From Thalassospira lucentensis (GTDB lineage Bacteria; Pseudomonadota; Alphaproteobacteria; Rhodospirillales; Thalassospiraceae): a DNA stretch of 64,000 nucleotides. Each line of letters begins with the position of its first letter. Within the stretch, counting starts at the first letter, position 1. A program made the translations under genes and the position numbers. The stretch is taken from contig NZ_JAATOV010000003.1 in the NCBI RefSeq assembly GCF_011806425.1, positions 372,001 to 436,000 of the forward strand. Direction: 5' to 3'. A model generated the notes under the pieces. That model was not told where the DNA came from. It ran no database searches and worked only from the letters and a program-made list of their open reading frames with translations. Shown here piece by piece: positions 1 through 64,000 of the stretch.

Positions 1-153
1 GGCGCGTACCTGATCAAATGTTGTCAGTTTCACGCCGATGCTGACCATCATGCCAACGCCAGCATTCTTGGCGCGCGCAACGGTTCCGGCAAAATCATCA
101 GAAAATTGCGGATAGTCTAGATGGCAGTGGCTGTCGACAAGGGCGACATTCAT
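1..153 (-). CDS. tatD: TatD family metal-dependent hydrolase, N-terminal part
   Basis: Only the first 51 codons are inside the window; the gene continues past the left edge. The reading begins MNVALVDSHCHLDYP, and the H-C-H metal-binding motif DSHCHLD is the hallmark of the TatD amidohydrolase family, which acts as a 3'-5' DNase or D-aminoacyl-tRNA deacylase-like enzyme in the cytoplasm. The ATG overlaps the metG stop codon as ATGA, so translation is probably coupled. metG followed by tatD, with holB and tmk upstream, is a common bacterial arrangement. The catalytic C-terminal half cannot be checked here. Confidence 0.9.
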   Translation of the reverse strand, partial: MNVALVDSHCHLDYPQFSDDFAGTVARAKNAGVGMMVSIGVKLTTFDQVRA

Positions 154-1715
154 GCCTTCTCTCCTTCGGCTTCTGGTTCGACAAAGCGCGGGAAAACACC
201 TTCGGGCTTGGGCAAGCTTGTCCCAACCGTAAGGGCGTTATCTGGGCCAAGCTGATCAAATCCGCGCTGATCATCCGCAAGGACAAGCAGATCGAGAATT
301 TTCGCAGCTGATTCCGGCATGATCGGCTGCACAAGAATGCCGACATGGCGAATGACTTCAGCCAAGACATAAAGAACCGTTTCCATCCGTGCCGGATCGG
401 TTTTCTTTAAGCCCCAAGGCGCCATTTCATCGACATAGCGGTTTGCATCGCCAACCAGGCTCCAGATTGCTTCAAGCGCTTTATGGAAAGCCTGCTCGTC
501 AAACAATGGGCGGACGGTATCAAGCATCCCGTATGCTTTGCCGAGGATCTCGGTATCTGCGTCCGTAAATTCGCCCGGTGTTGGGACGGCTGCATTACAG
601 TTTTTGTGGATCATTGACAAAACGCGCTGGCACATATTGCCAAGGTCGTTGGCCAATTCACTGTTCATGCGGCTGACCATGGCTCGATGACCAAAATCAC
701 CATCATTGCCAAACGGCACTTCGCGCAGCAGGAAATAACGGGTTTGATCAAGGCCGTAGCGTTCTGTCAGATCATACGGATCAATGACATTGCCAATCGA
801 TTTTGAAATCTTTTGGCCTTCGTTGGTCCACCAGCCGTGTGCAAAAACGCGTTTAGGCGGTGTAATGTCTGCCGCGAGCAGGAATGCCGGCCAATAAACC
901 GCATGGAAACGCAGGATATCTTTACCAACCATGTGAAGATCGGCTGGCCAGAATTTTTCAAGTTTCGCCGGATCGGCATCGGGATAGCCAATGGCCGTCA
1001 AATAGTTGGTCAGAGCATCAAGCCAAACATACATGACATGGTCATCGTCGCCGGGAACCGGCACACCCCATTTAAAGCTGGTGCGTGAAACGGAAAGGTC
1101 ATGCATGCCGCCTTTGACAAAGCTGATAACTTCGTTGCGACGTGATTGCGGGGCGATGAAATCAGGATTTTCATCATAGAATTTCAAAAGACGATCACCC
1201 CAAGCAGACAGCTTGAAGAAATAGCTCGGCTCAGACACCCATTCAACAGGTGCGCCGGTTGGGGCAAGTTTTTCGCCGTCTTTCTCGATCAGTTCTTTTT
1301 CGCCGTAGAAAGCTTCATCCCGGACCGAATACCAGCCGTCGTAAGAGCCAAGATAAATCTCGCCCTTTTCCAGCAATGTATTCCAAAGCGCCTGACAGGC
1401 TTTCTTATGACGTTCTTCCGTCGTGCGGATGAAATCGTCATTGGAAAAGTTCATGTGACCAGCAAGATCGCGGAAATTTTGCGAAACCTGATCGGTGAAG
1501 GTTTGCGGATCGATGCCTTTGGCCGCAGCAGATTTGTCGACTTTCTGACCATGTTCGTCAGTGCCGGTCAGAAACATCACATCGAAACCGTCAAGGCGCT
1601 TAAAGCGGGCCAATACGTCACATGCCAGGGTGGTATAGGCATGGCCAATATGTGGCTTGTCATTGACGTAATAAATCGGTGTCGTGATGTAATAGGGCTG
1701 TTTGTGCCCGGTCAT
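150..1715 (-). CDS. metG: Methionyl-tRNA synthetase
   Basis: Class I aminoacyl-tRNA synthetase that charges tRNA-Met with methionine in the cytoplasm. The 521-residue protein has the HIGH signature (PHIGHAY, residues 21-27) and the KMSKS-type loop as KISKS at residues 302-306. No CxxC zinc knuckles are seen in the connective region, so it is the short form without the C-terminal dimer domain. I place the start at the ATG of MTGHKQPYY because AAGGA lies about 9 bases upstream; an ATG 11 codons earlier has no support from homology. It sits in a minus-strand run with holB and tmk and overlaps tatD by four bases. Confidence 0.97.
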   Translation of the reverse strand: MTGHKQPYYITTPIYYVNDKPHIGHAYTTLACDVLARFKRLDGFDVMFLTGTDEHGQKVDKSAAAKGIDPQTFTDQVSQNFRDLAGHMNFSNDDFIRTTEERHKKACQALWNTLLEKGEIYLGSYDGWYSVRDEAFYGEKELIEKDGEKLAPTGAPVEWVSEPSYFFKLSAWGDRLLKFYDENPDFIAPQSRRNEVISFVKGGMHDLSVSRTSFKWGVPVPGDDDHVMYVWLDALTNYLTAIGYPDADPAKLEKFWPADLHMVGKDILRFHAVYWPAFLLAADITPPKRVFAHGWWTNEGQKISKSIGNVIDPYDLTERYGLDQTRYFLLREVPFGNDGDFGHRAMVSRMNSELANDLGNMCQRVLSMIHKNCNAAVPTPGEFTDADTEILGKAYGMLDTVRPLFDEQAFHKALEAIWSLVGDANRYVDEMAPWGLKKTDPARMETVLYVLAEVIRHVGILVQPIMPESAAKILDLLVLADDQRGFDQLGPDNALTVGTSLPKPEGVFPRFVEPEAEGEKA

Positions 1716-1800
1716 GGCCGAAAATCCTTCGCGTAATTCGTGAAACAAAACGGCCCGAGTGGGCCGTGATGGTCAATATTTCAGGTGTTGGGCTGCGATG

Positions 1801-2910
1801 TCAGTTGCGCATGTTTTCTTCAAGGATGAAGAATGCGTTGAGCAAGGCTTGCTTGCGGTCAAGATGCAAACCACGGGTCGCGCCCATCAATTCGTTGATC
1901 TTTTCCCATACCTCTAGCCATTGATCAAGCGGTTGCGAAGCCGCCATGCGTTGCATGGCCGGTAATTCGCCTTCGACAATCTCGCGCGGGGCTTGGCCGG
2001 TCGCGGCAAAGCGGATCATTCGGGCCAGCCACCAATGCAAAAGTTCGGTAACGGTGGCAAATGATGCATCTTTGTCAGCAGCGGAAAAACGTTCTGCAAA
2101 CTTGTGAAGGGCAGCAACATCGGCGTTGGGAAGCGCGGCAATCAAATTTACAAGATCGGTATAAAGCTCAAGCCCGCCGACCTCATGAAGTTGTAAGGCG
2201 CGTCCAACGCTGCCCTCTGCCAGGCCAGACAACGCATCACGATCGCCAAGATCCATTTCCGGGCAATAACGTCCCAAAAGATCGACAACCTGATGTTCTT
2301 CTAGTGCACCAAGATTAAGACGACGACAGCGCGATCGAATTGTCGGAAGCAACCGTCCCGGATGGTGCGCGACCAAAATCATCAACGCATTCGCAGGCGG
2401 TTCTTCAAGAACCTTCAAGATCGCGTTGGCCGCATTACGATTAAGTTCGTCTGCGGCATCGACAATAACAACGCGCCAGCCGCCCTCAGCAGAGGTTTTG
2501 GACATGAAGTTGCCAACAGTACGGACACTGTCGACGGTGATTTCACCCTGAAGGCGCTTTTTCTTTTCGTCAAACTTGCGTTCAATAACCTTAAGGTCAC
2601 CGTGCCCGCCACCGGCGATCCGGCGAAAAACAGGATTTTCCGGATCAATATAAAGGCCGTCTGGACTGTCGCCAAAAAGACCAACACCGCCATCGGCCCC
2701 GCCGCCCGAAAGAACAAAGCGTGCCATGCGATAGGCCAATGTTGCTTTGCCGACACCCCGCGGGCCACAAATCAGCCACGCATGATGCATGCGTTTACTG
2801 TTCCAAGCGTCAAGAATGGTTTTCTCGGCCTCTTCATGGCCAAGCAAAGCTTCATTCTTACGCGGAGAGAAAATATCTTCTTCGTCTTCCGTGACGTCTG
2901 CGCGGGCCAT
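1801..2910 (-). CDS. holB: DNA polymerase III delta' subunit
   Basis: Clamp-loader subunit that helps load the beta sliding clamp at the replication fork. The 369-residue product has an AAA+ P-loop (GPRGVGKA, residues 49-56), the conserved LKVLEEPP segment before sensor 1 and the SRC motif (RSRCRR) typical of delta' and gamma/tau proteins. The ATG at 2910 follows AGGGGAG with good spacing; an upstream start would run back into tmk. It is five bases from tmk, so tmk-holB-metG-tatD is very probably one transcript. Confidence 0.95.
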   Translation of the reverse strand: MARADVTEDEEDIFSPRKNEALLGHEEAEKTILDAWNSKRMHHAWLICGPRGVGKATLAYRMARFVLSGGGADGGVGLFGDSPDGLYIDPENPVFRRIAGGGHGDLKVIERKFDEKKKRLQGEITVDSVRTVGNFMSKTSAEGGWRVVIVDAADELNRNAANAILKVLEEPPANALMILVAHHPGRLLPTIRSRCRRLNLGALEEHQVVDLLGRYCPEMDLGDRDALSGLAEGSVGRALQLHEVGGLELYTDLVNLIAALPNADVAALHKFAERFSAADKDASFATVTELLHWWLARMIRFAATGQAPREIVEGELPAMQRMAASQPLDQWLEVWEKINELMGATRGLHLDRKQALLNAFFILEENMRN

Positions 2911-2914
2911 ATGG

Positions 2915-3571
2915 TTAACTCCCCTGCCCGCCAAGTGCATCAGACACGGCAGAAATCATACGTTCGCCAACGGTATCGACATCACTGTCCGCGTCAATGA
3001 TGCGACAGCGGTCCGATTGCGTTCGGGCGATTTCCATAAATCCTTCGCGCAAGCGCTGATGAAATTCAAGCCCCATCCGCTCAAACCGGTCTTCGGCAGC
3101 GCTGACATTGGCAAACCGTGCCCCTGCCCGATCAAGCCCCACTTCAATTGGTAGATCAAAGATAAGGGTCAAGTCCGGTTTGAAATCGCCAATGGCCAAC
3201 ATCCAAAGATCTCGGATGTAATCAGGCCCCAAACCATGGCCATATCCCTGATAAGCCACCGATGAATCCGCAAAGCGATCACATAACACAACATGCCCCT
3301 CGGCCAGGGCCGGGCGAATGGTGCGTTCAACATGGTCGCGGCGCGAAGCGAACATCAAAAATGCTTCTGTGACGGCATCCCAGCGCCCAGGATCGCCGGT
3401 TAGCAACAAGTTGCGGATTTCTTCCGCGCCGGGGGATCCGCCAGGTTCGCGGGTGACAACCACATCGCGCCCCTGATGGCGAAACCATTCTTCCAGACGC
3501 CGAATTTGAGTGGTCTTTCCGCTGCCCTCGCCACCTTCAAAGCTTATGAAAAAGCCAGGCTTTTCACTCAC
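2915..3571 (-). CDS. tmk: Thymidylate kinase
   Basis: Phosphorylates dTMP to dTDP in the dTTP pathway. The P-loop GGEGSGKTT lies near residues 13-21, followed by REPGGSPGAEEIR and the DR motif in LCDRFADSS, all typical of TMPK. I choose the GTG at 3571: it overlaps the stop codon of the upstream carboxypeptidase gene as GTGA and follows GGGGAG by about 8 bases. The open frame reaches a TTG 15 bases upstream, which is less likely. The length of 218 residues is normal. Confidence 0.95.
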   Translation of the reverse strand: MSEKPGFFISFEGGEGSGKTTQIRRLEEWFRHQGRDVVVTREPGGSPGAEEIRNLLLTGDPGRWDAVTEAFLMFASRRDHVERTIRPALAEGHVVLCDRFADSSVAYQGYGHGLGPDYIRDLWMLAIGDFKPDLTLIFDLPIEVGLDRAGARFANVSAAEDRFERMGLEFHQRLREGFMEIARTQSDRCRIIDADSDVDTVGERMISAVSDALGGQGS

Positions 3572-4740
3572 CCGTTTGCTCCCCAAAGCAGGTATTTGAT
3601 TGCAGCGCCAATACGGCCAATAAGGCCAAGTCTTTCGACATCTTGCGCGGCATAAAGCGGGAATTCACGTGGTTCCTGATCCGGAACTTCGACCTTCAAG
3701 TGCGCGATCTGTTGGCCTTTGGTGATTGGTGCCGGAATGGGGCCTTCGTATTCAACTGAGACCTTCATGTCGTTATGTGCGCTACGCGGAAGCGTCAGGA
3801 GGATGTCCTTGTCTGCAACAAGATCAACCTTCTTTTCCGCACCAAGCCATACATCGGCGGTCGCAACAGTTTCGTCCTTGGCGAACAGGTCATAATTGTC
3901 AAATTCGCGGAAACCCCAATCAAGAAGTTTCTGTGATTCGGTGCGGCGTTCTCGGACAGAGCCAAGACCATTAACCACAACAATCAGGCGACGACCATCG
4001 CGCTCGGCCGAAGCAGTCAAACCATAACCAGCCGTTTCCGTATGACCGGTTTTCAGGCCATCAACGCCAGCACTTGTGCCCAACAACGGATTACGGTTGG
4101 GCTGGCGGATGCCGTTATAGGTGAATTCACGAACCGAATAGAGTTTATAAAGTTCTGGGAAGTTGCGAATTGTATCGCGCGCGAGTGTTGCCAGATCATG
4201 CACGGTGACAAGGTGGCCTTCTGCGGGCCAACCGGTTGCGTTTTTAAATACCGACTTGGTCATGCCGATATTACGTGCTTCTTCGGTCATTTCCTCGGCA
4301 AAGGCGTCCTCGGTCCCTGCTAATCCTTCGGCGACGACAATGGCAGCGTCGTTACCTGACTGAACAATAATGCCGTGCAACAGGTCAGAAACCGAGACGT
4401 CGGAGTTGACCTCAACGAACATCTTCGACCCGCCTTTGCGCCAGGCTTTCTCGCTGACATGGAAGGTGTCATCCATGGAAACGCTGCCGTCCTTGATATG
4501 CTTGAACAGCATATGCACGGTCATCATTTTGGTCATGGAAGCCGGTTCGGTCAGCGTATCGCCTTCTTTGTTCAAAAGAACAGTGCCGGTATCGAAATCC
4601 ATGATGAAGGCTTCACGCGCAATGGTCTCGATAGCCTGCGCACTGGTCGCAGATACGGCCATAAGAGACCCAAGTATCGCGGCGCCCGCCACTACTCGGT
4701 TCAGACTTTTTTTGAACGGAATTGGTGGCATCAAACTCAT
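3568..4740 (-). CDS. dacF: D-alanyl-D-alanine carboxypeptidase (penicillin-binding protein 5/6 type)
   Basis: Peptidase S11 that removes the terminal D-Ala from peptidoglycan pentapeptides in the periplasm. All three active-site motifs are visible: SxxK as SMTK (68-71), SxN as SGN (128-130) and KTG (230-232). The N terminus is a signal peptide ending near ATSAQA. A C-terminal PBP5-like beta domain follows, and the last residues (about 375-388) look like the amphipathic membrane anchor of this family. The start at 4740 follows AGGA. The gene is translationally coupled to tmk, which links wall trimming with dTTP supply. Confidence 0.93.
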   Translation of the reverse strand: MSLMPPIPFKKSLNRVVAGAAILGSLMAVSATSAQAIETIAREAFIMDFDTGTVLLNKEGDTLTEPASMTKMMTVHMLFKHIKDGSVSMDDTFHVSEKAWRKGGSKMFVEVNSDVSVSDLLHGIIVQSGNDAAIVVAEGLAGTEDAFAEEMTEEARNIGMTKSVFKNATGWPAEGHLVTVHDLATLARDTIRNFPELYKLYSVREFTYNGIRQPNRNPLLGTSAGVDGLKTGHTETAGYGLTASAERDGRRLIVVVNGLGSVRERRTESQKLLDWGFREFDNYDLFAKDETVATADVWLGAEKKVDLVADKDILLTLPRSAHNDMKVSVEYEGPIPAPITKGQQIAHLKVEVPDQEPREFPLYAAQDVERLGLIGRIGAAIKYLLWGANG

Positions 4741-4929
4741 AACGTCCTGACCTTGTATACTGAAAATCATTATTGCCGGCGCGCCGGCGTCTTGAAGTAG
4801 TTGCTTATGTCTCAAATCCGGCAAAATTGTGCAACCGCTTGAGTGTTTCCTCATAAAACAAAAAGCTTGATCGCAAGCCTATGTTTTACGCCACAGCTCG
4901 TGCGAAGCGGTCAACAACGTTCCCGATGT

Positions 4930-6000
4930 CTAACAAACTGAACTTGATTTTGGTGTCCCGCCAACATTTTCTGCGCATTCGACAACGACTTTTGCCCCGT
5001 TTTGCCCGGTGGCAATCACTTGTTCAAGAAGAACATCTGCCTCTGGCACGGTATTTAGCGGGCCTAAGCGAACGCGATAAAAGGTCGTTCCCTTTACGTC
5101 AATCGGCTCAATCTTACTTGGTGCCATATCAAACAGGCGATTGCGCAAGTTCAAGGCATTGTCATAGATCGAAAACGCACCAGCCTGAACATAAATCTCA
5201 GACTTCGTGACCGGCTCGACCGACATCACAGCCGTGTCTTTCGGCGTTACACCGAGTGACGTTTGCTCAATCCCGGTTTGATTGCTTGCCGGCGGCGGTG
5301 TCAGGATGACTTTCGACGTGGTTTTTTCACCACTATCGGTGATCGGACCGTTATCGAGCTGCACAGTTTCGACCACATCGCGTGGCGCCGCACTGACGGT
5401 TTTCTGCTCTGCCGCGGTGACGGCGGGCTGTGCTTCGCCCTTGGCGACGGCTGCAATGTTTCGGCTGTCAATTTCGACAACTTCAACCAAAACCTTGGCC
5501 GTGCCTTTTTTCTCAAACCCAAGCAATTGGGCCGCACGGCGCGACATGTCGATGATCCGGCTATGAGCAAACGGACCACGATCATTCACGCGTACCTTAA
5601 GCGACCGACCGTTTTCAAGGTTGGTCACACGCACGATGCTTGGCAGCGGAAGCGTTCGGTGGGCTGCGGAAATTTCGTTTTGATCAAAAATCTCGCCATT
5701 GGCTGTTCTTTTGCCATGGAACTTTGGCCCGTACCAAGATGCAATCCCGGTCTCGCTATATTCGTAATCAACTGCCGGATAGTACCATTGACCGGCAATC
5801 TCATATGGATTGCCGATCTTATAGTTTCCGACCTGTGCTGGCTGCTGGTGACTATTACCGCCACCAAGACGCTTCACACCGTGAACCGCCAATTGGGTTT
5901 CAGCACAGCCAGAAAGAAGTACGCCCAGGGCAACCGCAGTGATACCAATGCGTCCTTTGGTAAACATCCGTGCAAACGCACTGTTGCTTGTATCTGGCAT
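4930..6000 (-). CDS. rlpA: RlpA-like septal lytic transglycosylase lipoprotein with SPOR domain
   Basis: Outer-membrane lipoprotein thought to cut glycan strands lacking stem peptides at the division septum. A lipobox LLSGC follows a hydrophobic signal stretch. The double-psi beta-barrel domain is clear from GIASWYGPKFHGKRTANGE to RVNDRGPF. A Ser/Thr/Pro-poor linker leads to a C-terminal SPOR domain (YVQAGAFSIYDNALNLRNRL to the end), which binds denuded septal peptidoglycan. I prefer the ATG at 6000 because GGGGA lies upstream; ATGs at 6045 and 5967 are alternatives. It lies between a carboxypeptidase and an MltB gene, so this is a wall-remodelling cluster. Confidence 0.92.
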   Translation of the reverse strand: MPDTSNSAFARMFTKGRIGITAVALGVLLSGCAETQLAVHGVKRLGGGNSHQQPAQVGNYKIGNPYEIAGQWYYPAVDYEYSETGIASWYGPKFHGKRTANGEIFDQNEISAAHRTLPLPSIVRVTNLENGRSLKVRVNDRGPFAHSRIIDMSRRAAQLLGFEKKGTAKVLVEVVEIDSRNIAAVAKGEAQPAVTAAEQKTVSAAPRDVVETVQLDNGPITDSGEKTTSKVILTPPPASNQTGIEQTSLGVTPKDTAVMSVEPVTKSEIYVQAGAFSIYDNALNLRNRLFDMAPSKIEPIDVKGTTFYRVRLGPLNTVPEADVLLEQVIATGQNGAKVVVECAENVGGTPKSSSVC

Positions 6001-6076
6001 CAAGGTATCCCCGCTTAAAGATGCTCTGTTCTTCGAGGCATTCATCGATGAATACCTCGTATTACATGTTCAGTTA

Positions 6077-7081
6077 TTAGTAGCCAGCAATGGCATCGGC
6101 CAAGGTGCCAACAGCGATGGCAAAGTAGGTCGACCGGTTCCAATGCATGATGGTGTGGAAATTGTTATAAACCATGTAAGCAGGACCTTCACCGTCATTT
6201 ACCATGACAATTGATGCGTCCATATCTGCTGTTGGCAGATCGGCACCATTTGGCATGCGAACGCCAATTTTCTGCCACTCGCTAATCGGTTTACGAATAT
6301 CGCGGCCTTCAAGTTCCTTATCGAACCCTTTAGGAACGCTAACTTTACGGCCCCAACGTTCATCGGTTTTCCAGCCGACAGACGAAAGATAATTGGCCGC
6401 AGAGGCAAAGACATCTTCTTTTGCGCCCCAAAGGTCAATCTTCCCGTCGCCATTCCCATCGCGGGCGTAGCTCAAGAAGGTAGACGGCATAAATTGCGCC
6501 TGCCCCATCGCACCGGCCCATGAACCTGTCATGTCATCAGCGGCGATATGCCCGGCATCAATGATGGTCAATGCGTTCATCAATTCTTTGCGGAAATATT
6601 CCGCGCGACGCCCTTCAAAGGCCAAGGTCGCAAGTGAATCGACAACCGAATATCCGCCGGTATGACGGCCAAACCCGGTCTCAATCCCCCAGAACGCCGT
6701 CAGGTACTGGCCTGGAACGCCGTATTTCTTTGCCGCCGCATCAATAATGTCGCGGTTTTCAGCGTATTTCTTCCGGCCTTCATTGATGCGTGACTGAGGC
6801 ACGACACGCTGAAGGTACTGTTCGAACGTCAGTTTGAATTCCGGTTGGCTGCGATCATACTCAATGACCTTGGGGATCGGTTTGGTATCGGCAAATGCGA
6901 TTTCGAGCGTCGGCTCGGAAATACCTTTGGCCGCGGCTTCTTTTTTAAAGGCCACCAGCCAATCTTCGAACCCTTCGGTGGTGAACTCTGGAAGTTTTTC
7001 ATCCGTCTGAGCAAAGGCAGGCGCGCTTGCGGTAATGACGGTAAGCGCGGAAGCGGCAGTCAGGAGTTTCCAGAATTTCAT
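6077..7081 (-). CDS. mltB: Lytic murein transglycosylase, MltB family
   Basis: Cleaves the MurNAc-GlcNAc bond of peptidoglycan with formation of 1,6-anhydroMurNAc. A signal peptide (MKFWKLLTAASALTVITASA) precedes the SLT_2 domain. The catalytic Glu is in FWGIETGFGRHTGGY, and GSWAGAMGQAQFMPSTFLSYA is the family signature. No lipobox cysteine is seen, so the enzyme is likely soluble in the periplasm. The ATG at 7081 follows GAGG at 6-7 bases, better than the ATG at 7093. No C-terminal peptidoglycan-binding domain is present. It lies next to rlpA on the same strand. Confidence 0.93.
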   Translation of the reverse strand: MKFWKLLTAASALTVITASAPAFAQTDEKLPEFTTEGFEDWLVAFKKEAAAKGISEPTLEIAFADTKPIPKVIEYDRSQPEFKLTFEQYLQRVVPQSRINEGRKKYAENRDIIDAAAKKYGVPGQYLTAFWGIETGFGRHTGGYSVVDSLATLAFEGRRAEYFRKELMNALTIIDAGHIAADDMTGSWAGAMGQAQFMPSTFLSYARDGNGDGKIDLWGAKEDVFASAANYLSSVGWKTDERWGRKVSVPKGFDKELEGRDIRKPISEWQKIGVRMPNGADLPTADMDASIVMVNDGEGPAYMVYNNFHTIMHWNRSTYFAIAVGTLADAIAGY

Positions 7082-7101
7082 CAAAAGCCTCATCCAGGAT
7101 G

Positions 7102-7926
7102 TCAGTTATCGGTTTCCACGGATTTCGGTCCGGGAAACCATTCATCAGTTCGCCCGGTCCAGTAATAGGCGGTTAATCCAACCCATTCACGCAGACCACG
7201 GCTTAGGGATTTGATACCGCCTGAGATGTTAAGACTTGCTAAATGGAGGTCATCAGATGTGATTCTTCCGACCGGATACGCAATAATTTTCCAACCGGCC
7301 TTGCGAAAAACGCCAACAGCACGTGGCATATGATCGGCTGAAGTCACCAAAACCCAAGGCCTTTGCGAATTTTCTGGCCAAAGGCTCGAAACCATACTCT
7401 TGGTGTTTAACGCATTTTCATGCGTATTGCGTGCTTTGGTCTCAAAATGCATGTTTTGGGTCAGAAGACGCGAATCGCTTAACCATTTTCGAAGAACCTC
7501 TGCCTCGCTAAATCCGCGGTCAATCAGAACGCCATCTTTGCCGGTGAAAATAATCGGTTTTTCGGGATGTTGATTGGCAAGACGAAGCATCGTGAAGATT
7601 CGATCCGGCGCGGTTAGGAACTGTACTTCGCCGCGTTTAAGGTAACTCGCCCCCGCGATCGTTCCGGACAAGACGATCACACCGGCAAAGTCCGTTTCGG
7701 TTAAATCGGGCTGCTCAAACCGTGTTTCCAAGCGATTCAGCAAAAACGCCCCCACCGGAATGACCGTAATCAATAATGATATGGCCGAAACGCCGACCAA
7801 CATTTTTAACGCGAACCGGCGGGTCCCCTTGAAACATATCAAAACCAAAGACAGCAAAAGTGCGGCGCCAAACACCAACCCCATGTTTGTAAGATGGCCA
7901 ATGGTTTTTGATAAAAAGTAAAACAC
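7102..7926 (-). CDS. YdcF/ElyC-like DUF218 membrane protein
   Basis: The protein has two N-terminal membrane segments (about residues 15-35 and 40-65) followed by a DUF218 domain with VIVLSGTIAG, RGFSEAEVLRKWL and LVTSADHMPRAVGVFRKAGW. This matches the YdcF/SanA/ElyC group, some members of which affect peptidoglycan precursor or lipid-carrier metabolism in the inner membrane. The open frame reaches a TTG at 7971, but I choose the GTG at 7926 because the family normally begins close to the FYFLSK segment. It is only 20 bases from mltB. Its exact substrate is unknown. Confidence 0.82.
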   Translation of the reverse strand: MFYFLSKTIGHLTNMGLVFGAALLLSLVLICFKGTRRFALKMLVGVSAISLLITVIPVGAFLLNRLETRFEQPDLTETDFAGVIVLSGTIAGASYLKRGEVQFLTAPDRIFTMLRLANQHPEKPIIFTGKDGVLIDRGFSEAEVLRKWLSDSRLLTQNMHFETKARNTHENALNTKSMVSSLWPENSQRPWVLVTSADHMPRAVGVFRKAGWKIIAYPVGRITSDDLHLASLNISGGIKSLSRGLREWVGLTAYYWTGRTDEWFPGPKSVETDN

Positions 7927-8024
7927 GACAAATGCGCTCGAGCAAAAGTAGATCCAGAGTTGTGCGCACAATACCCGATCAGCATTTTTTTAAACAGCTT
8001 TTGATAGATTTCGTGATTGGGCTA

Positions 8025-8053
8025 TTGACAGTAACGCACGGCCAATTTATTGA
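8025..8053 (+). promoter_or_regulatory. Probable sigma-70 promoter of the tRNA-Ser gene
   Basis: TTGACA at 8025-8030, then 17 bases, then TATTGA at 8048-8053. The site is about 35 bases upstream of the mature tRNA end. The -35 is a perfect consensus; the -10 is weak. Confidence 0.5.
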
Positions 8054-8088
8054 AAGCGCCCAGAGCAAAAAGCTCCAACCGATTTTGC

Positions 8089-8178
<90 letters not shown>

Positions 8179-8480
8179 TTCCCCAAGCCATTGATATTAA
8201 TTTCAGTTTTACTGGTTTCGGAACGCTTGTCGTTCGCCGAAAACAGACATCTATTGCGTGTTTTGAGCAATAAAAAACCGCACATGCATTTACATGGCGG
8301 TTTCTGAATATCGGCCCCTACACTGAGCCAAGCATCGCATTACAATGTTGCAAAGGTGGCGCTGATTAAGTCGCGTCAACCAAGCGGTTTTTAGGGCCTA
8401 TCCGTTGTGGAAGGATCGCAATGCCCTATGCCCTTACGTGTCTTTTGCGTCGCAAAGGGCATTTATGGTGCAGTGGACTT
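8179..8480. other. Intergenic region between tRNA-Ser and a small membrane protein gene
   Basis: No credible coding frame is present. The region holds the terminator at 8272-8303. It also holds a second inverted repeat near 8420-8461, ATGCCCTT with AAGGGCAT around an 18-base loop, which lacks a T-tract. Confidence 0.6.
8272..8303 (-). terminator. Rho-independent terminator
   Basis: The stem AAACCGC (8275-8281) pairs with GCGGTTT (8297-8303), extended inward by a CATG/CATG pairing. On the minus strand the hairpin is followed by a run of six Ts, so it most likely ends the transcript of the small membrane protein gene at 8481-8705. Confidence 0.7.
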
Positions 8481-8705
8481 TTAGTAGCTTAAATCCAGTC
8501 CAAGCTTCCAGCTTAGCCCAAAGGCGATCAGGCTGACGGTGGCAACTGCCAGTAAGAAAACAGCTGTGATCTTGGCACCTGAGATGAGCGCTGCACGCCG
8601 TTCAAGCTTTTCACCTTGGTCATAGTGCCATTTAACGGCGAAGAACATCGCGATACAAAGCGCGACACCTTTAAAGGTGCCAAAGACGATAGGAACCCAA
8701 TCCAT
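8481..8705 (-). CDS. Small two-TM membrane protein of unknown function
   Basis: A 74-residue protein, MDWVPIVFGTFKGVAL..., with two hydrophobic helices at about residues 5-24 and 44-66. They are joined by a short charged loop, KWHYDQGEKLERRAA. I chose the ATG at 8705 because AAAGG lies 7 bases upstream; the open frame continues upstream but that part looks non-coding. I do not recognise the family. It is monocistronic, with its own terminator downstream. Confidence 0.6.
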   Translation of the reverse strand: MDWVPIVFGTFKGVALCIAMFFAVKWHYDQGEKLERRAALISGAKITAVFLLAVATVSLIAFGLSWKLGLDLSY

Positions 8706-9103
8706 TTCAGGCCTTTCAATTACATCATTAGCCAACATTATGATCCGATGACCGGCAAGGTCATACTTCGAATTCTGCAACGCTGATATGTAGTGACAAT
8801 CACCTGCGTTCGAACCTTTATCTCGGGCCGCCCAAGACAAGACGCACGACTGCGTAGGCTCCGCGCCAGATCCAAGAATCTTGACGATGGCAATCCCACG
8901 TGCCAGAAAGTGTCACCTTTCGATGAGTAGCTTAACTTAAGCTGTTGATCAAAAGAGAGAATTGCGAATTGTCATGCGTCTCACTCTTTTCGCAATTCTA
9001 TATGGCGCAGCTCATCTGTCGAAACTTCAGACATTTTAAAACGCCTGAAAGATACAGGGCTGTTTTTCCAAGCGACGCAAACCTTGTCATAAAGGCCAAA
9101 GAC
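8706..9103. other. Divergent upstream region with two perfect inverted repeats
   Basis: This 398-base stretch separates the small membrane protein gene from phnA. A dyad, AGCTTAA-C-TTAAGCT, lies at 8929-8943. A longer hairpin pairs 8958-8968 with 8989-8999 (11 perfect base pairs, arm AGAATTGCGAA). The frame of phnA stays open upstream to 8945, but that translation has no family resemblance and is probably leader sequence. Confidence 0.55.
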
Positions 9104-9442
9104 ATGAGCGAACTACCACCCTGCCCCAAATGCCAATCTGCTTACACCTACGAAGATGGTGAACTGCTGATTTGCCCAGAATGCGCCCATGAATGGTCTG
9201 CCACGGCTGCTTCGGCGTCGGAAAATGTCATTCGTGATTCCAACGGCACCCCGCTTGCGGATGGCGATACCGTTTCGGTCATCAAAGATCTGAAGGTTAA
9301 GGGCTCTTCGTCCGTTGTTAAAGTAGGCACGAAGGTTAAAAACATCCGCCTTGTTGAAGGCGATCACGATATTGATTGCAAGATCCCAGGCATCGGGCCG
9401 ATGGGCCTGAAATCGGAATTTGTGAAAAAGGTCAGCGAATAA
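9104..9442 (+). CDS. yjdM: PhnA/YjdM family zinc-ribbon protein
   Basis: A 112-residue protein with an N-terminal zinc ribbon (CPKC and CPEC, within residues 1-30) and the C-terminal PhnA domain containing [26 protein letters not shown]. The family is sometimes named alkylphosphonate utilisation protein PhnA, but a phosphonate role is not established and no phn genes are nearby. The ATG at 9104 is chosen because the family begins exactly at [10 protein letters not shown] and AAAGG precedes it. It stands alone with a strong terminator. Confidence 0.92.
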
Positions 9443-9474
9443 CTTCGCCCTTTCAAAAATTTTGAATGCCACAT

Positions 9475-9504
9475 AAAAAGCGCACCAACGTCCGGTGCGC
9501 TTTT
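9475..9504 (+). terminator. Rho-independent terminator after phnA
   Basis: AAAAGCGCACC pairs with GGTGCGCTTTT around a short loop, giving a classical hairpin with A-tract and T-tract, 32 bases after the phnA stop. Confidence 0.85.
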
Positions 9505-9832
9505 GTCGTTCTAAAGCGATCTCGTGATAAATCTGCCGCTGCGTTTTGCGGCACACTACGATATCGAACATGGGCGTGTGGTTTTTTATTGCGTAAAAAC
9601 ACGTGCTGATGCACGATTTTTGCCATACCATTGTTTGAGCTGCTTATAAAATGAGCAAAATGGCAGTTTTATTCATAAAACTGCAAAAACCAGTGGAAAT
9701 ACGTGCAGGCGACAGGCAAATATTCACCCTCAAGGAGCGCCTTTGCGTGACTTGAATGGGGGCGCATCTGGCGACGGATGCAAAAGCGATATTAAGTTTT
9801 AGAACTTTAAACACGGGAAATTTTAACTCGAT
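9505..9832. other. Upstream region of the amino-acid importer operon, with operator-like dyad
   Basis: No gene is seen in this 328-base stretch. The striking element is a perfect dyad at 9663-9684, GCAGTTTTAT and ATAAAACTGC separated by TC. It is about 150 bases before the first ABC gene and is not followed by a T-tract, so an operator or leader structure is more likely than a terminator. Confidence 0.5.
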
Positions 9833-10606
9833 ATGAGCAAAAACATACCCGCCTTGCAGGTTGAAGGGATGTTCAAAAGCTTTGGGGACCATGAAGTCCT
9901 TAAGGGCATTGATTTGACAGCCAACACCGGCGATGTAATTTCCATTATCGGTTCTTCAGGATCTGGCAAAAGTACATTTTTGCGCTGCATCAACCTTCTT
10001 GAGACCCCGAACGCGGGGAAAGTCCATGTGCAGGGCGAACTTATTCGCATGCGGACGCTTAAAGATGGCAGCCAAGATGCCGCTGACAAAAAACAACTCC
10101 AACGCATTCGCACCAAATTGGCCATGGTATTTCAGAGCTTTAACCTCTGGAGCCATTTGACCATTCTGGAAAACGTCATCGAAGCACCGGTGCATGTTTT
10201 GGGAGTCCCAAAAAAGCAAGCCATCGAACGGGCGGATGCGCTACTGCATAAAGTCGGTATGTATGAGCGCCGCGATTACTATCCGGGCCATGTGTCGGGC
10301 GGACAGCAACAGCGCGCAGCCATTGCACGCGCCCTTGCGATTGAACCGGAAGTTCTGCTGTTTGATGAACCAACATCTGCGTTGGACCCGGAACTGGTGG
10401 GCGAAGTGCTGCACGTTATGACGGCCCTTGCCGAAGAAGGCCGGACAATGCTGGTTGTGACCCACGAAATGGGCTTTGCCAAAGGTGTGTCAAACCAGGT
10501 GATGTATTTGCATCAAGGCCTTGTCGAAGAATTTGGCAATCCCAAAGACGTTTTCGAGAATCCAAAATCAGAACGCATGAAGCAATTCCTTCAGCGCGAT
10601 TTCTGA
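9833..10606 (+). CDS. Polar amino-acid ABC transporter, ATP-binding protein (HisP/OccP-like)
   Basis: Cytoplasmic ATPase of a PAAT-family importer. Walker A is GSSGSGKST (40-48), the ABC signature is VSGGQ (154-158) and Walker B is LLFDEP (175-180). The length of 257 residues and the insert after the P-loop ([20 protein letters not shown]) match the HisP and OccP proteins for histidine, arginine, octopine or nopaline rather than GlnQ. It is first in an operon with the binding protein and two permeases. The ribosome site is weak (GGGA). Confidence 0.92.
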
Positions 10607-10694
10607 TCGTGGCGACGGCAACATCACATATGTTTCTGTCACAAGAATAGCGATGCGAATGGCACGCTATTCCAATCAACAAGGGAGAGTATGA

Positions 10695-11492
10695 ATGAAA
10701 AACTGGATCAAGGTTGCAACCGCTGCCGCACTGGGTGTGGCACTGAGTGCTTCTGCGGCAAATGCTGCATGGGAAAAAGTCGTTATTGCGAGTGAGGGCG
10801 CTTACCCTCCGTTCAACATGATGGACGAAAACGGCAAGTTGACCGGATTTGACATTGAGTTCGCTGAAGAGCTTTGCAAAACCGCAAAAATCGAATGCGA
10901 GATCGTTGCTCAGGATTGGGATGGGATGATCCCGGGCCTGCTGGCGAAAAAATACGATGCGATCATTGCTCAGATGTCGATCACCGAAGAACGCAAACGT
11001 TCCATCGACTTCTCTGACTATTACAGCAACACGCCTGCTGTTTTCGTTGGTAAAGACGGCATGTCCATCACCGCCTACAAAGACGGCGAAGTCATCGAAG
11101 ACGCACTTGATGGGATGGTAATTGGTGTTCAGCGTTCAACCACGCACGCCAACTTCCTCGAAGACAACTATCCGAATGTCGAAATTCGTATGTATGACAC
11201 GCAGGACAACGCCCTGCTCGACCTGACTTCGGGTCGTGTTGATGCGACGCTTGCGGATTCCGGTACGCTTCAGGCGTGGGTAGAGTCCGAAGACGGCAAA
11301 GGTTACGGCATGGTCTCGAACCAGTTCGCACCGACCGAATGGTTTGGCGAAGGCGCTGGTATTGGCATCCGTAAAGAAGACCAGGACCTGAAGGAAATCT
11401 TCAACAAGGCTCTGGCGGAAATGATTGCAAACGGTTCTTACGAAGAACTGAACAAAAAATACTTCCCGACCATCAATCTTCACCCGAATTGA
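10695..11492 (+). CDS. Polar amino-acid ABC transporter, periplasmic binding protein (HisJ/ArgT-like)
   Basis: A signal peptide ends after ANA at residue 24. The mature protein has the SBP_bac_3 fold with EGAYPPFNMMDENGKLTGFDIEFAEELCK near its start and ITEERKRSIDFSDYYSNTP in the middle, as in HisJ and LAO-binding proteins. The conserved Asp and the Arg region that bind amino-acid backbones are retained, so the ligand is an amino acid or derivative, probably basic. AGGGAG precedes the start. A strong stem-loop follows the stop. Confidence 0.92.
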   Translation: MKNWIKVATAAALGVALSASAANAAWEKVVIASEGAYPPFNMMDENGKLTGFDIEFAEELCKTAKIECEIVAQDWDGMIPGLLAKKYDAIIAQMSITEERKRSIDFSDYYSNTPAVFVGKDGMSITAYKDGEVIEDALDGMVIGVQRSTTHANFLEDNYPNVEIRMYDTQDNALLDLTSGRVDATLADSGTLQAWVESEDGKGYGMVSNQFAPTEWFGEGAGIGIRKEDQDLKEIFNKALAEMIANGSYEELNKKYFPTINLHPN

Positions 11493-11506
11493 TCGGTTAA
11501 AAAGTC

Positions 11507-11529
11507 AGGGCGGCGTTTATCGCCGCCCT
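11507..11529 (+). other. Intercistronic stem-loop after the binding-protein gene
   Basis: AGGGCGGCG (11507-11515) pairs perfectly with CGCCGCCCT (11521-11529) around TTTAT. There is no T-tract, so it probably protects the 3' end of the binding-protein message and lowers permease expression rather than ending transcription fully. Confidence 0.6.
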
Positions 11530-11603
11530 ACCCTTATTGCTGATTGCAGTTGACGAAGCAGGGACCGTTTTCACGATCAGCATCAAGGAAAGCTGGAGCT
11601 AAA

Positions 11604-12296
11604 ATGTTCGATTTATACGGCCGCGGATGGCAAATGCTTGAAGGGGGACTGGTCACAGTTCAGCTTTGCCTTACCGTATTGCCATTTATGATTTTGATCG
11701 GCCTGCTTGGCGCCTCGGCAAAATTGTCGAAGTACCGCACGCTTCGCATCATCGGGGAAAGTTATACGGTCCTTATCCGTGGCATCCCCGAGCTTCTTGT
11801 TATTTTATTGATCTATTTTGGCGGCACGATTGCTGTTCAAAACATTGCCGAATTGATTTCAGGCGAAGAAACCCGCGTTGATATTCCAGCCTTTTGGTCT
11901 GGTGTTGCGGCACTGGCGTTGGTTCAAGGCGCATTCGCATCCGAAGTTTTCCGTGCTGCGATGCAATCCATCCCGCTGGGTCAGATTGAAGCTGCGACCG
12001 CATGCGGCATGACGCCAAGGCAAATATTCGTCCGCATTAAGCTTCCGCAATTGTGGCGTTTCGCCCTACCCGGTTTGAACAACCTGTTTCAGGTTTTGAT
12101 TAAAGATACCGCGCTTATTTCAGTGGTCGGTGTTGAAGAAATCATGCGTAAAGCCGCAATTGGTGCTGGAACGGAAAAGGCACCTTTCACATTCTATCTT
12201 GTGGCGATGTTGATGTTCCTTGCATTTACAACGGTTTCGCTTTTGGTCTTTAACCATCTTGAAAAGCGGGCTGCCCGCGGTATAGCGAGGGGCTGA
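11604..12296 (+). CDS. Polar amino-acid ABC transporter permease (HisQ/OccQ-like)
   Basis: Inner-membrane subunit of 230 residues with about five membrane helices. It has the PAAT permease features RGIPELLVILLIYFG and EVFRAAMQSIPLGQIEAATACGMTPRQIF, where the EAA loop contacts the ATPase. The ATG at 11604 follows GGAG by 6 bases and gives the normal family N terminus MFDLYGRGWQMLEGG; the longer open frame starts from a non-ATG codon without support. It pairs with the next permease. Confidence 0.92.
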   Translation: MFDLYGRGWQMLEGGLVTVQLCLTVLPFMILIGLLGASAKLSKYRTLRIIGESYTVLIRGIPELLVILLIYFGGTIAVQNIAELISGEETRVDIPAFWSGVAALALVQGAFASEVFRAAMQSIPLGQIEAATACGMTPRQIFVRIKLPQLWRFALPGLNNLFQVLIKDTALISVVGVEEIMRKAAIGAGTEKAPFTFYLVAMLMFLAFTTVSLLVFNHLEKRAARGIARG

Positions 12297-12299
12297 TAG

Positions 12300-13046
12300 A
12301 TGTTTGAAGATCTTCTATACGTCCTTGGAAAATATGACAGCTGGCTTTGGAACGGGTTTCTTTTAACCCTCCAACTGCTTGTGATTGCCGTGTTCTTTGG
12401 AACCTTGTTGGCGATCCCGCTTGCCGTTGCGCGGTCTTCGAAAAAGGTATGGGTCCAGGCATTTCCGTTTGCCTTTATCTATTTCTTCCGCGGGACACCA
12501 CTGATTGCCCAGCTGTTCATGATGTATTACGGCGTAGGTCAGCTTGTTGCCAATATCGACGGTATTCAGGACCACTGGACATGGACCTATTTGCGTGATC
12601 CCTATTGGTACTGTCTGCTGACCTTCATCTTAAACACAGCGGCCTATATTGCTGAAATCATGCGCGGCGGCATTCAGAATGTGCCAAGCGGCGAAGTCGA
12701 AGCAGCACGTGCATGTGGCATGACACCGTTCACCACTTATCGCCGCATCATCTTCCCACGCATGTGGCAGATGATCTGGCCTGCTTACACCAATGACGTG
12801 ATTTTCACCCTGAAGGCAACGTCACTGGCATCGACCGTTACGATGATGGAACTGACAGGTGCGGCGCGCAAAATTGTCGCGCGAACGGCCCTGCCCTATG
12901 AGGCATTTATTTCTGCCGGCGTGATCTATCTGATCATTGTTTATTTCCTAACCTTTGGTTTCAAGGGGATCGAACGATATCTGCGCCGCAGTGAACGCCG
13001 CAAAGATGCGAACAAAATCGTTGTGACAAGCCCAGCAGGCCCCTAA
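12300..13046 (+). CDS. Polar amino-acid ABC transporter permease (HisM/OccM-like)
   Basis: Second inner-membrane permease, 248 residues, starting four bases after the stop of the first. It carries FFRGTPLIAQLFMMYYGVGQL and the EAA loop in IQNVPSGEVEAARACGMTPF. Helices are visible at about 15-40, 55-75, 100-120 and 210-232. The two different permeases form a heterodimer in this transporter class. The C terminus is basic and cytoplasmic. Confidence 0.92.
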   Translation: MFEDLLYVLGKYDSWLWNGFLLTLQLLVIAVFFGTLLAIPLAVARSSKKVWVQAFPFAFIYFFRGTPLIAQLFMMYYGVGQLVANIDGIQDHWTWTYLRDPYWYCLLTFILNTAAYIAEIMRGGIQNVPSGEVEAARACGMTPFTTYRRIIFPRMWQMIWPAYTNDVIFTLKATSLASTVTMMELTGAARKIVARTALPYEAFISAGVIYLIIVYFLTFGFKGIERYLRRSERRKDANKIVVTSPAGP

Positions 13047-13081
13047 CCGTTTGCCGCTTTAGCCGGCGGCCAAGAAAACGG

Positions 13082-13158
13082 GAACCCGGCACAGGATGCC
13101 CCGCATGACCATGTCACTTCAGACGTTGTGACGCAGTTCGGGGCATTTCGCCGGGTTC
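13082..13158 (+). other. Long composite hairpin between the permease and deacylase genes
   Basis: Three nested stems are visible: GAACCCGGC (13082-13090) with GCCGGGTTC (13150-13158), TGCCCCG (13097-13103) with CGGGGCA (13139-13145), and an inner GTCAC with GTGAC. It ends 36 bases before the deacylase start. The short TTCTTT tail is too weak for a clear terminator. It could be an attenuator, a stability element or a small RNA. Confidence 0.6.
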
Positions 13159-13194
13159 TTTATGATTAAGCCCCACCGACCTAGGATCAAAAGA

Positions 13195-14334
13195 ATGCAA
13201 GAAGACCGCATTGAACTTCTCCGCCCTCAAATGGGTACATCACGTGCGCTGACCGTTCGCCGCTATGGCAAACCGGGTAGCGGACCAAAAGCCTACTTTC
13301 AGGCGGCCCTGCACGCGGATGAGCTTCCGGGTGTGATCACCCTGCATCACCTTGAAAAGCAGCTTAAAGAAGCCGACGAGAAAGGTGACATCACTGGTGA
13401 AATCGTTGTGGTGCCGTTCGCGAACCCGATCGGGTTTACGCAATATGTCGATATGAAACCAATTGGCCGCTTTGAAATGCGCAGTGGTCAGAATTTTAAC
13501 CGCCACTATCCTGATTTGGGGCCCGCCGTGGTTGAGGCCGTGGCGTCGAGACTGACCCAGAATGCGGACGAAAACGTCAAGATCATTCGCGCTGAACTGC
13601 GCCGACTGATCAGCGAACATCGCAAAGACAACGCGCCTTTGTCCGATCTTTCTGATTTGCGCTTTACCCTGGCCGAACTCGCAATTGATGCGGACTATGT
13701 CATGGACCTGCATTGCGATTGGGAAGCGCCGATGCATCTTTATATCAGTGACCATAACTGGCCAGATGCCCAAGATTTATCGGCACAGATTGGCTCAGAA
13801 TGCAGCCTGATTGCCGAAATCAGTGGCGACAATCCGTTTGACGAGGCATTTAGCCGCCCGTGGGTCGAACTGCGCCGGGTTTACGGCGACAAGTTCCCAA
13901 TCCCGATGGCAACCCTTGCCACAACGATCGAACTTCGTGGGGATCGTGATGTGTATGATGAATACGCAATCACCGATGCGGACAACCTGTTTAAGTTCCT
14001 TCAACGTCGCGGCTTGATTAAAGGCGATCCAGGGCCCCTTCCAGAAGCCAAATGCGATGCAACCCCGCTTTCGGGCGTTGATCGCGTGATGGCGCCACAG
14101 GGCGGCATGGTGGTGTTTGGTGTTGCTGCGGGCGAAATCGTCAAAGCAGGTCAGGAACTTGGTTATGTTCTTGATTGCGAAACCGGACAGAAAACGCCGT
14201 TCTCAAGCCGTACTGACGGGGTTTTGTATTCCCGGATTGGCATTCGGTTGATCGTTCCGGGTGGCTATTTGTGCTCGGTCGCAGGACCAGAAGCACTGCC
14301 GGGCCGCGAAGGCCAGCTTTTGCTGTCTAAATAA
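13195..14334 (+). CDS. Succinylglutamate desuccinylase/aspartoacylase family deacylase
   Basis: Zinc-dependent amidohydrolase of the AstE/AspA (M14-like) family, 379 residues. The zinc ligands are H40 and E43 in HADELPG and H173 in DLHCD; NFNRHYPD (about 100-107) and the catalytic Glu in TIELRG (near 246) are present. Such enzymes cleave N-acylated amino acids. Its place after a basic amino-acid importer suggests hydrolysis of an imported N-acyl amino acid, which is inference. I choose the ATG at 13195 because AGGA precedes it; an in-frame ATG at 13162 directly follows the hairpin. Confidence 0.85.
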   Translation: MQEDRIELLRPQMGTSRALTVRRYGKPGSGPKAYFQAALHADELPGVITLHHLEKQLKEADEKGDITGEIVVVPFANPIGFTQYVDMKPIGRFEMRSGQNFNRHYPDLGPAVVEAVASRLTQNADENVKIIRAELRRLISEHRKDNAPLSDLSDLRFTLAELAIDADYVMDLHCDWEAPMHLYISDHNWPDAQDLSAQIGSECSLIAEISGDNPFDEAFSRPWVELRRVYGDKFPIPMATLATTIELRGDRDVYDEYAITDADNLFKFLQRRGLIKGDPGPLPEAKCDATPLSGVDRVMAPQGGMVVFGVAAGEIVKAGQELGYVLDCETGQKTPFSSRTDGVLYSRIGIRLIVPGGYLCSVAGPEALPGREGQLLLSK

Positions 14335-14381
14335 ACACGAAAAGATGGGTTTAACCTGTCTTGATTGAAACTGTGTTTTGG

Positions 14382-14444
14382 GACGGATTGATTGATTGCC
14401 AGACCAAGGTTCGATACCTTGATCGCAGTCATTCGGTCCGTCCT
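14382..14444 (+). other. Composite stem-loop after the deacylase gene
   Basis: GGACGGA (14382-14388) pairs with TCCGTCC (14438-14444). GATTGC pairs with GCAGTC inside it, and CAAGG with CCTTG forms an apical stem around TTCGATA. The region between the deacylase stop and deoC holds nothing else. It may end the importer operon, although the following T-tract is short. Confidence 0.5.
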
Positions 14445-14547
14445 GATCTTTATGTTCGCACCGAAATGAGCACCCTATTTTGTCCCGCAAAGATGCGTGG
14501 ACTTCTAATAGATTAAATTGCGTTCTACGCTTTGCAAGGATGACCCG

Positions 14548-15381
14548 ATGTTCAACCCGAAAACAGTTGCCGACGTTATTGAACGTGCCGAAAAAAAGGC
14601 CGTTGCAAACGCCGAAACAGCGCGTCGCGCCATTTCTGTTCTGGATTTGACCAGCTTAAACGATGACGACACGCCAGAAATCATCGAAGCCCTTTGCAAA
14701 CGTGCGCAAACGCCAGCTGGCAACACAGCGGCGGTATGTGTTTACGCGCCATTTGTTGAACTGTCTTGTCGGGCATTGCGCGAAGCCGAGGTCAAAACCG
14801 CGACGGTGGTAAACTTCCCTGATGGCGGCACCAATGCCCAGCGCGTTGCCGATGAAACAGCCGACTGCATTGCCAAGGGTGCCGACGAAGTTGATCTGGT
14901 TCTGCCCTATAAGGCTTTTCTGGCGGGCGATACGACGGTTGCCAAAGACGTCCTTGATGCGACCCGTACAGCCTGCGGCCCTAAGATCACCATGAAGGTT
15001 ATTCTTGAAACGGGCGAATATGACGACCTAACCAAGGTTTATGACGCAGCGCGCCTTGCGATCAAACATGGGGCGAACTTTGTTAAAACTTCAACCGGCA
15101 AGGTGCCGGTCGGCGCGACGCCGCAATCGGCTGTCGCGATGCTTACGGCCATTCGCGATGCACGCGATGAAGATGGCGTTGCTGCCGGGTTTAAGGCATC
15201 TGGTGGTGTTAAAACCACGGATGACGCGGCCCTTTATCTGGCGATTGCCGATGAAATCATGGGCGATGGCTGGGCGACACCGCAAACCTTCCGCTTTGGT
15301 GCGAGTGGTGTTTTGACCGCTCTTTTGGCGACGTGCGGCTTGAGCAAAGATGGCACCGCCGCTCCGACTGGCAGTTACTGA
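14548..15381 (+). CDS. deoC: Deoxyribose-phosphate aldolase
   Basis: Class I aldolase that splits 2-deoxyribose-5-phosphate into glyceraldehyde-3-phosphate and acetaldehyde in nucleoside catabolism. The 277-residue protein has VNFPDG (88-93), MKVILETG with its conserved Lys, and the Schiff-base lysine K180 in FVKTSTGK. The start at 14548 follows AAGGA at 8 bases. It is followed by deoB after 72 bases, so the two make a deo operon. No nucleoside phosphorylase is present in the window. Confidence 0.95.
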   Translation: MFNPKTVADVIERAEKKAVANAETARRAISVLDLTSLNDDDTPEIIEALCKRAQTPAGNTAAVCVYAPFVELSCRALREAEVKTATVVNFPDGGTNAQRVADETADCIAKGADEVDLVLPYKAFLAGDTTVAKDVLDATRTACGPKITMKVILETGEYDDLTKVYDAARLAIKHGANFVKTSTGKVPVGATPQSAVAMLTAIRDARDEDGVAAGFKASGGVKTTDDAALYLAIADEIMGDGWATPQTFRFGASGVLTALLATCGLSKDGTAAPTGSY

Positions 15382-15453
15382 CAAAAATGACTATCTGCCA
15401 ATTGGTTCAAGACAAAGTCGACCGCGGCAGTTCATGGTTAAAGGATTACATTA

Positions 15454-16677
15454 ATGGCACGTGCCATCATCATTGTTGCAGATAGTTTTGGCATCGGCAG
15501 TGCGCCTGACGCAGCCAAGTTTGGCGATCAGGGCGCGGATACGCTTGGCCATATCGCCGAAAACTGCGCGAAGGGTCTTGCCGATAGCGATAAACGCCGT
15601 GGGCCGCTTCGTATTCCGAACATGGTTGCACTTGGACTTGGTGAAGCTGCTAAAGATGCCACTGGGCGCGTGCCACCGGGCCTGGATCATGGTGGTGCGA
15701 TGGTAGGTGCCTTTGGCCATGCCAAAGAACTGTCGCGCGGTAAAGATACCCCAAGCGGCCATTGGGAAATTGCCGGTGTGCCTGTCGATTTTGATTGGGG
15801 ATATTTCCCGCAAACCGTACCGACCTTCCCGGCCGAATTGACCGATGCGTTTATCAAGCAGGCCAAACTTCCGGGCATTTTGGGCAATTGCCACGCGTCT
15901 GGCACAACGATCATTGCCGAACTTGGCGAAGAACACATCAAAACCGGCATGCCGATTTGCTATACCTCAGCCGATAGCGTGTTCCAAATCGCCGCCCACG
16001 AAGAACATTTTGGTTTGGACCGATTATATGAAATCTGCGAAATCGCGTTTAAGCTGGTCGAACCTTATAATATCGGTCGTGTGATTGCCCGTCCGTTTGT
16101 GGGCGAAAGCCCGGCCGATTTCAAACGGACTTCCAACCGGCGTGATTTGGCCATTCCTCCACATAAGCCAACCTTGCTTGATGCGTTTACCGATGCGGGC
16201 GGCACGGTCATTTCGGTTGGGAAAATTGCCGATATCTATGCCCATCGCGGCATCACGAAAAAGGTCAAGGCATCGGGCAATATGGCGCTGTTTGACGCCA
16301 TGATGGCTGAAATCGCCGAGGCGCCTGATAACAGCATCGTTTTTACCAATCTTGTCGATTTTGACATGGAATTTGGTCATCGCCGCGATGTTGCGGGTTA
16401 TGCCAATGCGCTTGAAGAATTCGATGCGCGCATTCCGGAATTGCGCGGTGCGCTTAAACCCGGTGACCTGGTGATTGTGACCGCAGATCATGGATGTGAT
16501 CCGACGTGGCGCGGAAATGATCATACGCGCGAATTTGTGCCTGTCTTGGCATTTGGCCCGGCCATCGCACCCGGCCCGTTTGGCATGCGCGAAACCTTTG
16601 CCGATATCGGTCAAACTGTTGCCGATCATCTTGGGATTGCGCCGCTTGCGACCGGGACATCTTTTTTGAACGGATAA
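15454..16677 (+). CDS. deoB: Phosphopentomutase
   Basis: Alkaline-phosphatase-superfamily enzyme interconverting (deoxy)ribose-1-phosphate and -5-phosphate. The 407-residue length is normal. Metal ligands and family segments are visible: [16 protein letters not shown] at the N terminus, DTPSGHWE containing the phosphorylated Thr region, [14 protein letters not shown], and [19 protein letters not shown] near the C terminus. AAGGA lies 8 bases before the ATG. Product and substrate link directly to DeoC. Confidence 0.96.
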
Positions 16678-16681
16678 AGCA

Positions 16682-17368
16682 ATGAATTGGCACGCTGGTC
16701 AAAACGAAACATCATTGATGCCGATCCGCGTCGAGGCCATCATCGATACGATTTGTCCTTGGTGCTACATCGGCAAAAAGCGCCTTGAAAAGGCACTGTC
16801 GCGCGAACAGCTTGATAATCTGATCATAAGCTGGCGGCCCTTTTTGCTTAATCCCGACATGCCCAATGGGGGCATTGACCGCAAACTTTACTTGTCAGCA
16901 AAGTTTGGCGGGGCAGAAAGTGCTGCACGCGTTTATAAGGCCATCGAAGCGGCCGGCGCGGCAGTTGGGATTGATTTTCAGTTTGATGCCATCAAAACCA
17001 CACCAGATTCCACAGACTCACACCGCTTGATCTTTAAGGTCTGCTCAGAACGACCCGCGGTTGGCAATGCGTTGGTCGAAGATCTGTTTGTCGCCTATTT
17101 CCTTGAAGGACAAAATATCGGCGATCATGATATTTTGGCTGAAATCGCTGTAACACATGGCGAAGATCGCAGTGAAATATTGGATTATCTTGCTGGCGAT
17201 ATGGATCGCGATTTTGTCGGCCAGGAAAACCGAGTTGCCCATCAAATGGGTGTGACTGGTGTTCCGTGTTTTGTCTTTAATGGCCGTCATGCCCTGTCAG
17301 GTGCACAGGAACCCGATATCCTTCAACGCATGGTCCGCCTTGCCCGCCAAGAAGAAGCGCCGTCTTAA
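16682..17368 (+). CDS. DsbA family (FrnE-like) thiol oxidoreductase
   Basis: Thioredoxin-fold protein of 228 residues with an active-site CPWC (residues 25-28) and the C-terminal GVTGVPCFVFNGRHALSGAQ typical of FrnE and 2-hydroxychromene isomerase-like DsbA relatives. No signal peptide is seen, so it is cytoplasmic. It starts four bases after deoB and shares its terminator, so it belongs to the deo transcript although no functional link is known. An alternative ATG 12 codons in (16718) would give the shorter family-like N terminus MPIRVEAIIDT. Confidence 0.88.
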   Translation: MNWHAGQNETSLMPIRVEAIIDTICPWCYIGKKRLEKALSREQLDNLIISWRPFLLNPDMPNGGIDRKLYLSAKFGGAESAARVYKAIEAAGAAVGIDFQFDAIKTTPDSTDSHRLIFKVCSERPAVGNALVEDLFVAYFLEGQNIGDHDILAEIAVTHGEDRSEILDYLAGDMDRDFVGQENRVAHQMGVTGVPCFVFNGRHALSGAQEPDILQRMVRLARQEEAPS

Positions 17369-17388
17369 TACAGCGGCATCACAAAAAG

Positions 17389-17424
17389 AAAAAGGCGGGA
17401 TAACAAAATGTTACCCGCCTTTTC
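17389..17424. terminator. Bidirectional terminator between the deo operon and mfd
   Basis: GGCGGG with TAAC pairs with GTTACCCGCC around AAAAT, flanked by an A-rich tract on the left and TTTTCTTT on the right, so it can serve both converging transcripts. Confidence 0.85.
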
Positions 17425-17425
17425 T

Positions 17426-20400
17426 TTATGCTTTTTCTGCGATATCCGACAGCCGCTTCATTAACCGTTTAAGGCCTTCCAGACGGTCGGTGGGGCCATC
17501 CCAGCCCGCTGAATAGACGATCTTATGATCCGGCCGCAATCGGGCGGTACCGACCTGTTGCTGAATAAAGCCAACCAGCCCGCCCGGATTGGGGAATTCG
17601 TGATTACGCAGCGTAATCAAAGCCCCCTTCGGTCCAGCATCAAGCTTTTCGACATTGGCAACGCGGCACCACTGTTTGATGGTGACAACATCCAAAAGGT
17701 TCTCGACCTCTTTGGGCAGTTTGCCAAACCTGTCAATCATTTCAGCGGCAAATTGATTCACTTCTTCACGGGATCGCAGTTCTGAAATCCGACGATAAAG
17801 CCCCAAACGCACACCAAGATCGGGCACATAACGATCCGGGATCAGGACCGGCATACCGATATTGATTTGCGGGACAAAGCTTGCTTCATCAGATGCATCG
17901 ATCTCGCCCTTGGCCTCGGCCACGGCTTCTTCGATCATTTGTTGATAAAGCTCGATACCAACTTCCTTGATATGCCCGGACTGCTCTTCGCCCAACAGGT
18001 TCCCTGCCCCACGAATATCAAGATCGTGGCTGGCAAGGTTAAACCCAGCACCCAAGCTATCAAGGGTTTGCATGACCTCAAGGCGCTTAAGGGCGGTTGC
18101 GGTCAGTTTCTTGCCGTTTGGCAGCGTCAGATAGGCATATGCCCGCTGTTTTGAACGACCAATACGCCCGCGCAGCTGATAAAGCTGTGCAAGGCCGAAC
18201 ATATCCGCACGGTGAATGATCATGGTGTTAGCGTTGGGCACATCAATGCCTGACTCAATGATATTGGTCGCCAGCAACAGATCAAACTTACGATCGGTAA
18301 AGTCAGTCATCACCTGTTCAAGATCGCGTGCGCCCATTTGGCCATGGGCGACGTCAAACTTGATTTCGGGCACCAGGGCCTCAAGTTCCTTGGCAACGCG
18401 CGATAGTTCGCTCACGCGTGGGCAAACATAAAACACCTGTCCGCCGCGATGGCGTTCACGAATGATGGCTTCGCGGACAACCACCGGATCATACGGCGTG
18501 ATATATGTGCGCACGGCAAGACGGTCGACCGGCGGTGTCGCAATGATCGACAGTTCCTTAACCCCGGTCAGGGCTAATTGCAGCGTTCGCGGGATCGGGG
18601 TTGCTGTCAGCGTCAGGACGTGAACATCTGATTTAAGCTCTTTTAGGCGTTCTTTATGCTTCACCCCAAAATGCTGTTCTTCATCGATGATCAACAGGCC
18701 GAGGTCTTTGAAGTGGATACCATTGCCAAGCAATGCATGGGTGCCGCAGACAATATCAACATGCCCGCTTTCAAGGTTATCTTTGACCAGTTTGGCATTC
18801 TTGCCGGTGACCAACCGCGAAAGCTGCTCTACCCGAACTGGCAGGCCTTCAAACCGTTCTTTGAAGTTCAGGTAATGCTGACGACATAAAAGCGTTGTCG
18901 GGGCGACAACGGCAACCTGTTTGCCCGACATAACGGCGGCAAAGGCCGCGCGCATGGCAACTTCGGTTTTACCGAACCCAACATCACCGCACACAAGACG
19001 ATCCATCGGTTTTCCGGCGGCCAGATCATCAAGGGTATCGACAATGGCGCGTGCCTGATCTTCGGTTTCGGCAAACGGGAACCCGGCACAGAACTCGTCA
19101 TAGCTGCCTTCAGGCGCGGTTAGCGGCGTTCCTTTGCGCAGATGACGTTCCGCCGCGACCTTGATCAGCTTGCCAGCCATATCGCGAATACGTTCGCGCA
19201 GTTTGGCTTTACGGGCCTGCCAAGCAACACCGCCAAGCTTATCAAGGATCGAAAGCCCCTCGTCCGAGCCATAACGAGACAGGACTTCGATATTTTCTAC
19301 CGGCACAAACAACTTGTCGCCGCCGTCATATTCCAGTTCAAGGCAATCATGCGGTGCATCACCAGCCGTCACGGTCTTCAGACCAAGATAACGGCCAATT
19401 CCGTGTTCAAGGTGAACGACAAGATCGCCGTCGGCAATTTCGGATGCTTCGCGCAGGAAGTTATCGGCCCGGCGACGGCGTCCGCCCGGGCGGCTCATGC
19501 GTTCGCCAAGGATATCCTGTTCGGTGATGAACCAAAATCCTTCGCGGCGAAAACCGCGTTCCATATCAAGGATTACAACCGCAACCTGCTCATAGGTCAG
19601 GTCATCTGTGATATCTTCCCAGCATTCCGCCGTAACGACTTTGCTGACGCCATGTTCACGCAAAAGCGACACCATGCGATCGCGCGAACCGTCGGAATAC
19701 GCGGCAATTGCAATCTGGTTTTCTTTGCCGCGTTGTTCGGTAATGAAATCGCGCACGGCTTCATAAAGATTGGTGTCGGCTCTTGCACGGGCGTCACCGA
19801 AATCACGCCCTGCTCGCGCACCAATGTCATAAATACCGCGTTCTGGGTCTTCGGCCTCGTAATAGGGTGAAAATTCCAGAACAACCCGATCTGTTAGCAT
19901 GCGGTCAAATTCGGCCTGATCCAGATAAAGCCGTTCGGGTGGAACCGGTTTATAAACGTTATCACCCGAAAGCCCGCCGCCCTTGATGTTCAGGCGTGCC
20001 TGGTAATAATCATCGATCATCTCAAGCCGGTTCTCGATAACTTCGCCGTACTGATAATCAAGGGTTACGACGGTGTCGGGCAAATAGGCAAAGATGGTAT
20101 CAAGCCCGTCATGGAACAGCGGCAACCAATGTTCCATACCACCATATTTCAGCCCGTTACTGATCGATTCATAAAGCGGATCTGTTTGCGAAACTGCGCC
20201 AAACAATTCGCGGTAACTGCTGCGGAACCGTGAAATGCTTTCGGGGTCGAGAAACACTTCGCCGACTGGCAATAGGGCGATTTCTTTGACCTTGCCAATA
20301 GTCCGCTGGCTTTCGACATCAAATCGCCGAATGCTTTCGATTTCATCACCAAAGAAATCCAATCGTACGGGTTCGTTCATCCCCGGTGCGAAGATATCAA

Positions 20401-20923
20401 CGATATCGCCGCGCACGGCGTAATCGCCCGGTTCCATAACCTGTTCAGACCGGTTATAGCCCGTCCGTTCGAAATAGGCCGTCAGTTCCCCACGGTCATA
20501 TTCTGCCCCGGCTGTGAACGACAATTTCCCTGCGCGCATCACATCAACGCGCGGCACGCGCTGCAAGATTGCAGCCGCTGTGGTCAGGACAATGCGCCCA
20601 TGGCCAGCTTTTGGGGACGTCCCTTCTGCCAACAGGGTCAGCGTCTCAACACGGCGTGCAGTGACCTCAGAAATCGGCGACACCCGATCATAGGGCAAAC
20701 AATCCCAAGCTGGCAGTGTCAGCACTTCGACCTCGCCAGCAAAGAAGCGCAATGCTTCGGCCAGCTGCGCCATGCGTTTGTCGTCACGCACAACATGCAA
20801 GATGGTGCTGTTTGACGCTTTGGCATCAAGCAGCTCACGCAAAATCAGGGCTTCGGCGCCCTCGGGCGTCCCGCCGATACGTTTACGACCTTTGGACGAT
20901 AAGGTTTCTTTGATTTTTTTCAA
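17426..20923 (-). CDS. mfd: Transcription-repair coupling factor
   Basis: A large ATP-dependent DNA translocase (1165 residues) that removes stalled RNA polymerase and recruits UvrA. Order: UvrB-like N-terminal region, RNA-polymerase-interaction (CarD-like) domain starting near DGDLVVHLEHGIGRYLGL, RecG-like helicase lobes with GDVGFGKTEVA (Walker A) and DEEQHFGV, the RIGR-containing motif VI, and the TRCF C-terminal domain. The only upstream start in frame is a TTG at 20923, seven bases after the sdhE stop. No ATG lies near, so TTG initiation is inferred. Confidence 0.95.
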   Translation of the reverse strand: MKKIKETLSSKGRKRIGGTPEGAEALILRELLDAKASNSTILHVVRDDKRMAQLAEALRFFAGEVEVLTLPAWDCLPYDRVSPISEVTARRVETLTLLAEGTSPKAGHGRIVLTTAAAILQRVPRVDVMRAGKLSFTAGAEYDRGELTAYFERTGYNRSEQVMEPGDYAVRGDIVDIFAPGMNEPVRLDFFGDEIESIRRFDVESQRTIGKVKEIALLPVGEVFLDPESISRFRSSYRELFGAVSQTDPLYESISNGLKYGGMEHWLPLFHDGLDTIFAYLPDTVVTLDYQYGEVIENRLEMIDDYYQARLNIKGGGLSGDNVYKPVPPERLYLDQAEFDRMLTDRVVLEFSPYYEAEDPERGIYDIGARAGRDFGDARARADTNLYEAVRDFITEQRGKENQIAIAAYSDGSRDRMVSLLREHGVSKVVTAECWEDITDDLTYEQVAVVILDMERGFRREGFWFITEQDILGERMSRPGGRRRRADNFLREASEIADGDLVVHLEHGIGRYLGLKTVTAGDAPHDCLELEYDGGDKLFVPVENIEVLSRYGSDEGLSILDKLGGVAWQARKAKLRERIRDMAGKLIKVAAERHLRKGTPLTAPEGSYDEFCAGFPFAETEDQARAIVDTLDDLAAGKPMDRLVCGDVGFGKTEVAMRAAFAAVMSGKQVAVVAPTTLLCRQHYLNFKERFEGLPVRVEQLSRLVTGKNAKLVKDNLESGHVDIVCGTHALLGNGIHFKDLGLLIIDEEQHFGVKHKERLKELKSDVHVLTLTATPIPRTLQLALTGVKELSIIATPPVDRLAVRTYITPYDPVVVREAIIRERHRGGQVFYVCPRVSELSRVAKELEALVPEIKFDVAHGQMGARDLEQVMTDFTDRKFDLLLATNIIESGIDVPNANTMIIHRADMFGLAQLYQLRGRIGRSKQRAYAYLTLPNGKKLTATALKRLEVMQTLDSLGAGFNLASHDLDIRGAGNLLGEEQSGHIKEVGIELYQQMIEEAVAEAKGEIDASDEASFVPQINIGMPVLIPDRYVPDLGVRLGLYRRISELRSREEVNQFAAEMIDRFGKLPKEVENLLDVVTIKQWCRVANVEKLDAGPKGALITLRNHEFPNPGGLVGFIQQQVGTARLRPDHKIVYSAGWDGPTDRLEGLKRLMKRLSDIAEKA

Positions 20924-20930
20924 TGTCTTG

Positions 20931-21203
20931 CTAGGCGTTGCTTAGGTCCTGGATCATGCGCAGCACATCGGTATCATACTGTGCCGGTGTTGGTTCCTTG
21001 CGGGTGGCCCACTTGAAGAAATCTGCATCCGGGACCTCAACAATCAGTGCCTCGAACGTATCAAGCTGTTCAGAGGTCAATGTCGCAAGGTGCTTGTCCA
21101 TAAAACGACCAATCAGGATATCGTTTTCCTTCGTACCGCGATGAGCACCACGGAACTGCAGCTTCTTGCGCCGCACTTCAAGTTCCGAAATGGTTTCTGT
21201 CAT
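20931..21203 (-). CDS. sdhE: FAD assembly factor SdhE
   Basis: A 90-residue DUF339 protein that assists covalent attachment of FAD to succinate dehydrogenase SdhA. The signature RGTKENDILIGRFMD (about residues 21-35) corresponds to the conserved RGxxE motif. GGAG is well placed before the ATG. It is seven bases from mfd and divergent from recG; this mfd-sdhE-recG neighbourhood is common in alphaproteobacteria. Confidence 0.92.
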   Translation of the reverse strand: MTETISELEVRRKKLQFRGAHRGTKENDILIGRFMDKHLATLTSEQLDTFEALIVEVPDADFFKWATRKEPTPAQYDTDVLRMIQDLSNA

Positions 21204-21389
21204 TTTCGATCTCCTGACTTCATTCTGTACAGCGGCCTTTGGCTTCGGCGCTATATGATATTCTGTGGCATGTTTTGTACGGTAAAATACGGTTTTGGTC
21301 CATGCCGCGATCAGGCTTTTTGCATCAAAGGGTGACTTGATGGTTGTTGCGCGATAATTTTGTTGTATACCCGTGCTGTAAACTCGTTT

Positions 21390-21404
21390 GTTCTATTAAC
21401 GTTC
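21390..21404 (+). promoter_or_regulatory. LexA-type SOS box upstream of recG
   Basis: GTTC-TATTAAC-GTTC fits exactly the alphaproteobacterial direct-repeat LexA box GTTC-N7-GTTC. It ends 28 bases before the recG ATG, and the internal TATTAA could be the -10 element, so LexA binding would block initiation. Confidence 0.6.
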
Positions 21405-21431
21405 TTTTTTAAAGTTGCAACGAAAACCGAC

Positions 21432-23519
21432 ATGCGCCCGGAAATTTTATTCCCGCTCTTTGCCGAAATTGAAACCCTTCCCGGTATCGGGCCGCGGTTA
21501 AAGCCACTTGTGACGCGCTTGATCGGTGGCGAACATATTGCTGATTTATTGTGGCACCTGCCATCGGGCATCATCGATCGCCGTTTTTCCCCGTCCCTGG
21601 ATGAAACAATCGATGGGTCGGTGGTGACAATGGATGTTTGGGTCGAACGCCACGAACCATCCCCAAACCGCCGCCGTCCTTATCGTGTGATTTGCAAAAC
21701 ACTCAGTGGCACACTGGTCCTGTCATTTTTCAATGCGCGGGCAAAGTACCTTAATGATGTCCTTCCCGTCGGGGAAAAGCGCATTGTGTCGGGTAAGGTT
21801 GATCATTATCGCAATGAATACCAAATCACCCATCCCGACAAAATCGGCACCGAGGCCGAGCGTGCCGAAATCCAAACGGTCGAGCCGGTTTATCCGATGT
21901 CAGCTGGGGTCACGGGCAAAACCCTGACCAAGGCAATGCGGGCCGCGCTTGAGCTCGTACCAGAGCTTCCTGAATGGCATGATCCGGCCTTGGTCGCGCG
22001 TCATAAATGGCCCGACTTGGCAAGTGCGCTTCGCACCATTCACAATCCCGAAGATGTGGCGGATCTATCACCAGATCATCCGGCGCGCAAACGCCTGGCC
22101 TATGACGAGTTATTGGCCAATCAGTTGGCCCTTGCGCTGATCCGGGCAAAAATGCGTAAGCTCGGCGGACGTGTGACAAAGGGTTCTGGTGATTTACGCA
22201 GCAAGCTCGCGAACGAATTACCGTTTGCCATGACGGGTGCCCAGCAACGCGCACTTGGCGATATCTATGACGATATGGCAAGCGAAGGCCGCATGCTGCG
22301 CCTTTTGCAGGGCGACGTTGGATCGGGCAAAACGGTGGTTGCCCTAATGGCGATGCTGAACGCGGTTGAATGTGGCCGTCAGGCCGCCCTGATGGCGCCG
22401 ACCGAAATCCTGGCCCGCCAGCATTTTGAAACCATCAGCCCGCTGCTTGAAAAGATCGGGATCAAATGCGCCATCCTGACAGGACGTGACAAGGGCAAAG
22501 CACGCAAAGCAACCCTTGAAGGTTTTGCCAATGGCGACGTGCAGATTGCGGTCGGTACCCACGCACTGTTTCAAGATGATGTTATTTTCTCTGACCTGGC
22601 CTTTGCCGTTGTCGACGAGCAACATCGGTTTGGCGTGCATCAACGTTTGATGCTGGCGGGCAAAGGTCAGGCGGTTGATGTTTTGGTCATGACCGCAACC
22701 CCAATCCCACGCACCCTTACCTTGACCGCGTTTGGCGATATGGAAGTATCCCGGCTTGATGAAAAGCCGCCGGGACGAAAACCCGTCGATACGCGTGTTT
22801 TGCCGATTGATAAGGTCGATGACGTTATTTCGGGGATTGGACGCGCCATGCGTGCGGGCACCAAAATATATTGGGTTTGTCCGCTGGTCGAAGATTCCGA
22901 AGTGCTTGATCTTCAGGCGGCCGAAGAACGATATCGTATTTTGGCCGATTTGTTCGGCGAAGCCCGGGTTGGGCTTGTGCATGGCAAAATGAAGGCCAAG
23001 GAAAAAGACGACGTCATGGAACGCTTTGCTCATGGCGATACGTCCATCCTTGTGGCGACGACGGTGATTGAAGTCGGCGTTAACGTTCCCGATGCAACCA
23101 TCATGGTGATTGAGCACTCCGAACGATTTGGCCTGGCCCAGCTTCATCAGCTTCGTGGGCGTATTGGGCGTGGTGACGCGGCATCAACCTGTTTGCTGCT
23201 GTATGGCAGCCCGTTGGGACAGGTATCCAAGGCGCGCCTTAAAATCATGCGCGAAACCGAGGATGGCTTTGTCATCGCAGAAGAAGACTTGAAACTGCGT
23301 GGTGCCGGTGAGGTTCTTGGCACGCGCCAAAGTGGCCTTCAGGAATATCGTCTGGCCAATCTTGAATTGCATGGTGATTTGTTGGCCATTGCCCGCGATG
23401 ACGCCCGCCTGATTGTTGATCGCGATCCGGATCTACAAAAAACCCGCGGCGAAGCATTGCGGCTGCTTTTGTATCTGTTTGAACGCGATGAAGCCGTTCG
23501 GTATTTCCGATCGGGATAA
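21432..23519 (+). CDS. recG: ATP-dependent DNA helicase RecG
   Basis: Branch-migration helicase that remodels stalled forks and Holliday junctions. The 695-residue protein has the wedge OB domain (from about 50 to 160), Walker A GDVGSGKTVVA, DEQHRFGV, TATPIPRTL and the helicase motif VI region QLRGRIGRG. The ATG at 21432 gives the usual short N terminus MRPEILFPLFAEIETLPGIG. The frame stays open upstream, but that part overlaps the presumed promoter and LexA box. The start lacks a good ribosome site. Confidence 0.95.
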   Translation: MRPEILFPLFAEIETLPGIGPRLKPLVTRLIGGEHIADLLWHLPSGIIDRRFSPSLDETIDGSVVTMDVWVERHEPSPNRRRPYRVICKTLSGTLVLSFFNARAKYLNDVLPVGEKRIVSGKVDHYRNEYQITHPDKIGTEAERAEIQTVEPVYPMSAGVTGKTLTKAMRAALELVPELPEWHDPALVARHKWPDLASALRTIHNPEDVADLSPDHPARKRLAYDELLANQLALALIRAKMRKLGGRVTKGSGDLRSKLANELPFAMTGAQQRALGDIYDDMASEGRMLRLLQGDVGSGKTVVALMAMLNAVECGRQAALMAPTEILARQHFETISPLLEKIGIKCAILTGRDKGKARKATLEGFANGDVQIAVGTHALFQDDVIFSDLAFAVVDEQHRFGVHQRLMLAGKGQAVDVLVMTATPIPRTLTLTAFGDMEVSRLDEKPPGRKPVDTRVLPIDKVDDVISGIGRAMRAGTKIYWVCPLVEDSEVLDLQAAEERYRILADLFGEARVGLVHGKMKAKEKDDVMERFAHGDTSILVATTVIEVGVNVPDATIMVIEHSERFGLAQLHQLRGRIGRGDAASTCLLLYGSPLGQVSKARLKIMRETEDGFVIAEEDLKLRGAGEVLGTRQSGLQEYRLANLELHGDLLAIARDDARLIVDRDPDLQKTRGEALRLLLYLFERDEAVRYFRSG

Positions 23520-23563
23520 TCAACGATTGCTTCGCGGGACGGCCTCTATAGGCCGGATACAAC

Positions 23564-23594
23564 AAAGGGCGCAGCCATTGGCATGCGCCCTTTT
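23564..23594. terminator. Terminator after recG
   Basis: AAAGGGCGCA pairs with TGCGCCCTTT around a short loop, followed by TTTTCATT on the plus strand. It lies between the convergent recG and DUF502 genes. Confidence 0.8.
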
Positions 23595-23625
23595 CATTCT
23601 TCAGATCTTAACATCCGCGGGTTTG

Positions 23626-24501
23626 TCAGGCGTCTTCGCGATGTTTGTCACCTTCGCCCTGCCCGGTCGTTTCGGTATCTTCGGGCTTTTGGCCGTCTTG
23701 CACATGGCGGGATACCAAAACGGGTACATTTTCTTTTTCCCGCAGCACATCGACATCTTCATAGGTTTTTGAAGACACTTGCGATTGCTGCTGCTGTTCA
23801 GGTGGCCGACGATCTGGTGGGGTCACGATCCCGCCCGACATAACCATCTTGATCGCTTCTTCGACGGTCATATCAAGAATGACGACGTCCTGACGCGGAA
23901 TAAACAACAAGAACCCCGATGTCGGATTTGGCGTTGTCGGCAAGAAGATATTGATCACGGTATCTTCGGTAAGGTGCTGGACTTCCCCCTTGGTTTCGCC
24001 GGTAATAAACCCAATCGCCCACATGCCGCGACGCGGATATTCGATCAGGACCGCCTGACGAAACGCGTTGGACTGATTTGCCAGAACCGTTTCAAGAATC
24101 TGTTTAATCGCGCCATAAACACTTCGAACGGCCGGAATACGTCCCAAAATACGTTCATAAAGCTTAATCAGCGCCCGGCCAGCAACGTTGGTTGTGAACC
24201 AGCCCACAATGGTGATGAAGACCAGCATCACCAAAACACCAAACCCTGGAATACCGTAATCCTGATAACCATCTGGCAGATATGCCTCGGGGTTATAATA
24301 TTCCGGTATCAGCGGCATCACCTTGCTGTCGACAAACTCGATAAACCACCAAGCCAGCCCAAAGGTGATCGCAAGCGGTGTACTGACCAGAACACCGGTT
24401 AGAAAATAGGCGCGTACGCGTGCAAAAAAGCCGGGGCTTGGTAATGTCGCGCCGGAGCTATGCTTGTCCGCATCATCTTGATTGTCGCGCTTGGCGTTCA
24501 T
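23626..24501 (-). CDS. DUF502 family inner-membrane protein
   Basis: A 291-residue protein with two membrane helices (about 31-55 and 86-110) followed by the DUF502 domain, seen in PAVRSVYGAIKQILETV, RRGMWAIGFITGE and FLPTTPNPTSGFLLFIPRQDV. A Gln/Pro-rich tail (about 233-291) is probably disordered. The family is widespread in Proteobacteria but has no defined function. AAAGGTGA precedes the ATG. It is monocistronic between recG and a divergent small gene. Confidence 0.88.
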   Translation of the reverse strand: MNAKRDNQDDADKHSSGATLPSPGFFARVRAYFLTGVLVSTPLAITFGLAWWFIEFVDSKVMPLIPEYYNPEAYLPDGYQDYGIPGFGVLVMLVFITIVGWFTTNVAGRALIKLYERILGRIPAVRSVYGAIKQILETVLANQSNAFRQAVLIEYPRRGMWAIGFITGETKGEVQHLTEDTVINIFLPTTPNPTSGFLLFIPRQDVVILDMTVEEAIKMVMSGGIVTPPDRRPPEQQQQSQVSSKTYEDVDVLREKENVPVLVSRHVQDGQKPEDTETTGQGEGDKHREDA

Positions 24502-24703
24502 TGGTCACCTTTGCTGAAAGCCGCTTTAGGAAGCTAAACGATAAGAATCGCTTTTGGCATTCGCCATTTATCGTTAAGAATATGGGGATATGCTGCGATA
24601 CTTGATTGGGGAAATTCCCTATTTTCAAGTGATACCAGTATTCAAGATTGCGGTGCAACCAAACAAACTGCAAATCATCAAATAGCAGCCGAATGGAGTT
24701 GTT

Positions 24704-24967
24704 TTGAAGGTCTGGATTGTCGAATACATATATGACGATGGTGGCTCGGTCGGGATTAAAACATCGAAAGTCCGCGCACCTGATTATGAAACAGCACGTC
24801 AATTCGCCGTTGGCGATGCCCCGGCTGTCGACTTTGTCATGTCATTGCATCCTGAATCCGAAGACCAGTTTTTGGGAACGCCAGGCATTCGCGCCCGTGA
24901 AATGACCGGTAAAGTCGTTAACGAGGTCCCCGACCCCGATGATGACCTTGAAGATGAAGACGACTAA
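24704..24967 (+). CDS. Small acidic protein of unknown function
   Basis: An 87-residue protein starting with TTG at 24704, preceded by GGAG at 7 bases. An overlapping ATG at 24693 is closed after four codons, which supports the TTG. The first 70 residues look like a compact alpha/beta domain (MKVWIVEYIYDDGGSVGIK, then PDYETARQFAVGDAPAVDFV), and the tail is almost only Asp, Glu and Pro. I do not recognise the family. The end abuts the Nudix gene, so the two are probably cotranscribed. Confidence 0.65.
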   Translation: MKVWIVEYIYDDGGSVGIKTSKVRAPDYETARQFAVGDAPAVDFVMSLHPESEDQFLGTPGIRAREMTGKVVNEVPDPDDDLEDEDD

Positions 24968-24971
24968 AACG

Positions 24972-25439
24972 ATGCCTGACGCAGATATCGACACAGACAT
25001 TCGCACGTTCTTACCGCGCCCGATCATTGGGGTTGGCGCAGTGATATGGTACGGCGACCAGGTTTTGCTGGTCCAGCGCGGTAAAGAACCCGATATCGGC
25101 ACATGGAGCCTTCCGGGTGGTGCGCAAGAACTTGGTGAAACGCTGGAGCAAGCTGTCCGCCGTGAAGTACTCGAAGAAACCGGTATAGAGATTTCCCAAC
25201 CAGTGCTGGTCGATACAGTCGATCTTATTTCGCCAACCAAAGACGGTGCCATCGAATACCACTACACCTTAGTCGACTTTACCGCCGATGCCGTTGGCGG
25301 TGATATGCGGGCCGGCGATGACGCCGCAGATGTCAAATGGGTCGATACCAATCAGTTTGCCCCCTATAAGCTTTGGCACAAAACGATTGAAATGATCGAT
25401 AAGGCGCGGCGTGTCCGCGACAATCAGTCTGCCGATTAA
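24972..25439 (+). CDS. Nudix hydrolase (ADP-ribose pyrophosphatase-like)
   Basis: The Nudix box is complete: G-GAQELGE-TLEQAVRREVLEETGI, with the REVLEE metal-binding glutamates. The opening IIGVGAVIWYGDQVLLVQRGKEPDIGTWSLPGG is typical of small Nudix enzymes acting on ADP-ribose or nucleoside diphosphate derivatives. I chose the ATG at 24972, just after the previous stop; an ATG at 24954 overlaps the upstream gene by 14 bases and is equally open. The protein is 155 residues long. Confidence 0.85.
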   Translation: MPDADIDTDIRTFLPRPIIGVGAVIWYGDQVLLVQRGKEPDIGTWSLPGGAQELGETLEQAVRREVLEETGIEISQPVLVDTVDLISPTKDGAIEYHYTLVDFTADAVGGDMRAGDDAADVKWVDTNQFAPYKLWHKTIEMIDKARRVRDNQSAD

Positions 25440-25511
25440 AGTACTGACGGTAGCTCAGCCGTCCCGCAGGAAAAAATCCAGTTAAGCCAAGGGCTTATGC
25501 AGTCCTCATAC

Positions 25512-25540
25512 AAAAAGGCGGCACCACGATGGATGCCGCC
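25512..25540 (-). terminator. Terminator after rpoH
   Basis: On the minus strand GGCGGCATCC pairs with GGTGCCGCC, followed by TTTTTG. It is 25 bases after the rpoH stop. Confidence 0.8.
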
Positions 25541-25564
25541 CTAGTTTTAGGATCAATGATCTGA

Positions 25565-26434
25565 TTACGCCGAAGCGTGCTGTGTCAGAACACTTTCCTG
25601 AATTTTCTTGAATGCGCGCGCCTCAAGCTGGCGGACACGTTCACGGCTGACGCCAAAGCGTTCACCCAGCTTTTCAAGCGTGATTGGATCATCGCTGAGG
25701 AAACGGGCCTTGATGATTTCCTGTTCACGTTCCGGGAGTTCCCCCATCGCGTTCTTCAGCATACCATTGTTCAGCACACGTTCTTCTTCGTTCCCAACCA
25801 ATGCTTCCGGGCTTGGAGCATCCGAAGACAGGGTATCAAGATACTCCATGCCCTCGTCTTTTGGCATCGGTGTGTTCAGCGAGAAATCACGCGCCGCAAG
25901 ACGGCGGTTCATATCAAGTGCTTCACGATCCGTTACGCCAAGGCGTTCCGCAACCTGCGATGCCTGTTCTGGCGACAATTCACCATTGTCATAGATGTTA
26001 AGCTGACGCTTTGCTTTGCGCAGGCTAAAGAACAGCTTCTTCTGTGCTGCCATCGTACCAAGCTTAACCATCGACCAGCTTTGCAGGACATATTCAGTCA
26101 CGGCGGCACGGATCCACCACATCGCGTAAGTCGACAGGCGGAAACCACGTTCCGGATCAAACTTCTGCACCGCACGCATCAGGCCAGTGTTACCTTCGGC
26201 AACAAGATCGGCCATCGGAAGGCCATAACCGCGATAACCGAATGCAATTTTGGCCACAAGGCGCAAGTGACTGGTCACCAATTTGTGCGCAGCTGCAGTA
26301 TCATCATGATCCTGATAACGGTGCGCGAGCATGTATTCTTCGTCTGCTGTCAGCATCGGGAATTTCCAGACTTCACGGAGATAGCCCGAGAAACCGTCTT
26401 CGCTGGAAACAGCAGGTAATTTAATGGCGCTCAT
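25565..26434 (-). CDS. rpoH: RNA polymerase sigma-32 factor
   Basis: Heat-shock sigma factor of 289 residues that directs RNA polymerase to chaperone and protease promoters. Region 2 carries the core-binding and -10 segment DLVAEGNTGLMRAVQKFDPERGFRLSTYAMWWIRAAV. The RpoH box AAQKKLFFSLRKAKRQL separates RpoH from RpoD. Region 4 has the helix-turn-helix FGVSRERVRQLEARAFKKI. A strong AGGAGG precedes the ATG. The gene is monocistronic with an unusually long leader (about 300 bases), which suggests control after transcription starts. Confidence 0.96.
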   Translation of the reverse strand: MSAIKLPAVSSEDGFSGYLREVWKFPMLTADEEYMLAHRYQDHDDTAAAHKLVTSHLRLVAKIAFGYRGYGLPMADLVAEGNTGLMRAVQKFDPERGFRLSTYAMWWIRAAVTEYVLQSWSMVKLGTMAAQKKLFFSLRKAKRQLNIYDNGELSPEQASQVAERLGVTDREALDMNRRLAARDFSLNTPMPKDEGMEYLDTLSSDAPSPEALVGNEEERVLNNGMLKNAMGELPEREQEIIKARFLSDDPITLEKLGERFGVSRERVRQLEARAFKKIQESVLTQHASA

Positions 26435-26604
26435 TTTCTGTCCTCCTGAGAGGTTTACGCGTCAATGTATGATACTACATACGGACAAAGTCAGACTTTA
26501 GATGACGCGCGAACACTGTCGTTTGTGAATTTATTCACTTCGACGACCGGTTAGGAGCAAAACAAGCTTCAACATCCGGTCGCATCTTGATCCCACGGAA
26601 ATCC

Positions 26605-26646
26605 CTATGGGAGAGGACAGCTGAGGTAAGAGGTGTGTGTCTTCAT
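26605..26646 (-). CDS. Possible 13-residue leader peptide upstream of rpoH
   Basis: MKTHTSYLSCPLP followed by TAG, with TAAGGA about 9 bases before the ATG, which is as strong a ribosome site as that of rpoH. The stop codon falls in a small inverted repeat (TCCCATAGGGA, then TTCCGTGGGA). This could be a regulatory leader peptide. It is too short for any homology argument. Confidence 0.3.
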   Translation of the reverse strand: MKTHTSYLSCPLP

Positions 26647-26745
26647 GGTGTCTCATCCTTACTTGAAGCAAATCGACAATTACATTGTCCGCCAATTGGC
26701 CGGACTTTTATCCGGCGGTGCCTTTGGGCCCCCACCCGCATAATT

Positions 26746-26775
26746 AATATATCTAAACCTGACTAAATTCGTCAA
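26746..26775 (-). promoter_or_regulatory. Sigma-70-type promoter for the rpoH leader
   Basis: On the minus strand TTGACG (26775-26770), 18 bases, then TATATT (26751-26746). Transcription would start near 26738, leaving about 300 bases before the rpoH ATG. Confidence 0.55.
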
Positions 26776-27080
26776 GAACTTCTGACCGGCAGTTCAGTTA
26801 TATTAATCACTCCATATCAACGCTTAGAGCCCTATACCCGACTGAAACCGTCGGAAATTAAAAGCGCCGATAAATCACGGTATAAACGATATAAGGCGAA
26901 ACAAAGGCAAATTAACCTGATTGGCGAAACAGAGTTGATCGTCGATTACGTGTTGAGGTTTAAACGATCCAGCCCCGCGAAATGTTCCTTACAAACTGGC
27001 AATCGTTCATTCCGTGCGCTACGTTTGCGCCCTCGCCCATATCCACACCGATCAAACGCTTAAAAACCGGACGCTACCCG

Positions 27081-27584
27081 ATGCCTGACAATTCAGAACA
27101 CAAGCTTTGCCCATGCGGGAGTACCAGCAACTTTGATGCGTGTTGTGGCCGGTTTTTATCGGGTGCGGATCATCCCAAAACAGCCGAGCAACTGATGCGA
27201 TCACGTTATTGTGCGTTCGTCACGCGCAACGGTGCATATCTGAAAGATACCTTGGCTGCAGAAAAGCAGGCAGGGTTCGATGTCGACACCATCGCAGACG
27301 ACAAGACCAACTGGATCGGGCTTGAAATCATCGATCGCAAAGCGGGCGGTATTTTGGATCAAACGGGACAGGTAGAATTCATCGCGCGCTTTTCTGAAAA
27401 CGGGCATGAACACCAATTACATGAGCGATCAAACTTTGAACGCCGTGCTGGGAAATGGGTGTATGTTGATGGCGTCTTTCCCGAGGCTGACAGCATTACA
27501 TCACCAACGCCCACCAGTCGGGTTGGGCGTAACGACCCCTGCCCGTGCGGATCGGGTAAGAAGTTCAAAAAATGCTGCGGCTAA
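27081..27584 (+). CDS. YchJ-like SEC-C motif protein
   Basis: A 167-residue UPF0225 protein with a SEC-C zinc motif at each end: CPCG plus CC at residues 10-22, and [18 protein letters not shown] at the C terminus. The middle NTF2-like domain has [20 protein letters not shown]. The function is not established; SEC-C motifs bind zinc and often contact the ribosome or SecB. The start at 27081 is set by the family N terminus; the upstream open frame to 26982 is not conserved-looking. Confidence 0.9.
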
Positions 27585-27611
27585 TGCGATGAACTGACAA
27601 GTCGAACGAAA

Positions 27612-28046
27612 TCAGGCTTTTCCAACCTGCTCTAACGCCCATTGATGAAATAGGCGGATAAGCTGACCGTGCGCATCTTCATAGGGCAGCCAAATCAGTT
27701 CGTGATCATCTTCAAGTGGCGGTCCAAGACGCTCAACCATCTTGCATTCAAAGAACGTCGCGCGTTTCAGGCGATAGCGGCCCTTGCCCGGGTTGTTGAT
27801 GTATTGCGACGCAAAGCCAAGCCGCGAAACGATGGCAACGCGATAGCCGGATTCTTCATAAGCTTCACGATACAGGGCATCTTGTTCGCTTTCGCCCGGC
27901 TCAACCCCGCCGCCGATCAGGACAACGCCCTTGGGGGTTCTGGCCACGGCAAACCTGCCGTCATCTCCTTTGATGACCGCATATGCACAATCTTGAACAC
28001 TATAGCTTTGCCCCATCCGTGGGGTTCCAAATATCGGTGCGACCAA
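27612..28046 (-). CDS. Nudix hydrolase
   Basis: A 144-residue Nudix protein with the box GGGVEPGES-x-QDALYREAYEESGY, including the REAYEE glutamates. The N-terminal FGTP segment followed by YAVIKGDDGRFAVARTPKG resembles a common alphaproteobacterial subgroup. The likely start is TTG at 28046, kept because it retains that segment; an ATG at 28016 would remove it. The substrate cannot be told from sequence. It is convergent with the YchJ-like gene and its end is 27 bases from it. Confidence 0.85.
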   Translation of the reverse strand: MVAPIFGTPRMGQSYSVQDCAYAVIKGDDGRFAVARTPKGVVLIGGGVEPGESEQDALYREAYEESGYRVAIVSRLGFASQYINNPGKGRYRLKRATFFECKMVERLGPPLEDDHELIWLPYEDAHGQLIRLFHQWALEQVGKA

Positions 28047-28191
28047 AATAGGCTACCTTGTCTACAATCTGTAACCGCAATCCTAGCGGGCAAGGATTTA
28101 TAACTTGTTTATGTTGTGATAGGCCGATTCAGCAGAGCCTGTCATCGCGCCGCATAACGCCAAAAGACATCAGTTATGCATTATGCATAAA

Positions 28192-28229
28192 GAAAACGCC
28201 CCAAAACACGTTTTGCGTTTTGAGGCGTC
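28192..28229 (-). terminator. Terminator after ssb
   Basis: On the minus strand ACGCCTCAAAAC pairs with GTTTTGGGGCGT, followed by TTTTCTTT, 25 bases after the ssb stop. Confidence 0.8.
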
Positions 28230-28253
28230 TTGAGATTAACGTTCGCGCAAAGC

Positions 28254-28790
28254 TTAGAACGGAATTTCGTCATCAAGGTCCGGTGCGCCAGCCGGTGCAG
28301 ATCCGCCACCAGATGATGAGCCACCATTGCCCCATCCGGCATCAGAACCGCCGCCAAATCCGCCGCCACTGTCTTGGCCGCCGCCATAGCCACCACCAGA
28401 CGATGAACCGCCGCCGCCCATGCCGCCGCCGTCACCGCCGCGGTTATCAAGCATGGTCAGGTTAGAGTTAAAGCCTTCAAGGACGATCTCTGTGGTGTAG
28501 TTGTCTTTGCCGTCCTGGCCCTGCCATTTGCGGGTACGAAGCACGCCTTCGATGTAAAGCTTGCTGCCTTTTTTGACAAAGCGCTCTACGACGTCAGCAA
28601 GACCTTCGTTGAAAACAACGATACGGTGCCATTCAGTGCGCTCGCGGCGCTCACCCGACTGACGGTCCCGCCACTGTTCGGAGGTCGCAATGCTGAAATT
28701 GGCGATTTTCTTGCCAGCCTGGGTGAACCGGATTTCAGGATCGCGGCCGAGGTTTCCGACGAGAATGACTTTATTGACACTGCCAGCCAT
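28254..28790 (-). CDS. ssb: Single-stranded DNA-binding protein
   Basis: Coats single-stranded DNA during replication, repair and recombination. The OB fold covers about residues 1-110 ([22 protein letters not shown] to TEIVLEGF), then comes a Gly/Ser-rich flexible linker, and the chain ends in the acidic tip DDEIPF that binds partner proteins such as RecG. The length of 178 residues is normal. GGAAG precedes the ATG. I see no LexA-type box directly upstream. Confidence 0.96.
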
Positions 28791-28850
28791 GGGTTATCTT
28801 CCAAAGTTTGTGTTTGTCCGTGGCCCTGTATGAACAGGACTTGTGAGTTA

Positions 28851-29324
28851 TCATTGCGCAAAAATGCGCTGCATTAAAGTTTCAAGTTCAACGCGGTCTA
28901 TTTCATCGAACGATCCGTGCGCGACACTATCGACGTCCAGCACTGCAATCAACTGGTCATCCGCATCAGTGACAGGCACGACAATTTCCGAATTTGACCG
29001 ACTGTCGCAGGCGATATGGCCGGGAAATGCATGTACATCTTCAACCAATTGGGTTTCGCGCGTTGCTGCGGCCGTGCCACAGACGCCGCGCCCAATCGGG
29101 ATGCGCAAACACCCAAGTGTGCCTTGATACGGCCCAACGACAAGTTCGTTTTCTTTTTTAGGATCAACAACATAAAATCCTGTCCAAAAGTAATAATCAA
29201 ACTTTTCGGACAGAATGCAAGACACCGTTGCCATCAACGCGGTGATGTTGGTTTCACCTTCGGTGATGCTAACCAGTTCTTTTGTCGCTTCGTCATAAAG
29301 CGCCTTTTTTTGATCTGCCTGCAT
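28851..29324 (-). CDS. msrC: Free methionine-(R)-sulfoxide reductase (GAF domain)
   Basis: A 157-residue single GAF-domain enzyme that reduces free methionine-R-sulfoxide with thioredoxin. The three redox cysteines C72, C82 and C106 keep the 10- and 24-residue spacing known from the E. coli enzyme, in GCLRIPIGRGVCG and HIACDSRSNSEIVVP. AGGAG lies before the ATG. It stands alone on the minus strand downstream of the ugp operon. Confidence 0.93.
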   Translation of the reverse strand: MQADQKKALYDEATKELVSITEGETNITALMATVSCILSEKFDYYFWTGFYVVDPKKENELVVGPYQGTLGCLRIPIGRGVCGTAAATRETQLVEDVHAFPGHIACDSRSNSEIVVPVTDADDQLIAVLDVDSVAHGSFDEIDRVELETLMQRIFAQ

Positions 29325-29402
29325 GATGTTCTCCTCGTTCTAAGCGCATACGAACTACCTGTTCGCCGGGTTTGAGACAAGGTTAAATTCACCAATCGGC
29401 CA

Positions 29403-29445
29403 AAACAAAACCACCCCTGACGAAGGATCCTCGCCGAGGGTGGTT
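29403..29445 (-). terminator. Terminator of the ugp operon
   Basis: AACCACCC (29409-29416) pairs with GGGTGGTT (29438-29445). On the minus strand the hairpin is followed by TTTTGTTTTG. It is about 20 bases after the ugpC stop. Confidence 0.8.
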
Positions 29446-29464
29446 CATACGCTATTTTTGATCG

Positions 29465-30535
29465 CTAGATACGTTTGCCGGTTTCATCATCAAACAGATG
29501 AATTTTATCTGGCGTGATCGACAGGGTCAGAACGGTTCCCTTAGCGAATTGATGGGTTCCTTGAATACGCAAGGTCACGTTTTCATTTCCGATGCCAAAA
29601 TCAAGATAAACAAGCGTTTCTGCGCCAAGCGATTCCACCATGCGGACAGATGCGCTAACCGGCCCATGTCCGTCCTCACACAGTCGGAAATGCTCTGGAC
29701 GGATGCCAACCGTGACTGATCGCCCGGCCTCAACCACATGGTCAAGATCAAGCTTGACCTTATCGCCGACAACAACATGGGTGCGATCATCTGATACTTT
29801 CCCCGGCAGGAAATTCATCGCAGGTGATCCGATAAAGCCTGCAACAAACAGGGTTTCAGGCTTCTCGTAAATATCAATCGGGGTTCCGATCTGCTCGGCC
29901 ACCCCACCGTTCATGACGATCAACCGGTCAGCAAGGGTCATTGCTTCGACCTGATCATGTGTAACATAAACTGATGAAATACCAAGGCGTTGCTGAAGGT
30001 TTTTAATCTCAAGCCGCATATCAACACGCAGCTTGGCATCAAGGTTGGACAGCGGTTCGTCGAACAAAAAGACCTTTGGTTGGCGAACAATTGCACGGCC
30101 CATGGCAACACGTTGGCGTTGCCCCCCCGAAAGCTGACGTGGCTTTCGCTCAAGATGATCATCAAGCTGCAAAATACGTGCGGCTTCACGTACCTTGGCG
30201 TCAATTTCCGCCTTGCTATGCCCACGATTTCGCAGGCCATAGGCCATGTTGTTGTAGTTACTCATATGCGGATAAAGCGCATAGTTCTGGAAAACCATCG
30301 CGATATCACGATCGGCTGGGGCCACTTTATTGACGACCCTGTCATCAATTGCGATTTCGCCGTCTGATATGCTTTCAAGGCCCGCAATCATGCGCAGCAA
30401 TGTGGATTTGCCACATCCCGACGGACCGACCAGAACCGTGAATTCGCCGTCCTGGATTTTAAGGTCGATGCCATGGATCGCCTTGTAGCCGTTGAGGTAG
30501 GTCTTTTCGACCTGATTAAGGGTAACAGTTGCCAT
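29465..30535 (-). CDS. ugpC: Glycerol-3-phosphate ABC transporter, ATP-binding protein
   Basis: A CUT1-type ATPase of 356 residues that energises the UgpAE permease. Walker A is [10 protein letters not shown], the signature is [17 protein letters not shown], and the MalK-like C-terminal regulatory OB domain ([10 protein letters not shown], then [18 protein letters not shown]) is present. The ATG at 30535 follows AGGA at 8 bases; the 20 extra codons upstream are not family-like. It ends the operon before a terminator. Confidence 0.92.
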
Positions 30536-30607
30536 CTTAGTATCCTGTATACGGATCAGTTGTTTTAATTCAGCGCTTAATTTGAAATCAGCCAAAGGAA
30601 ACGGGGG

Positions 30608-31462
30608 TTATTTTTCCGTCTCGACCAGGCCTTTGACGAACATGCGCTGGAAGACGACCACCACCAAAACCGGCGGAATGGTTGCCATAATTGTCAGGGC
30701 GAATGCTTTGGGGAATTGCGGGATCTGGCCGCCTTCATAAAGCGAGTTGTAGACCTGCTTGATGCCGATCACGATGGTGTAAAGCTGATCATCCGTCGTC
30801 ATCAAAAGCGGCCAAAGGTACTGGTTCCAACCAACGACAAACATGATGATAAAGATCGCCGAAATCATGGTGACTGACAGTGGCACCAAAATATCGATAA
30901 AGAACCGAAGCGGCCCTGCCCCGTCCAAGCGTGCAGCTTCTAAAAGTTCATCGGGTACAGATCGGTAAAACTGTCGGAAGAAGAAGGTGCCAGTCGCAGA
31001 TGCGATCAATGGCAAAATCAAACCGGTATAGCTGTTCAGCAAGCCAAGGCCTGCCACCACTTCGTATGACGGTACGATGCGTACTTCGAGTGGCAAAAGA
31101 AGTGTTGAAAAAACCACCCAGAACAACGGCACGGCAAGCTTGAAGCGGAAATAGACAATCGCATATGCCGCCATCATCGAAATAATGACCTTGCCAATGG
31201 CAAAGCCAAGGCCCAGCACCATGCTATTAAATAGCATTTCAAGGGCCGTCACCCGCCCCTTGGTCGCCGATGCGTCGAATAAGATGGCACCATAATTTTC
31301 AAAGAAGTGCCCGCCCGGCCAAAGCTGCAAGCCATTTTGAAACAGAAATTCACGGGTATGGGTAGAAGATGCAAACGCGATCCAAACGGGCATGATCATA
31401 AACAGAGCACCGAGGATCAGGATTGCGTGGTTGGTCAAAATACGCCATTTCGACTGATACAT
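30608..31462 (-). CDS. ugpE: Glycerol-3-phosphate ABC transporter, permease
   Basis: Inner-membrane subunit of 284 residues with six predicted helices. The EAA loop is in FRQFYRSVPDELLEAARLDGAGPLRFF, which docks to UgpC. AGGGGG lies 6-7 bases before the ATG. The gene starts nine bases after the ugpA stop, so the two permeases are produced together. Confidence 0.9.
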   Translation of the reverse strand: MYQSKWRILTNHAILILGALFMIMPVWIAFASSTHTREFLFQNGLQLWPGGHFFENYGAILFDASATKGRVTALEMLFNSMVLGLGFAIGKVIISMMAAYAIVYFRFKLAVPLFWVVFSTLLLPLEVRIVPSYEVVAGLGLLNSYTGLILPLIASATGTFFFRQFYRSVPDELLEAARLDGAGPLRFFIDILVPLSVTMISAIFIIMFVVGWNQYLWPLLMTTDDQLYTIVIGIKQVYNSLYEGGQIPQFPKAFALTIMATIPPVLVVVVFQRMFVKGLVETEK

Positions 31463-31471
31463 GACGGCCCC

Positions 31472-32350
31472 CTAGTAATGAACTTTGCGTTCGATGAAAC
31501 GGAACTGGAACACGGTCAAAACGCTGACCATGATCATCAGTAAGACCGACTGCGCTGAACTGCCGCCCAAATCCGCACCAAGGAAACCATCGACATAAAC
31601 TTTATAAACCAGGGTTGCGGTTGAACCGCCCGGTGCCCCCTTGGTCGAAACATCGATGATGCCAAACGTTTCAAAGAACGCATAAGTCAGGTTGATCACG
31701 AGCAAGAAGAAAGTCGTTGGCGCCAGCAACGGGAAGGTAATTGTCCAAAACCGGCGTTCGGCGCTTTTGCAATCAAGTGTGGCGGCTTCTTGGATAGATT
31801 TTGGAATGCCTTGAAGCCCGGACAGGAAGAAGATGAAGTTCACGCTGACCTGTTTCCAAACCGCGATCAGAATGACGATAAACGCAGCGTCATTTGGATT
31901 TTCAATATGGTTGAATTCAAATCCAAAGCTGTTAAGCGCCATATAAAGATCCCCCATCAGGGGGTTAAACAGCATATTGCCAAGCAGGCCTGCGACGGGC
32001 GGTGCAATCGCATATCCCCACATCAACAGCGTTTTATAGGTCTTGGCACCGCGTACGACTTCGTCTGCGCGAACGGCCAGGAACAGGGAAATTGCGATCG
32101 ACAAAACCGAAACCGAAACGGAAAACACGACCGTGAAAATTGCCGATCGCATCCAGGAACTGCTCGATAAGACGTCTTCAAAATTTCTAAACCAGACAAA
32201 TTGCGACGACATGCCAAACGCATCTTCAAGCAAAAATGACTGATAAACAGCCTGGGCAGCGGGCCACAGGAAGAATATGGAAATAATCAGAATTTGGGGT
32301 GCAACAAAAAGATAGGGCACCGCGCTATGTTCAAATTGTACGCGCTTCAT
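31472..32350 (-). CDS. ugpA: Glycerol-3-phosphate ABC transporter, permease
   Basis: Inner-membrane permease of 292 residues opening with LFVAPQILIISIFFLWPAAQAVYQSF, the usual UgpA N-terminal helix, and with the EAA loop in SGLQGIPKSIQEAATLDCKSAERRF. It pairs with UgpE. It is separated from ugpB by 82 bases that hold a hairpin, which probably sets the ratio of binding protein to permease. Confidence 0.9.
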   Translation of the reverse strand: MKRVQFEHSAVPYLFVAPQILIISIFFLWPAAQAVYQSFLLEDAFGMSSQFVWFRNFEDVLSSSSWMRSAIFTVVFSVSVSVLSIAISLFLAVRADEVVRGAKTYKTLLMWGYAIAPPVAGLLGNMLFNPLMGDLYMALNSFGFEFNHIENPNDAAFIVILIAVWKQVSVNFIFFLSGLQGIPKSIQEAATLDCKSAERRFWTITFPLLAPTTFFLLVINLTYAFFETFGIIDVSTKGAPGGSTATLVYKVYVDGFLGADLGGSSAQSVLLMIMVSVLTVFQFRFIERKVHY

Positions 32351-32380
32351 CGCCTACGTCACCTTCAAGGAAGTCCAGAA

Positions 32381-32419
32381 AATGCGAAACAGGGCGACCA
32401 ACAAGGGCCGCCCCGCATT
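32381..32419 (-). other. Hairpin between ugpB and ugpA
   Basis: AATGCG (32381-32386) pairs with CGCATT (32414-32419), and GGGCG (32392-32396) with CGCCC (32409-32413). It has no T-tract. Its position suggests stabilisation of the ugpB message. Confidence 0.5.
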
Positions 32420-32432
32420 CGCGAAAAGCAAA

Positions 32433-33731
32433 TTAGTTCGAATAGGTGTCGTGGAAGCGTTTCAGCAATCCGTTTGCTTCTTCTTCGATCGTTGCAAAGG
32501 CTGCATCGATGGTTTCTTCACCATTCATCATTTTGTCGACTTCACGATAAATGACTTCGCGGATCTGAACGTAGAAGCCAAGGCGATAGCCTTTGGTCCA
32601 CTCGCCACCCTCTTCAGACAACTGCTGAATGCCGACTTCTGCGTCCGGGCTTTCTTTGTAGTAGCCGTCTTCTTTTGCCAGTTCATAAGCAGCGTTGGTG
32701 ATCGGAACGTAACCGGTTTCTTTGTGCCAGTAATACTGGGTTTCCGGTTTGGTCAGGAACTTGAAGAATTCAGCAACGCCGGCATCTTGTTCTGCGCTAT
32801 GACCGGCAAAGGCGAACAAAGCGGCACCACCGATGAAGGTTGATTTCGGGGCTTCGCCGACACCTTTCCAATACGGAAGGGTCGAAGCACCAAAGTCAAA
32901 CTGGGCTGATTTACGCAAACCACCGAACGAGCCGGAAGAACCAATCCACATGGCCACTTTCTGCTGGACGAAGGCATCCTGATTGGCACCCCATGCACGG
33001 CCGTAATAACCGTAGTAACCAGCATCCTTCCAATCTTTAACGTGCTGCCAGTGGTCTTTAAGCGCATCATTGTTGTAAAGGATTTTGGCATCGGTGCTGT
33101 CGTAACCGTTATTCGCGGTCGCCATCTGCAGGTTATGGCGCGACATGAAGTTTTCAAAGAAAATCCATGGGCTGTGCGACTGTGACAAGGCCGTGTAACC
33201 AGCTTCTTTCAGTTTCGGTGCAGCTGCTTCGAATTCCTGCCAGGTTTTCGGAACATCAACGCCGGCTTTTTCCAAGGCTTCTTTGTTGTAATACAGAAGC
33301 GGGGTCGAGCTGTTGAACGGCATGCCGATCATCTTGCCATCGGAATCCGCATAGAAGTAGCGAACGCCCGGGATGTAATCATTGATGTCAAATTGGACGT
33401 CATTGGCTTCAAGCAGATCCTGAACCGGCTTAACAGCACCCTTTGCGTTGATGATGGTTGCGGCACCCGCATCAAAAATCTGAATGATGTTTGGCTGGTT
33501 TTTCGCGCGGAACGCAGCGATACCGGCCGTCATGGTGTCTTCGTAACCACCCTTGTTGACTGCGACCAAGTGGTATTCGTCCTGGCTGGCATTGAAATCA
33601 GCGGTGATCTGATCGACCACATCGCCAAGTGCGCCGTCCATTGCGTGCCACCAGGTGATCTCGGTTGCGGCCTGTGCGGTGCTGCCAAGGGCAAACACGG
33701 CTGCGGCTGCCATTAGAGTTTTACGAAACAT
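32433..33731 (-). CDS. ugpB: Glycerol-3-phosphate-binding periplasmic protein
   Basis: A 432-residue binding protein with a signal peptide ending near STAQA. It follows E. coli UgpB along its length in my recollection: WWHAMDGALGDVVDQI at the start, GGYEDTMTAGIAAFRA, PFNSSTPLLYYNKEALEKAG, SSGSFGGLRKSAQFDFG and HKETGYVPITNAAYELA. It binds sn-glycerol-3-phosphate or glycerophosphodiesters. It is first in the ugpBAEC operon, whose upstream region has a GlpR-like dyad. No ugpQ phosphodiesterase gene is present. Confidence 0.92.
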   Translation of the reverse strand: MFRKTLMAAAAVFALGSTAQAATEITWWHAMDGALGDVVDQITADFNASQDEYHLVAVNKGGYEDTMTAGIAAFRAKNQPNIIQIFDAGAATIINAKGAVKPVQDLLEANDVQFDINDYIPGVRYFYADSDGKMIGMPFNSSTPLLYYNKEALEKAGVDVPKTWQEFEAAAPKLKEAGYTALSQSHSPWIFFENFMSRHNLQMATANNGYDSTDAKILYNNDALKDHWQHVKDWKDAGYYGYYGRAWGANQDAFVQQKVAMWIGSSGSFGGLRKSAQFDFGASTLPYWKGVGEAPKSTFIGGAALFAFAGHSAEQDAGVAEFFKFLTKPETQYYWHKETGYVPITNAAYELAKEDGYYKESPDAEVGIQQLSEEGGEWTKGYRLGFYVQIREVIYREVDKMMNGEETIDAAFATIEEEANGLLKRFHDTYSN

Positions 33732-33922
33732 GATGAGTTAGCTCCCAAATAAAAAAAGTCTGTTTCAAGCCGCCAGATATCGGGCTCGACACAACGCGTT
33801 TGTTTTCATTCGGGTGGGGTGTTTCCTCAAGTGACAGTTTTCGGACATTTACTTTTGAGGATCGGGAATGCGCAATAATGACGTTTTTGACGTAGTATTT
33901 GTCACGAAAGTCACATCAAAAA

Positions 33923-33956
33923 ATGTTCAAACGAACATAATTAAAACCGTTCGTTT
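33923..33956 (-). promoter_or_regulatory. GlpR/DeoR-like operator candidate for ugpBAEC
   Basis: ATGTTC-AAAC-GAACAT (33923-33938) is a perfect dyad. In addition AAACGAAC (33929-33936) and GTTCGTTT (33949-33956) form a perfect 8-bp inverted repeat 12 bases apart. The half-site resembles the ATGTTCG of E. coli GlpR operators, but the spacing is 2 bases shorter. Confidence 0.4.
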
Positions 33957-34189
33957 TCCTTTATTCTCAGAGAAAGGTGCAATTAATCACATCCACTGCA
34001 TATTTACTGTTTTCCGTGATTTTTGCATTTTTATGATTGATTTATGACTATGTCGTTGTTCTGAAATAAACGATGTAATAGGTGCGTTCGCATGAAAAAC
34101 TCTGGCGAATGATGCGTTGATTGAGGGGGCATTTACTGGCTCAGATTCGGATTTGATCACGGGCCAGATAACGTCTTCGGGCCGTTAAA

Positions 34190-34218
34190 GAAAAAGGGGC
34201 GCCCATTTGGCGCCCCTT
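34190..34218 (-). terminator. Terminator of the amino-sugar transporter operon
   Basis: AAGGGGCGCC pairs with GGCGCCCCTT around a short loop. On the minus strand it is followed by TTTTTCTTT. Confidence 0.85.
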
Positions 34219-34251
34219 ACTATCTTTGTGCTTTAAATCGCGGCTTTACGC

Positions 34252-35370
34252 TTATTCCTCAGCACTAAAATCCGCTGGGCAATCGATCTTGGTGTAGGCC
34301 TTGCCGTCGGCATTAAACAGATGTGCGGCCCCCGCTGGTGCAGATGCGGTGACTGTTTCGCCGATTTTAACCCGGCTATGGCCCGGCGCGCGCACCGTAA
34401 CCCGATCACCATTGGCAAGTTTCAGATAAAGGTATGTCGAATCACCAAGCTTTTCGACAACATCCACCTCACCCGTAACGATCAGCTCCCCACCCTCGCC
34501 CAGCGAAAGATGCTCTGGCCGGATACCAAGCTCGACCTGCGTGCCGACATCGGCAGTACCAACATCAAACGGCAGAACCGATTGGATGCCACCCGGCACG
34601 GAAACGGTAACTTTATCTTGTTCGACCTGATCAATTGTAACCTTGGTGAAGTTCATTGCAGGTGATCCGATAAAGCCCGCAACAAAGCGGGTTTGCGGAT
34701 GGTGGTATAGCTGCATCGGTGATCCGACTTGCTCGACATTACCGCCATTCATCACGACGATCTTATCGGCCAAGGTCATCGCTTCGACCTGATCGTGGGT
34801 GACATAAACGATGGTCGATTTCAGTTCCTGATGCAGTTTCGCGATTTCAAGGCGCGTCTGGACACGCAGCGCGGCATCAAGGTTCGAAAGCGGTTCGTCA
34901 AACAAGAACACTTTGGGCTGACGGACAATGGCGCGGCCAATGGCAACGCGTTGACGTTGACCACCCGAAAGTTCCGATGGGCGGCGATCAAGCAATTGAT
35001 CAAGTTGCAGAATGCGGGCCGCTTCGCGCACACGGGCATCAATGGCGGCTTTGTCTTGCTTATCAAGCTTTAAGCCAAACGCCATGTTTTTATAAACGGT
35101 CATATGCGGATACAGCGCATATGACTGAAACACCATGGCGATCCCACGGTCTTTTGGACTTTTGGAATTTACCAGATCACCATCAATCAAAAGGTCACCA
35201 CTGGTGATGTCTTCTAGCCCGGCAATAATACGAAGAAGCGTCGATTTCCCGCAGCCAGACGGCCCGACAAACACAACGAACTCGCCATCCTTCACATCCA
35301 GATCAATACCGTGCAGCACGTCAACAGCGCCGTAGCTTTTGTGGATCTGGTCAAGTTTCAAGTCAGCCAT
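34252..35370 (-). CDS. Sugar ABC transporter, ATP-binding protein (MalK/UgpC-like)
   Basis: A CUT1 ATPase of 372 residues with Walker [11 protein letters not shown], signature [17 protein letters not shown] and a MalK-type C-terminal domain (LGIRPEHLSLGEGGELIVTGEVDVVEKLGDSTYLY, here in parts). AGGAG lies 9 bases before the ATG. It closes the minus-strand operon murQ-binding protein-permease-permease-ATPase, so it should energise uptake of an amino sugar. It is clearly a separate protein from UgpC, although similar. Confidence 0.9.
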   Translation of the reverse strand: MADLKLDQIHKSYGAVDVLHGIDLDVKDGEFVVFVGPSGCGKSTLLRIIAGLEDITSGDLLIDGDLVNSKSPKDRGIAMVFQSYALYPHMTVYKNMAFGLKLDKQDKAAIDARVREAARILQLDQLLDRRPSELSGGQRQRVAIGRAIVRQPKVFLFDEPLSNLDAALRVQTRLEIAKLHQELKSTIVYVTHDQVEAMTLADKIVVMNGGNVEQVGSPMQLYHHPQTRFVAGFIGSPAMNFTKVTIDQVEQDKVTVSVPGGIQSVLPFDVGTADVGTQVELGIRPEHLSLGEGGELIVTGEVDVVEKLGDSTYLYLKLANGDRVTVRAPGHSRVKIGETVTASAPAGAAHLFNADGKAYTKIDCPADFSAEE

Positions 35371-35397
35371 TTATTCAAAGCTCCTATCAGCCAACAT

Positions 35398-36246
35398 TTA
35401 CTTCACCGCGCCAGACGTCAGGCCGCGAATGAGTTGTCGGGAGAAAATCAGGTAAAGGATCAGGATCGGAATAATCGCAAGGCTTAGAGATGCCAGAACT
35501 GCGTTCCAGTCCGTCACATACTGCCCAATGAATTGCTGCACGCCCAAGGTAATGGTCTGCTTGCCATCGCCAGGCGCTAGGATCAGCGGGAACCAAAGAT
35601 CATTCCAGATCGGGATCATCGTAAATACGGCCACCGTCGCCACAGCCGGGCGGATCAACGGCAAAATCACCGCAAAGAAGATCTTAAACTCCCCGACCCC
35701 ATCGCAGCGCGCGGCTTCTTTCAGGTCCTTGGGAATTTGATGCATAAACTCGGTCAGGATAAAGATCGCCAAGGGCAATCCTTGCGCCACATACACCAAC
35801 ACAAGTGCAGTAAGCGTATTGACCAATCCCAAATCAACAATCAGATTTAAGATCGACACAGACCCGAGACGGATCGGCACCATGATCCCAATCGCCAGAT
35901 ACAGCGCAAGAACGGTATTGCCAGGGAATTTATATTCTGACAACGCCCACGCCGCCATGGCAGCCAACAGCAAGACAATTGCGATGGTAATGATGGTGAC
36001 CATAAAGCTGTTATAGAAGAACACTTCAAAGTTCGATTTCGCCAAAACCTTGGTAAAGCCATCAAGGCTGAAGGTTTCCGCATTGGGCAATCCCATCGGA
36101 TCACGGAAAATGCCCTTGCGGGTTTTAAAGGCGTTAATCACCACCAGAAAAATCGGATACAGCGCCACCAAGGTATAGGTCAGAAGAATCCCATGGACGA
36201 TAACAGCGCGACTTGCGTCTTCTCTGCGGATGTTTTTGAAACTCAT
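35398..36246 (-). CDS. Sugar ABC transporter permease (CUT1, inner subunit)
   Basis: A 282-residue inner-membrane protein with six hydrophobic helices. It carries the EAA loop ILTEFMHQIPKDLKEAARCDGVGEF and begins with a cytoplasmic stretch, then HGILLTYTLVALYPIFLVVINAFKT. GGGGG precedes the ATG and the gene starts 12 bases after the partner permease. Similar subunits serve glucoside and N-acetylglucosamine importers; the ligand is inferred from murQ and nag genes nearby. Confidence 0.88.
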   Translation of the reverse strand: MSFKNIRREDASRAVIVHGILLTYTLVALYPIFLVVINAFKTRKGIFRDPMGLPNAETFSLDGFTKVLAKSNFEVFFYNSFMVTIITIAIVLLLAAMAAWALSEYKFPGNTVLALYLAIGIMVPIRLGSVSILNLIVDLGLVNTLTALVLVYVAQGLPLAIFILTEFMHQIPKDLKEAARCDGVGEFKIFFAVILPLIRPAVATVAVFTMIPIWNDLWFPLILAPGDGKQTITLGVQQFIGQYVTDWNAVLASLSLAIIPILILYLIFSRQLIRGLTSGAVK

Positions 36247-36258
36247 GATCGCCCCCGC

Positions 36259-37197
36259 TTACAACTGATAGCGCGCAAGGCGGCGCTGCACGGCGAACAG
36301 GTAAAACAGAACGCCCGCCAGAATGATCAGGAACATCAGGGATGCGACCGTCGCACCAAGATGCGGATTACCTAATTGCAACTGATAGCCAAAGAACGTG
36401 CGATAGAACAAAGTTCCCATGATATCGGTTGAGAAATTCGGCCCCGCCAGCGCACCCTTTACAGCATAAATCAGATCGAACGCATTGAAATTACCAACAA
36501 ATGTCAGAATTGACACCATGGCAACTGTCGGCAAGACCAGCGGCAATTTGATGTACCAGAATACTTCAAAATGGGTCGCACCATCGACAATCGCCGCATC
36601 AACCAAATCATCGGGAATGGCAAGTAAGGCCGCATAAATCAGCATCAAGGGAATGCCGACCCACTGCCAAACAGAAATGAATGACAAGGTGATCAACGCA
36701 CTTCCTTCTTTGCCAAGCCAGGGCCCAAACAACGATTTCAACCCGATGATATCAAGAAGGTCAGCACCAACACCCCAGACAGGGCTTAGGATCAACTGCC
36801 AGATAAAGCCAACAATCACCACTGAGAGCATGGTCGGCATGATCATCAGAGTGCGATAGCTGTTGCGAAAACGCAGGCGTGGCAAACTTAAAACGCCAGC
36901 CAAGGCAATCCCGATCGGATTTTGGATCAGCATGTGAACAGCAAAGAACTTCATGTTGTTCCAAAAGCTGTTCCAAAACGTCGCCGCCCAATCCGGGTCA
37001 GCCAGAATGGTGCGATAGTTGTCCATGCCGACAAAAGCCGCCTCGCCCCCGCTTGGTGTGGCGTAAAAGCTTAGACGGATCGAATCAATCAGCGGATAGA
37101 TCATAAACACGGTGTAGATGATCGTCGCCGGAGCCAGAAAGGCGATCACAGGCAGTCTCGCCTTGCGCCAATCGGTCATGGGGCCGGAATGCGCCAT
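36259..37197 (-). CDS. Sugar ABC transporter permease (CUT1, outer partner)
   Basis: A 312-residue inner-membrane protein starting its first helix with LPVIAFLAPATIIYTVFMIYPL. The EAA-type loop lies in LLAIPDDLVDAAIVDGATHFEVF. A 178-base spacer with a strong hairpin separates it from the binding-protein gene. Together with the next gene it forms the channel of the presumed amino-sugar importer. Confidence 0.88.
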   Translation of the reverse strand: MAHSGPMTDWRKARLPVIAFLAPATIIYTVFMIYPLIDSIRLSFYATPSGGEAAFVGMDNYRTILADPDWAATFWNSFWNNMKFFAVHMLIQNPIGIALAGVLSLPRLRFRNSYRTLMIMPTMLSVVIVGFIWQLILSPVWGVGADLLDIIGLKSLFGPWLGKEGSALITLSFISVWQWVGIPLMLIYAALLAIPDDLVDAAIVDGATHFEVFWYIKLPLVLPTVAMVSILTFVGNFNAFDLIYAVKGALAGPNFSTDIMGTLFYRTFFGYQLQLGNPHLGATVASLMFLIILAGVLFYLFAVQRRLARYQL

Positions 37198-37334
37198 ACC
37201 CTGTCCTGTATTTCCAAGAGTAAAAGGTTGAAGGCGATAATGTGCCTTCAGAATTTGGAGGACCGCTTATTGCTGCTCATTGTTCAAGACGCGTCAGGTC
37301 ACATAATCTGTGCGTTTGAGCCGAAAATGAATGA

Positions 37335-37367
37335 GGGATGGCAGAAACCAAGTGTTTCCACCATCCC
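37335..37367 (-). other. Stem-loop after the sugar-binding-protein gene
   Basis: GGGATGG (37335-37341) pairs with CCATCCC (37361-37367), with an inner GAAAC/GTTTC pairing. It lies just after the binding-protein stop and lacks a long T-tract, so partial termination or message protection is likely. Confidence 0.55.
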
Positions 37368-37375
37368 ACAGCAGC

Positions 37376-38638
37376 TTATTGATGCGGCGCGTACCACTTC
37401 GCCAAGCCAGATTCAGCAGCGGCACCGGCTTCGTCTGGTGTGATCGTGCCGTTGATTACCTGCGCAGACAGATTCCACAGCTCGTTCTCAAGGTTTGGCG
37501 CACCACGCGACAGGATTTGATACGAGTTACGAATGGTTGACTCGCATTTCTGACGCCAGCTTACGAACTCGTTCGCAACCGGATCTTCGATGTCGACCTT
37601 GTGGTTCGACAACGAGAAGAACCCGGGCAATGCATTTGAATACATTTCGGCAAACTCAGAACCGGTCATCCACTCAAGGAAGATTTTTGCTTCTTCTGCG
37701 TTGTCCGAATTGGCATTTAGACCAAGCGCAATATCGGTGTGATCGCTGATGTAGCAGGTATCGGCATCTGCAGCCGGTGGTGGCGGAAATGCGCCAAATG
37801 CGAAATCAGCCTGACTGTTAAACAGTGAAATGTCCCAAGAACCGGCCGGATAAACCGCCGCCCGACCCAGCGTAAACAGGTTCTGTGCATCCGGATAAGA
37901 AATCGCCTCGTAGCCATCAGGCAGATAGTTCTTCCAGCTTGCGATTTCAGCAAAGGTATCGACATACGGCTTGTCGGTGAATTTGGCACTGCCATCAATC
38001 AAAGCTTTACGGCCGGCCTCACCTTTCCAATGGTTTGGACCAACGTTCTGGAAGCCCATCGTGGCTGCTTCCCACTGATCGGCTGTTCCCATTGCCATTG
38101 GGATATAGCTGCCATCCTCCTTGATCTTATCAAGGGCGGCATAGAATTCTTCGCGTGTTTTCGGAACCTCAATGCCAACTTCTTCAAAGGCTTCTTTATT
38201 ATAGATAAAGCCATGAATAACCGATGCCATTGGCAAGCAGAACGTAGCCGAGCCATCATCGGTCTGCCACGCAGATTTGGCAACGTCAGAAAAGTTGTCC
38301 ATGCCCTTAAGATCATCAAGGGCAGCAAGGTTTCCCTGCTTGTAAAGTTCAAGTGATGCATCAAACGGACGGCAGGTAATCAAGTCACCGGCCGTTCCGC
38401 CCGCCAACTTCGCATTGATTGATGCGTTATATTCGGTCGGCGGGGTTGGTGTGAAAGATACCTTGATGTCCGGGTGCGCTTCGTTGAATGCCGGAATGAT
38501 GGTTTCATTCCAAATATCAATATCATCGTTCCGCCAGCTTTCGATAACAAGCTCGCCAGCAGATGCCATCATCGGAACCAGGGCGACACTTGCCGCCAAG
38601 GCCCCGGCCAGGCTTTTTGCTAAGACTTTATTCGACAT
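37376..38638 (-). CDS. Sugar ABC transporter, periplasmic binding protein
   Basis: A 420-residue SBP_bac_1 protein with a signal peptide ending near MMASA. The mature part begins GELVIESWRNDDIDIWNETI and has the domain I/II pattern of CUT1 binding proteins (INAKLAGGTAGDLITCRPFDASLELYKQG in pieces, FIYNKEAFEEVGIEVPKT, AVYPAGSWDISLFN). It has a strong AGGAGG site. The gene follows murQ by 45 bases without a terminator, so its ligand is probably N-acetylmuramate, N-acetylglucosamine or a small muropeptide sugar. That ligand assignment is inference. Confidence 0.88.
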   Translation of the reverse strand: MSNKVLAKSLAGALAASVALVPMMASAGELVIESWRNDDIDIWNETIIPAFNEAHPDIKVSFTPTPPTEYNASINAKLAGGTAGDLITCRPFDASLELYKQGNLAALDDLKGMDNFSDVAKSAWQTDDGSATFCLPMASVIHGFIYNKEAFEEVGIEVPKTREEFYAALDKIKEDGSYIPMAMGTADQWEAATMGFQNVGPNHWKGEAGRKALIDGSAKFTDKPYVDTFAEIASWKNYLPDGYEAISYPDAQNLFTLGRAAVYPAGSWDISLFNSQADFAFGAFPPPPAADADTCYISDHTDIALGLNANSDNAEEAKIFLEWMTGSEFAEMYSNALPGFFSLSNHKVDIEDPVANEFVSWRQKCESTIRNSYQILSRGAPNLENELWNLSAQVINGTITPDEAGAAAESGLAKWYAPHQ

Positions 38639-38683
38639 TTATGCCTCCTCTGATCAATGTCGGCGGACCGGCACCCGAAGATG

Positions 38684-39571
38684 TCAGTCCCGATATTCAA
38701 GGGCCGCCCGGAGATTTCCATTAGACAGCCCAAGAACTTCTTTTGCCCGCGACACCTGATGGCCATTGGCCACCAGCACCGCGATGCGAATATCAAAATC
38801 TGATTGTGACAAGGCGTCTTTGGCGCGCCCTTCGTCACATGATGCAATGTGACACACGATCCGAAGGGCGCGATCACGCAGCTTTATGTTTTCAGCGCGC
38901 ATCCCGACCATCAGGTTATCGAACAAACGACCAAGTTTGTTCATGACCAGTGTCGATAAGATATTAAGCGCGGCTTTTTGTGCCGTTCCTGCGCCCATAC
39001 GGGTCGAACCAGCAACGACTTCTGGCGCACTATCAAGAAAAATTCCGTGATCGGCGATTTTGATCAAGCTTCCATCCGGATTATTACAAATCCCCACCGT
39101 AAGCGCACCGCGTTCGCGTGCCAATTCGACTGCACGGACGGTATATGGCGTCGATCCACTGGCGGCGATGGCAATTACCGCGTCATGTTCGCCAATATCA
39201 TTTTGTTGGATATCGCGCGCGGCAAGATCTGTGTCGTCTTCTGCGCCGTTAAATTCATTTGGCGCGCTTTGTAAGCCGCCCGCAAGCATCACAATGGTAT
39301 GCTGTTCGGGCCAGCCAAAGGTGCCGCCAAGTTCCTTGGCGTCTTGCCATGCAACAGTACCGGATGTGCCCGCCCCGACATACACGAGACGCCCGCCGCC
39401 CCCCAGGCGGCGCGCTATCCCATTTGCGGCTGCGGCCAAATCTTGCAGGATCGGACCAACAGAAGCCACAGCACGCATCTGACCTTCCCACAAGGCCATA
39501 AGGAAGTCGGCGTCGGACCATTGATCCAACCCGGCAAATCGCAAATCAAATTCTTCGGTGCGTGATGCCAT
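38684..39571 (-). CDS. murQ: N-acetylmuramic acid 6-phosphate etherase
   Basis: SIS-domain lyase that removes D-lactate from MurNAc-6-phosphate to give GlcNAc-6-phosphate. The 295-residue product has the family hallmarks GRLVYVGAGTSG, NGAEDDTDLAARDI with the catalytic acidic residues, AIAASGSTPYTV and EVVAGSTRMGAGTAQKAALN, plus the C-terminal helical domain. It leads the minus-strand operon that includes a full ABC importer, and is divergent from the kinase-nag operon. This makes cytoplasmic MurNAc-6-P an expected intermediate. Confidence 0.95.
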   Translation of the reverse strand: MASRTEEFDLRFAGLDQWSDADFLMALWEGQMRAVASVGPILQDLAAAANGIARRLGGGGRLVYVGAGTSGTVAWQDAKELGGTFGWPEQHTIVMLAGGLQSAPNEFNGAEDDTDLAARDIQQNDIGEHDAVIAIAASGSTPYTVRAVELARERGALTVGICNNPDGSLIKIADHGIFLDSAPEVVAGSTRMGAGTAQKAALNILSTLVMNKLGRLFDNLMVGMRAENIKLRDRALRIVCHIASCDEGRAKDALSQSDFDIRIAVLVANGHQVSRAKEVLGLSNGNLRAALEYRD

Positions 39572-39845
39572 TTTCCCTTCTCCCTGATCAAATTAAATAC
39601 CATTGTGATACCAGCGACGCAAGTCACTTCGTAAACATTTTAAATGGATGTATGTCGAGAAGGTTTATAACTCATATTATTCAGTCAATTGCGCGAATTT
39701 CTGAGCTTTACGGTAAGGCATCGCCTTATACCCTTAAATCGGACAATCAACGCGACATGCTTAAAGGTGGCTCTATATTGGTATTGATTTTTAAGATACC
39801 ACTCTGCTAGGGTTACGCAATCAACAAGCGGACGGTTAACCGACA
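39572..39845. promoter_or_regulatory. Divergent control region between the murQ and kinase-nag operons
   Basis: This 274-base region holds two groups of a shared hexamer. Near murQ, ATACCA occurs at 39597-39602 and 39608-39613, one helical turn apart. Near the kinase gene, TGGTAT (39779-39784) and ATACCA (39796-39801) form an inverted pair with an 11-base gap. Each group sits just before one operon, as expected for operators of the GntR/UTRA regulator encoded in the plus-strand operon. Confidence 0.45.
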
Positions 39846-40727
39846 ATGCGCAACGAACGGCTTTATCTTGGTATCGATGGCGGCGGAACCCGCTGCCGCG
39901 CGCGCATTTCAAATGAATCCAATGACATATTGGGCGAAGCTGTCGCGGGCGGCGCAAACACCCGTCTTGGCATGGATCATATTTTTGGGGAAATTGTCGC
40001 TGCCGCGTCCTTGGCATTGAAAAACGCTGGCATGGATGATTCCAAATTGGGCGATCTACATGCGGGGCTGGGTTTGGCCGGCCTTTCGCTTGAACGTGAA
40101 CGCAACCTTGTCAGCGCCTACCCGCACCCATTTGCCAGCATATGCTTTGCTACCGACGCTTATACGGCCTGCCTTGGCGCCCATGACGGTGCCAATGGCG
40201 GCATTTTGATTGTCGGCACGGGAACATGTGGTCAGGCGATTGTCGGCGATAATGAACTTTCGGTGGCCGGTTGGGGTTTTGAAATTTCCGATGTTGGAAG
40301 CGGTGCGCGCATTGGTCGCGCTGCGCTTGAAACCGCCCTCCTCGCCCATGAAGGTCTTGCCGATCAAACCGACCTCACCCACCAGATAATGGGAAAGTTC
40401 AATTATAACCCTGAAGAAATCGTTGCCTTTGCCGAAACGGCAAAGCCCGCCCATTACGGGACGTTCTGCCCATTGGTATTTGATGCGGATGCGAATGGCG
40501 ACGCAACTGCCCGCCAAATCATTGATCGGGCAGTTCAGGCAAATTTAAGGATCTTGCGCAAACTAAGTGGCTTTGGTGCCAAGCGTATTACGCTTATGGG
40601 CGGTCTTGCCGAACACATGGGTAAACGCATGCCACGTGATATTGTCGATCAGTTGGTTCCGGCCAAATACGATGCGATGCACGGGGCCATTCTATTGGCG
40701 AAACAGCGCGAAAGAACGCCAGCATGA
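39846..40727 (+). CDS. BadF/BadG-type amino-sugar kinase (N-acetylglucosamine/N-acetylmuramate kinase)
   Basis: A 293-residue ASKHA-fold kinase with the phosphate-1 motif LGIDGGGTRCRARI, phosphate-2 GILIVGTGTCGQAI, GWGFEISDVGSGARIGRAAL and the C-terminal LMGGLAEHM adenosine motif. Relatives include GlcNAc kinases and MurK of Clostridium, which phosphorylates both MurNAc and GlcNAc. Because murQ is the divergent neighbour, a MurK-like activity is plausible. No anmK gene is in the window. The stop overlaps the regulator's ATG. Confidence 0.85.
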   Translation: MRNERLYLGIDGGGTRCRARISNESNDILGEAVAGGANTRLGMDHIFGEIVAAASLALKNAGMDDSKLGDLHAGLGLAGLSLERERNLVSAYPHPFASICFATDAYTACLGAHDGANGGILIVGTGTCGQAIVGDNELSVAGWGFEISDVGSGARIGRAALETALLAHEGLADQTDLTHQIMGKFNYNPEEIVAFAETAKPAHYGTFCPLVFDADANGDATARQIIDRAVQANLRILRKLSGFGAKRITLMGGLAEHMGKRMPRDIVDQLVPAKYDAMHGAILLAKQRERTPA

Positions 40728-41482
40728 CGACTTCGGACATTATTGAAAACCTGCGCGCGCGCAACATCGAAAACACCGGGAACGGCCCGCTTTATCGCCG
40801 CCTTCAATCGGCCCTTAAGGCGGTTATTGATGACGGCGTTTTACAAGTCGAAGATGCCTTGCCAAGTGAACGCGATCTTGCCAATGAACTGGGGATTTCG
40901 CGCGTTACTGTGCGTAATGCCATGCGCGCACTCGTCGAGGAAGGCGTTCTGGTTCAACGCCATGGTGCGGGTACATTTGTTGCGCCACGTGTAGAACAAG
41001 CCTTATCGCGCCTTACATCCTTTACCGAGGATATGATCACGCGCGGCATGGATCCGGGCGCGATATGGCTTGAAAAAACAGTTGGCCACGCATCGCCCGA
41101 AGAAGCCATGGCACTTAACCTGTCGCCCGGCACCGAAGTAACGCGTTTGCGCCGTCTTCGCACAGCCAACGACAAGCCGATGGCGCTGGAATACGCGGTT
41201 ATCCCACGTACCTTTTTGCCAAGTCCCGACGAAGTCGACACGTCGCTTTATGATGCGCTGGCGAAATACAACAAAAAACCCGAACGCGCCCTGCAGCGCC
41301 TTCGTGCAGAACTCTTTGACGGTGAAACCGCCAAAATCCTAGGTGTACCGGATGGCAGCGCCGCACTGTATATCGAGCGCCGATCATTTCTGGCCAATGG
41401 AACACCGGTCGAATTTACGCGGTCATATTACCGTGGTGACAGTTACGACTTTATCGCTGAAATGCAGGTAGATGCACGCTGA
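40724..41482 (+). CDS. GntR family (HutC/UTRA) transcriptional regulator, NagR-like
   Basis: A 252-residue regulator. The N-terminal winged helix spans about residues 18-85 (PLYRRLQSALKAVI, then DLANELGISRVTVRNAMRALVEEGVLVQRHGAGTFV). The C-terminal UTRA effector domain runs from about 105 to 245. UTRA domains of NagR/YvoA bind GlcN-6-P or GlcNAc-6-P. It overlaps the kinase gene by four bases (ATGA), so its level follows the operon it probably represses. The ATACCA/TGGTAT boxes at 39597-39801 are candidate operators. Confidence 0.9.
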   Translation: MTTSDIIENLRARNIENTGNGPLYRRLQSALKAVIDDGVLQVEDALPSERDLANELGISRVTVRNAMRALVEEGVLVQRHGAGTFVAPRVEQALSRLTSFTEDMITRGMDPGAIWLEKTVGHASPEEAMALNLSPGTEVTRLRRLRTANDKPMALEYAVIPRTFLPSPDEVDTSLYDALAKYNKKPERALQRLRAELFDGETAKILGVPDGSAALYIERRSFLANGTPVEFTRSYYRGDSYDFIAEMQVDAR

Positions 41483-41524
41483 TCACACGATCAGGCACCT
41501 TGCAGAAAGAAGGGAATACGCGAC

Positions 41525-42568
41525 ATGACGACAACTTGGCAGCCGAAAACGCAGATGGGCCGCGAATTAGCACAATCACCCGACGTCGTGCGCGAACAGC
41601 TGGCGCATAACAAGGCTGCGATTGATACCCTTGCGGCTGAACTTCGCGCCAATCCACCCAAAATTGTCGTCACGTGTGGTCGCGGCAGTTCGGACCATGC
41701 GACGCTCTATGCAAAATACCTGATCGAAAGCCAGCTTGGCATTCCAGTTGTTTCGGCAGCGCCTTCGATCGTCTCAATTTACAATCGCACCATCGCCAGC
41801 AAAGACGCGCTTTTCATCGCGGTATCGCAATCTGGCAAAAGCCCGGACCTTGTAAAAAATGCACAAGCCGCGCGTGACGCTGGTGCGCGCACGGTGGCGC
41901 TGGTGAATGTCGCTGACTCACCGCTGGCTGAGACAGTTGACCACGTTATTCCATTGCTTGCCGGGCCAGAAACCAGCGTTGCCGCGACCAAATCCTATAT
42001 CGCCACCCTTTCGGCCATTGCCCAGATTGTTGGCGCCTGGACCGAAGATACCCGTTTTAACGACGGTCTTGCCAAATTGCCCCAATCGCTGACATCCGCC
42101 CTTGAGCAGGATTGGCTGGGGGCGTGTGACACCATCGCGAAATCTGATGGCCTATATGTTATTGGCCGCGGCCCGGCATTTGCGATTGCTCAGGAAGCCG
42201 CCCTTAAATTCAAAGAAACCAGCAGCTTACATGCCGAAGCTTTCAGCGCGGCAGAAGTTAAGCACGGGCCCATGGCCTTGGTGACCCAGAAATTCCCTAT
42301 GCTGGTGTTTTCGCAACAGGATGCATCACGCGACAGTGTCGAAGACTTCCTAAGCGAGATGCGGGCAAAAACCGATAACCTGTTTGCGGCTGAAACGGGC
42401 TATGCCGATGTCAAAGGGCATCTTCCCGTGGTTGAGGATATCCATCCGCTGCTGGCACCGATTGCTATGATCCAGACCTTCTATACGCTGGCTGAAAGCG
42501 TCGCCCTTGCACGTGGCTGCAATCCGGATGCGCCGCCGCATCTTTCGAAAGTAACGGAGACTCACTAA
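41525..42568 (+). CDS. SIS-domain glucosamine-6-phosphate deaminase (NagB-II type)
   Basis: A 347-residue protein of two SIS domains, related to the isomerase half of GlmS but without the glutaminase half. Visible segments are VTCGRGSSDHATLYAKY, AVSQSGKSPDLVKN, SVAATKSYIA and ALKFKETSSLHAEAFSAAEVKHGP. In operons with nagA this family deaminates GlcN-6-P to fructose-6-P. AAGGGA precedes the ATG. Its stop overlaps the nagA start (TAATG). Confidence 0.9.
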   Translation: MTTTWQPKTQMGRELAQSPDVVREQLAHNKAAIDTLAAELRANPPKIVVTCGRGSSDHATLYAKYLIESQLGIPVVSAAPSIVSIYNRTIASKDALFIAVSQSGKSPDLVKNAQAARDAGARTVALVNVADSPLAETVDHVIPLLAGPETSVAATKSYIATLSAIAQIVGAWTEDTRFNDGLAKLPQSLTSALEQDWLGACDTIAKSDGLYVIGRGPAFAIAQEAALKFKETSSLHAEAFSAAEVKHGPMALVTQKFPMLVFSQQDASRDSVEDFLSEMRAKTDNLFAAETGYADVKGHLPVVEDIHPLLAPIAMIQTFYTLAESVALARGCNPDAPPHLSKVTETH

Positions 42569-43704
42569 TGTCTGCATTTGCCATTACCAATGCCCGTATT
42601 TTCGACGGAACAACCTTTCACGACAGCAAATCGGTCATTGTGCGCAACGGTGCTGTTGATGCGATCGTTGAGGATGCAGCCCTGCCCAAAGGCTTGGATG
42701 TGATCAATGGTCAGGATCAAACACTTGCGCCTGGCCTGATTGACGTTCAGGTCAATGGCGGTGGCGGTGTTTTACTAAATGATCAGCCCACGGTCGACGG
42801 TGTGCGCGCCATCATGCAAGCCCATCGTAAATACGGTACAACCGCCATGCTGCCGACCTTGATTACGGATTATCGCGACAAGATGGAAGCGGCCATTTCT
42901 GCGGTATCGGACGCGATTGATGTGGGTGTTCCGGGCATTGTCGGAATCCATTTGGAAGGACCGTATCTGAACCCTCAGCGTAAAGGCGTGCACAGTGCTG
43001 ATATCATCCGCCCGATGGAAAGTGACGCGATTGAGCTTTTAACCAGCCTGCCAAACGGCCGTATTCTAGTGACCATGGCCCCGGAAAAAGCAACCAAGGG
43101 CACCATTAAAAAACTGGCCGATAAGGGTGTTTTGGTGTGTGCCGGTCATACCGCTGGAACCTACGGCGATATTGAAAACGCAATTGACGAAGGTCTGCGC
43201 GGGTTCACCCACCTGTTTAACGCCATGAGCCCCTTGTCCCACCGTGAACCAGGTGTCGCCGGCGCTGCGATGGCCGATGATGCAACGTGGTGCGGCTTGA
43301 TTGCCGATGGATATCACGTTCACCCCGCCGTTCTTAAAATCGCCATTCACGCCAAGGCGACCGGCAAGATCATGCTTGTGACCGATGCGATGCCAACGGT
43401 TGGTGCGGATGACAAACGCTTCACGTTGGGCGGCGAAGAAATTACTGCCACCAATGGTCGCTGTGCGTTGGCTGATGGAACGTTGGCCGGATCAGACTTG
43501 GATATGATCAGTGCTGTGAAAAACTGCGTTGAAATGGTTGGGCTTGATCTAGGCGATGCTTTGCGCATGGCGTCCCTGTATCCAGCCGAGTTTCTTAAGC
43601 TTGACGACAAAATGGGGCGGATTGCACCGGGATATCAGGCCGACATGATCCTGTTTGACGATGCATTCAACGTTACCCGAAGCTGGATAAACGGCGCAGA
43701 ATAA
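42568..43704 (+). CDS. nagA: N-acetylglucosamine-6-phosphate deacetylase
   Basis: Amidohydrolase of 378 residues that converts GlcNAc-6-P to GlcN-6-P and acetate. Metal-binding and catalytic segments are present: PGLIDVQVNGGGG, IHLEGPYLNPQRKGVH, CAGHTAGTYGDIENA, HLFNAMSPLSHREPG and VTDAMPTVG with the catalytic Asp. Translation is coupled to the deaminase by a one-base overlap. It stands between NagB-II and a Gfo/Idh gene in one operon. Confidence 0.95.
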   Translation: MSAFAITNARIFDGTTFHDSKSVIVRNGAVDAIVEDAALPKGLDVINGQDQTLAPGLIDVQVNGGGGVLLNDQPTVDGVRAIMQAHRKYGTTAMLPTLITDYRDKMEAAISAVSDAIDVGVPGIVGIHLEGPYLNPQRKGVHSADIIRPMESDAIELLTSLPNGRILVTMAPEKATKGTIKKLADKGVLVCAGHTAGTYGDIENAIDEGLRGFTHLFNAMSPLSHREPGVAGAAMADDATWCGLIADGYHVHPAVLKIAIHAKATGKIMLVTDAMPTVGADDKRFTLGGEEITATNGRCALADGTLAGSDLDMISAVKNCVEMVGLDLGDALRMASLYPAEFLKLDDKMGRIAPGYQADMILFDDAFNVTRSWINGAE

Positions 43705-43746
43705 AGTTATAAATCAAACCGTTAAAAGGTTTTCAGGAGGCACAAA

Positions 43747-44814
43747 ATGAAGCCGATTCGTATTCTTGTTATTGGTCTTGGCAATATGGGAATGTCCCAC
43801 GCAAAGGCCTATCACGCGCTTGATGGATACGAAATAGTCGGTATTTGTGCCCGATCCAGCATTCCGGCGGAAAAGCTGCCAGATGGTTTTGCCGCCTACC
43901 CGCAATTTACTGATTTTTACGCGGCGCTCGCGGCAACCAAGCCCGATGCGGTATCGATCAATACCTATACCGAAACCCATGCGGATTTTGCCATTGCCGC
44001 CCTTGAAGCCGGTGCGCACGTCTTTATCGAAAAGCCCCTTGCCGCGACGGTCAAAGATGCCGAACGGGTTGTCGAAGCCGCCAAGAAACATGATCGCAAG
44101 TTAGTGGTTGGCTATATTCTGCGACACCATCCGTCTTGGGCAAAGTTTGTTGAAATTGCCAAGACGCTGGGTAAGCCCCTGGTCATGCGCATGAACTTAA
44201 ACCAGCAAAGCAGCGGTGCGTTTTGGGAAACCCACAAACGGCTGCTCAACAGCGTCTCCCCCATTGTGGATTGCGGGGTGCATTATCTTGATATTATGTG
44301 CCTGATGACAGGTGCCAAACCGGTTTCGGTCAACGCCATTGGCGTTCGCCTATCCGAAGACGTTGCGCCGGACATGTATAATTACGGCCAGTTACAAGTG
44401 CGCTTTGAAGACGGGTCCATTGGCTGGTACGAGGCTGGTTGGGGCCCAATGATCAGTGAAACTGCCTTTTTTGTTAAAGACGTGATTGGCCCCAAAGGAA
44501 GTGTGTCGATTACCGATGTCGAAGAAAAAGGTGCAGGATCAGCTGATATTGACACCCACACCAAAACAAATGCCCTAAAACTTCACCATGCTGCCACAAA
44601 TAGTGCCGGAGAATTTGCACAATTGGATGAAATCATCAAAACTGATGATGAGCCCGATCATGACGGCCTGTGTCTGCGTGAACAGCAATTTTTCCTAAAG
44701 TCTATAACGGAAAATCTTGACCTTACGCAGCATATGGAAGATGCATTGGGCTCTTTGCGGATTGCCCTTGCCGCGGATCAGTCGGTTCGCACAAAGGCAC
44801 CTGTTTTACTCTGA
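43747..44814 (+). CDS. Gfo/Idh/MocA family oxidoreductase
   Basis: A 355-residue NAD(P)-dependent dehydrogenase with an N-terminal Rossmann fold (VIGLGNMGMSHAKAY), the EKPLA motif (HVFIEKPLA) and the catalytic region VDCGVHYLDIM. Such enzymes oxidise sugars or amino sugars. The exact substrate here is unknown. A strong AGGAGG precedes the ATG, and 42 bases separate it from nagA, so it belongs to the amino-sugar operon. It could process a side substrate such as a modified hexosamine. Confidence 0.88.
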   Translation: MKPIRILVIGLGNMGMSHAKAYHALDGYEIVGICARSSIPAEKLPDGFAAYPQFTDFYAALAATKPDAVSINTYTETHADFAIAALEAGAHVFIEKPLAATVKDAERVVEAAKKHDRKLVVGYILRHHPSWAKFVEIAKTLGKPLVMRMNLNQQSSGAFWETHKRLLNSVSPIVDCGVHYLDIMCLMTGAKPVSVNAIGVRLSEDVAPDMYNYGQLQVRFEDGSIGWYEAGWGPMISETAFFVKDVIGPKGSVSITDVEEKGAGSADIDTHTKTNALKLHHAATNSAGEFAQLDEIIKTDDEPDHDGLCLREQQFFLKSITENLDLTQHMEDALGSLRIALAADQSVRTKAPVLL

Positions 44815-44834
44815 CCCCCAGGAGGAGTACCCAC

Positions 44835-45914
44835 ATGCCTTCCGTTAAACCCGGTGTTGTTACCGGCGCTGCCTACCGTGACCTTGTTGCTGCTTGTAAG
44901 CAGGACGGTTACGCCCTACCGGCTGTTAATATTACATCTTCCAGTACGATGAACGCCGCCCTTGAAGCCGCTGCAAATGCCGGTTCTGACATTATCATTC
45001 AGCTATCGAATGGTGGTGCGCAGTTCTTCGCCGGCAAGGGCATCAAGGACGCCGCGGCTGCCCGTGTTGTGGGCGCCGTTTCCGCGGCCCGCCATGCCCA
45101 GCTTTTGGCTGAGTATTATGGTGTTGCCGTTGTGATGCATACCGACCACGCGAACCGCAAGTTCGTGCCATGGGTCGATGAGATGCTCAAATGGAGCGAA
45201 AAAGCCTATGCCGAAGAAGGCAAAGCGCTTTACAGCTCCCACATGCTTGATCTTTCCGAAGAGCCACTCGAAGACAACCTGTCGACCTGTGAGACCTTCC
45301 TCAAGCGTATGTCCGCCATCGAAATGAGCCTGGAAATCGAACTGGGTGTCACCGGTGGCGAAGAAGACGGGATCGGCACAGAGCTTGATACCTCAAGCGA
45401 TGAAATTGATCCGCGCCTTTATACCCGCCCAGAAGAAGTCGAAGAAGCCTATCGCCGCCTTGCCCCGCTGGGTCATTTCTCGGTCGCGGCTGCATTTGGC
45501 AACGTGCACGGCGTCTATAAGCCGGGCAACGTTAAATTACGGCCGGAAATCCTTCTCGAAAGCCAGAAATTCGTTTCTGAGAAGCATGGCCTTGGCGACC
45601 ATCCGCTGGACTTCGTGTTCCACGGTGGTTCGGGTTCGGAAAAAGAAAAAATCGAAGAAGCCGTCAGTTATGGCGTTTTCAAGATGAATATCGATACCGA
45701 TACCCAATTCGCCTATGCCCGTCCGGTTGGCGAATATGTCGAAGCCAACGATCGCGCCTTTAAGTTCCAGGTCGATCCCGAAACCGACAAACCATATAAA
45801 AAACAATATGATCCGCGCGTTTGGGTCCGCGAAGCTGAACTTTCGATGGCCGCCCGCCTCGAAGAAGCATTCAAGGATCTTGGTGCGACCGGTCGCTCTG
45901 TCACCAAAGGCTAA
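44835..45914 (+). CDS. fbaA: Class II fructose-bisphosphate aldolase
   Basis: A zinc aldolase of 359 residues, the long FbaA type. Metal ligands are in MHTDHANRK, the Glu-rich loop ELGVTGGEEDG, HGVYKPGNVKL and FHGGSGSEKEKI; NIDTDTQFAYARPV is also typical. It cleaves fructose-1,6-bisphosphate (or less likely a tagatose derivative). It starts 20 bases after the Gfo/Idh gene with AGGAGG, so it ends the amino-sugar operon, feeding its fructose-6-P into central metabolism. No phosphofructokinase gene is present in the window. Confidence 0.93.
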   Translation: MPSVKPGVVTGAAYRDLVAACKQDGYALPAVNITSSSTMNAALEAAANAGSDIIIQLSNGGAQFFAGKGIKDAAAARVVGAVSAARHAQLLAEYYGVAVVMHTDHANRKFVPWVDEMLKWSEKAYAEEGKALYSSHMLDLSEEPLEDNLSTCETFLKRMSAIEMSLEIELGVTGGEEDGIGTELDTSSDEIDPRLYTRPEEVEEAYRRLAPLGHFSVAAAFGNVHGVYKPGNVKLRPEILLESQKFVSEKHGLGDHPLDFVFHGGSGSEKEKIEEAVSYGVFKMNIDTDTQFAYARPVGEYVEANDRAFKFQVDPETDKPYKKQYDPRVWVREAELSMAARLEEAFKDLGATGRSVTKG

Positions 45915-45944
45915 GCGTCCTAAAACGGTCAAAAGATTTCCTAA

Positions 45945-45975
45945 GCCCGCCGGTCTTTTCGGCGGGCTTTTTCGT
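45945..45975 (+). terminator. Terminator of the amino-sugar operon
   Basis: GCCCGCC pairs with GGCGGGC, followed by TTTTTC, 31 bases after the aldolase stop. Confidence 0.88.
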
Positions 45976-46022
45976 GCACTCGTGGCGGCAGAGATTGCGA
46001 AATAGTTATCTCCTGACAAATA

Positions 46023-46039
46023 CTGACAGGAACTGTCAG
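46023..46039. promoter_or_regulatory. Dyad upstream of the uvrA promoter
   Basis: CTGACA-GGAAC-TGTCAG is a perfect inverted repeat. Another CTGACA lies exactly 10 bases upstream (46013-46018). The array ends eight bases before the uvrA -35 element. Confidence 0.4.
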
Positions 46040-46047
46040 GGGTGCGC

Positions 46048-46076
46048 TTGCGTATACATGTTGGCTCCTCTATACA
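46048..46076 (+). promoter_or_regulatory. uvrA promoter
   Basis: TTGCGT (46048-46053), 17 bases, TATACA (46071-46076). The start of transcription should be near 46083, downstream of the in-frame ATG at 46077, which rules that ATG out. Confidence 0.65.
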
Positions 46077-46082
46077 TTGCCC

Positions 46083-46097
46083 GAACAATTCAGGAAC
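46083..46097 (+). promoter_or_regulatory. LexA-type SOS box of uvrA
   Basis: GAAC-AATTCAG-GAAC, the reverse reading of the alphaproteobacterial GTTC-N7-GTTC box, placed at the predicted transcription start and 13 bases before the ATG. uvrA is a classical SOS gene. Confidence 0.85.
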
Positions 46098-46109
46098 AAA
46101 AGGCCCGAT

Positions 46110-48938
46110 ATGCTGACGAAAATTTCGGTTCGCGGTGCGAAAGAACACAATCTGCAGAACATTGACGTTGAATTGCCCCGCGACGCATTGGTGGTGATTA
46201 CCGGCCTTTCCGGATCGGGCAAAAGTTCGCTCGCTTTCGATACGATCTATGCCGAAGGTCAGCGGCGCTATGTCGAAAGCCTGTCAGCATACGCGCGGCA
46301 GTTCCTTGAATTGATGCAAAAGCCGGACGTCGAATATATCGATGGCCTGTCGCCAGCAATTTCGATTGAGCAAAAAACAACGTCACGCAATCCGCGGTCA
46401 ACCGTCGGCACCGTGACCGAGATTTATGACTATATGCGCCTTCTTTGGGCGCGTGTTGGCATCCCCTATTCGCCTGCGACCGGCCTTCCCATTGTCAGTC
46501 AGACCGTGTCACAAATGGTTGATCGGGTGATGGAGATGGCGGAAGGTACGCGTCTTTATCTGCTGGCCCCCATCGTGCGTGGCCGCAAAGGCGAATACAA
46601 AAAGGAACTGCGTGATTTGCGTTCACGCGGTTTTCAGCGCGTTAAAATCGATGGCGAAATGTATGACATCGACGAAGCGCCGGAACTCAACAAAAAGCTC
46701 AAACACGATATTTCCGTCGTTGTGGATCGCCTGATCGTCAAAGAAGGTATCGAAACCCGTCTTGCAGACAGTTTTGAAACTGCGCTTGAATTGACCGACG
46801 GCATCGTACTTGCCGAGGATGCCAAAACCGGCGAAAATACGGTGTTTTCTGCCAAGTTCGCCTGCCCGGTTTCTGGCTTTACGATCGAAGAAATCGAACC
46901 CCGCCTGTTTTCGTTCAACAATCCGTTTGGCGCCTGCCCGGCCTGTGATGGCCTTGGCACCCAGATGGAATTTGATCCGATGCTTGTGGTGCCTGATGAA
47001 AGCAAAACGCTTGATGACGGTGCGGTTGCCCCGTGGGCGAGCTCGACATCAAAATATTATCTGCAAACGCTGAAATCCGTCGCCAAGCATTTTGGGTTTA
47101 AAACCAACGTTGCCTGGGAAAAACTTCCCAAATCGGCCAAGGACATCATTCTGTTTGGATCTGGCGAAGAAGAAGTAACCGTTTCATATGATGATGGGTC
47201 ACGCAGCTATAAGGTTTCCCGCCCGTTCGAAGGCGTCATTCCCAATATGTCACGCCGCTGGCGCGAAACCGACAGCCAGTGGGCCCGTGATGAGCTTGCC
47301 AAATACCAGATGATCTCAAATTGCCCGACCTGTAATGGGCAGCGCCTAAAACCAGAAGCATTGGCAGTTAAAGTCGATGGCGCCGAAATTTCGCGCATTA
47401 CCGACCTGTCCATTGCCAAGGCGGCCGATTGGTTCATCGAACTTGAAGGCAAGCTAAACGCCAAGGAAACCGAGATTGCCCGGCGTATTTTGCGTGAAAT
47501 CAACGATCGCCTGCGCTTCCTGCGCGATGTCGGGTTGGATTATCTGTCAATGTCGCGTACATCTGGCACCCTTTCGGGCGGTGAAAGCCAGCGTATTCGT
47601 CTTGCTTCGCAAATTGGATCAGGCTTGACAGGTGTTCTTTACGTTCTTGATGAACCGTCCATCGGCTTGCATCAGCGCGATAACGACCGCTTGCTTGAAA
47701 CCCTTAAACGTCTGCGTGACCTTGGCAACACCGTTCTTGTTGTCGAGCATGATGAGGACGCGATCCTTGCCGCGGACTATGTTGTGGATATGGGCCCTGG
47801 TGCAGGGATCCATGGCGGCCGTATCGTGGCCGAGGGTACCCCAGCCCAAATTCAACAAAACCCCGATAGCCTGACCGGAAAATACTTGGTCGGAACCGAA
47901 CAGATTGCCGTGCCAAAGGAACGCCGCAAAGGCAATGGCAAGTCGATCAAGATCAAGGGTGCGACGGCCAACAATCTGCAAGGTATCGATGCGGAGTTTC
48001 CGCTGGGCAAATTTATCTGTGTGACCGGCGTATCTGGTGGCGGTAAATCAAGCCTTGTCATCGAGACGCTTTATAAGGCGCTGGCGAAACGCATGCATAA
48101 CGCACGCAACCATCCCGGCGCGCATGACAGCATCACCGGCATTGAACATATCGATAAAATCATTGATATCGACCAAAGCCCGATTGGCCGCACACCGCGT
48201 TCAAACCCAGTCACTTATACCGGTGCCTTCACGCCGATCCGTGAATGGTTCGCCCAACTGCCCGAAGCCAAAGCACGCGGCTATAAGCCCGGACGTTTTT
48301 CATTCAACGTCAAAGGCGGTCGCTGTGAAGCTTGCCAAGGTGACGGCGTTATCAAGATTGAAATGCACTTCCTGCCCGACGTTTATGTCGAATGTGATCA
48401 GTGCAAAGGCAAACGATACAACCGCGAAACGCTTGATATATCGTTTAAAGGCAAGTCGATATCTGACGTTCTTGATATGACTGTTGAAGAAGGCGCTGAC
48501 TTCTTTAAGGCGGTTCCATCGATCCGCGACAAGATGGAAACCTTAAAACAGGTTGGCCTTTCCTATGTCCATCTGGGGCAGCAGGCCACCACCCTATCGG
48601 GCGGTGAAGCCCAGCGCGTGAAGCTGGCCAAGGAGCTTTCAAAACGCGCCACAGGGCGGACGATTTACATTCTTGATGAACCGACAACCGGGCTTCATTT
48701 TCATGATATTCGCAAGCTGCTTGAAGTGCTGCATACCATTGTCGATCAGGGAAATACGGTTGTGGTGATTGAGCATAACCTTGATGTGATCAAGACAGCG
48801 GACTGGATCATTGATATCGGCCCAGAAGGTGGCGATGGCGGCGGCAAGCTTGTCGGATGTGGTACACCAGAAGACATCATGGCGAACAAAGACAGCTATA
48901 CCGGGCATTACCTTAAACGCCATCTTGGCGTGAAATAA
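46110..48938 (+). CDS. uvrA: Excinuclease ABC subunit A
   Basis: Damage-recognition ATPase of nucleotide excision repair, 942 residues. Two ABC modules are visible: Walker A sequences [14 protein letters not shown] and [13 protein letters not shown], and the signatures [12 protein letters not shown] and [12 protein letters not shown]. Zinc-finger cysteines occur in [24 protein letters not shown] and CDQCKGKR. The ATG at 46110 has AAAGG 8 bases upstream and lies just past the SOS box. Mfd, which recruits UvrA, is also in the window. Confidence 0.97.
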
Positions 48939-48949
48939 GACCAATCCTT

Positions 48950-48977
48950 CGGGGCAGCAAATCGCTGCCCCGTTTTG
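48950..48977 (+). terminator. Terminator after uvrA
   Basis: CGGGGCAGC pairs with GCTGCCCCG around AAATC-containing loop, followed by TTTT, 12 bases after the stop. Confidence 0.85.
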
Positions 48978-48983
48978 GTTCGA

Positions 48984-49967
48984 TCAGTCTGTCCGGGCGA
49001 CCCGGTCTTCGACCCGCTTGACCATCGCACTGCTAAGTCGCTCGCTAAAGCCGGACAAGAATGCCAAGACGAGAACAATCGATATTTGTTGACTGGCGGC
49101 TGCTGATTTACCGATTTCGTCAAGGTCATCAATGTTTTGCAATTGTTCAAGCGGGATCGGCAACATCCCAGCCCGCAACGCCAGCAAAACCAACAGGGCA
49201 AAACAGAACCCCATGCACGGCCGAAACAGGAAATTAAAGAAGACTGATGTTGGGTCCATTTCATCCCATTTAACGTCCTTGCCAAGCCGCATCATCATGC
49301 TGGTCAATGCACCAATAGCCCCAAAGGCACCGACAAAGAATAAAAGGTCATAACTAAAGCCAAATATCTTGCCTGAATGGCCACTGATCAGGGTGTCAAT
49401 CTGAACAAAAATCAGCACCGCAAAAACCAAAAAAATCGGCGACAAAGCCAGTGCAAGTGCTGCAATCCGAAGGCTCCTGTTAAAAGATGCTTCCGTCCTA
49501 TTGGATTGCGGCTTTGGCGCAGCACGTTGGGTCTCATCGTACAAATCATGCAAATACCCTTGGACGAACCCTTCTCGCCCCTGATTAAGGGCAAGCAGCA
49601 TGATCATCGCGTCTGACAGTTTGCGTTCTTCGGGGATATCCGGGTAAGGTTCGGCTGCCCGCCACCACCGTAAAAATGCGCGCATGACAAGCGATGCCCG
49701 CCATCCCTGACGGGTTGTGATGACATACTCAATCATCGCCTCAACATCTGCCGCGCTAAAGGTACCATCATCGGAGTTGGCAAATGGAAAGCCAATATGG
49801 CGCGTGGTGACCAACGGCGCAGGTCTTTTGTCGGGCTTGGTATCTTCGTTAGACACATCGCAGTCGTCGGAATATTCCGGCTCACAGCGCAAACGACGAC
49901 GCGGCACCAGACCGATTACCGGACAATGCGTTGGTTCATATCCATAGGGATGATGCGGGTAGCTCAT
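48984..49967 (-). CDS. Unknown membrane protein with soluble N-terminal domain
   Basis: A 327-residue protein I do not recognise. Residues 1-165 are soluble, with cysteines at 15, 28 and 36, a Pro/His-rich start and a helical part around 73-147. Four hydrophobic segments follow at about 168-190, 202-226, 245-268 and 294-310. The third loop is acidic, and the last helix ends in AFLSGFSERL. It is monocistronic and convergent with uvrA. It could be a sensor or scaffold in the inner membrane; no enzymatic motif is seen. Confidence 0.75.
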   Translation of the reverse strand: MSYPHHPYGYEPTHCPVIGLVPRRRLRCEPEYSDDCDVSNEDTKPDKRPAPLVTTRHIGFPFANSDDGTFSAADVEAMIEYVITTRQGWRASLVMRAFLRWWRAAEPYPDIPEERKLSDAMIMLLALNQGREGFVQGYLHDLYDETQRAAPKPQSNRTEASFNRSLRIAALALALSPIFLVFAVLIFVQIDTLISGHSGKIFGFSYDLLFFVGAFGAIGALTSMMMRLGKDVKWDEMDPTSVFFNFLFRPCMGFCFALLVLLALRAGMLPIPLEQLQNIDDLDEIGKSAAASQQISIVLVLAFLSGFSERLSSAMVKRVEDRVARTD

Positions 49968-50090
49968 ATCTGTGCCATTCTCGCATGTTAAGGGATAGAC
50001 CTACTCTGCCCCTTAAGACGTCTGCGCTGTGCAATTGTGACAAAATTCATATGGCAGCGATGAAACCGTCATCAGATCTACGCAATTGAC

Positions 50091-50120
50091 TTGAAATCTG
50101 CCCCCTTGCACCGCTATGTC
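50091..50120 (+). promoter_or_regulatory. Possible trmFO promoter
   Basis: TTGAAA (50091-50096), 18 bases, TATGTC (50115-50120), 44 bases before the GTG start. The match is moderate. Confidence 0.35.
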
Positions 50121-50163
50121 TGTGCCAGATTAAACATACATTCTTGGCGAGGAGTTCGCACAC

Positions 50164-51510
50164 GTGAGTACGGTCAAGCCCGTTCATATTATTGGTGCCG
50201 GTCTGGCCGGCAGTGAAGCCGCCTGGCAACTGGCCGAGGCAGGCGTTCCGGTGGTCATGCATGAAATGCGCCCGGTCCGCCCAACCGACGCCCACCATAC
50301 GGATAAATGCGCAGAGCTGGTCTGCTCGAACTCGTTCCGTTCCGATGACAAGGAATACAACGCGGTTGGCCTGATTCATGATGAAATGCGCCGCGCTGGA
50401 TCGATCATCATGCGCTGTGCGGATGCGCATAAGGTTCCAGCCGGTGGCGCGCTTGCGGTTGACCGCGAAGGCTTTTCTGCCGCCGTCACCGAAGCCCTTG
50501 AAAACCACCCATTGATCAGCCTGGAACGCGGTGAAATCGATGGCCTACCGCCCCAGGAATGGGAACAGACCATCATTGCAACCGGACCGCTGACCTCTGG
50601 CCCGCTGGCCGAGGCCATCCGATCAGCAACTGGCGAAGAAAGCCTTGCCTTCTTTGATGCGATTGCACCGATTGTCTACAAAGAAAGCATTGATTTCGAC
50701 AAGGCATGGTTCCAATCGCGCTATGACAAGGGTGACGGTAAGGATTACATCAACTGCCCGATGAACGAGGCGCAGTACAACACTTTCATCGACGCCCTGA
50801 TTGAAGGCGAAAAAACCGAATTCAAAGAATGGGAAAAAGACACCCCCTACTTTGATGGATGCCTTCCGATTGAAGTCATGGCCGAGCGTGGCCGTGAAAC
50901 CCTTCGTCATGGGCCGATGAAACCAGTTGGCCTGACCAACCCGCATGATCCCACCAATAAGCCCCGCGCCATTGTTCAGCTGCGCCAGGACAACGCCCTT
51001 GGTACGCTTTACAACATGGTTGGCTTCCAGACCAAATTGAAATACGGCAATCAAGCAGAGGTTTTCCGCACCATTCCGGGCCTTGAAAACGCCGAGTTTG
51101 CCCGCCTTGGCGGCATTCACCGCAATACGTTCTTAAATTCGCCGCGCCTTCTTGATGGCACGTTGCGTCTGAAGTCCCGCCCGGATTTGCGGTTTGCGGG
51201 CCAAATTACCGGCTGCGAAGGGTATGTGGAAAGTGCGGCTGTCGGCCTGATGGTCGGGCGCTTTACCGCTGCTGAAAAGAACGGGAAAACGGTCCCGACC
51301 CCGCCGCTCGCAACTGCTATGGGGGCGTTGCTCAATCACATCACGGGTGGTGCCGATGAAAGCACGTTCCAGCCAATGAACGTTAACTTCGGCCTGTTCC
51401 CGGATCTTGAACTGACCAAACGAGTCAAGGGACGCGATCGCAAGAAACTCTATACAGATCGGGCGATCCCACTATTTGATGAATGGCTATCAAGCCTTTC
51501 CGCTGCCTGA
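50164..51510 (+). CDS. trmFO: Methylenetetrahydrofolate-tRNA (uracil-5-)-methyltransferase
   Basis: FAD- and folate-dependent enzyme that makes 5-methyluridine at position 54 of tRNAs. The 448-residue protein has the FAD motif [20 protein letters not shown], followed by MHEMRP and the conserved [19 protein letters not shown] region. [13 protein letters not shown] near the C terminus is also typical. It starts with GTG; GAGGAG lies about 10 bases upstream. TrmFO replaces SAM-dependent TrmA in many alphaproteobacteria. Confidence 0.95.
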
Positions 51511-51520
51511 TAAAACAACA

Positions 51521-51548
51521 AAAGCCGCTTCATCCGAAGCGGCTTTTT
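51521..51548. terminator. Bidirectional terminator after trmFO
   Basis: AAAGCCGCTT pairs with AAGCGGCTTT around CATCCG, with a following T-tract, between two converging genes. Confidence 0.88.
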
Positions 51549-51569
51549 TGCTGGTTACGACGTTTAAAA

Positions 51570-52142
51570 TCAGTAACCTTTTTTCTTCTGACGCAGCAGC
51601 TTTCCGGTCACATCACGTACCGGTTTCCCATTGCGGAAGCGCTTAAAGACCAGCTCCATATTGCCATCATCATCAAGGGTGCGTTCATAAACCTGCATCT
51701 CATAGCCACCGTCATCGGTGATATAAAGCGCATGGATTGTCAGTGTCTTACCGACAATACGGGCCCAAAAGAACGGCTCACCCTTTAACGGATCATTTGG
51801 GACACGTTTACCGAACAAACCGGTCTGCATAGCACTGCCATAAATGTCTGGGCGATCCGTGCCGTAAAACTCGATGCTCAGTGAAACAGTCTTGTCCCGA
51901 CCATCAGATTTGTGAATGACGGTCGCCCAATCGACAACAAATCCACGTTCGGACTTTTTGATTTGGACATCCAGATCACGTGCGCCTAACTCACCTTCGG
52001 CGTGCTCAATCGAAGCACCATGATAGTCGCCCAAAAATGGATCAATGCTTGCTGCATGTCCCGCAACCGGCAAGATAAGCCAGCTCATCATAAACAAGCC
52101 AACAAACCACTGATATCTTTTGACGATATTCGTATGTGCCAT
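51570..52142 (-). CDS. Secreted protein of unknown function
   Basis: A 190-residue protein with a clear signal peptide (VGLFMMSWLILPVAGHAAS, cleavage near residue 31). The mature part begins IDPFLGDYHGASIE and has alternating beta-strand patterns (DLDVQIKKSERGFVVDWATVI, LTIHALYITDDGGYEMQVYERTL in parts), suggesting a small beta-barrel periplasmic protein. I do not recognise the family. The end is very basic (RQKKKGY). GAGGAA precedes the ATG. It is alone on its strand. Confidence 0.75.
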   Translation of the reverse strand: MAHTNIVKRYQWFVGLFMMSWLILPVAGHAASIDPFLGDYHGASIEHAEGELGARDLDVQIKKSERGFVVDWATVIHKSDGRDKTVSLSIEFYGTDRPDIYGSAMQTGLFGKRVPNDPLKGEPFFWARIVGKTLTIHALYITDDGGYEMQVYERTLDDDGNMELVFKRFRNGKPVRDVTGKLLRQKKKGY

Positions 52143-52290
52143 TCGGTTCCTCGCCTAATGGGATCAAGCTGCTGCGACGCCTTTTATATCAAAACGCTGT
52201 ACCACCAGCACGCACAGATCAAGACTGTCGTGTACTTTTGCTTAATTTAGACGTCATTTTCATAATATCCACTAACGCCGGAAAATTAAT

Positions 52291-53145
52291 TCAATAACGC
52301 TTTAACATTCCATTCAAAGTCAGACGTAAACTAGCCGGGCGCGCCAAACCAAACTCCGCCGAAAATGGATCATATCCTGCTTTTTTAAGCTTTCGAAGAT
52401 AACCATCAGCCAAAACGACCTGCAATCCGACAGCATGCGCCTTTTGGGGCAATGCTTTGCGAACTGACCGCGCATCCTTGATCCGTTGGCGCGCCAAATC
52501 GGCCAAACCATGGATAAGGGTTTTGACCTCATCCTTTTTACGAAATTCAAAAATGTCGCTTTGGCTAACATTGCAGTGTTCCATCTGATCCTTGGGCAGA
52601 TACAGACGCTTTGCACGTCCATGAAACACAATCGCGCGCAAAATCCCGACAAGCCCATAGGCATTACCAGCAAGCCGCGCAGCATGTTCTGCGTCTTCGC
52701 CCTCTGCACCGAGCAAGCGGGCAGCAAGAACTGCCAGATGTCCAGACGTTTGATCGATATAGGTATCCAGTTCGGCCTGATTATCCGGCTGGCGATCTTC
52801 AAGGTCGAACTCGCGTGCAGACACCAGTTTATCCAACTCTTCAACCATCAAGTCACCGGACTTCACCAGTTCAGCCAATGGTTCGATCACTTCGTGTTTG
52901 CGTACTGTCCCCTCACCCAGATCGGTCAAGGCATCATGCCACCACTGCACGCGAATATGGCCCAGCATCACTTCGCTGACCATTTCGCGGGTTTTCGACA
53001 CTTCCTGATTAAACGCATAAAGCGTGAAAAGGTCATCGCGCCGCTCTGGACGGGCAAAAAGCGCACACAAGAAACGATCACGGTCATGACGACGCACATA
53101 GTCTGCGCAATATGGCAGTTTGGGGGTATCAGTCATTTTACTCAT
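52291..53145 (-). CDS. Squalene/phytoene synthase-fold protein, NDUFAF6-like
   Basis: A 284-residue protein with the trans-isoprenyl diphosphate synthase fold, but the aspartate-rich motifs are lost: the first appears as AFNQEVSKTREMVSE. This pattern, with IRVQWWHDAL and GNAYGLVGILRAI, resembles mitochondrial complex I assembly factor NDUFAF6 and its alphaproteobacterial homologues rather than an active squalene synthase. It overlaps the MscS gene by four bases (ATGA). I infer a role in respiratory complex assembly; enzyme activity is unlikely but not excluded. Confidence 0.8.
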   Translation of the reverse strand: MSKMTDTPKLPYCADYVRRHDRDRFLCALFARPERRDDLFTLYAFNQEVSKTREMVSEVMLGHIRVQWWHDALTDLGEGTVRKHEVIEPLAELVKSGDLMVEELDKLVSAREFDLEDRQPDNQAELDTYIDQTSGHLAVLAARLLGAEGEDAEHAARLAGNAYGLVGILRAIVFHGRAKRLYLPKDQMEHCNVSQSDIFEFRKKDEVKTLIHGLADLARQRIKDARSVRKALPQKAHAVGLQVVLADGYLRKLKKAGYDPFSAEFGLARPASLRLTLNGMLKRY

Positions 53146-54344
53146 CCGATCTTACGCTGTTCGCGCTGATCGTCATTGTCTTTCGAAGATTTTTCTTGTG
53201 ACGGCTGCTCTTTGGCAAAGTTTTCCGGCATGGATTCGACATAAAGCGACTGCGACGGGAAGGCAAAACCGGCTTCTTCTTCTTCGACAATGCGCTTGAA
53301 TGCGATGATATGGCGGTTACGAATGTCGCGCCATTTAACCCAGTCGGTCGTGGTCGTGAAATAGTACAGATCGATATTGATCGAACTGGCCCCAAAATCA
53401 GACAGATGCACCATCTGCGCAACATCGGTCTGCGCAACGTCCTCGTCATTTTTCAGGAAATCACGCAGTTGATCGACAATGGCTTCCATCTGTTTTGCTG
53501 TGGTTCGATATTCCAGCCCCAGCACCATCTTGATACGGCGATGGGTCATACGCGACCAGTTGATCACAGGTGAATCAACAATCTGGGCATTGGGCATGGT
53601 CACCAGCGCCTTGGAAAAGGTGCGTACCTTGGTTGCGCGCAATCCAACAACCTCGACGGTTCCCTCAAAATGCGGGGTTTCGACCCAGTCACCGCGTTTA
53701 TACAGGTTATCCGCAAAAATCGTCAGGCCACCGAAAATGTTGGCGACAGAATCCTTTGCTGCCAGCGCAACAGCCATACCGGCAAGACCAAGACCACCAA
53801 GAAAGGCCGAAACATCAATGCCCCATCCTTCAAGCAGAATGACGATGCCGATCACAACAATCAGCGTTTTAACACCACGGATAAAGAACTGCCGCAGGTC
53901 ATCACCCAATCCGGCACCAAACCGGCCAATCAGGCGGTTAAACGACACGCCAATCGGCTCGACCGCCCGAAACATCGCCCAAAAGACGCTAAACCCGGCA
54001 AGAATGCTGAGAACCTCAAACAAGGTTGATGTGATAGCCTCTGGCAGCTTCAAAAGCTCAATCGCGAAATAAACACCAACAAGCATCACAAGCACTTGCA
54101 ACGGCAAGGCAAACGCATCCAAAACGTTTGCCACCATGCTTTGCTTATTCTGATGTGCCAGGCGACGCAAACCGACAAGAACACCCGCGGCCAATACCCG
54201 TTTAAGAATAAAAAACACCACCAGAACAACAAGTGCACCGATCCAACGACTGGCACTACCGCCGCCAATCATATCGAGCCAACCGTTCATGTGGGAGATA
54301 ACCTCGGTATTTAGGCTATCGATTTCTGTCGAAATTTCATCCAT
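53142..54344 (-). CDS. MscS family mechanosensitive ion channel
   Basis: A 400-residue inner-membrane channel of small-conductance type that releases solutes upon hypo-osmotic shock. Three to five N-terminal helices (about 30-200) lead to the pore-lining TM3 with LGGLGLAGMAVALAAKDSVANIFGGL in pieces, then the beta domain RGDWVETPHFEGTVEVVGLRATKVRTFSKALVTMPN (segments), and a cytoplasmic C-terminal cage. A charged tail (QEKSSKDNDDQREQRK) ends it. The stop overlaps the NDUFAF6-like start. Confidence 0.9.
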   Translation of the reverse strand: MDEISTEIDSLNTEVISHMNGWLDMIGGGSASRWIGALVVLVVFFILKRVLAAGVLVGLRRLAHQNKQSMVANVLDAFALPLQVLVMLVGVYFAIELLKLPEAITSTLFEVLSILAGFSVFWAMFRAVEPIGVSFNRLIGRFGAGLGDDLRQFFIRGVKTLIVVIGIVILLEGWGIDVSAFLGGLGLAGMAVALAAKDSVANIFGGLTIFADNLYKRGDWVETPHFEGTVEVVGLRATKVRTFSKALVTMPNAQIVDSPVINWSRMTHRRIKMVLGLEYRTTAKQMEAIVDQLRDFLKNDEDVAQTDVAQMVHLSDFGASSINIDLYYFTTTTDWVKWRDIRNRHIIAFKRIVEEEEAGFAFPSQSLYVESMPENFAKEQPSQEKSSKDNDDQREQRKIG

Positions 54345-54455
54345 GACTTATAAAGCGTTCTGCTGTTAGTGTTTAATGACTTTCGGACCTTGTTCGCAAA
54401 TCCAGCCGTAAGACCCAATATGACCCTTGTATAACAATTAAAATGGCATAGGCAT

Positions 54456-55823
54456 ATGGCATCATTAACATCGGGACGACTACATGTGATTGGAGGCGGC
54501 TTGGCTGGGTCCTCTCTTGCGACACTGATGGCCGAAGACGGCATTGACGTCACCCTTTATGATGCTGGTGAACCCTTTGAAAGCCGCTGGACACGGGGCA
54601 TGCAAACCGCCCCGAATAGCCACAAGGTTGCCGAGCCTGAAATATTTTACGATCCCGAAGAACTGGTCTCGGACTTCTTTTCACAATTCCCGGAAATCCC
54701 AGACAAGCTTGTTCGCCCTGCGCATGGTGTTCTTGCACTCAAACGCGGGCGGCGCAAACCGGCAATTGTCGAGCTGAATAGCGGTCTGGCCCATGCATTG
54801 ATCAAAAGACGCCCCGGCCTCGTACTGCAGGCCGTTACGGCCTTTGGCCTTTGGCAGAAACGCTTTGCGGGTGAAGACAGTCGCGTTGACATTCCAAAAG
54901 GAATGGGACGCGCAAACGAAGCCGACAATGATGACGAAAATTGGAAAAAAGGCACATACCATCGTGATGGTTTGGCCGTTTTGGCCGAAATCCTATTTTC
55001 AATGCCCGCTCAGAAATGTTCGAACGCGCTGTTTGGTCGGATTTTGGCACCGTCCATAAAGGCGTTGTTTTCACGAAACCCCGCACCTGTCTTTTCGGCG
55101 ATTGATCCGATCATCCTAAATGACATCGCGCTTCCGGCGTTGCGCGAACGCTTTCTGGCATCTGGTGGACGCGTAATGGCCCATGCGCCGCTGGGCGATA
55201 TCGACAGCACATCGGAATATGCGACCGATTTGCTCTTTGGCGAAGACACCCAAATTGTCGTAAATCCACAGGACGCGGTCGTGTTGGCCCTTCATCCAAA
55301 ACAGTTGTGTGATGCAGTGCCTGATATCGGGTTTGCGCCGGCCCCTGCCCGGCGCCAAACAATGGTCTTTGAAGTACGTCGCCAATTTGCAGAACCGCGC
55401 GGTCTGTTCACATCCGATGATCTTGTGCGGGCGATTTATTGCAACCGACGCCACATCCAGGTGAACTTAAACAGCAACGCGCATTTATCGCCCGATGCCA
55501 CGCCAGAACAGCGCGCGCAGCGAATTTGGCAACGGTGCGTTTGGCTGTGTGATCAGTATCTGAACATTGATTTAACCGCGCGGGCGGAAAATGCCGATGG
55601 GATTGGATGCCCAAACTTCAGCTTCGTGGACGCCGAAGCACCATTTCCCGAACTCACCCCAGGCGTGGCGGCCTTACGCCACCGTTTCAAGCCACCTTGG
55701 AAGAACCTGTTCTTATGCGGTGATTCTTTCCCAGCCGATTACGCACCGGGCCCAGCCGCCCTGTTTGAAAGCGTTAATCAGCTCCATGATGAGCTTCATA
55801 CATTTTTCGCAAAGCCAGCTTAA
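54456..55823 (+). CDS. FAD-dependent oxidoreductase (amine oxidase/phytoene desaturase-like)
   Basis: A 455-residue protein beginning with a Rossmann FAD motif (LHVIGGGLAGSSLATLMAEDGIDVTLYD) and ending with NLFLCGDSFPADYAPGPAALFESV, the usual second FAD contact. This places it near HpnE and other amine-oxidase-like flavoproteins, but the middle is divergent and no substrate motif is recognised. It is divergent from the MscS gene and convergent with the Mth938-like gene, only 34 bases away. A link to isoprenoids through the neighbouring synthase-fold protein is possible but unproven. Confidence 0.75.
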   Translation: MASLTSGRLHVIGGGLAGSSLATLMAEDGIDVTLYDAGEPFESRWTRGMQTAPNSHKVAEPEIFYDPEELVSDFFSQFPEIPDKLVRPAHGVLALKRGRRKPAIVELNSGLAHALIKRRPGLVLQAVTAFGLWQKRFAGEDSRVDIPKGMGRANEADNDDENWKKGTYHRDGLAVLAEILFSMPAQKCSNALFGRILAPSIKALFSRNPAPVFSAIDPIILNDIALPALRERFLASGGRVMAHAPLGDIDSTSEYATDLLFGEDTQIVVNPQDAVVLALHPKQLCDAVPDIGFAPAPARRQTMVFEVRRQFAEPRGLFTSDDLVRAIYCNRRHIQVNLNSNAHLSPDATPEQRAQRIWQRCVWLCDQYLNIDLTARAENADGIGCPNFSFVDAEAPFPELTPGVAALRHRFKPPWKNLFLCGDSFPADYAPGPAALFESVNQLHDELHTFFAKPA

Positions 55824-55857
55824 AACTACTGAGGCCGCCTGCATAAAGCCGCGATAC

Positions 55858-56238
55858 TTAAACGGCGATAATCGCCGCGGCGACCCGACGCCCTTCTGAC
55901 AGAAGAACATTATAAGTTCGGCACGCAGCACCGGTATCCATCGGCTCAATCACGATGCCATGTTCTTTTAACGCCTGACGCCATTCCATCGGTACACGGG
56001 TCAATCGGTTACCCATACCAAGCAACAGGATTTCAACCGTTTCTGCGGCTTCTATAATCGGTGCGAATGACTCAACCAGGATGTCATCGGCTGATGACAC
56101 ATTCCACGAATAAACGGCTTCGGGAAACATCAAGATTGATCCGGTGATGGTTTCCTCGCCCAGCCGGAACAAGCCGTCGCCATAGCTGGTCACCATTTTA
56201 CTGCCTTCGGCAACCATCGTACTTACTTCAATAGACAT
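55858..56238 (-). CDS. Mth938 domain protein (DUF498, NDUFAF3-like)
   Basis: A 126-residue protein with the Mth938 fold: SILMFPEAVYSWNVSSADDI, VEILLLGMGNRLTRVP and LKEHGIVIEPMDTGAACRTYNVLLSEGRRVAAAI (in parts). The human homologue NDUFAF3 is a complex I assembly factor. In many alphaproteobacteria it is near yajC-secD-secF and a phytoene-synthase-like gene, as found here. Function in bacteria is not settled. It has its own start with GGGGCC upstream. Confidence 0.88.
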   Translation of the reverse strand: MSIEVSTMVAEGSKMVTSYGDGLFRLGEETITGSILMFPEAVYSWNVSSADDILVESFAPIIEAAETVEILLLGMGNRLTRVPMEWRQALKEHGIVIEPMDTGAACRTYNVLLSEGRRVAAAIIAV

Positions 56239-56295
56239 GTTGGCCCCATTTTGCCGTCGTTCGAATAATGTCCCTTGGACTTAGTCCGCTTTTGA

Positions 56296-57204
56296 TCAAG
56301 TGTCGAGGTGTTCTGTGTTCATTTTTCCGCGCCACAGAATGAACAACCCGGACAAAACAACGATCCCACAGCCAATCATCATCGGAAGATCAGGACGTTC
56401 GCCAAACAGGATCATGCCCAACGCAATCCCAAACAACAGGCGCGTATAGCGAAATGGTGTCACGGCCGATACGTCACCGCTGCGCATTGCCTTCATCAGG
56501 GATGCATAGGCAAACGCCCCCATCAGGATCGCGCCAAGGTAATATAATATGCTGTGCCCATCTGGCCAGATGAATGCTTTGCCGTCCCAAATCGAAAACA
56601 GAATGCCAGCCACAATAATCGCGATAAAGCCGTAAAATCCCAAAATGGCTGTACTCAGCGACAGCGGTGCTGCCCGGCTGGCAAGATCCCGGCCTGCAAA
56701 ACCAATCGTTCCTATGACGGCCAGCAAGGATAAGGCGGAAAAGCTATCAGTGGTCGGACGCAAAATGATCAGAACCCCGATCAAACCAACAATGATCGCA
56801 GCCCACCGGCGCCATCCCACCTTTTCACCAAAAATAACGGCCGCCCCAAGAACGACGATAATCGGTGTCGCCTGCAGGATCGCTGTGGTCGATGATAGCG
56901 GGGTTAAAGCCAGTGCAAGAACGTAAAACAGCCGCCCAATCACTTCAAAAACAACCCGGATGCCCATGGCACGTGACAGGACATCGGGATTAAGCAGACG
57001 TTGTTTTTGAAAACGCGCAATCACCGCAAATAACAGGGCACCGCCAATCCCAAATACAAGAAGCACCTGCCCCACGGCATGGGTTTCAGAAACGGCCTTA
57101 ACAAAGGCATCTTCAAATGAAAACGCCACCATTGCGGCCATCATCCAAAGACTGCCGATCAGATTTGCGCGATGGTTTGGTGCGGAAGCAATAGGAACTG
57201 TCAT
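56296..57204 (-). CDS. EamA/DMT family transporter
   Basis: A 302-residue inner-membrane protein with ten predicted helices in two EamA repeats. The first begins GSLWMMAAMVAFSFEDAFVKA and the second begins about residue 155. Family members export metabolites such as amino acids; the substrate cannot be told. The C terminus is short and charged. It is inserted between the Mth938-like gene and secF and lies downstream of the secF terminator, so it probably has its own promoter. Confidence 0.88.
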   Translation of the reverse strand: MTVPIASAPNHRANLIGSLWMMAAMVAFSFEDAFVKAVSETHAVGQVLLVFGIGGALLFAVIARFQKQRLLNPDVLSRAMGIRVVFEVIGRLFYVLALALTPLSSTTAILQATPIIVVLGAAVIFGEKVGWRRWAAIIVGLIGVLIILRPTTDSFSALSLLAVIGTIGFAGRDLASRAAPLSLSTAILGFYGFIAIIVAGILFSIWDGKAFIWPDGHSILYYLGAILMGAFAYASLMKAMRSGDVSAVTPFRYTRLLFGIALGMILFGERPDLPMMIGCGIVVLSGLFILWRGKMNTEHLDT

Positions 57205-57278
57205 GAGCTGTCGCCAGTTTAAAAAGGACTTTTAACCGGCGTCCAAGGGGCCGCAAACGATCAACGAACCCAAAAGAA

Positions 57279-57312
57279 AAGGCCGGATTTGTTTTCGCAC
57301 AAACCCGGCCTT
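57279..57312 (-). terminator. Terminator of the yajC-secD-secF operon
   Basis: On the minus strand AAGGCCGGGTTTG pairs with CAAATCCGGCCTT, followed by TTCTTTT, about 33 bases after the secF stop. Confidence 0.8.
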
Positions 57313-57344
57313 CCTGTAAATGTCTATCAATTGGGCCTAATGGA

Positions 57345-58277
57345 TCAGGCGCCAGCTTCCTGGGTTTCTTCTTCGCCCTCTGGAATTTTACGCTTAAGGC
57401 GCAAAACAACCAGCAACGGCGAGGCAACGCAAATCGATGAATACGTCCCGACCACGATGCCAAAGATCAGCGCCATGGTGAAGCCACGGATCGCTTCCCC
57501 GCCAAACGCGAACAACGCAATCAAAGCCAACAGCGTGGTAAATGATGTCATTGTCGTACGTGACAGGGTCGAATTGATCGAAAGATCCAACAGATCGGTG
57601 ATTTCCATCTTGCGGAACTTACGCAGATATTCGCGAATGCGGTCAAAGACAACGACCGTATCGTTGATAGAATAACCCGCAACCGTCAAAATAGCCGCCA
57701 AAGTCGCCAGATCGAACTGAACACCGGTAATGACAAAGAAGCCAATCGTGATCAAAACGTCATGCAAAAGTGCAACGACGGATGCCACGGCAAACTGCCA
57801 TTCGAACCGGAACCAGATATAGACCATGATCAGCAAAAGCGAGATCGCAACGGAATAAATCCCTGCTTCCTTAAGCTCATCACCGACTTTCGGCCCAACA
57901 AGTTCGCTTCGACGAATGGTGACATCGTCGCCAAGCGCCTTGGTCACCGCGGCCAAAGCAGCCATCTGGGCTTTTTCGTCACCATCCTGACGCTGCAACT
58001 GGATCAGGACGTCATCGGGTTCACCGAATTCCTGAATAGAAACATCGCCAAGACCAAGACTGCCAAGGTTGTCGCGCAATGCGCCAACATCAGCCGGACC
58101 ATCCGTTTTGATTTCCACAAGAATACCGCCGCGGAAATCAATGCCGAAGTTAAGGCCCTTGGTGAAGAACATGCCAACAGATGCCAGCACCATCACCAAA
58201 GACACAATATAAAAGATCTTCCGGAATTTGAGGAACGGGACGTTCACGTCATCCGGGATAAGATGCAAAGGTTTCAT
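57345..58277 (-). CDS. secF: Protein-export membrane protein SecF
   Basis: Inner-membrane subunit that works with SecD to pull preproteins through SecYEG using the proton gradient. The 310-residue form has the first helix KIFYIVSLVMVLASVGMFF, the FGIDFRGG motif and the C-terminal helix bundle with AGYSINDTVVVFDRIRE. The start at 58277 follows AGGGA and lies 19 bases after the secD stop; the longer open frame would overlap secD. Confidence 0.95.
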   Translation of the reverse strand: MKPLHLIPDDVNVPFLKFRKIFYIVSLVMVLASVGMFFTKGLNFGIDFRGGILVEIKTDGPADVGALRDNLGSLGLGDVSIQEFGEPDDVLIQLQRQDGDEKAQMAALAAVTKALGDDVTIRRSELVGPKVGDELKEAGIYSVAISLLLIMVYIWFRFEWQFAVASVVALLHDVLITIGFFVITGVQFDLATLAAILTVAGYSINDTVVVFDRIREYLRKFRKMEITDLLDLSINSTLSRTTMTSFTTLLALIALFAFGGEAIRGFTMALIFGIVVGTYSSICVASPLLVVLRLKRKIPEGEEETQEAGA

Positions 58278-58296
58278 ATCTTCCCTGTTCCCTTCC

Positions 58297-59871
58297 TCAA
58301 AGTACCAGCTCGGTCGGACGACGGCGTTTAATCCAGCCTGCAATCAGCAGACGGGTCAGCCAAATCGCCGAGAACATGGATGTGACGATACCAATTGCCA
58401 GCGTAACGGCAAAACCCTTGATCGGGCCAGAGCCGAAGCTAAACAGCACCAATGCCGCGATCAGCGTGGTGATATTGGCATCCAAAATGGTCGACATCGC
58501 ACTACGATAACCCGCATCAATCGCGTTGATCACCGTACGCCCGTTGCGCCGTTCTTCGCGAATACGTTCAAAGATCAGCACGTTGGCGTCAACCGCCATA
58601 CCAACCGTAAGAACGATACCTGCGATCCCCGGCAAGGTCAGTGTCGCCTGCAAAACAGACATCACCGCCAAAACAAGGATCAGGTTTAGCATCAGCGCGA
58701 TATCGGCATAAATGCCAAACCGGCCATAGCTGATCACCATAAAGGCGATAACGAAGACAAGACCAAGAACAGCGGCAATTTCGCCGGCCTCAACAGAATC
58801 CTGACCAAGGCCCGGACCAACCGAACGTTCTTCAAGGATTTGCATCGGGGCTGGAAGCGCACCGGCACGCAACAGAAGCGACAGGTCATTTGCTTCCTGT
58901 ACGCTGAACTGTCCGGTGATGATGCCACTGCCGCCCAGGATCGGTTCGTTGATCCGCGGGGCTGAAATAACTTCGCCATCAAGAACGATCGCAAGACTGC
59001 GACCTGCACTTTTGCTTGTCACGTCACCAAAACGTGCACCACCCGCCGCATCAAAGCGGAAGGAAACAACCGGGCGGCCGTCGCTAAAGGTTGGCTGGGA
59101 ATCAACAAGGTTGTCACCCGAAACCACAATACGACGGTCCACCAGATATTCATGAATACCGGCGGCCCGATCACCTTGGTCGGCTGCAGGCAGGATCATG
59201 GTTCCTGGCGGCAAACCGGTTGCACGGGCATCTGAAACAGTTTTCTGGGCATTGACCAAATGGAAGTTCATCTTGGCGGTACGTCCAAGAATCGCACGCA
59301 AGCGCGACGGATCGTCAAGGCCAGGAACCTGAACCACGATACGGTTTGTGCCCTGACGCTGGATTGATGGCTCCGTCGTGCCAAGTTCATCAACACGGCG
59401 ACGGACAACCTCAACCGACTGGCTAAGGGCGCGATCGACCAATTCCTTCATGGCGGTTTCGTTATAGGAAACAATGATATTGTTCCCCTCGCCGCTCATG
59501 ACGGTGTTGGGCTCGATGTTGCGAACCAACTCACGCGCTTTTTCCGCATCTTCAGGATTAAGAACTGTAACTTCTGCACCCTTCATCGTTGCTTCGCGCG
59601 GGCGGTTACGGATCTTTTCTTTGCGCAGTTCGGTGCGAATAGAATCCGCCAACGCTTCGTAACGTTCGCGAACCACGCTATCGGTATCAACTTCCAACAA
59701 CATGTGCGAGCCGCCCCGCAAATCCAGACCAAGATTGATCTGTTTGCTTGGGAGGAAGCTCGATTCTGTCGGAAGAACGTCCTTAGGCAAGAAGTTTGGT
59801 GCGGCGTAAACCACACCCAAAGCACACACGATAAGAACCAGTGCTGCTTTCCATTTTGTAAAATAAAGCAT
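58297..59871 (-). CDS. secD: Protein-export membrane protein SecD
   Basis: A 524-residue partner of SecF with an N-terminal helix (MLYFTKWKAALVLIVCALG), the LGLDLRGGSHMLLEVD motif, a large periplasmic P1 domain (about 60-340) and six C-terminal helices including GMAVDANVLIFERIREE. The ATG at 59871 is followed directly by the membrane helix expected for SecD; ten extra codons upstream look untranslated. A hairpin lies between yajC and this gene. Confidence 0.95.
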   Translation of the reverse strand: MLYFTKWKAALVLIVCALGVVYAAPNFLPKDVLPTESSFLPSKQINLGLDLRGGSHMLLEVDTDSVVRERYEALADSIRTELRKEKIRNRPREATMKGAEVTVLNPEDAEKARELVRNIEPNTVMSGEGNNIIVSYNETAMKELVDRALSQSVEVVRRRVDELGTTEPSIQRQGTNRIVVQVPGLDDPSRLRAILGRTAKMNFHLVNAQKTVSDARATGLPPGTMILPAADQGDRAAGIHEYLVDRRIVVSGDNLVDSQPTFSDGRPVVSFRFDAAGGARFGDVTSKSAGRSLAIVLDGEVISAPRINEPILGGSGIITGQFSVQEANDLSLLLRAGALPAPMQILEERSVGPGLGQDSVEAGEIAAVLGLVFVIAFMVISYGRFGIYADIALMLNLILVLAVMSVLQATLTLPGIAGIVLTVGMAVDANVLIFERIREERRNGRTVINAIDAGYRSAMSTILDANITTLIAALVLFSFGSGPIKGFAVTLAIGIVTSMFSAIWLTRLLIAGWIKRRRPTELVL

Positions 59872-59972
59872 GTGTTCTTTGACCGGATTTGTCTGGATCA
59901 ACCTTGGTCTGGTTCCAAGGTCCTTGGAACAACGGGTATTTTGTACCGCTCAGGCCACCGGTAAAATGCAAG

Positions 59973-59997
59973 AAGGCGGAGCTAAATGCTCCGCCTT
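59973..59997 (-). other. Hairpin between yajC and secD
   Basis: AAGGCGGAGC pairs perfectly with GCTCCGCCTT around a 5-base loop, without a long T-tract. It may reduce read-through from yajC into secDF. Confidence 0.6.
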
Positions 59998-60013
59998 GTG
60001 TTGCTCGAAGAGA

Positions 60014-60394
60014 TTAGTCTTTTTTGGTCTCTTCAGCGTCTTTTTCGTCTTTATCTTCTTTGGCGTCGCTTTTCGCCGGTTCGGTTTTCGACAGAACTGT
60101 CGAAACCATGCCGCGCGCGACTTTGACTTTAACGCCGTCGGCAATCTCAACCGACAGCTCGTCATCACCAATAACTTTTGCAACGGAGCCGATCAAACCA
60201 CCGGCCGTTACGATTTTGTCGCCACGGCGGATCGCGCCGAGCATTGCTTTATGTTCTTTCTGCTTTTTCTGCTGCGGACGAATAAGCAGGAAATAGAAAA
60301 CAACAAAAATCAGGATCAGCGGGGCAAACTGCATCAGTGCGCCTGCACCGTCGGAACCGCCAGCGGCCTGTGCGTAAGCCGTCGAAATGAACAT
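60014..60394 (-). CDS. yajC: Preprotein translocase subunit YajC
   Basis: A 126-residue accessory subunit of the SecDF complex. One membrane helix (about 22-40, APLILIFVVFYFLLIRPQQKKQKEH in parts) is followed by the YajC domain (GDKIVTAGGLIGSVAKV). The C-terminal tail is very rich in Lys, Asp and Glu and longer than in E. coli. AGGAG lies before the ATG. It leads the yajC-secD-secF operon and is divergent from the DUF815 ATPase. Confidence 0.93.
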   Translation of the reverse strand: MFISTAYAQAAGGSDGAGALMQFAPLILIFVVFYFLLIRPQQKKQKEHKAMLGAIRRGDKIVTAGGLIGSVAKVIGDDELSVEIADGVKVKVARGMVSTVLSKTEPAKSDAKEDKDEKDAEETKKD

Positions 60395-60629
60395 TAGTAA
60401 CTCCTAATCCCTCAGGACAAAATATATCAACTGCCGGAATATAACGGTGTCGAACGCCAAAGCAAGGAAGAACCGGTTTTTTCCGACTGAAATTGCCATT
60501 TATGTGGTCTTGTTCACCAGATTTCTGACGTTATTGCCCCGAACATCCTGTTATTTTCCATTCCCGATATGCTAGCGTTCGCCCTATAAACCAACGTCAC
60601 CAACAATAAGAAACATCCAAGAGGCATCC

Positions 60630-61493
60630 ATGACCACAGATTTAGATAAATTATTACCAACCTTAGAACGTATCGCGTCCGCACTTGAACGCATGGCCCC
60701 ACCTGCGCGCACCCCAAACGATCTAAGCGCGGCGGATGCCTTCGTGTGGCAGGCCGAAAATAGCTATCTGCAGCCGGTTCGCAATGTGAACCGCATTGAT
60801 ATCGATTTGCTGCAGGGCATCGGCCAACAAAAAGAGATTCTATATAATAACACCAAGAGGTTCACCGATGGTTTGCCTGCGAATAATGCCCTTTTGTGGG
60901 GCGCACGCGGCACGGGTAAAAGCTCCATCGTCAAAGCAATGCACGCCAAGATAAATGCCGAAAGCCCTGGTGCGCTGGCCTTAGTGGAAATTCATCGCGA
61001 AGACATCCCGAGCCTGCCCGATCTTTTGCATATCCTGCAAGAAAGCGGTCGCAAAACCGTCCTGTTCTGTGACGACCTGTCCTTTGATATGCATGATGAA
61101 AGCTATAAGTCGCTAAAGGCCGTGCTTGAAGGCGGTGTCGAAGGACGTCCAAAGAACGTCATTTTCTATGCGACATCAAACCGTCGCCATTTGATGGCAC
61201 GCGACATGATCGAAAATGAACGCTCGACCGCGATCAACCCATCCGAGGCAGTCGAAGAAAAAGTATCACTATCGGACCGTTTTGGCCTGTGGCTTGGCTT
61301 CCACAATATTTCGCAGGATATCTATTTCGAAATCATCGAAGGATATGCCAAGGAATTTGATCTTGATATCCCGACCGAAGAACTTCATGCCCGCGCCAAA
61401 GAATGGACGGTCACACGCGGCAGCCGTTCTGGCCGTGTCGCATGGCAGTTTATTCAGGAAATTGCGGGTGAACGCGGGAAATCAATCGACTGA
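60630..61493 (+). CDS. DUF815 family AAA+ ATPase
   Basis: A 287-residue P-loop protein with Walker A GARGTGKSS (91-99), Walker B TVLFCDDLSFD (about 144-154), a sensor region FYATSNRRHLM and a conserved SLSDRFGLWLGFHNISQDIY segment typical of DUF815. The N-terminal 45 residues form a helix that may mediate oligomer or membrane contact. The cellular role is unknown. GAGG precedes the ATG; the gene is monocistronic with a strong terminator. Confidence 0.88.
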   Translation: MTTDLDKLLPTLERIASALERMAPPARTPNDLSAADAFVWQAENSYLQPVRNVNRIDIDLLQGIGQQKEILYNNTKRFTDGLPANNALLWGARGTGKSSIVKAMHAKINAESPGALALVEIHREDIPSLPDLLHILQESGRKTVLFCDDLSFDMHDESYKSLKAVLEGGVEGRPKNVIFYATSNRRHLMARDMIENERSTAINPSEAVEEKVSLSDRFGLWLGFHNISQDIYFEIIEGYAKEFDLDIPTEELHARAKEWTVTRGSRSGRVAWQFIQEIAGERGKSID

Positions 61494-61530
61494 TTTCAAT
61501 GACTTGTTTGATGTAATTGTTAAACCACGT

Positions 61531-61565
61531 AAAAAACACCCGGCTTAGCCCCGGGTGTTTTTTTA
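61531..61565. terminator. Bidirectional terminator between DUF815 and LysM-M23 genes
   Basis: AAAAAACACCCGG pairs with CCGGGTGTTTTTTT around CTTAGCC, with A- and T-tracts on both sides. Its right end runs into the last codons of the converging gene. Confidence 0.88.
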
Positions 61566-62651
61566 TCGCGATACCATCACACGTGGCAAAAGCTTCATCG
61601 GGTCCGAAGATTTACGTCCGCGCCGAATTTCGAAATGCAATTGCGGGAACGTCACCGCCCCGGTTGATCCGACACTTGAAATACGCTGGCCGCGCTTGAC
61701 CACATCACCGCGTGCAACCAGTGGGTTTTCGGTATGGGCGTATGCCGTCACATAATTATCGGCATGCTTGATCAGGATAAGGTTGCCAAAGCCGCGCAAT
61801 TCATTGCCGACATAGGTTACAACACCATTTTCCGCCGCCGTGATCGGCGTGCCGCGGTCAGCCTGAATGTTGATCCCGTCATTAAACAATCCACCAGCAC
61901 CCGCACCATATTTCAGGACAACTTTGCCCTGAACGGGCCAAACAAAGCCCTTGCGTCCGGTCGGTTCGGCCAGAACGACTTCTTTACGAACGTGGCTGCC
62001 CTGCCCGGCGGCGGGTGTATGTTTGCGATCGGTCTTCCAGCTTTGCGTGCTGGCAATCTGTTTTTCAGCCGCCGCTGCGTATTCTTGTGGCTTGATCCCG
62101 GGTGTTGGAATGTTGCCGCCATCGGTTGGTTCAACGCGGGTTGCGACCGTCGTTGGACGCGCTGGCGTGCTCGGCGCGGAACGTTGCTTGGTCGGCACAC
62201 TGACCGTCTGGCGTTTGCCACCAATCGTCACACTTTTGGTTCTGGTGCTTGATGCAGTACGGGTCGTTGATTTGGACGTAGGTTTAGACGATGCCACCGC
62301 AGTGGATGGTGGTGCACTGTCATAATCGGCCTGCCAAGGCGGCAAGACCAACCGTTGACCAGGATAAATGATATAAGGCGCGCGCAGGTCGTTTCGGCTT
62401 GTGAACCGCTGAAAATCGGCACTATAGCGTGCGGTCAACTGCGAAACAGTGTCGCCAGGTTCAACCGTGATAACGCGTTCGCCATTCTTGAGTTTCGGCA
62501 TGCTGTACGGGCTATAACTTGCGCCATCGCCATACACCACCGGTACCGGGGTAGAATTTAGCAAACAGCCGCTTAGCGCCGCCGTTGTCATGCAGACAAG
62601 CAGCAGGTTTCTTCCACGTTGAAAAGCCTGTGTGACACAATTTTCCATCAT
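61563..62651 (-). CDS. nlpD: LysM-M23 lipoprotein (NlpD-like, degenerate LytM domain)
   Basis: A 362-residue outer-membrane lipoprotein with lipobox ALSGC (cysteine near 29). A LysM peptidoglycan-binding domain spans about 57-105, followed by a long Ser/Thr/Arg-rich linker and a C-terminal M23/LytM domain (about 240-355). Two zinc-binding motifs are altered: the usual HxxxD appears as NDGIN and the HxH as QLH. As with E. coli NlpD and EnvC, it should activate an amidase rather than cut peptidoglycan itself. It lies next to pcm and surE, as nlpD does in many Proteobacteria. Confidence 0.9.
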   Translation of the reverse strand: MMENCVTQAFQRGRNLLLVCMTTAALSGCLLNSTPVPVVYGDGASYSPYSMPKLKNGERVITVEPGDTVSQLTARYSADFQRFTSRNDLRAPYIIYPGQRLVLPPWQADYDSAPPSTAVASSKPTSKSTTRTASSTRTKSVTIGGKRQTVSVPTKQRSAPSTPARPTTVATRVEPTDGGNIPTPGIKPQEYAAAAEKQIASTQSWKTDRKHTPAAGQGSHVRKEVVLAEPTGRKGFVWPVQGKVVLKYGAGAGGLFNDGINIQADRGTPITAAENGVVTYVGNELRGFGNLILIKHADNYVTAYAHTENPLVARGDVVKRGQRISSVGSTGAVTFPQLHFEIRRGRKSSDPMKLLPRVMVSR

Positions 62652-62761
62652 GGAAATCAGTGTCCATGATTAGCGGTTAACAATCCGTAAGGACCGCTGC
62701 TTTTAAGTCGAATTTTCGATGATTTCTGATCAGACCTGGCACAACGCGAAGAATGCCTGGC

Positions 62762-63415
62762 CTAGAATTCTTCGGTGCCCGGCAGCATTGGCACAAACCG
62801 CACCGGCATCAATTCGGTGACTTCGACGCCACTTGGCGTTCTCAGCACGCGCAACAACAGCTGCGTATGCGACACCTCGCCCACTGGCACGACCATAATC
62901 CCCCCAACGGCAAGCTGATCGACAAGAACCGGCGGAACGTCTTGGGCGGCGGCGGTCACAATGATCCGATCAAACGGTGCCTGTGCTTTCCAGCCAAGCC
63001 CACCATCCCCGTGCAGGGTTGAAATGGTATGCAGGCCAAGCTGACGGAATTTATCTTCGGCCTCACGCAGCAGCGGTTTATGCCGTTCTAGCGTATAAAC
63101 ACGGCGGGCAAGCTTTGCCAAAATGGCCGCCTGATAGCCAGACCCAGTACCGACCTCTAAGACCTTCATGCGGTCATTCAGCTCAAGCGCCTGCGTCATT
63201 AACGCAACGATATAGGGCTGTGAAATTGTTTGTCCCTTGCTGATCGGCAAGGCGACGTTTTCCCACGCACGGGACATAAACGGTTCAGCGACGAATATTT
63301 CGCGGGGAATATCGGCCAGCGCGCGCAACACGGTCTCGTCATGAATGCCATCATCACGAAGAACGTCAAGCAGGTTGGCTATTTTTGTTTCACGCGTAAT
63401 GACCGGCTCGTTCAC
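62762..63415 (-). CDS. pcm: Protein-L-isoaspartate O-methyltransferase
   Basis: Repairs isoaspartyl residues in damaged proteins with S-adenosylmethionine. The 217-residue protein has GQTISQPYIVALMTQAL and the SAM motif VLEVGTGSGYQAAIL, followed by VYTLER. It probably starts with GTG at 63415, which overlaps the surE stop codon as GTGA. surE-pcm-nlpD is a widely conserved order linked with stationary-phase survival. Confidence 0.94.
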   Translation of the reverse strand: MNEPVITRETKIANLLDVLRDDGIHDETVLRALADIPREIFVAEPFMSRAWENVALPISKGQTISQPYIVALMTQALELNDRMKVLEVGTGSGYQAAILAKLARRVYTLERHKPLLREAEDKFRQLGLHTISTLHGDGGLGWKAQAPFDRIIVTAAAQDVPPVLVDQLAVGGIMVVPVGEVSHTQLLLRVLRTPSGVEVTELMPVRFVPMLPGTEEF

Positions 63416-64000
63416 GTAAATGCTTTCGTCAGTTTTTCGTGCGTTTCGTAATGGGTAAAATCAAGACTGATCGGCGTTACCGAAATATCGCCTTGTTCGA
63501 TTACCCGCAAGTCTGCATTTGGGTCTTCGGGCAAATCAGACAGAATTGCTCCAATCCAATAATACGGCTCACCGCGCGGATCATGGCGTTCGGCGATGTG
63601 ATCGCCAATTTGACGCTGACCTTGCGTTGAGACGCGGACACGCGCCCCACCCTGTGCTTCTTGTTCCGGAAAGTTCACATTGATCAAAACACCCTTTGGC
63701 CAAGTTGCCTCAACCAAGGACTTGGTCACGTCATTAAGATGTTTTTCCGCCGTGGTCCAATTGATCATTTCACCGGAAAAATACTGCGAAAATGCAATCG
63801 CAGGCACGTTTAGAAGTGTGGCTTCCATCGCCGCGGCGATCGTTCCGGAATAGGTCACGTCTTCACCAAGGTTTCCACCCCGGTTAATCCCCGACAAAAC
63901 AATATCAGGTGGCGTATCACGCATGATCTGCTGCAAGCCCAAAAGAATGCAGTCCGTTGGCGTCCCATCAACCGCATAATGGCGGTCATCGCGTTTATGA
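63412..64000 (-). CDS. surE: 5'-nucleotidase/survival protein SurE, C-terminal part
   Basis: The gene runs off the right edge, so the N terminus with the metal-binding DDG is missing. The visible 195 codons include the sequence before the first internal ATG at 63942 (HYAVDGTPTDCILLG), showing that this ATG is not the start. Typical segments are DIVLSGINRGGNLGEDVTYSGTI and AFSQYF. SurE dephosphorylates nucleotides and survives stress. It is translationally coupled to pcm. Confidence 0.94.
   Translation of the reverse strand, partial: HKRDDRHYAVDGTPTDCILLGLQQIMRDTPPDIVLSGINRGGNLGEDVTYSGTIAAAMEATLLNVPAIAFSQYFSGEMINWTTAEKHLNDVTKSLVEATWPKGVLINVNFPEQEAQGGARVRVSTQGQRQIGDHIAERHDPRGEPYYWIGAILSDLPEDPNADLRVIEQGDISVTPISLDFTHYETHEKLTKAFT

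Follow-up and report, generated by a model that had tools for sequence, protein, structure and literature searches.

The window, by which we mean the whole 64,000-nucleotide stretch analysed here, encodes a protein, N6, that we regard with a probability of about two in three as a bacterial orthologue of NDUFAF6: a protein without Mg2+-diphosphate chemistry that helps to assemble complex I of the mitochondrial type or to insert it into the membrane, with NuoH (ND1) as its probable target. The observations that support this reading are the predicted fold, the loss of the catalytic aspartates, their replacement by NDUFAF6-like residues, the neighbourhood of SecDF-YajC and an Mth938 protein, and a tie to mitochondrial-type complex I in one alphaproteobacterial family.

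Fold and active-site motifs of N6

A first-pass annotation had placed an NDUFAF6-like protein devoid of the isoprenoid-synthase aspartates and an NDUFAF3-like Mth938 protein close to yajC-secD-secF. This was confirmed by the open reading frames (Table 1), the span from N6 to yajC being 8.1 kb.

Table 1. Genes of the N6 locus in the window, with positions, strand and the evidence for each
Feature	Position	Strand	Evidence and occurrence
trmFO (family name presumed), usual far border of the unit	50164..51510	+	ORF call; own-gene profile: 64/120 loci, as a rule just past N6
190-aa ORF	51570-52142	-	no family match
N6, NDUFAF6-like SQS_PSY-fold protein, 284 aa	52291..53145	-	motif 1 SxxxE, motif 2 AxxxH
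MscS-family channel	53142..54344	-	PF00924; in 6/7 named Thalassospira loci
FAD-dependent protein, weakly HpnE-like N-terminus	54456..55823	+	PF01266, 36.6 bits; in 7/7 named Thalassospira loci
Mth938/DUF498 protein, NDUFAF3-like, 126 aa	55858..56238	-	PF04430, 119 bits
EamA transporter	56296..57204	-	PF00892; in 5/7 named Thalassospira loci
secF	57345..58343	-	TIGR00966, 336.9 bits
secD	58297..59901	-	TIGR01129, 494 bits
yajC	60014..60394	-	TIGR00739, 90 bits
DUF815 ATPase, conserved divergent neighbour	60630..61493	+	PF05673, 351 bits; in 84/120 loci
NlpD-like LysM/M23 protein (family name presumed), conserved neighbour	61563..62651	-	translation; in 74/120 loci

In the profile search, N6 was found to carry the SQS_PSY domain (PF00494, 185 bits). 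Its top NCBIfam model, HpnD, gave 122.6 bits where the cut-off is 278.6, and the identification of N6 as HpnD was rejected, the score lying far under the cut-off and the Asp motifs being absent. The AlphaFold2 model of N6 (mean pLDDT 96) gave dehydrosqualene synthase (5IYS, TM 0.83), CrtM and HpnC as its best solved matches in structure comparison, and a profile search of solved structures ranked HpnC and 5IYS first. N6 thus resembles the head-to-head prenyl synthases HpnC, HpnD and CrtM in fold (TM about 0.8), but differs from them in its missing catalytic aspartates and in scores far below the HpnC and HpnD cut-offs.

The two Asp-rich Mg2+ motifs of the HpnC/HpnD/CrtB synthases were not found in N6: in the alignment, its residues at the motif-1 Asp columns are S50/K51/E54 and at those of motif 2 A171/F174/H175. 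At least two of the three motif-1 aspartates were present in 0/78 aligned N6 rows versus 20/23 synthase-like rows; the latter include a few odd ones, and the CrtB-like rows of three loci whose N6 is absent from the 78 (L122, L125 and L126) were counted among them. Asp occurred at columns 50, 51, 54 and 171 in 1, 0, 10 and 1 of the 78 N6 rows, compared with 20, 20, 21 and 21 of the 23 synthase-like rows. The residues found instead follow a pattern, with A/S at 50 and D/E at 54 in 62/78 N6 rows and A/S at 171 and H at 175 in 37/78. All four replacement positions were combined in 36 of the 78 N6 rows and in none of the 23 synthase-like rows, while R65 was kept in 77/78 and W69 in 78/78 N6 rows.

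That N6 might still be an active head-to-head prenyl synthase, working through other residues, is very improbable. The domain score and the predicted similarity to CrtM-type enzymes would fit such an enzyme, but the near-complete loss of the motif-1 aspartates and of Asp171 argues against it, as does a nematode NDUFAF6-like protein that, in a passage of PMC12470011, is described as having neither SQS nor PSY activity.

The replacement residues point instead to NDUFAF6. The excerpted text of PMC12470011 gives AxxxD and AxxxH/SxxxH for human and Arabidopsis NDUFAF6 and describes Drosophila NDUFAF6 as without the AxxxD/AxxxH pattern; the replacements in N6 resemble those of the human and Arabidopsis proteins. 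Both DxxxD motifs are absent from NDUFAF6 and its Candida relative according to PMC8007014, which also places human NDUFAF6 in ND1 biogenesis. N6 is like human NDUFAF6/C8orf38 and Candida albicans NDU1 in having the SQS_PSY fold with both DxxxD motifs gone, as far as these proteins are described in the excerpts of PMC8007014 and PMC12470011. Unlike the human and Candida proteins, it is bacterial and encoded beside SecDF, and by its sequence it is a candidate orthologue.

Conservation of the Sec neighbourhood

Gene order was surveyed in a class-wide draw of 192 alphaproteobacterial genomes of at least 90% completeness, of which 108 had a match to Mth938, 174 to NuoH, 143 to PF00494 and 192 to SecF. 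Loci of up to 20 kb around Mth938 were taken from 107 genomes besides the window's own. A wider set of 120 loci also includes two second Mth938 copies (L161 and L168, left out of the 107) and 11 SecF loci without Mth938. N6 was called in 114/192 genomes, in 102 by score and in 12, with weaker matches, through its position or a second profile; the score line is narrow, the weakest N6 called by score having 135.6 bits and the best putative synthase 134.3.

The common order in the 120 loci was NlpD, DUF815 (opposite strand), YajC, SecD, SecF, Mth938, N6 and TrmFO (opposite strand). SecD/SecF lay on the Mth938 strand in 104/107 loci, and N6 was present in 74/107, in 71 cases downstream and on that strand. 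N6 and Mth938 occurred together in 96 genomes, the window's own included, and were at most 10 kb apart in 75 of them; in the remaining 21 N6 lay elsewhere or on another contig. By our own estimate, random placement in a genome of about 4 Mb would bring the two this close in about 0.5% of cases; their clustering is thus far beyond chance. Mth938 occurred without N6 in 12 genomes of the class sample, and N6 without Mth938 in 18. A genome-wide scan seeded on N6, whose best 80 named loci are biased toward the window's relatives, gave 52 loci of at least 15 kb, and Mth938, YajC and SecD/F lay near N6 in 37 of them. The Sec neighbourhood of N6 and Mth938 is ancient and real, and the survey supports the earlier proposal of an ancestral alphaproteobacterial unit.

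In the window itself, as judged from its gene content, this order is partly broken up in a way specific to the lineage, with three inserted genes. The closest named relatives of N6 among the best 80 matches of the scan are Thalassospira loci (up to 78% identity), and the order of the conserved genes was identical in 7/7 of these. Taking the window as the ancestral order was rejected, since EamA, the FAD-dependent protein and the MscS channel are insertions, found in 5, 7 and 6 of the 7 named Thalassospira loci, respectively (in order EamA, FAD, MscS; Table 1). Because four genes intervene between secF and N6 (EamA, Mth938, the opposite-strand FAD protein and the MscS channel), N6 is no direct Sec neighbour here, and we read the gap as a young, lineage-specific patchwork. 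From the coordinates, the stop of the MscS gene overlaps the start of N6 by 4 bases. The match of the FAD protein to the HpnE model (33.7 bits) is confined to residues 10-39.

Terminator-like hairpins were found on the minus strand at 57314-57277, 3' of secF, and at 59997-59973, 3' of yajC. Single hairpins of this kind are weak evidence, because the scan gave 21 sites against 12.0 expected in shuffles. Together with the inserted genes, the first of them separates N6 from SecDF in the window.

With a little less than an even chance, the neighbourhood is simply an inherited housekeeping gene order, kept by slow rearrangement around essential genes and without a working link to Sec. The border genes trmFO, nlpD and DUF815 are conserved too, and their functions are unrelated as far as is known; genes for an hpnCD-like synthase, EamA, MscS and FAD proteins enter the gap; the hairpin 3' of secF would agree with such a history; and in two genomes (G089 and G146) N6 is kept although about 77 kb and 150 kb, respectively, separate it from Mth938. 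Against this, of the 18 class-sample genomes with N6 but without Mth938, 14 have N6 adjoining SecF, SecD or YajC, as a shared constraint predicts. The neighbourhood is what suggests a possible working link of N6 or Mth938 to SecDF and a possible contact of N6 with Sec.

N6 and the type of complex I

Were N6 to serve complex I, genomes that lose the complex would be expected to lose N6 too. In the class sample, N6 was called in 0/18 genomes without NuoH, all of which are at most 1.8 Mb. Two of these (G037 and G144) each have two weaker matches to the N6 profile, taken for HpnC/HpnD by score alone. Among size-matched genomes, N6 or Mth938 was found in 9/36 with NuoH versus 0/18 without (p 0.018). 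The class sample was also uninformative on complex I type, because the model for fused NuoCD met its cut-off in 0/192 genomes. The plain NuoH presence test being too weak, we examined one family with 140 genomes (f23, the family of G021).

By its gene order, f23 is probably Acetobacteraceae, since a Pseudoroseomonas locus and those of G021 and G132 share an unusual arrangement in which YajC lies beside N6, with no SecDF found there. The E. coli type of complex I was recognised by the fused NuoCD model NF008728, picked with E. coli NuoCD, and the mitochondrial type by a mitochondrial-type NuoH or a separate NuoD match, which 116/140 genomes had. NF008728 was over its cut-off in 21 genomes, 9 of which also had a mitochondrial-type NuoH and 12 of which did not; 10/140 genomes had no NuoH match. 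The 116 are those that remain of the 140 once these 12, these 10 and two drafts with weak NuoH and NuoD matches are set aside. N6 was called with a family-specific profile (A3, E at most 1e-33), below which there is a gap (next match 1.6e-23).

N6 was present in 110/116 genomes with mitochondrial-type complex I, including 9/9 with both types, versus 0/12 with the E. coli type only and 0/10 with no complex I (Fisher p 2e-20, relatedness ignored). Two of the 110 calls are partial matches (G203 and G223). Two drafts, G215 and G265, have N6 without a NuoH or NuoD match at complex I level (weak matches of 6e-33 and 3e-36 for NuoH and of 3e-19 and 3e-25 for NuoD, respectively); counting both against the link gave p 4e-18, relatedness again ignored. 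By genus, N6 was found in 71/75 versus 0/15 (p 8e-14, likewise ignoring relatedness). This pattern supports a role for N6 tied to mitochondrial-type complex I in f23, as far as gene content can indicate. N6 went uncalled in six genomes with the mitochondrial type (G208, G216, G247, G259, G322 and, ambiguously, G277). Single absences in f23 are uncertain in that for some genomes 17 of a larger number of first-look candidates were scored. Since it was uncalled in these 6/116 genomes and in 60/174 NuoH-positive genomes of the class sample, N6 is not always needed.

The 22 genomes of f23 without mitochondrial-type complex I or N6 span 15 genera, and their lack of N6 may go back to one or few loss events. 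They may even form one clade, which would favour an unlikely alternative: a function of N6 in lipid, quinone or hopanoid metabolism, the shared absence of N6 and complex I having arisen by chance in a single lineage. The fold, and perhaps a hydrophobic tunnel, is kept in the N6 model, and hpnC/hpnD-like genes occur in the same gap at several loci. However, the aspartates of the N6 active site are gone, and each of the 22 N6-less genomes has two matches that score like HpnC/HpnD and none at N6 level. Relatives of similar size with the mitochondrial type retain N6: among f23 genomes of at most 2.9 Mb, N6 was kept in 11/11 with mitochondrial-type complex I versus 0/15 without.

The absence of N6 where mitochondrial-type complex I is lacking supports an ancient role in building that complex. 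In a study of Asaia (PMC4596401), the number of nuo operons in acetic acid bacteria is given as zero, one or two, and both transfer and loss of these operons are inferred, which fits the pattern in f23.

Under the NDUFAF6-orthologue reading, N6 would have kept a squalene/phytoene-synthase fold, lost Mg2+-diphosphate chemistry and taken on a part in the assembly or insertion of mitochondrial-type (alphaproteobacterial) complex I, where it would probably help NuoH (ND1) into the membrane or stabilise it there. The step on NuoH is carried over, by analogy, from human NDUFAF6 and ND1. If N6 does serve alphaproteobacterial complex I, Paracoccus and Caulobacter could be used to find its function, and lineages with the E. 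coli type alone would be ready-made negative controls. This matters because the mechanisms of NDUFAF3 and NDUFAF6, both of them disease genes in humans, are unclear.

Mth938 and earlier descriptions of the cluster

NDUFAF3 belongs to the Mth938 (DUF498) family. The window's Mth938 protein shares this family (PF04430) with NDUFAF3/C3orf60, and its nearest solved sequences in a PDB search were 2FVT and 2FI9. No NDUFAF3 chain was among its PDB matches, the sole human match in the family being C11orf67.

In the class sample, all 108 genomes with Mth938 had a NuoH match, and Mth938 was found in 0/18 of the genomes without NuoH, all at most 1.8 Mb. In f23, Mth938 was above the cut-off in 2/140 genomes, gave a weak match below it in 1 and no match in 137; because 116/140 keep the mitochondrial-type complex, a link between Mth938 and complex I is unsupported there. 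The idea that both proteins follow complex I was thus rejected for f23: of the two complex I assembly factor homologues named in the first-pass annotation, the link was supported there for N6, absent jointly with mitochondrial-type complex I, and not for Mth938. In this respect Mth938 differs from NDUFAF3, its distribution in f23 not being tied to complex I. Mth938 shares N6's place but not its fate. It is probably an old, dispensable neighbour that may give help in N6's pathway in many lineages.

A broader, tentative reading, to which we give slightly less than an even chance, is that NDUFAF6-type proteins are dedicated to mitochondrial-type complex I, being lost on a swap to the E. coli type or on loss of complex I and kept where both types occur; that both this specificity and an effect on NuoH where SecDF-YajC acts in insertion predate mitochondria; and that Mth938 is an optional partner.

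The arrangement of N6 and Mth938 beside Sec genes has probably been published before. Saada et al. in 2009 reportedly linked NDUFAF3 to SecF/SecD/YajC and C8ORF38 by gene conservation analysis, and that cluster resembles the present arrangement. The present survey also covers complex I type, the absence of Mth938 from some lineages and the genes inserted in the gap, which may go beyond that description. None of the full-text matches listed states the Sec link; the searches were not aimed at N6 together with complex I type. In eukaryotes, NDUFAF3, C8orf38 and C2orf56 show correlated evolutionary rates, according to a passage of PMC3436739.

Genes around the NDUFAF6-like gene

The stop codon of the MscS channel gene and the start of the gene for N6, the NDUFAF6-like protein, overlap by 4 bases in the window (53142-53145). 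This overlap suggests that translation of N6 now goes with MscS instead of with the Sec genes. The nearby FAD protein occupies a gap that is filled in other alphaproteobacteria by hpnC/hpnD-like genes on the opposite strand (e.g. loci L064, L081, L088, L093 and L130); its match to HpnE, a possible ancestor, was confined to residues 10-39. The two genes upstream of nlpD, recognized by translation, are pcm-like and surE-like.

Hairpins and further genes of the window
Feature	Position	Strand	Remark
FAD protein	54456-55823	plus	in the hpnC/hpnD gap
Terminator-like hairpin, long stem	57277-57314	minus	3' of secF
Terminator-like hairpin, long stem	59973-59997	minus	3' of yajC
Two genes	62762-63942		upstream of nlpD

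Complex I type and presence of N6

In 9/140 genomes of f23, the inferred Acetobacteraceae, a complex I with E. coli-like fused NuoCD occurred alongside a second one of the mitochondrial type. No clear N6 match was found in genomes G010 or G125 of family f12, despite the presence of both NuoH and separate NuoD; Mth938, the NDUFAF3-like protein, was retained in G010.

Unusual loci

One contig labelled Anaerolineae (L261) carried the alphaproteobacterial cluster from NlpD through TrmFO, and its label is probably a binning error. Elsewhere, N6 (L147) and Mth938 (L134) were each broken into two ORFs, perhaps through decay or assembly errors.
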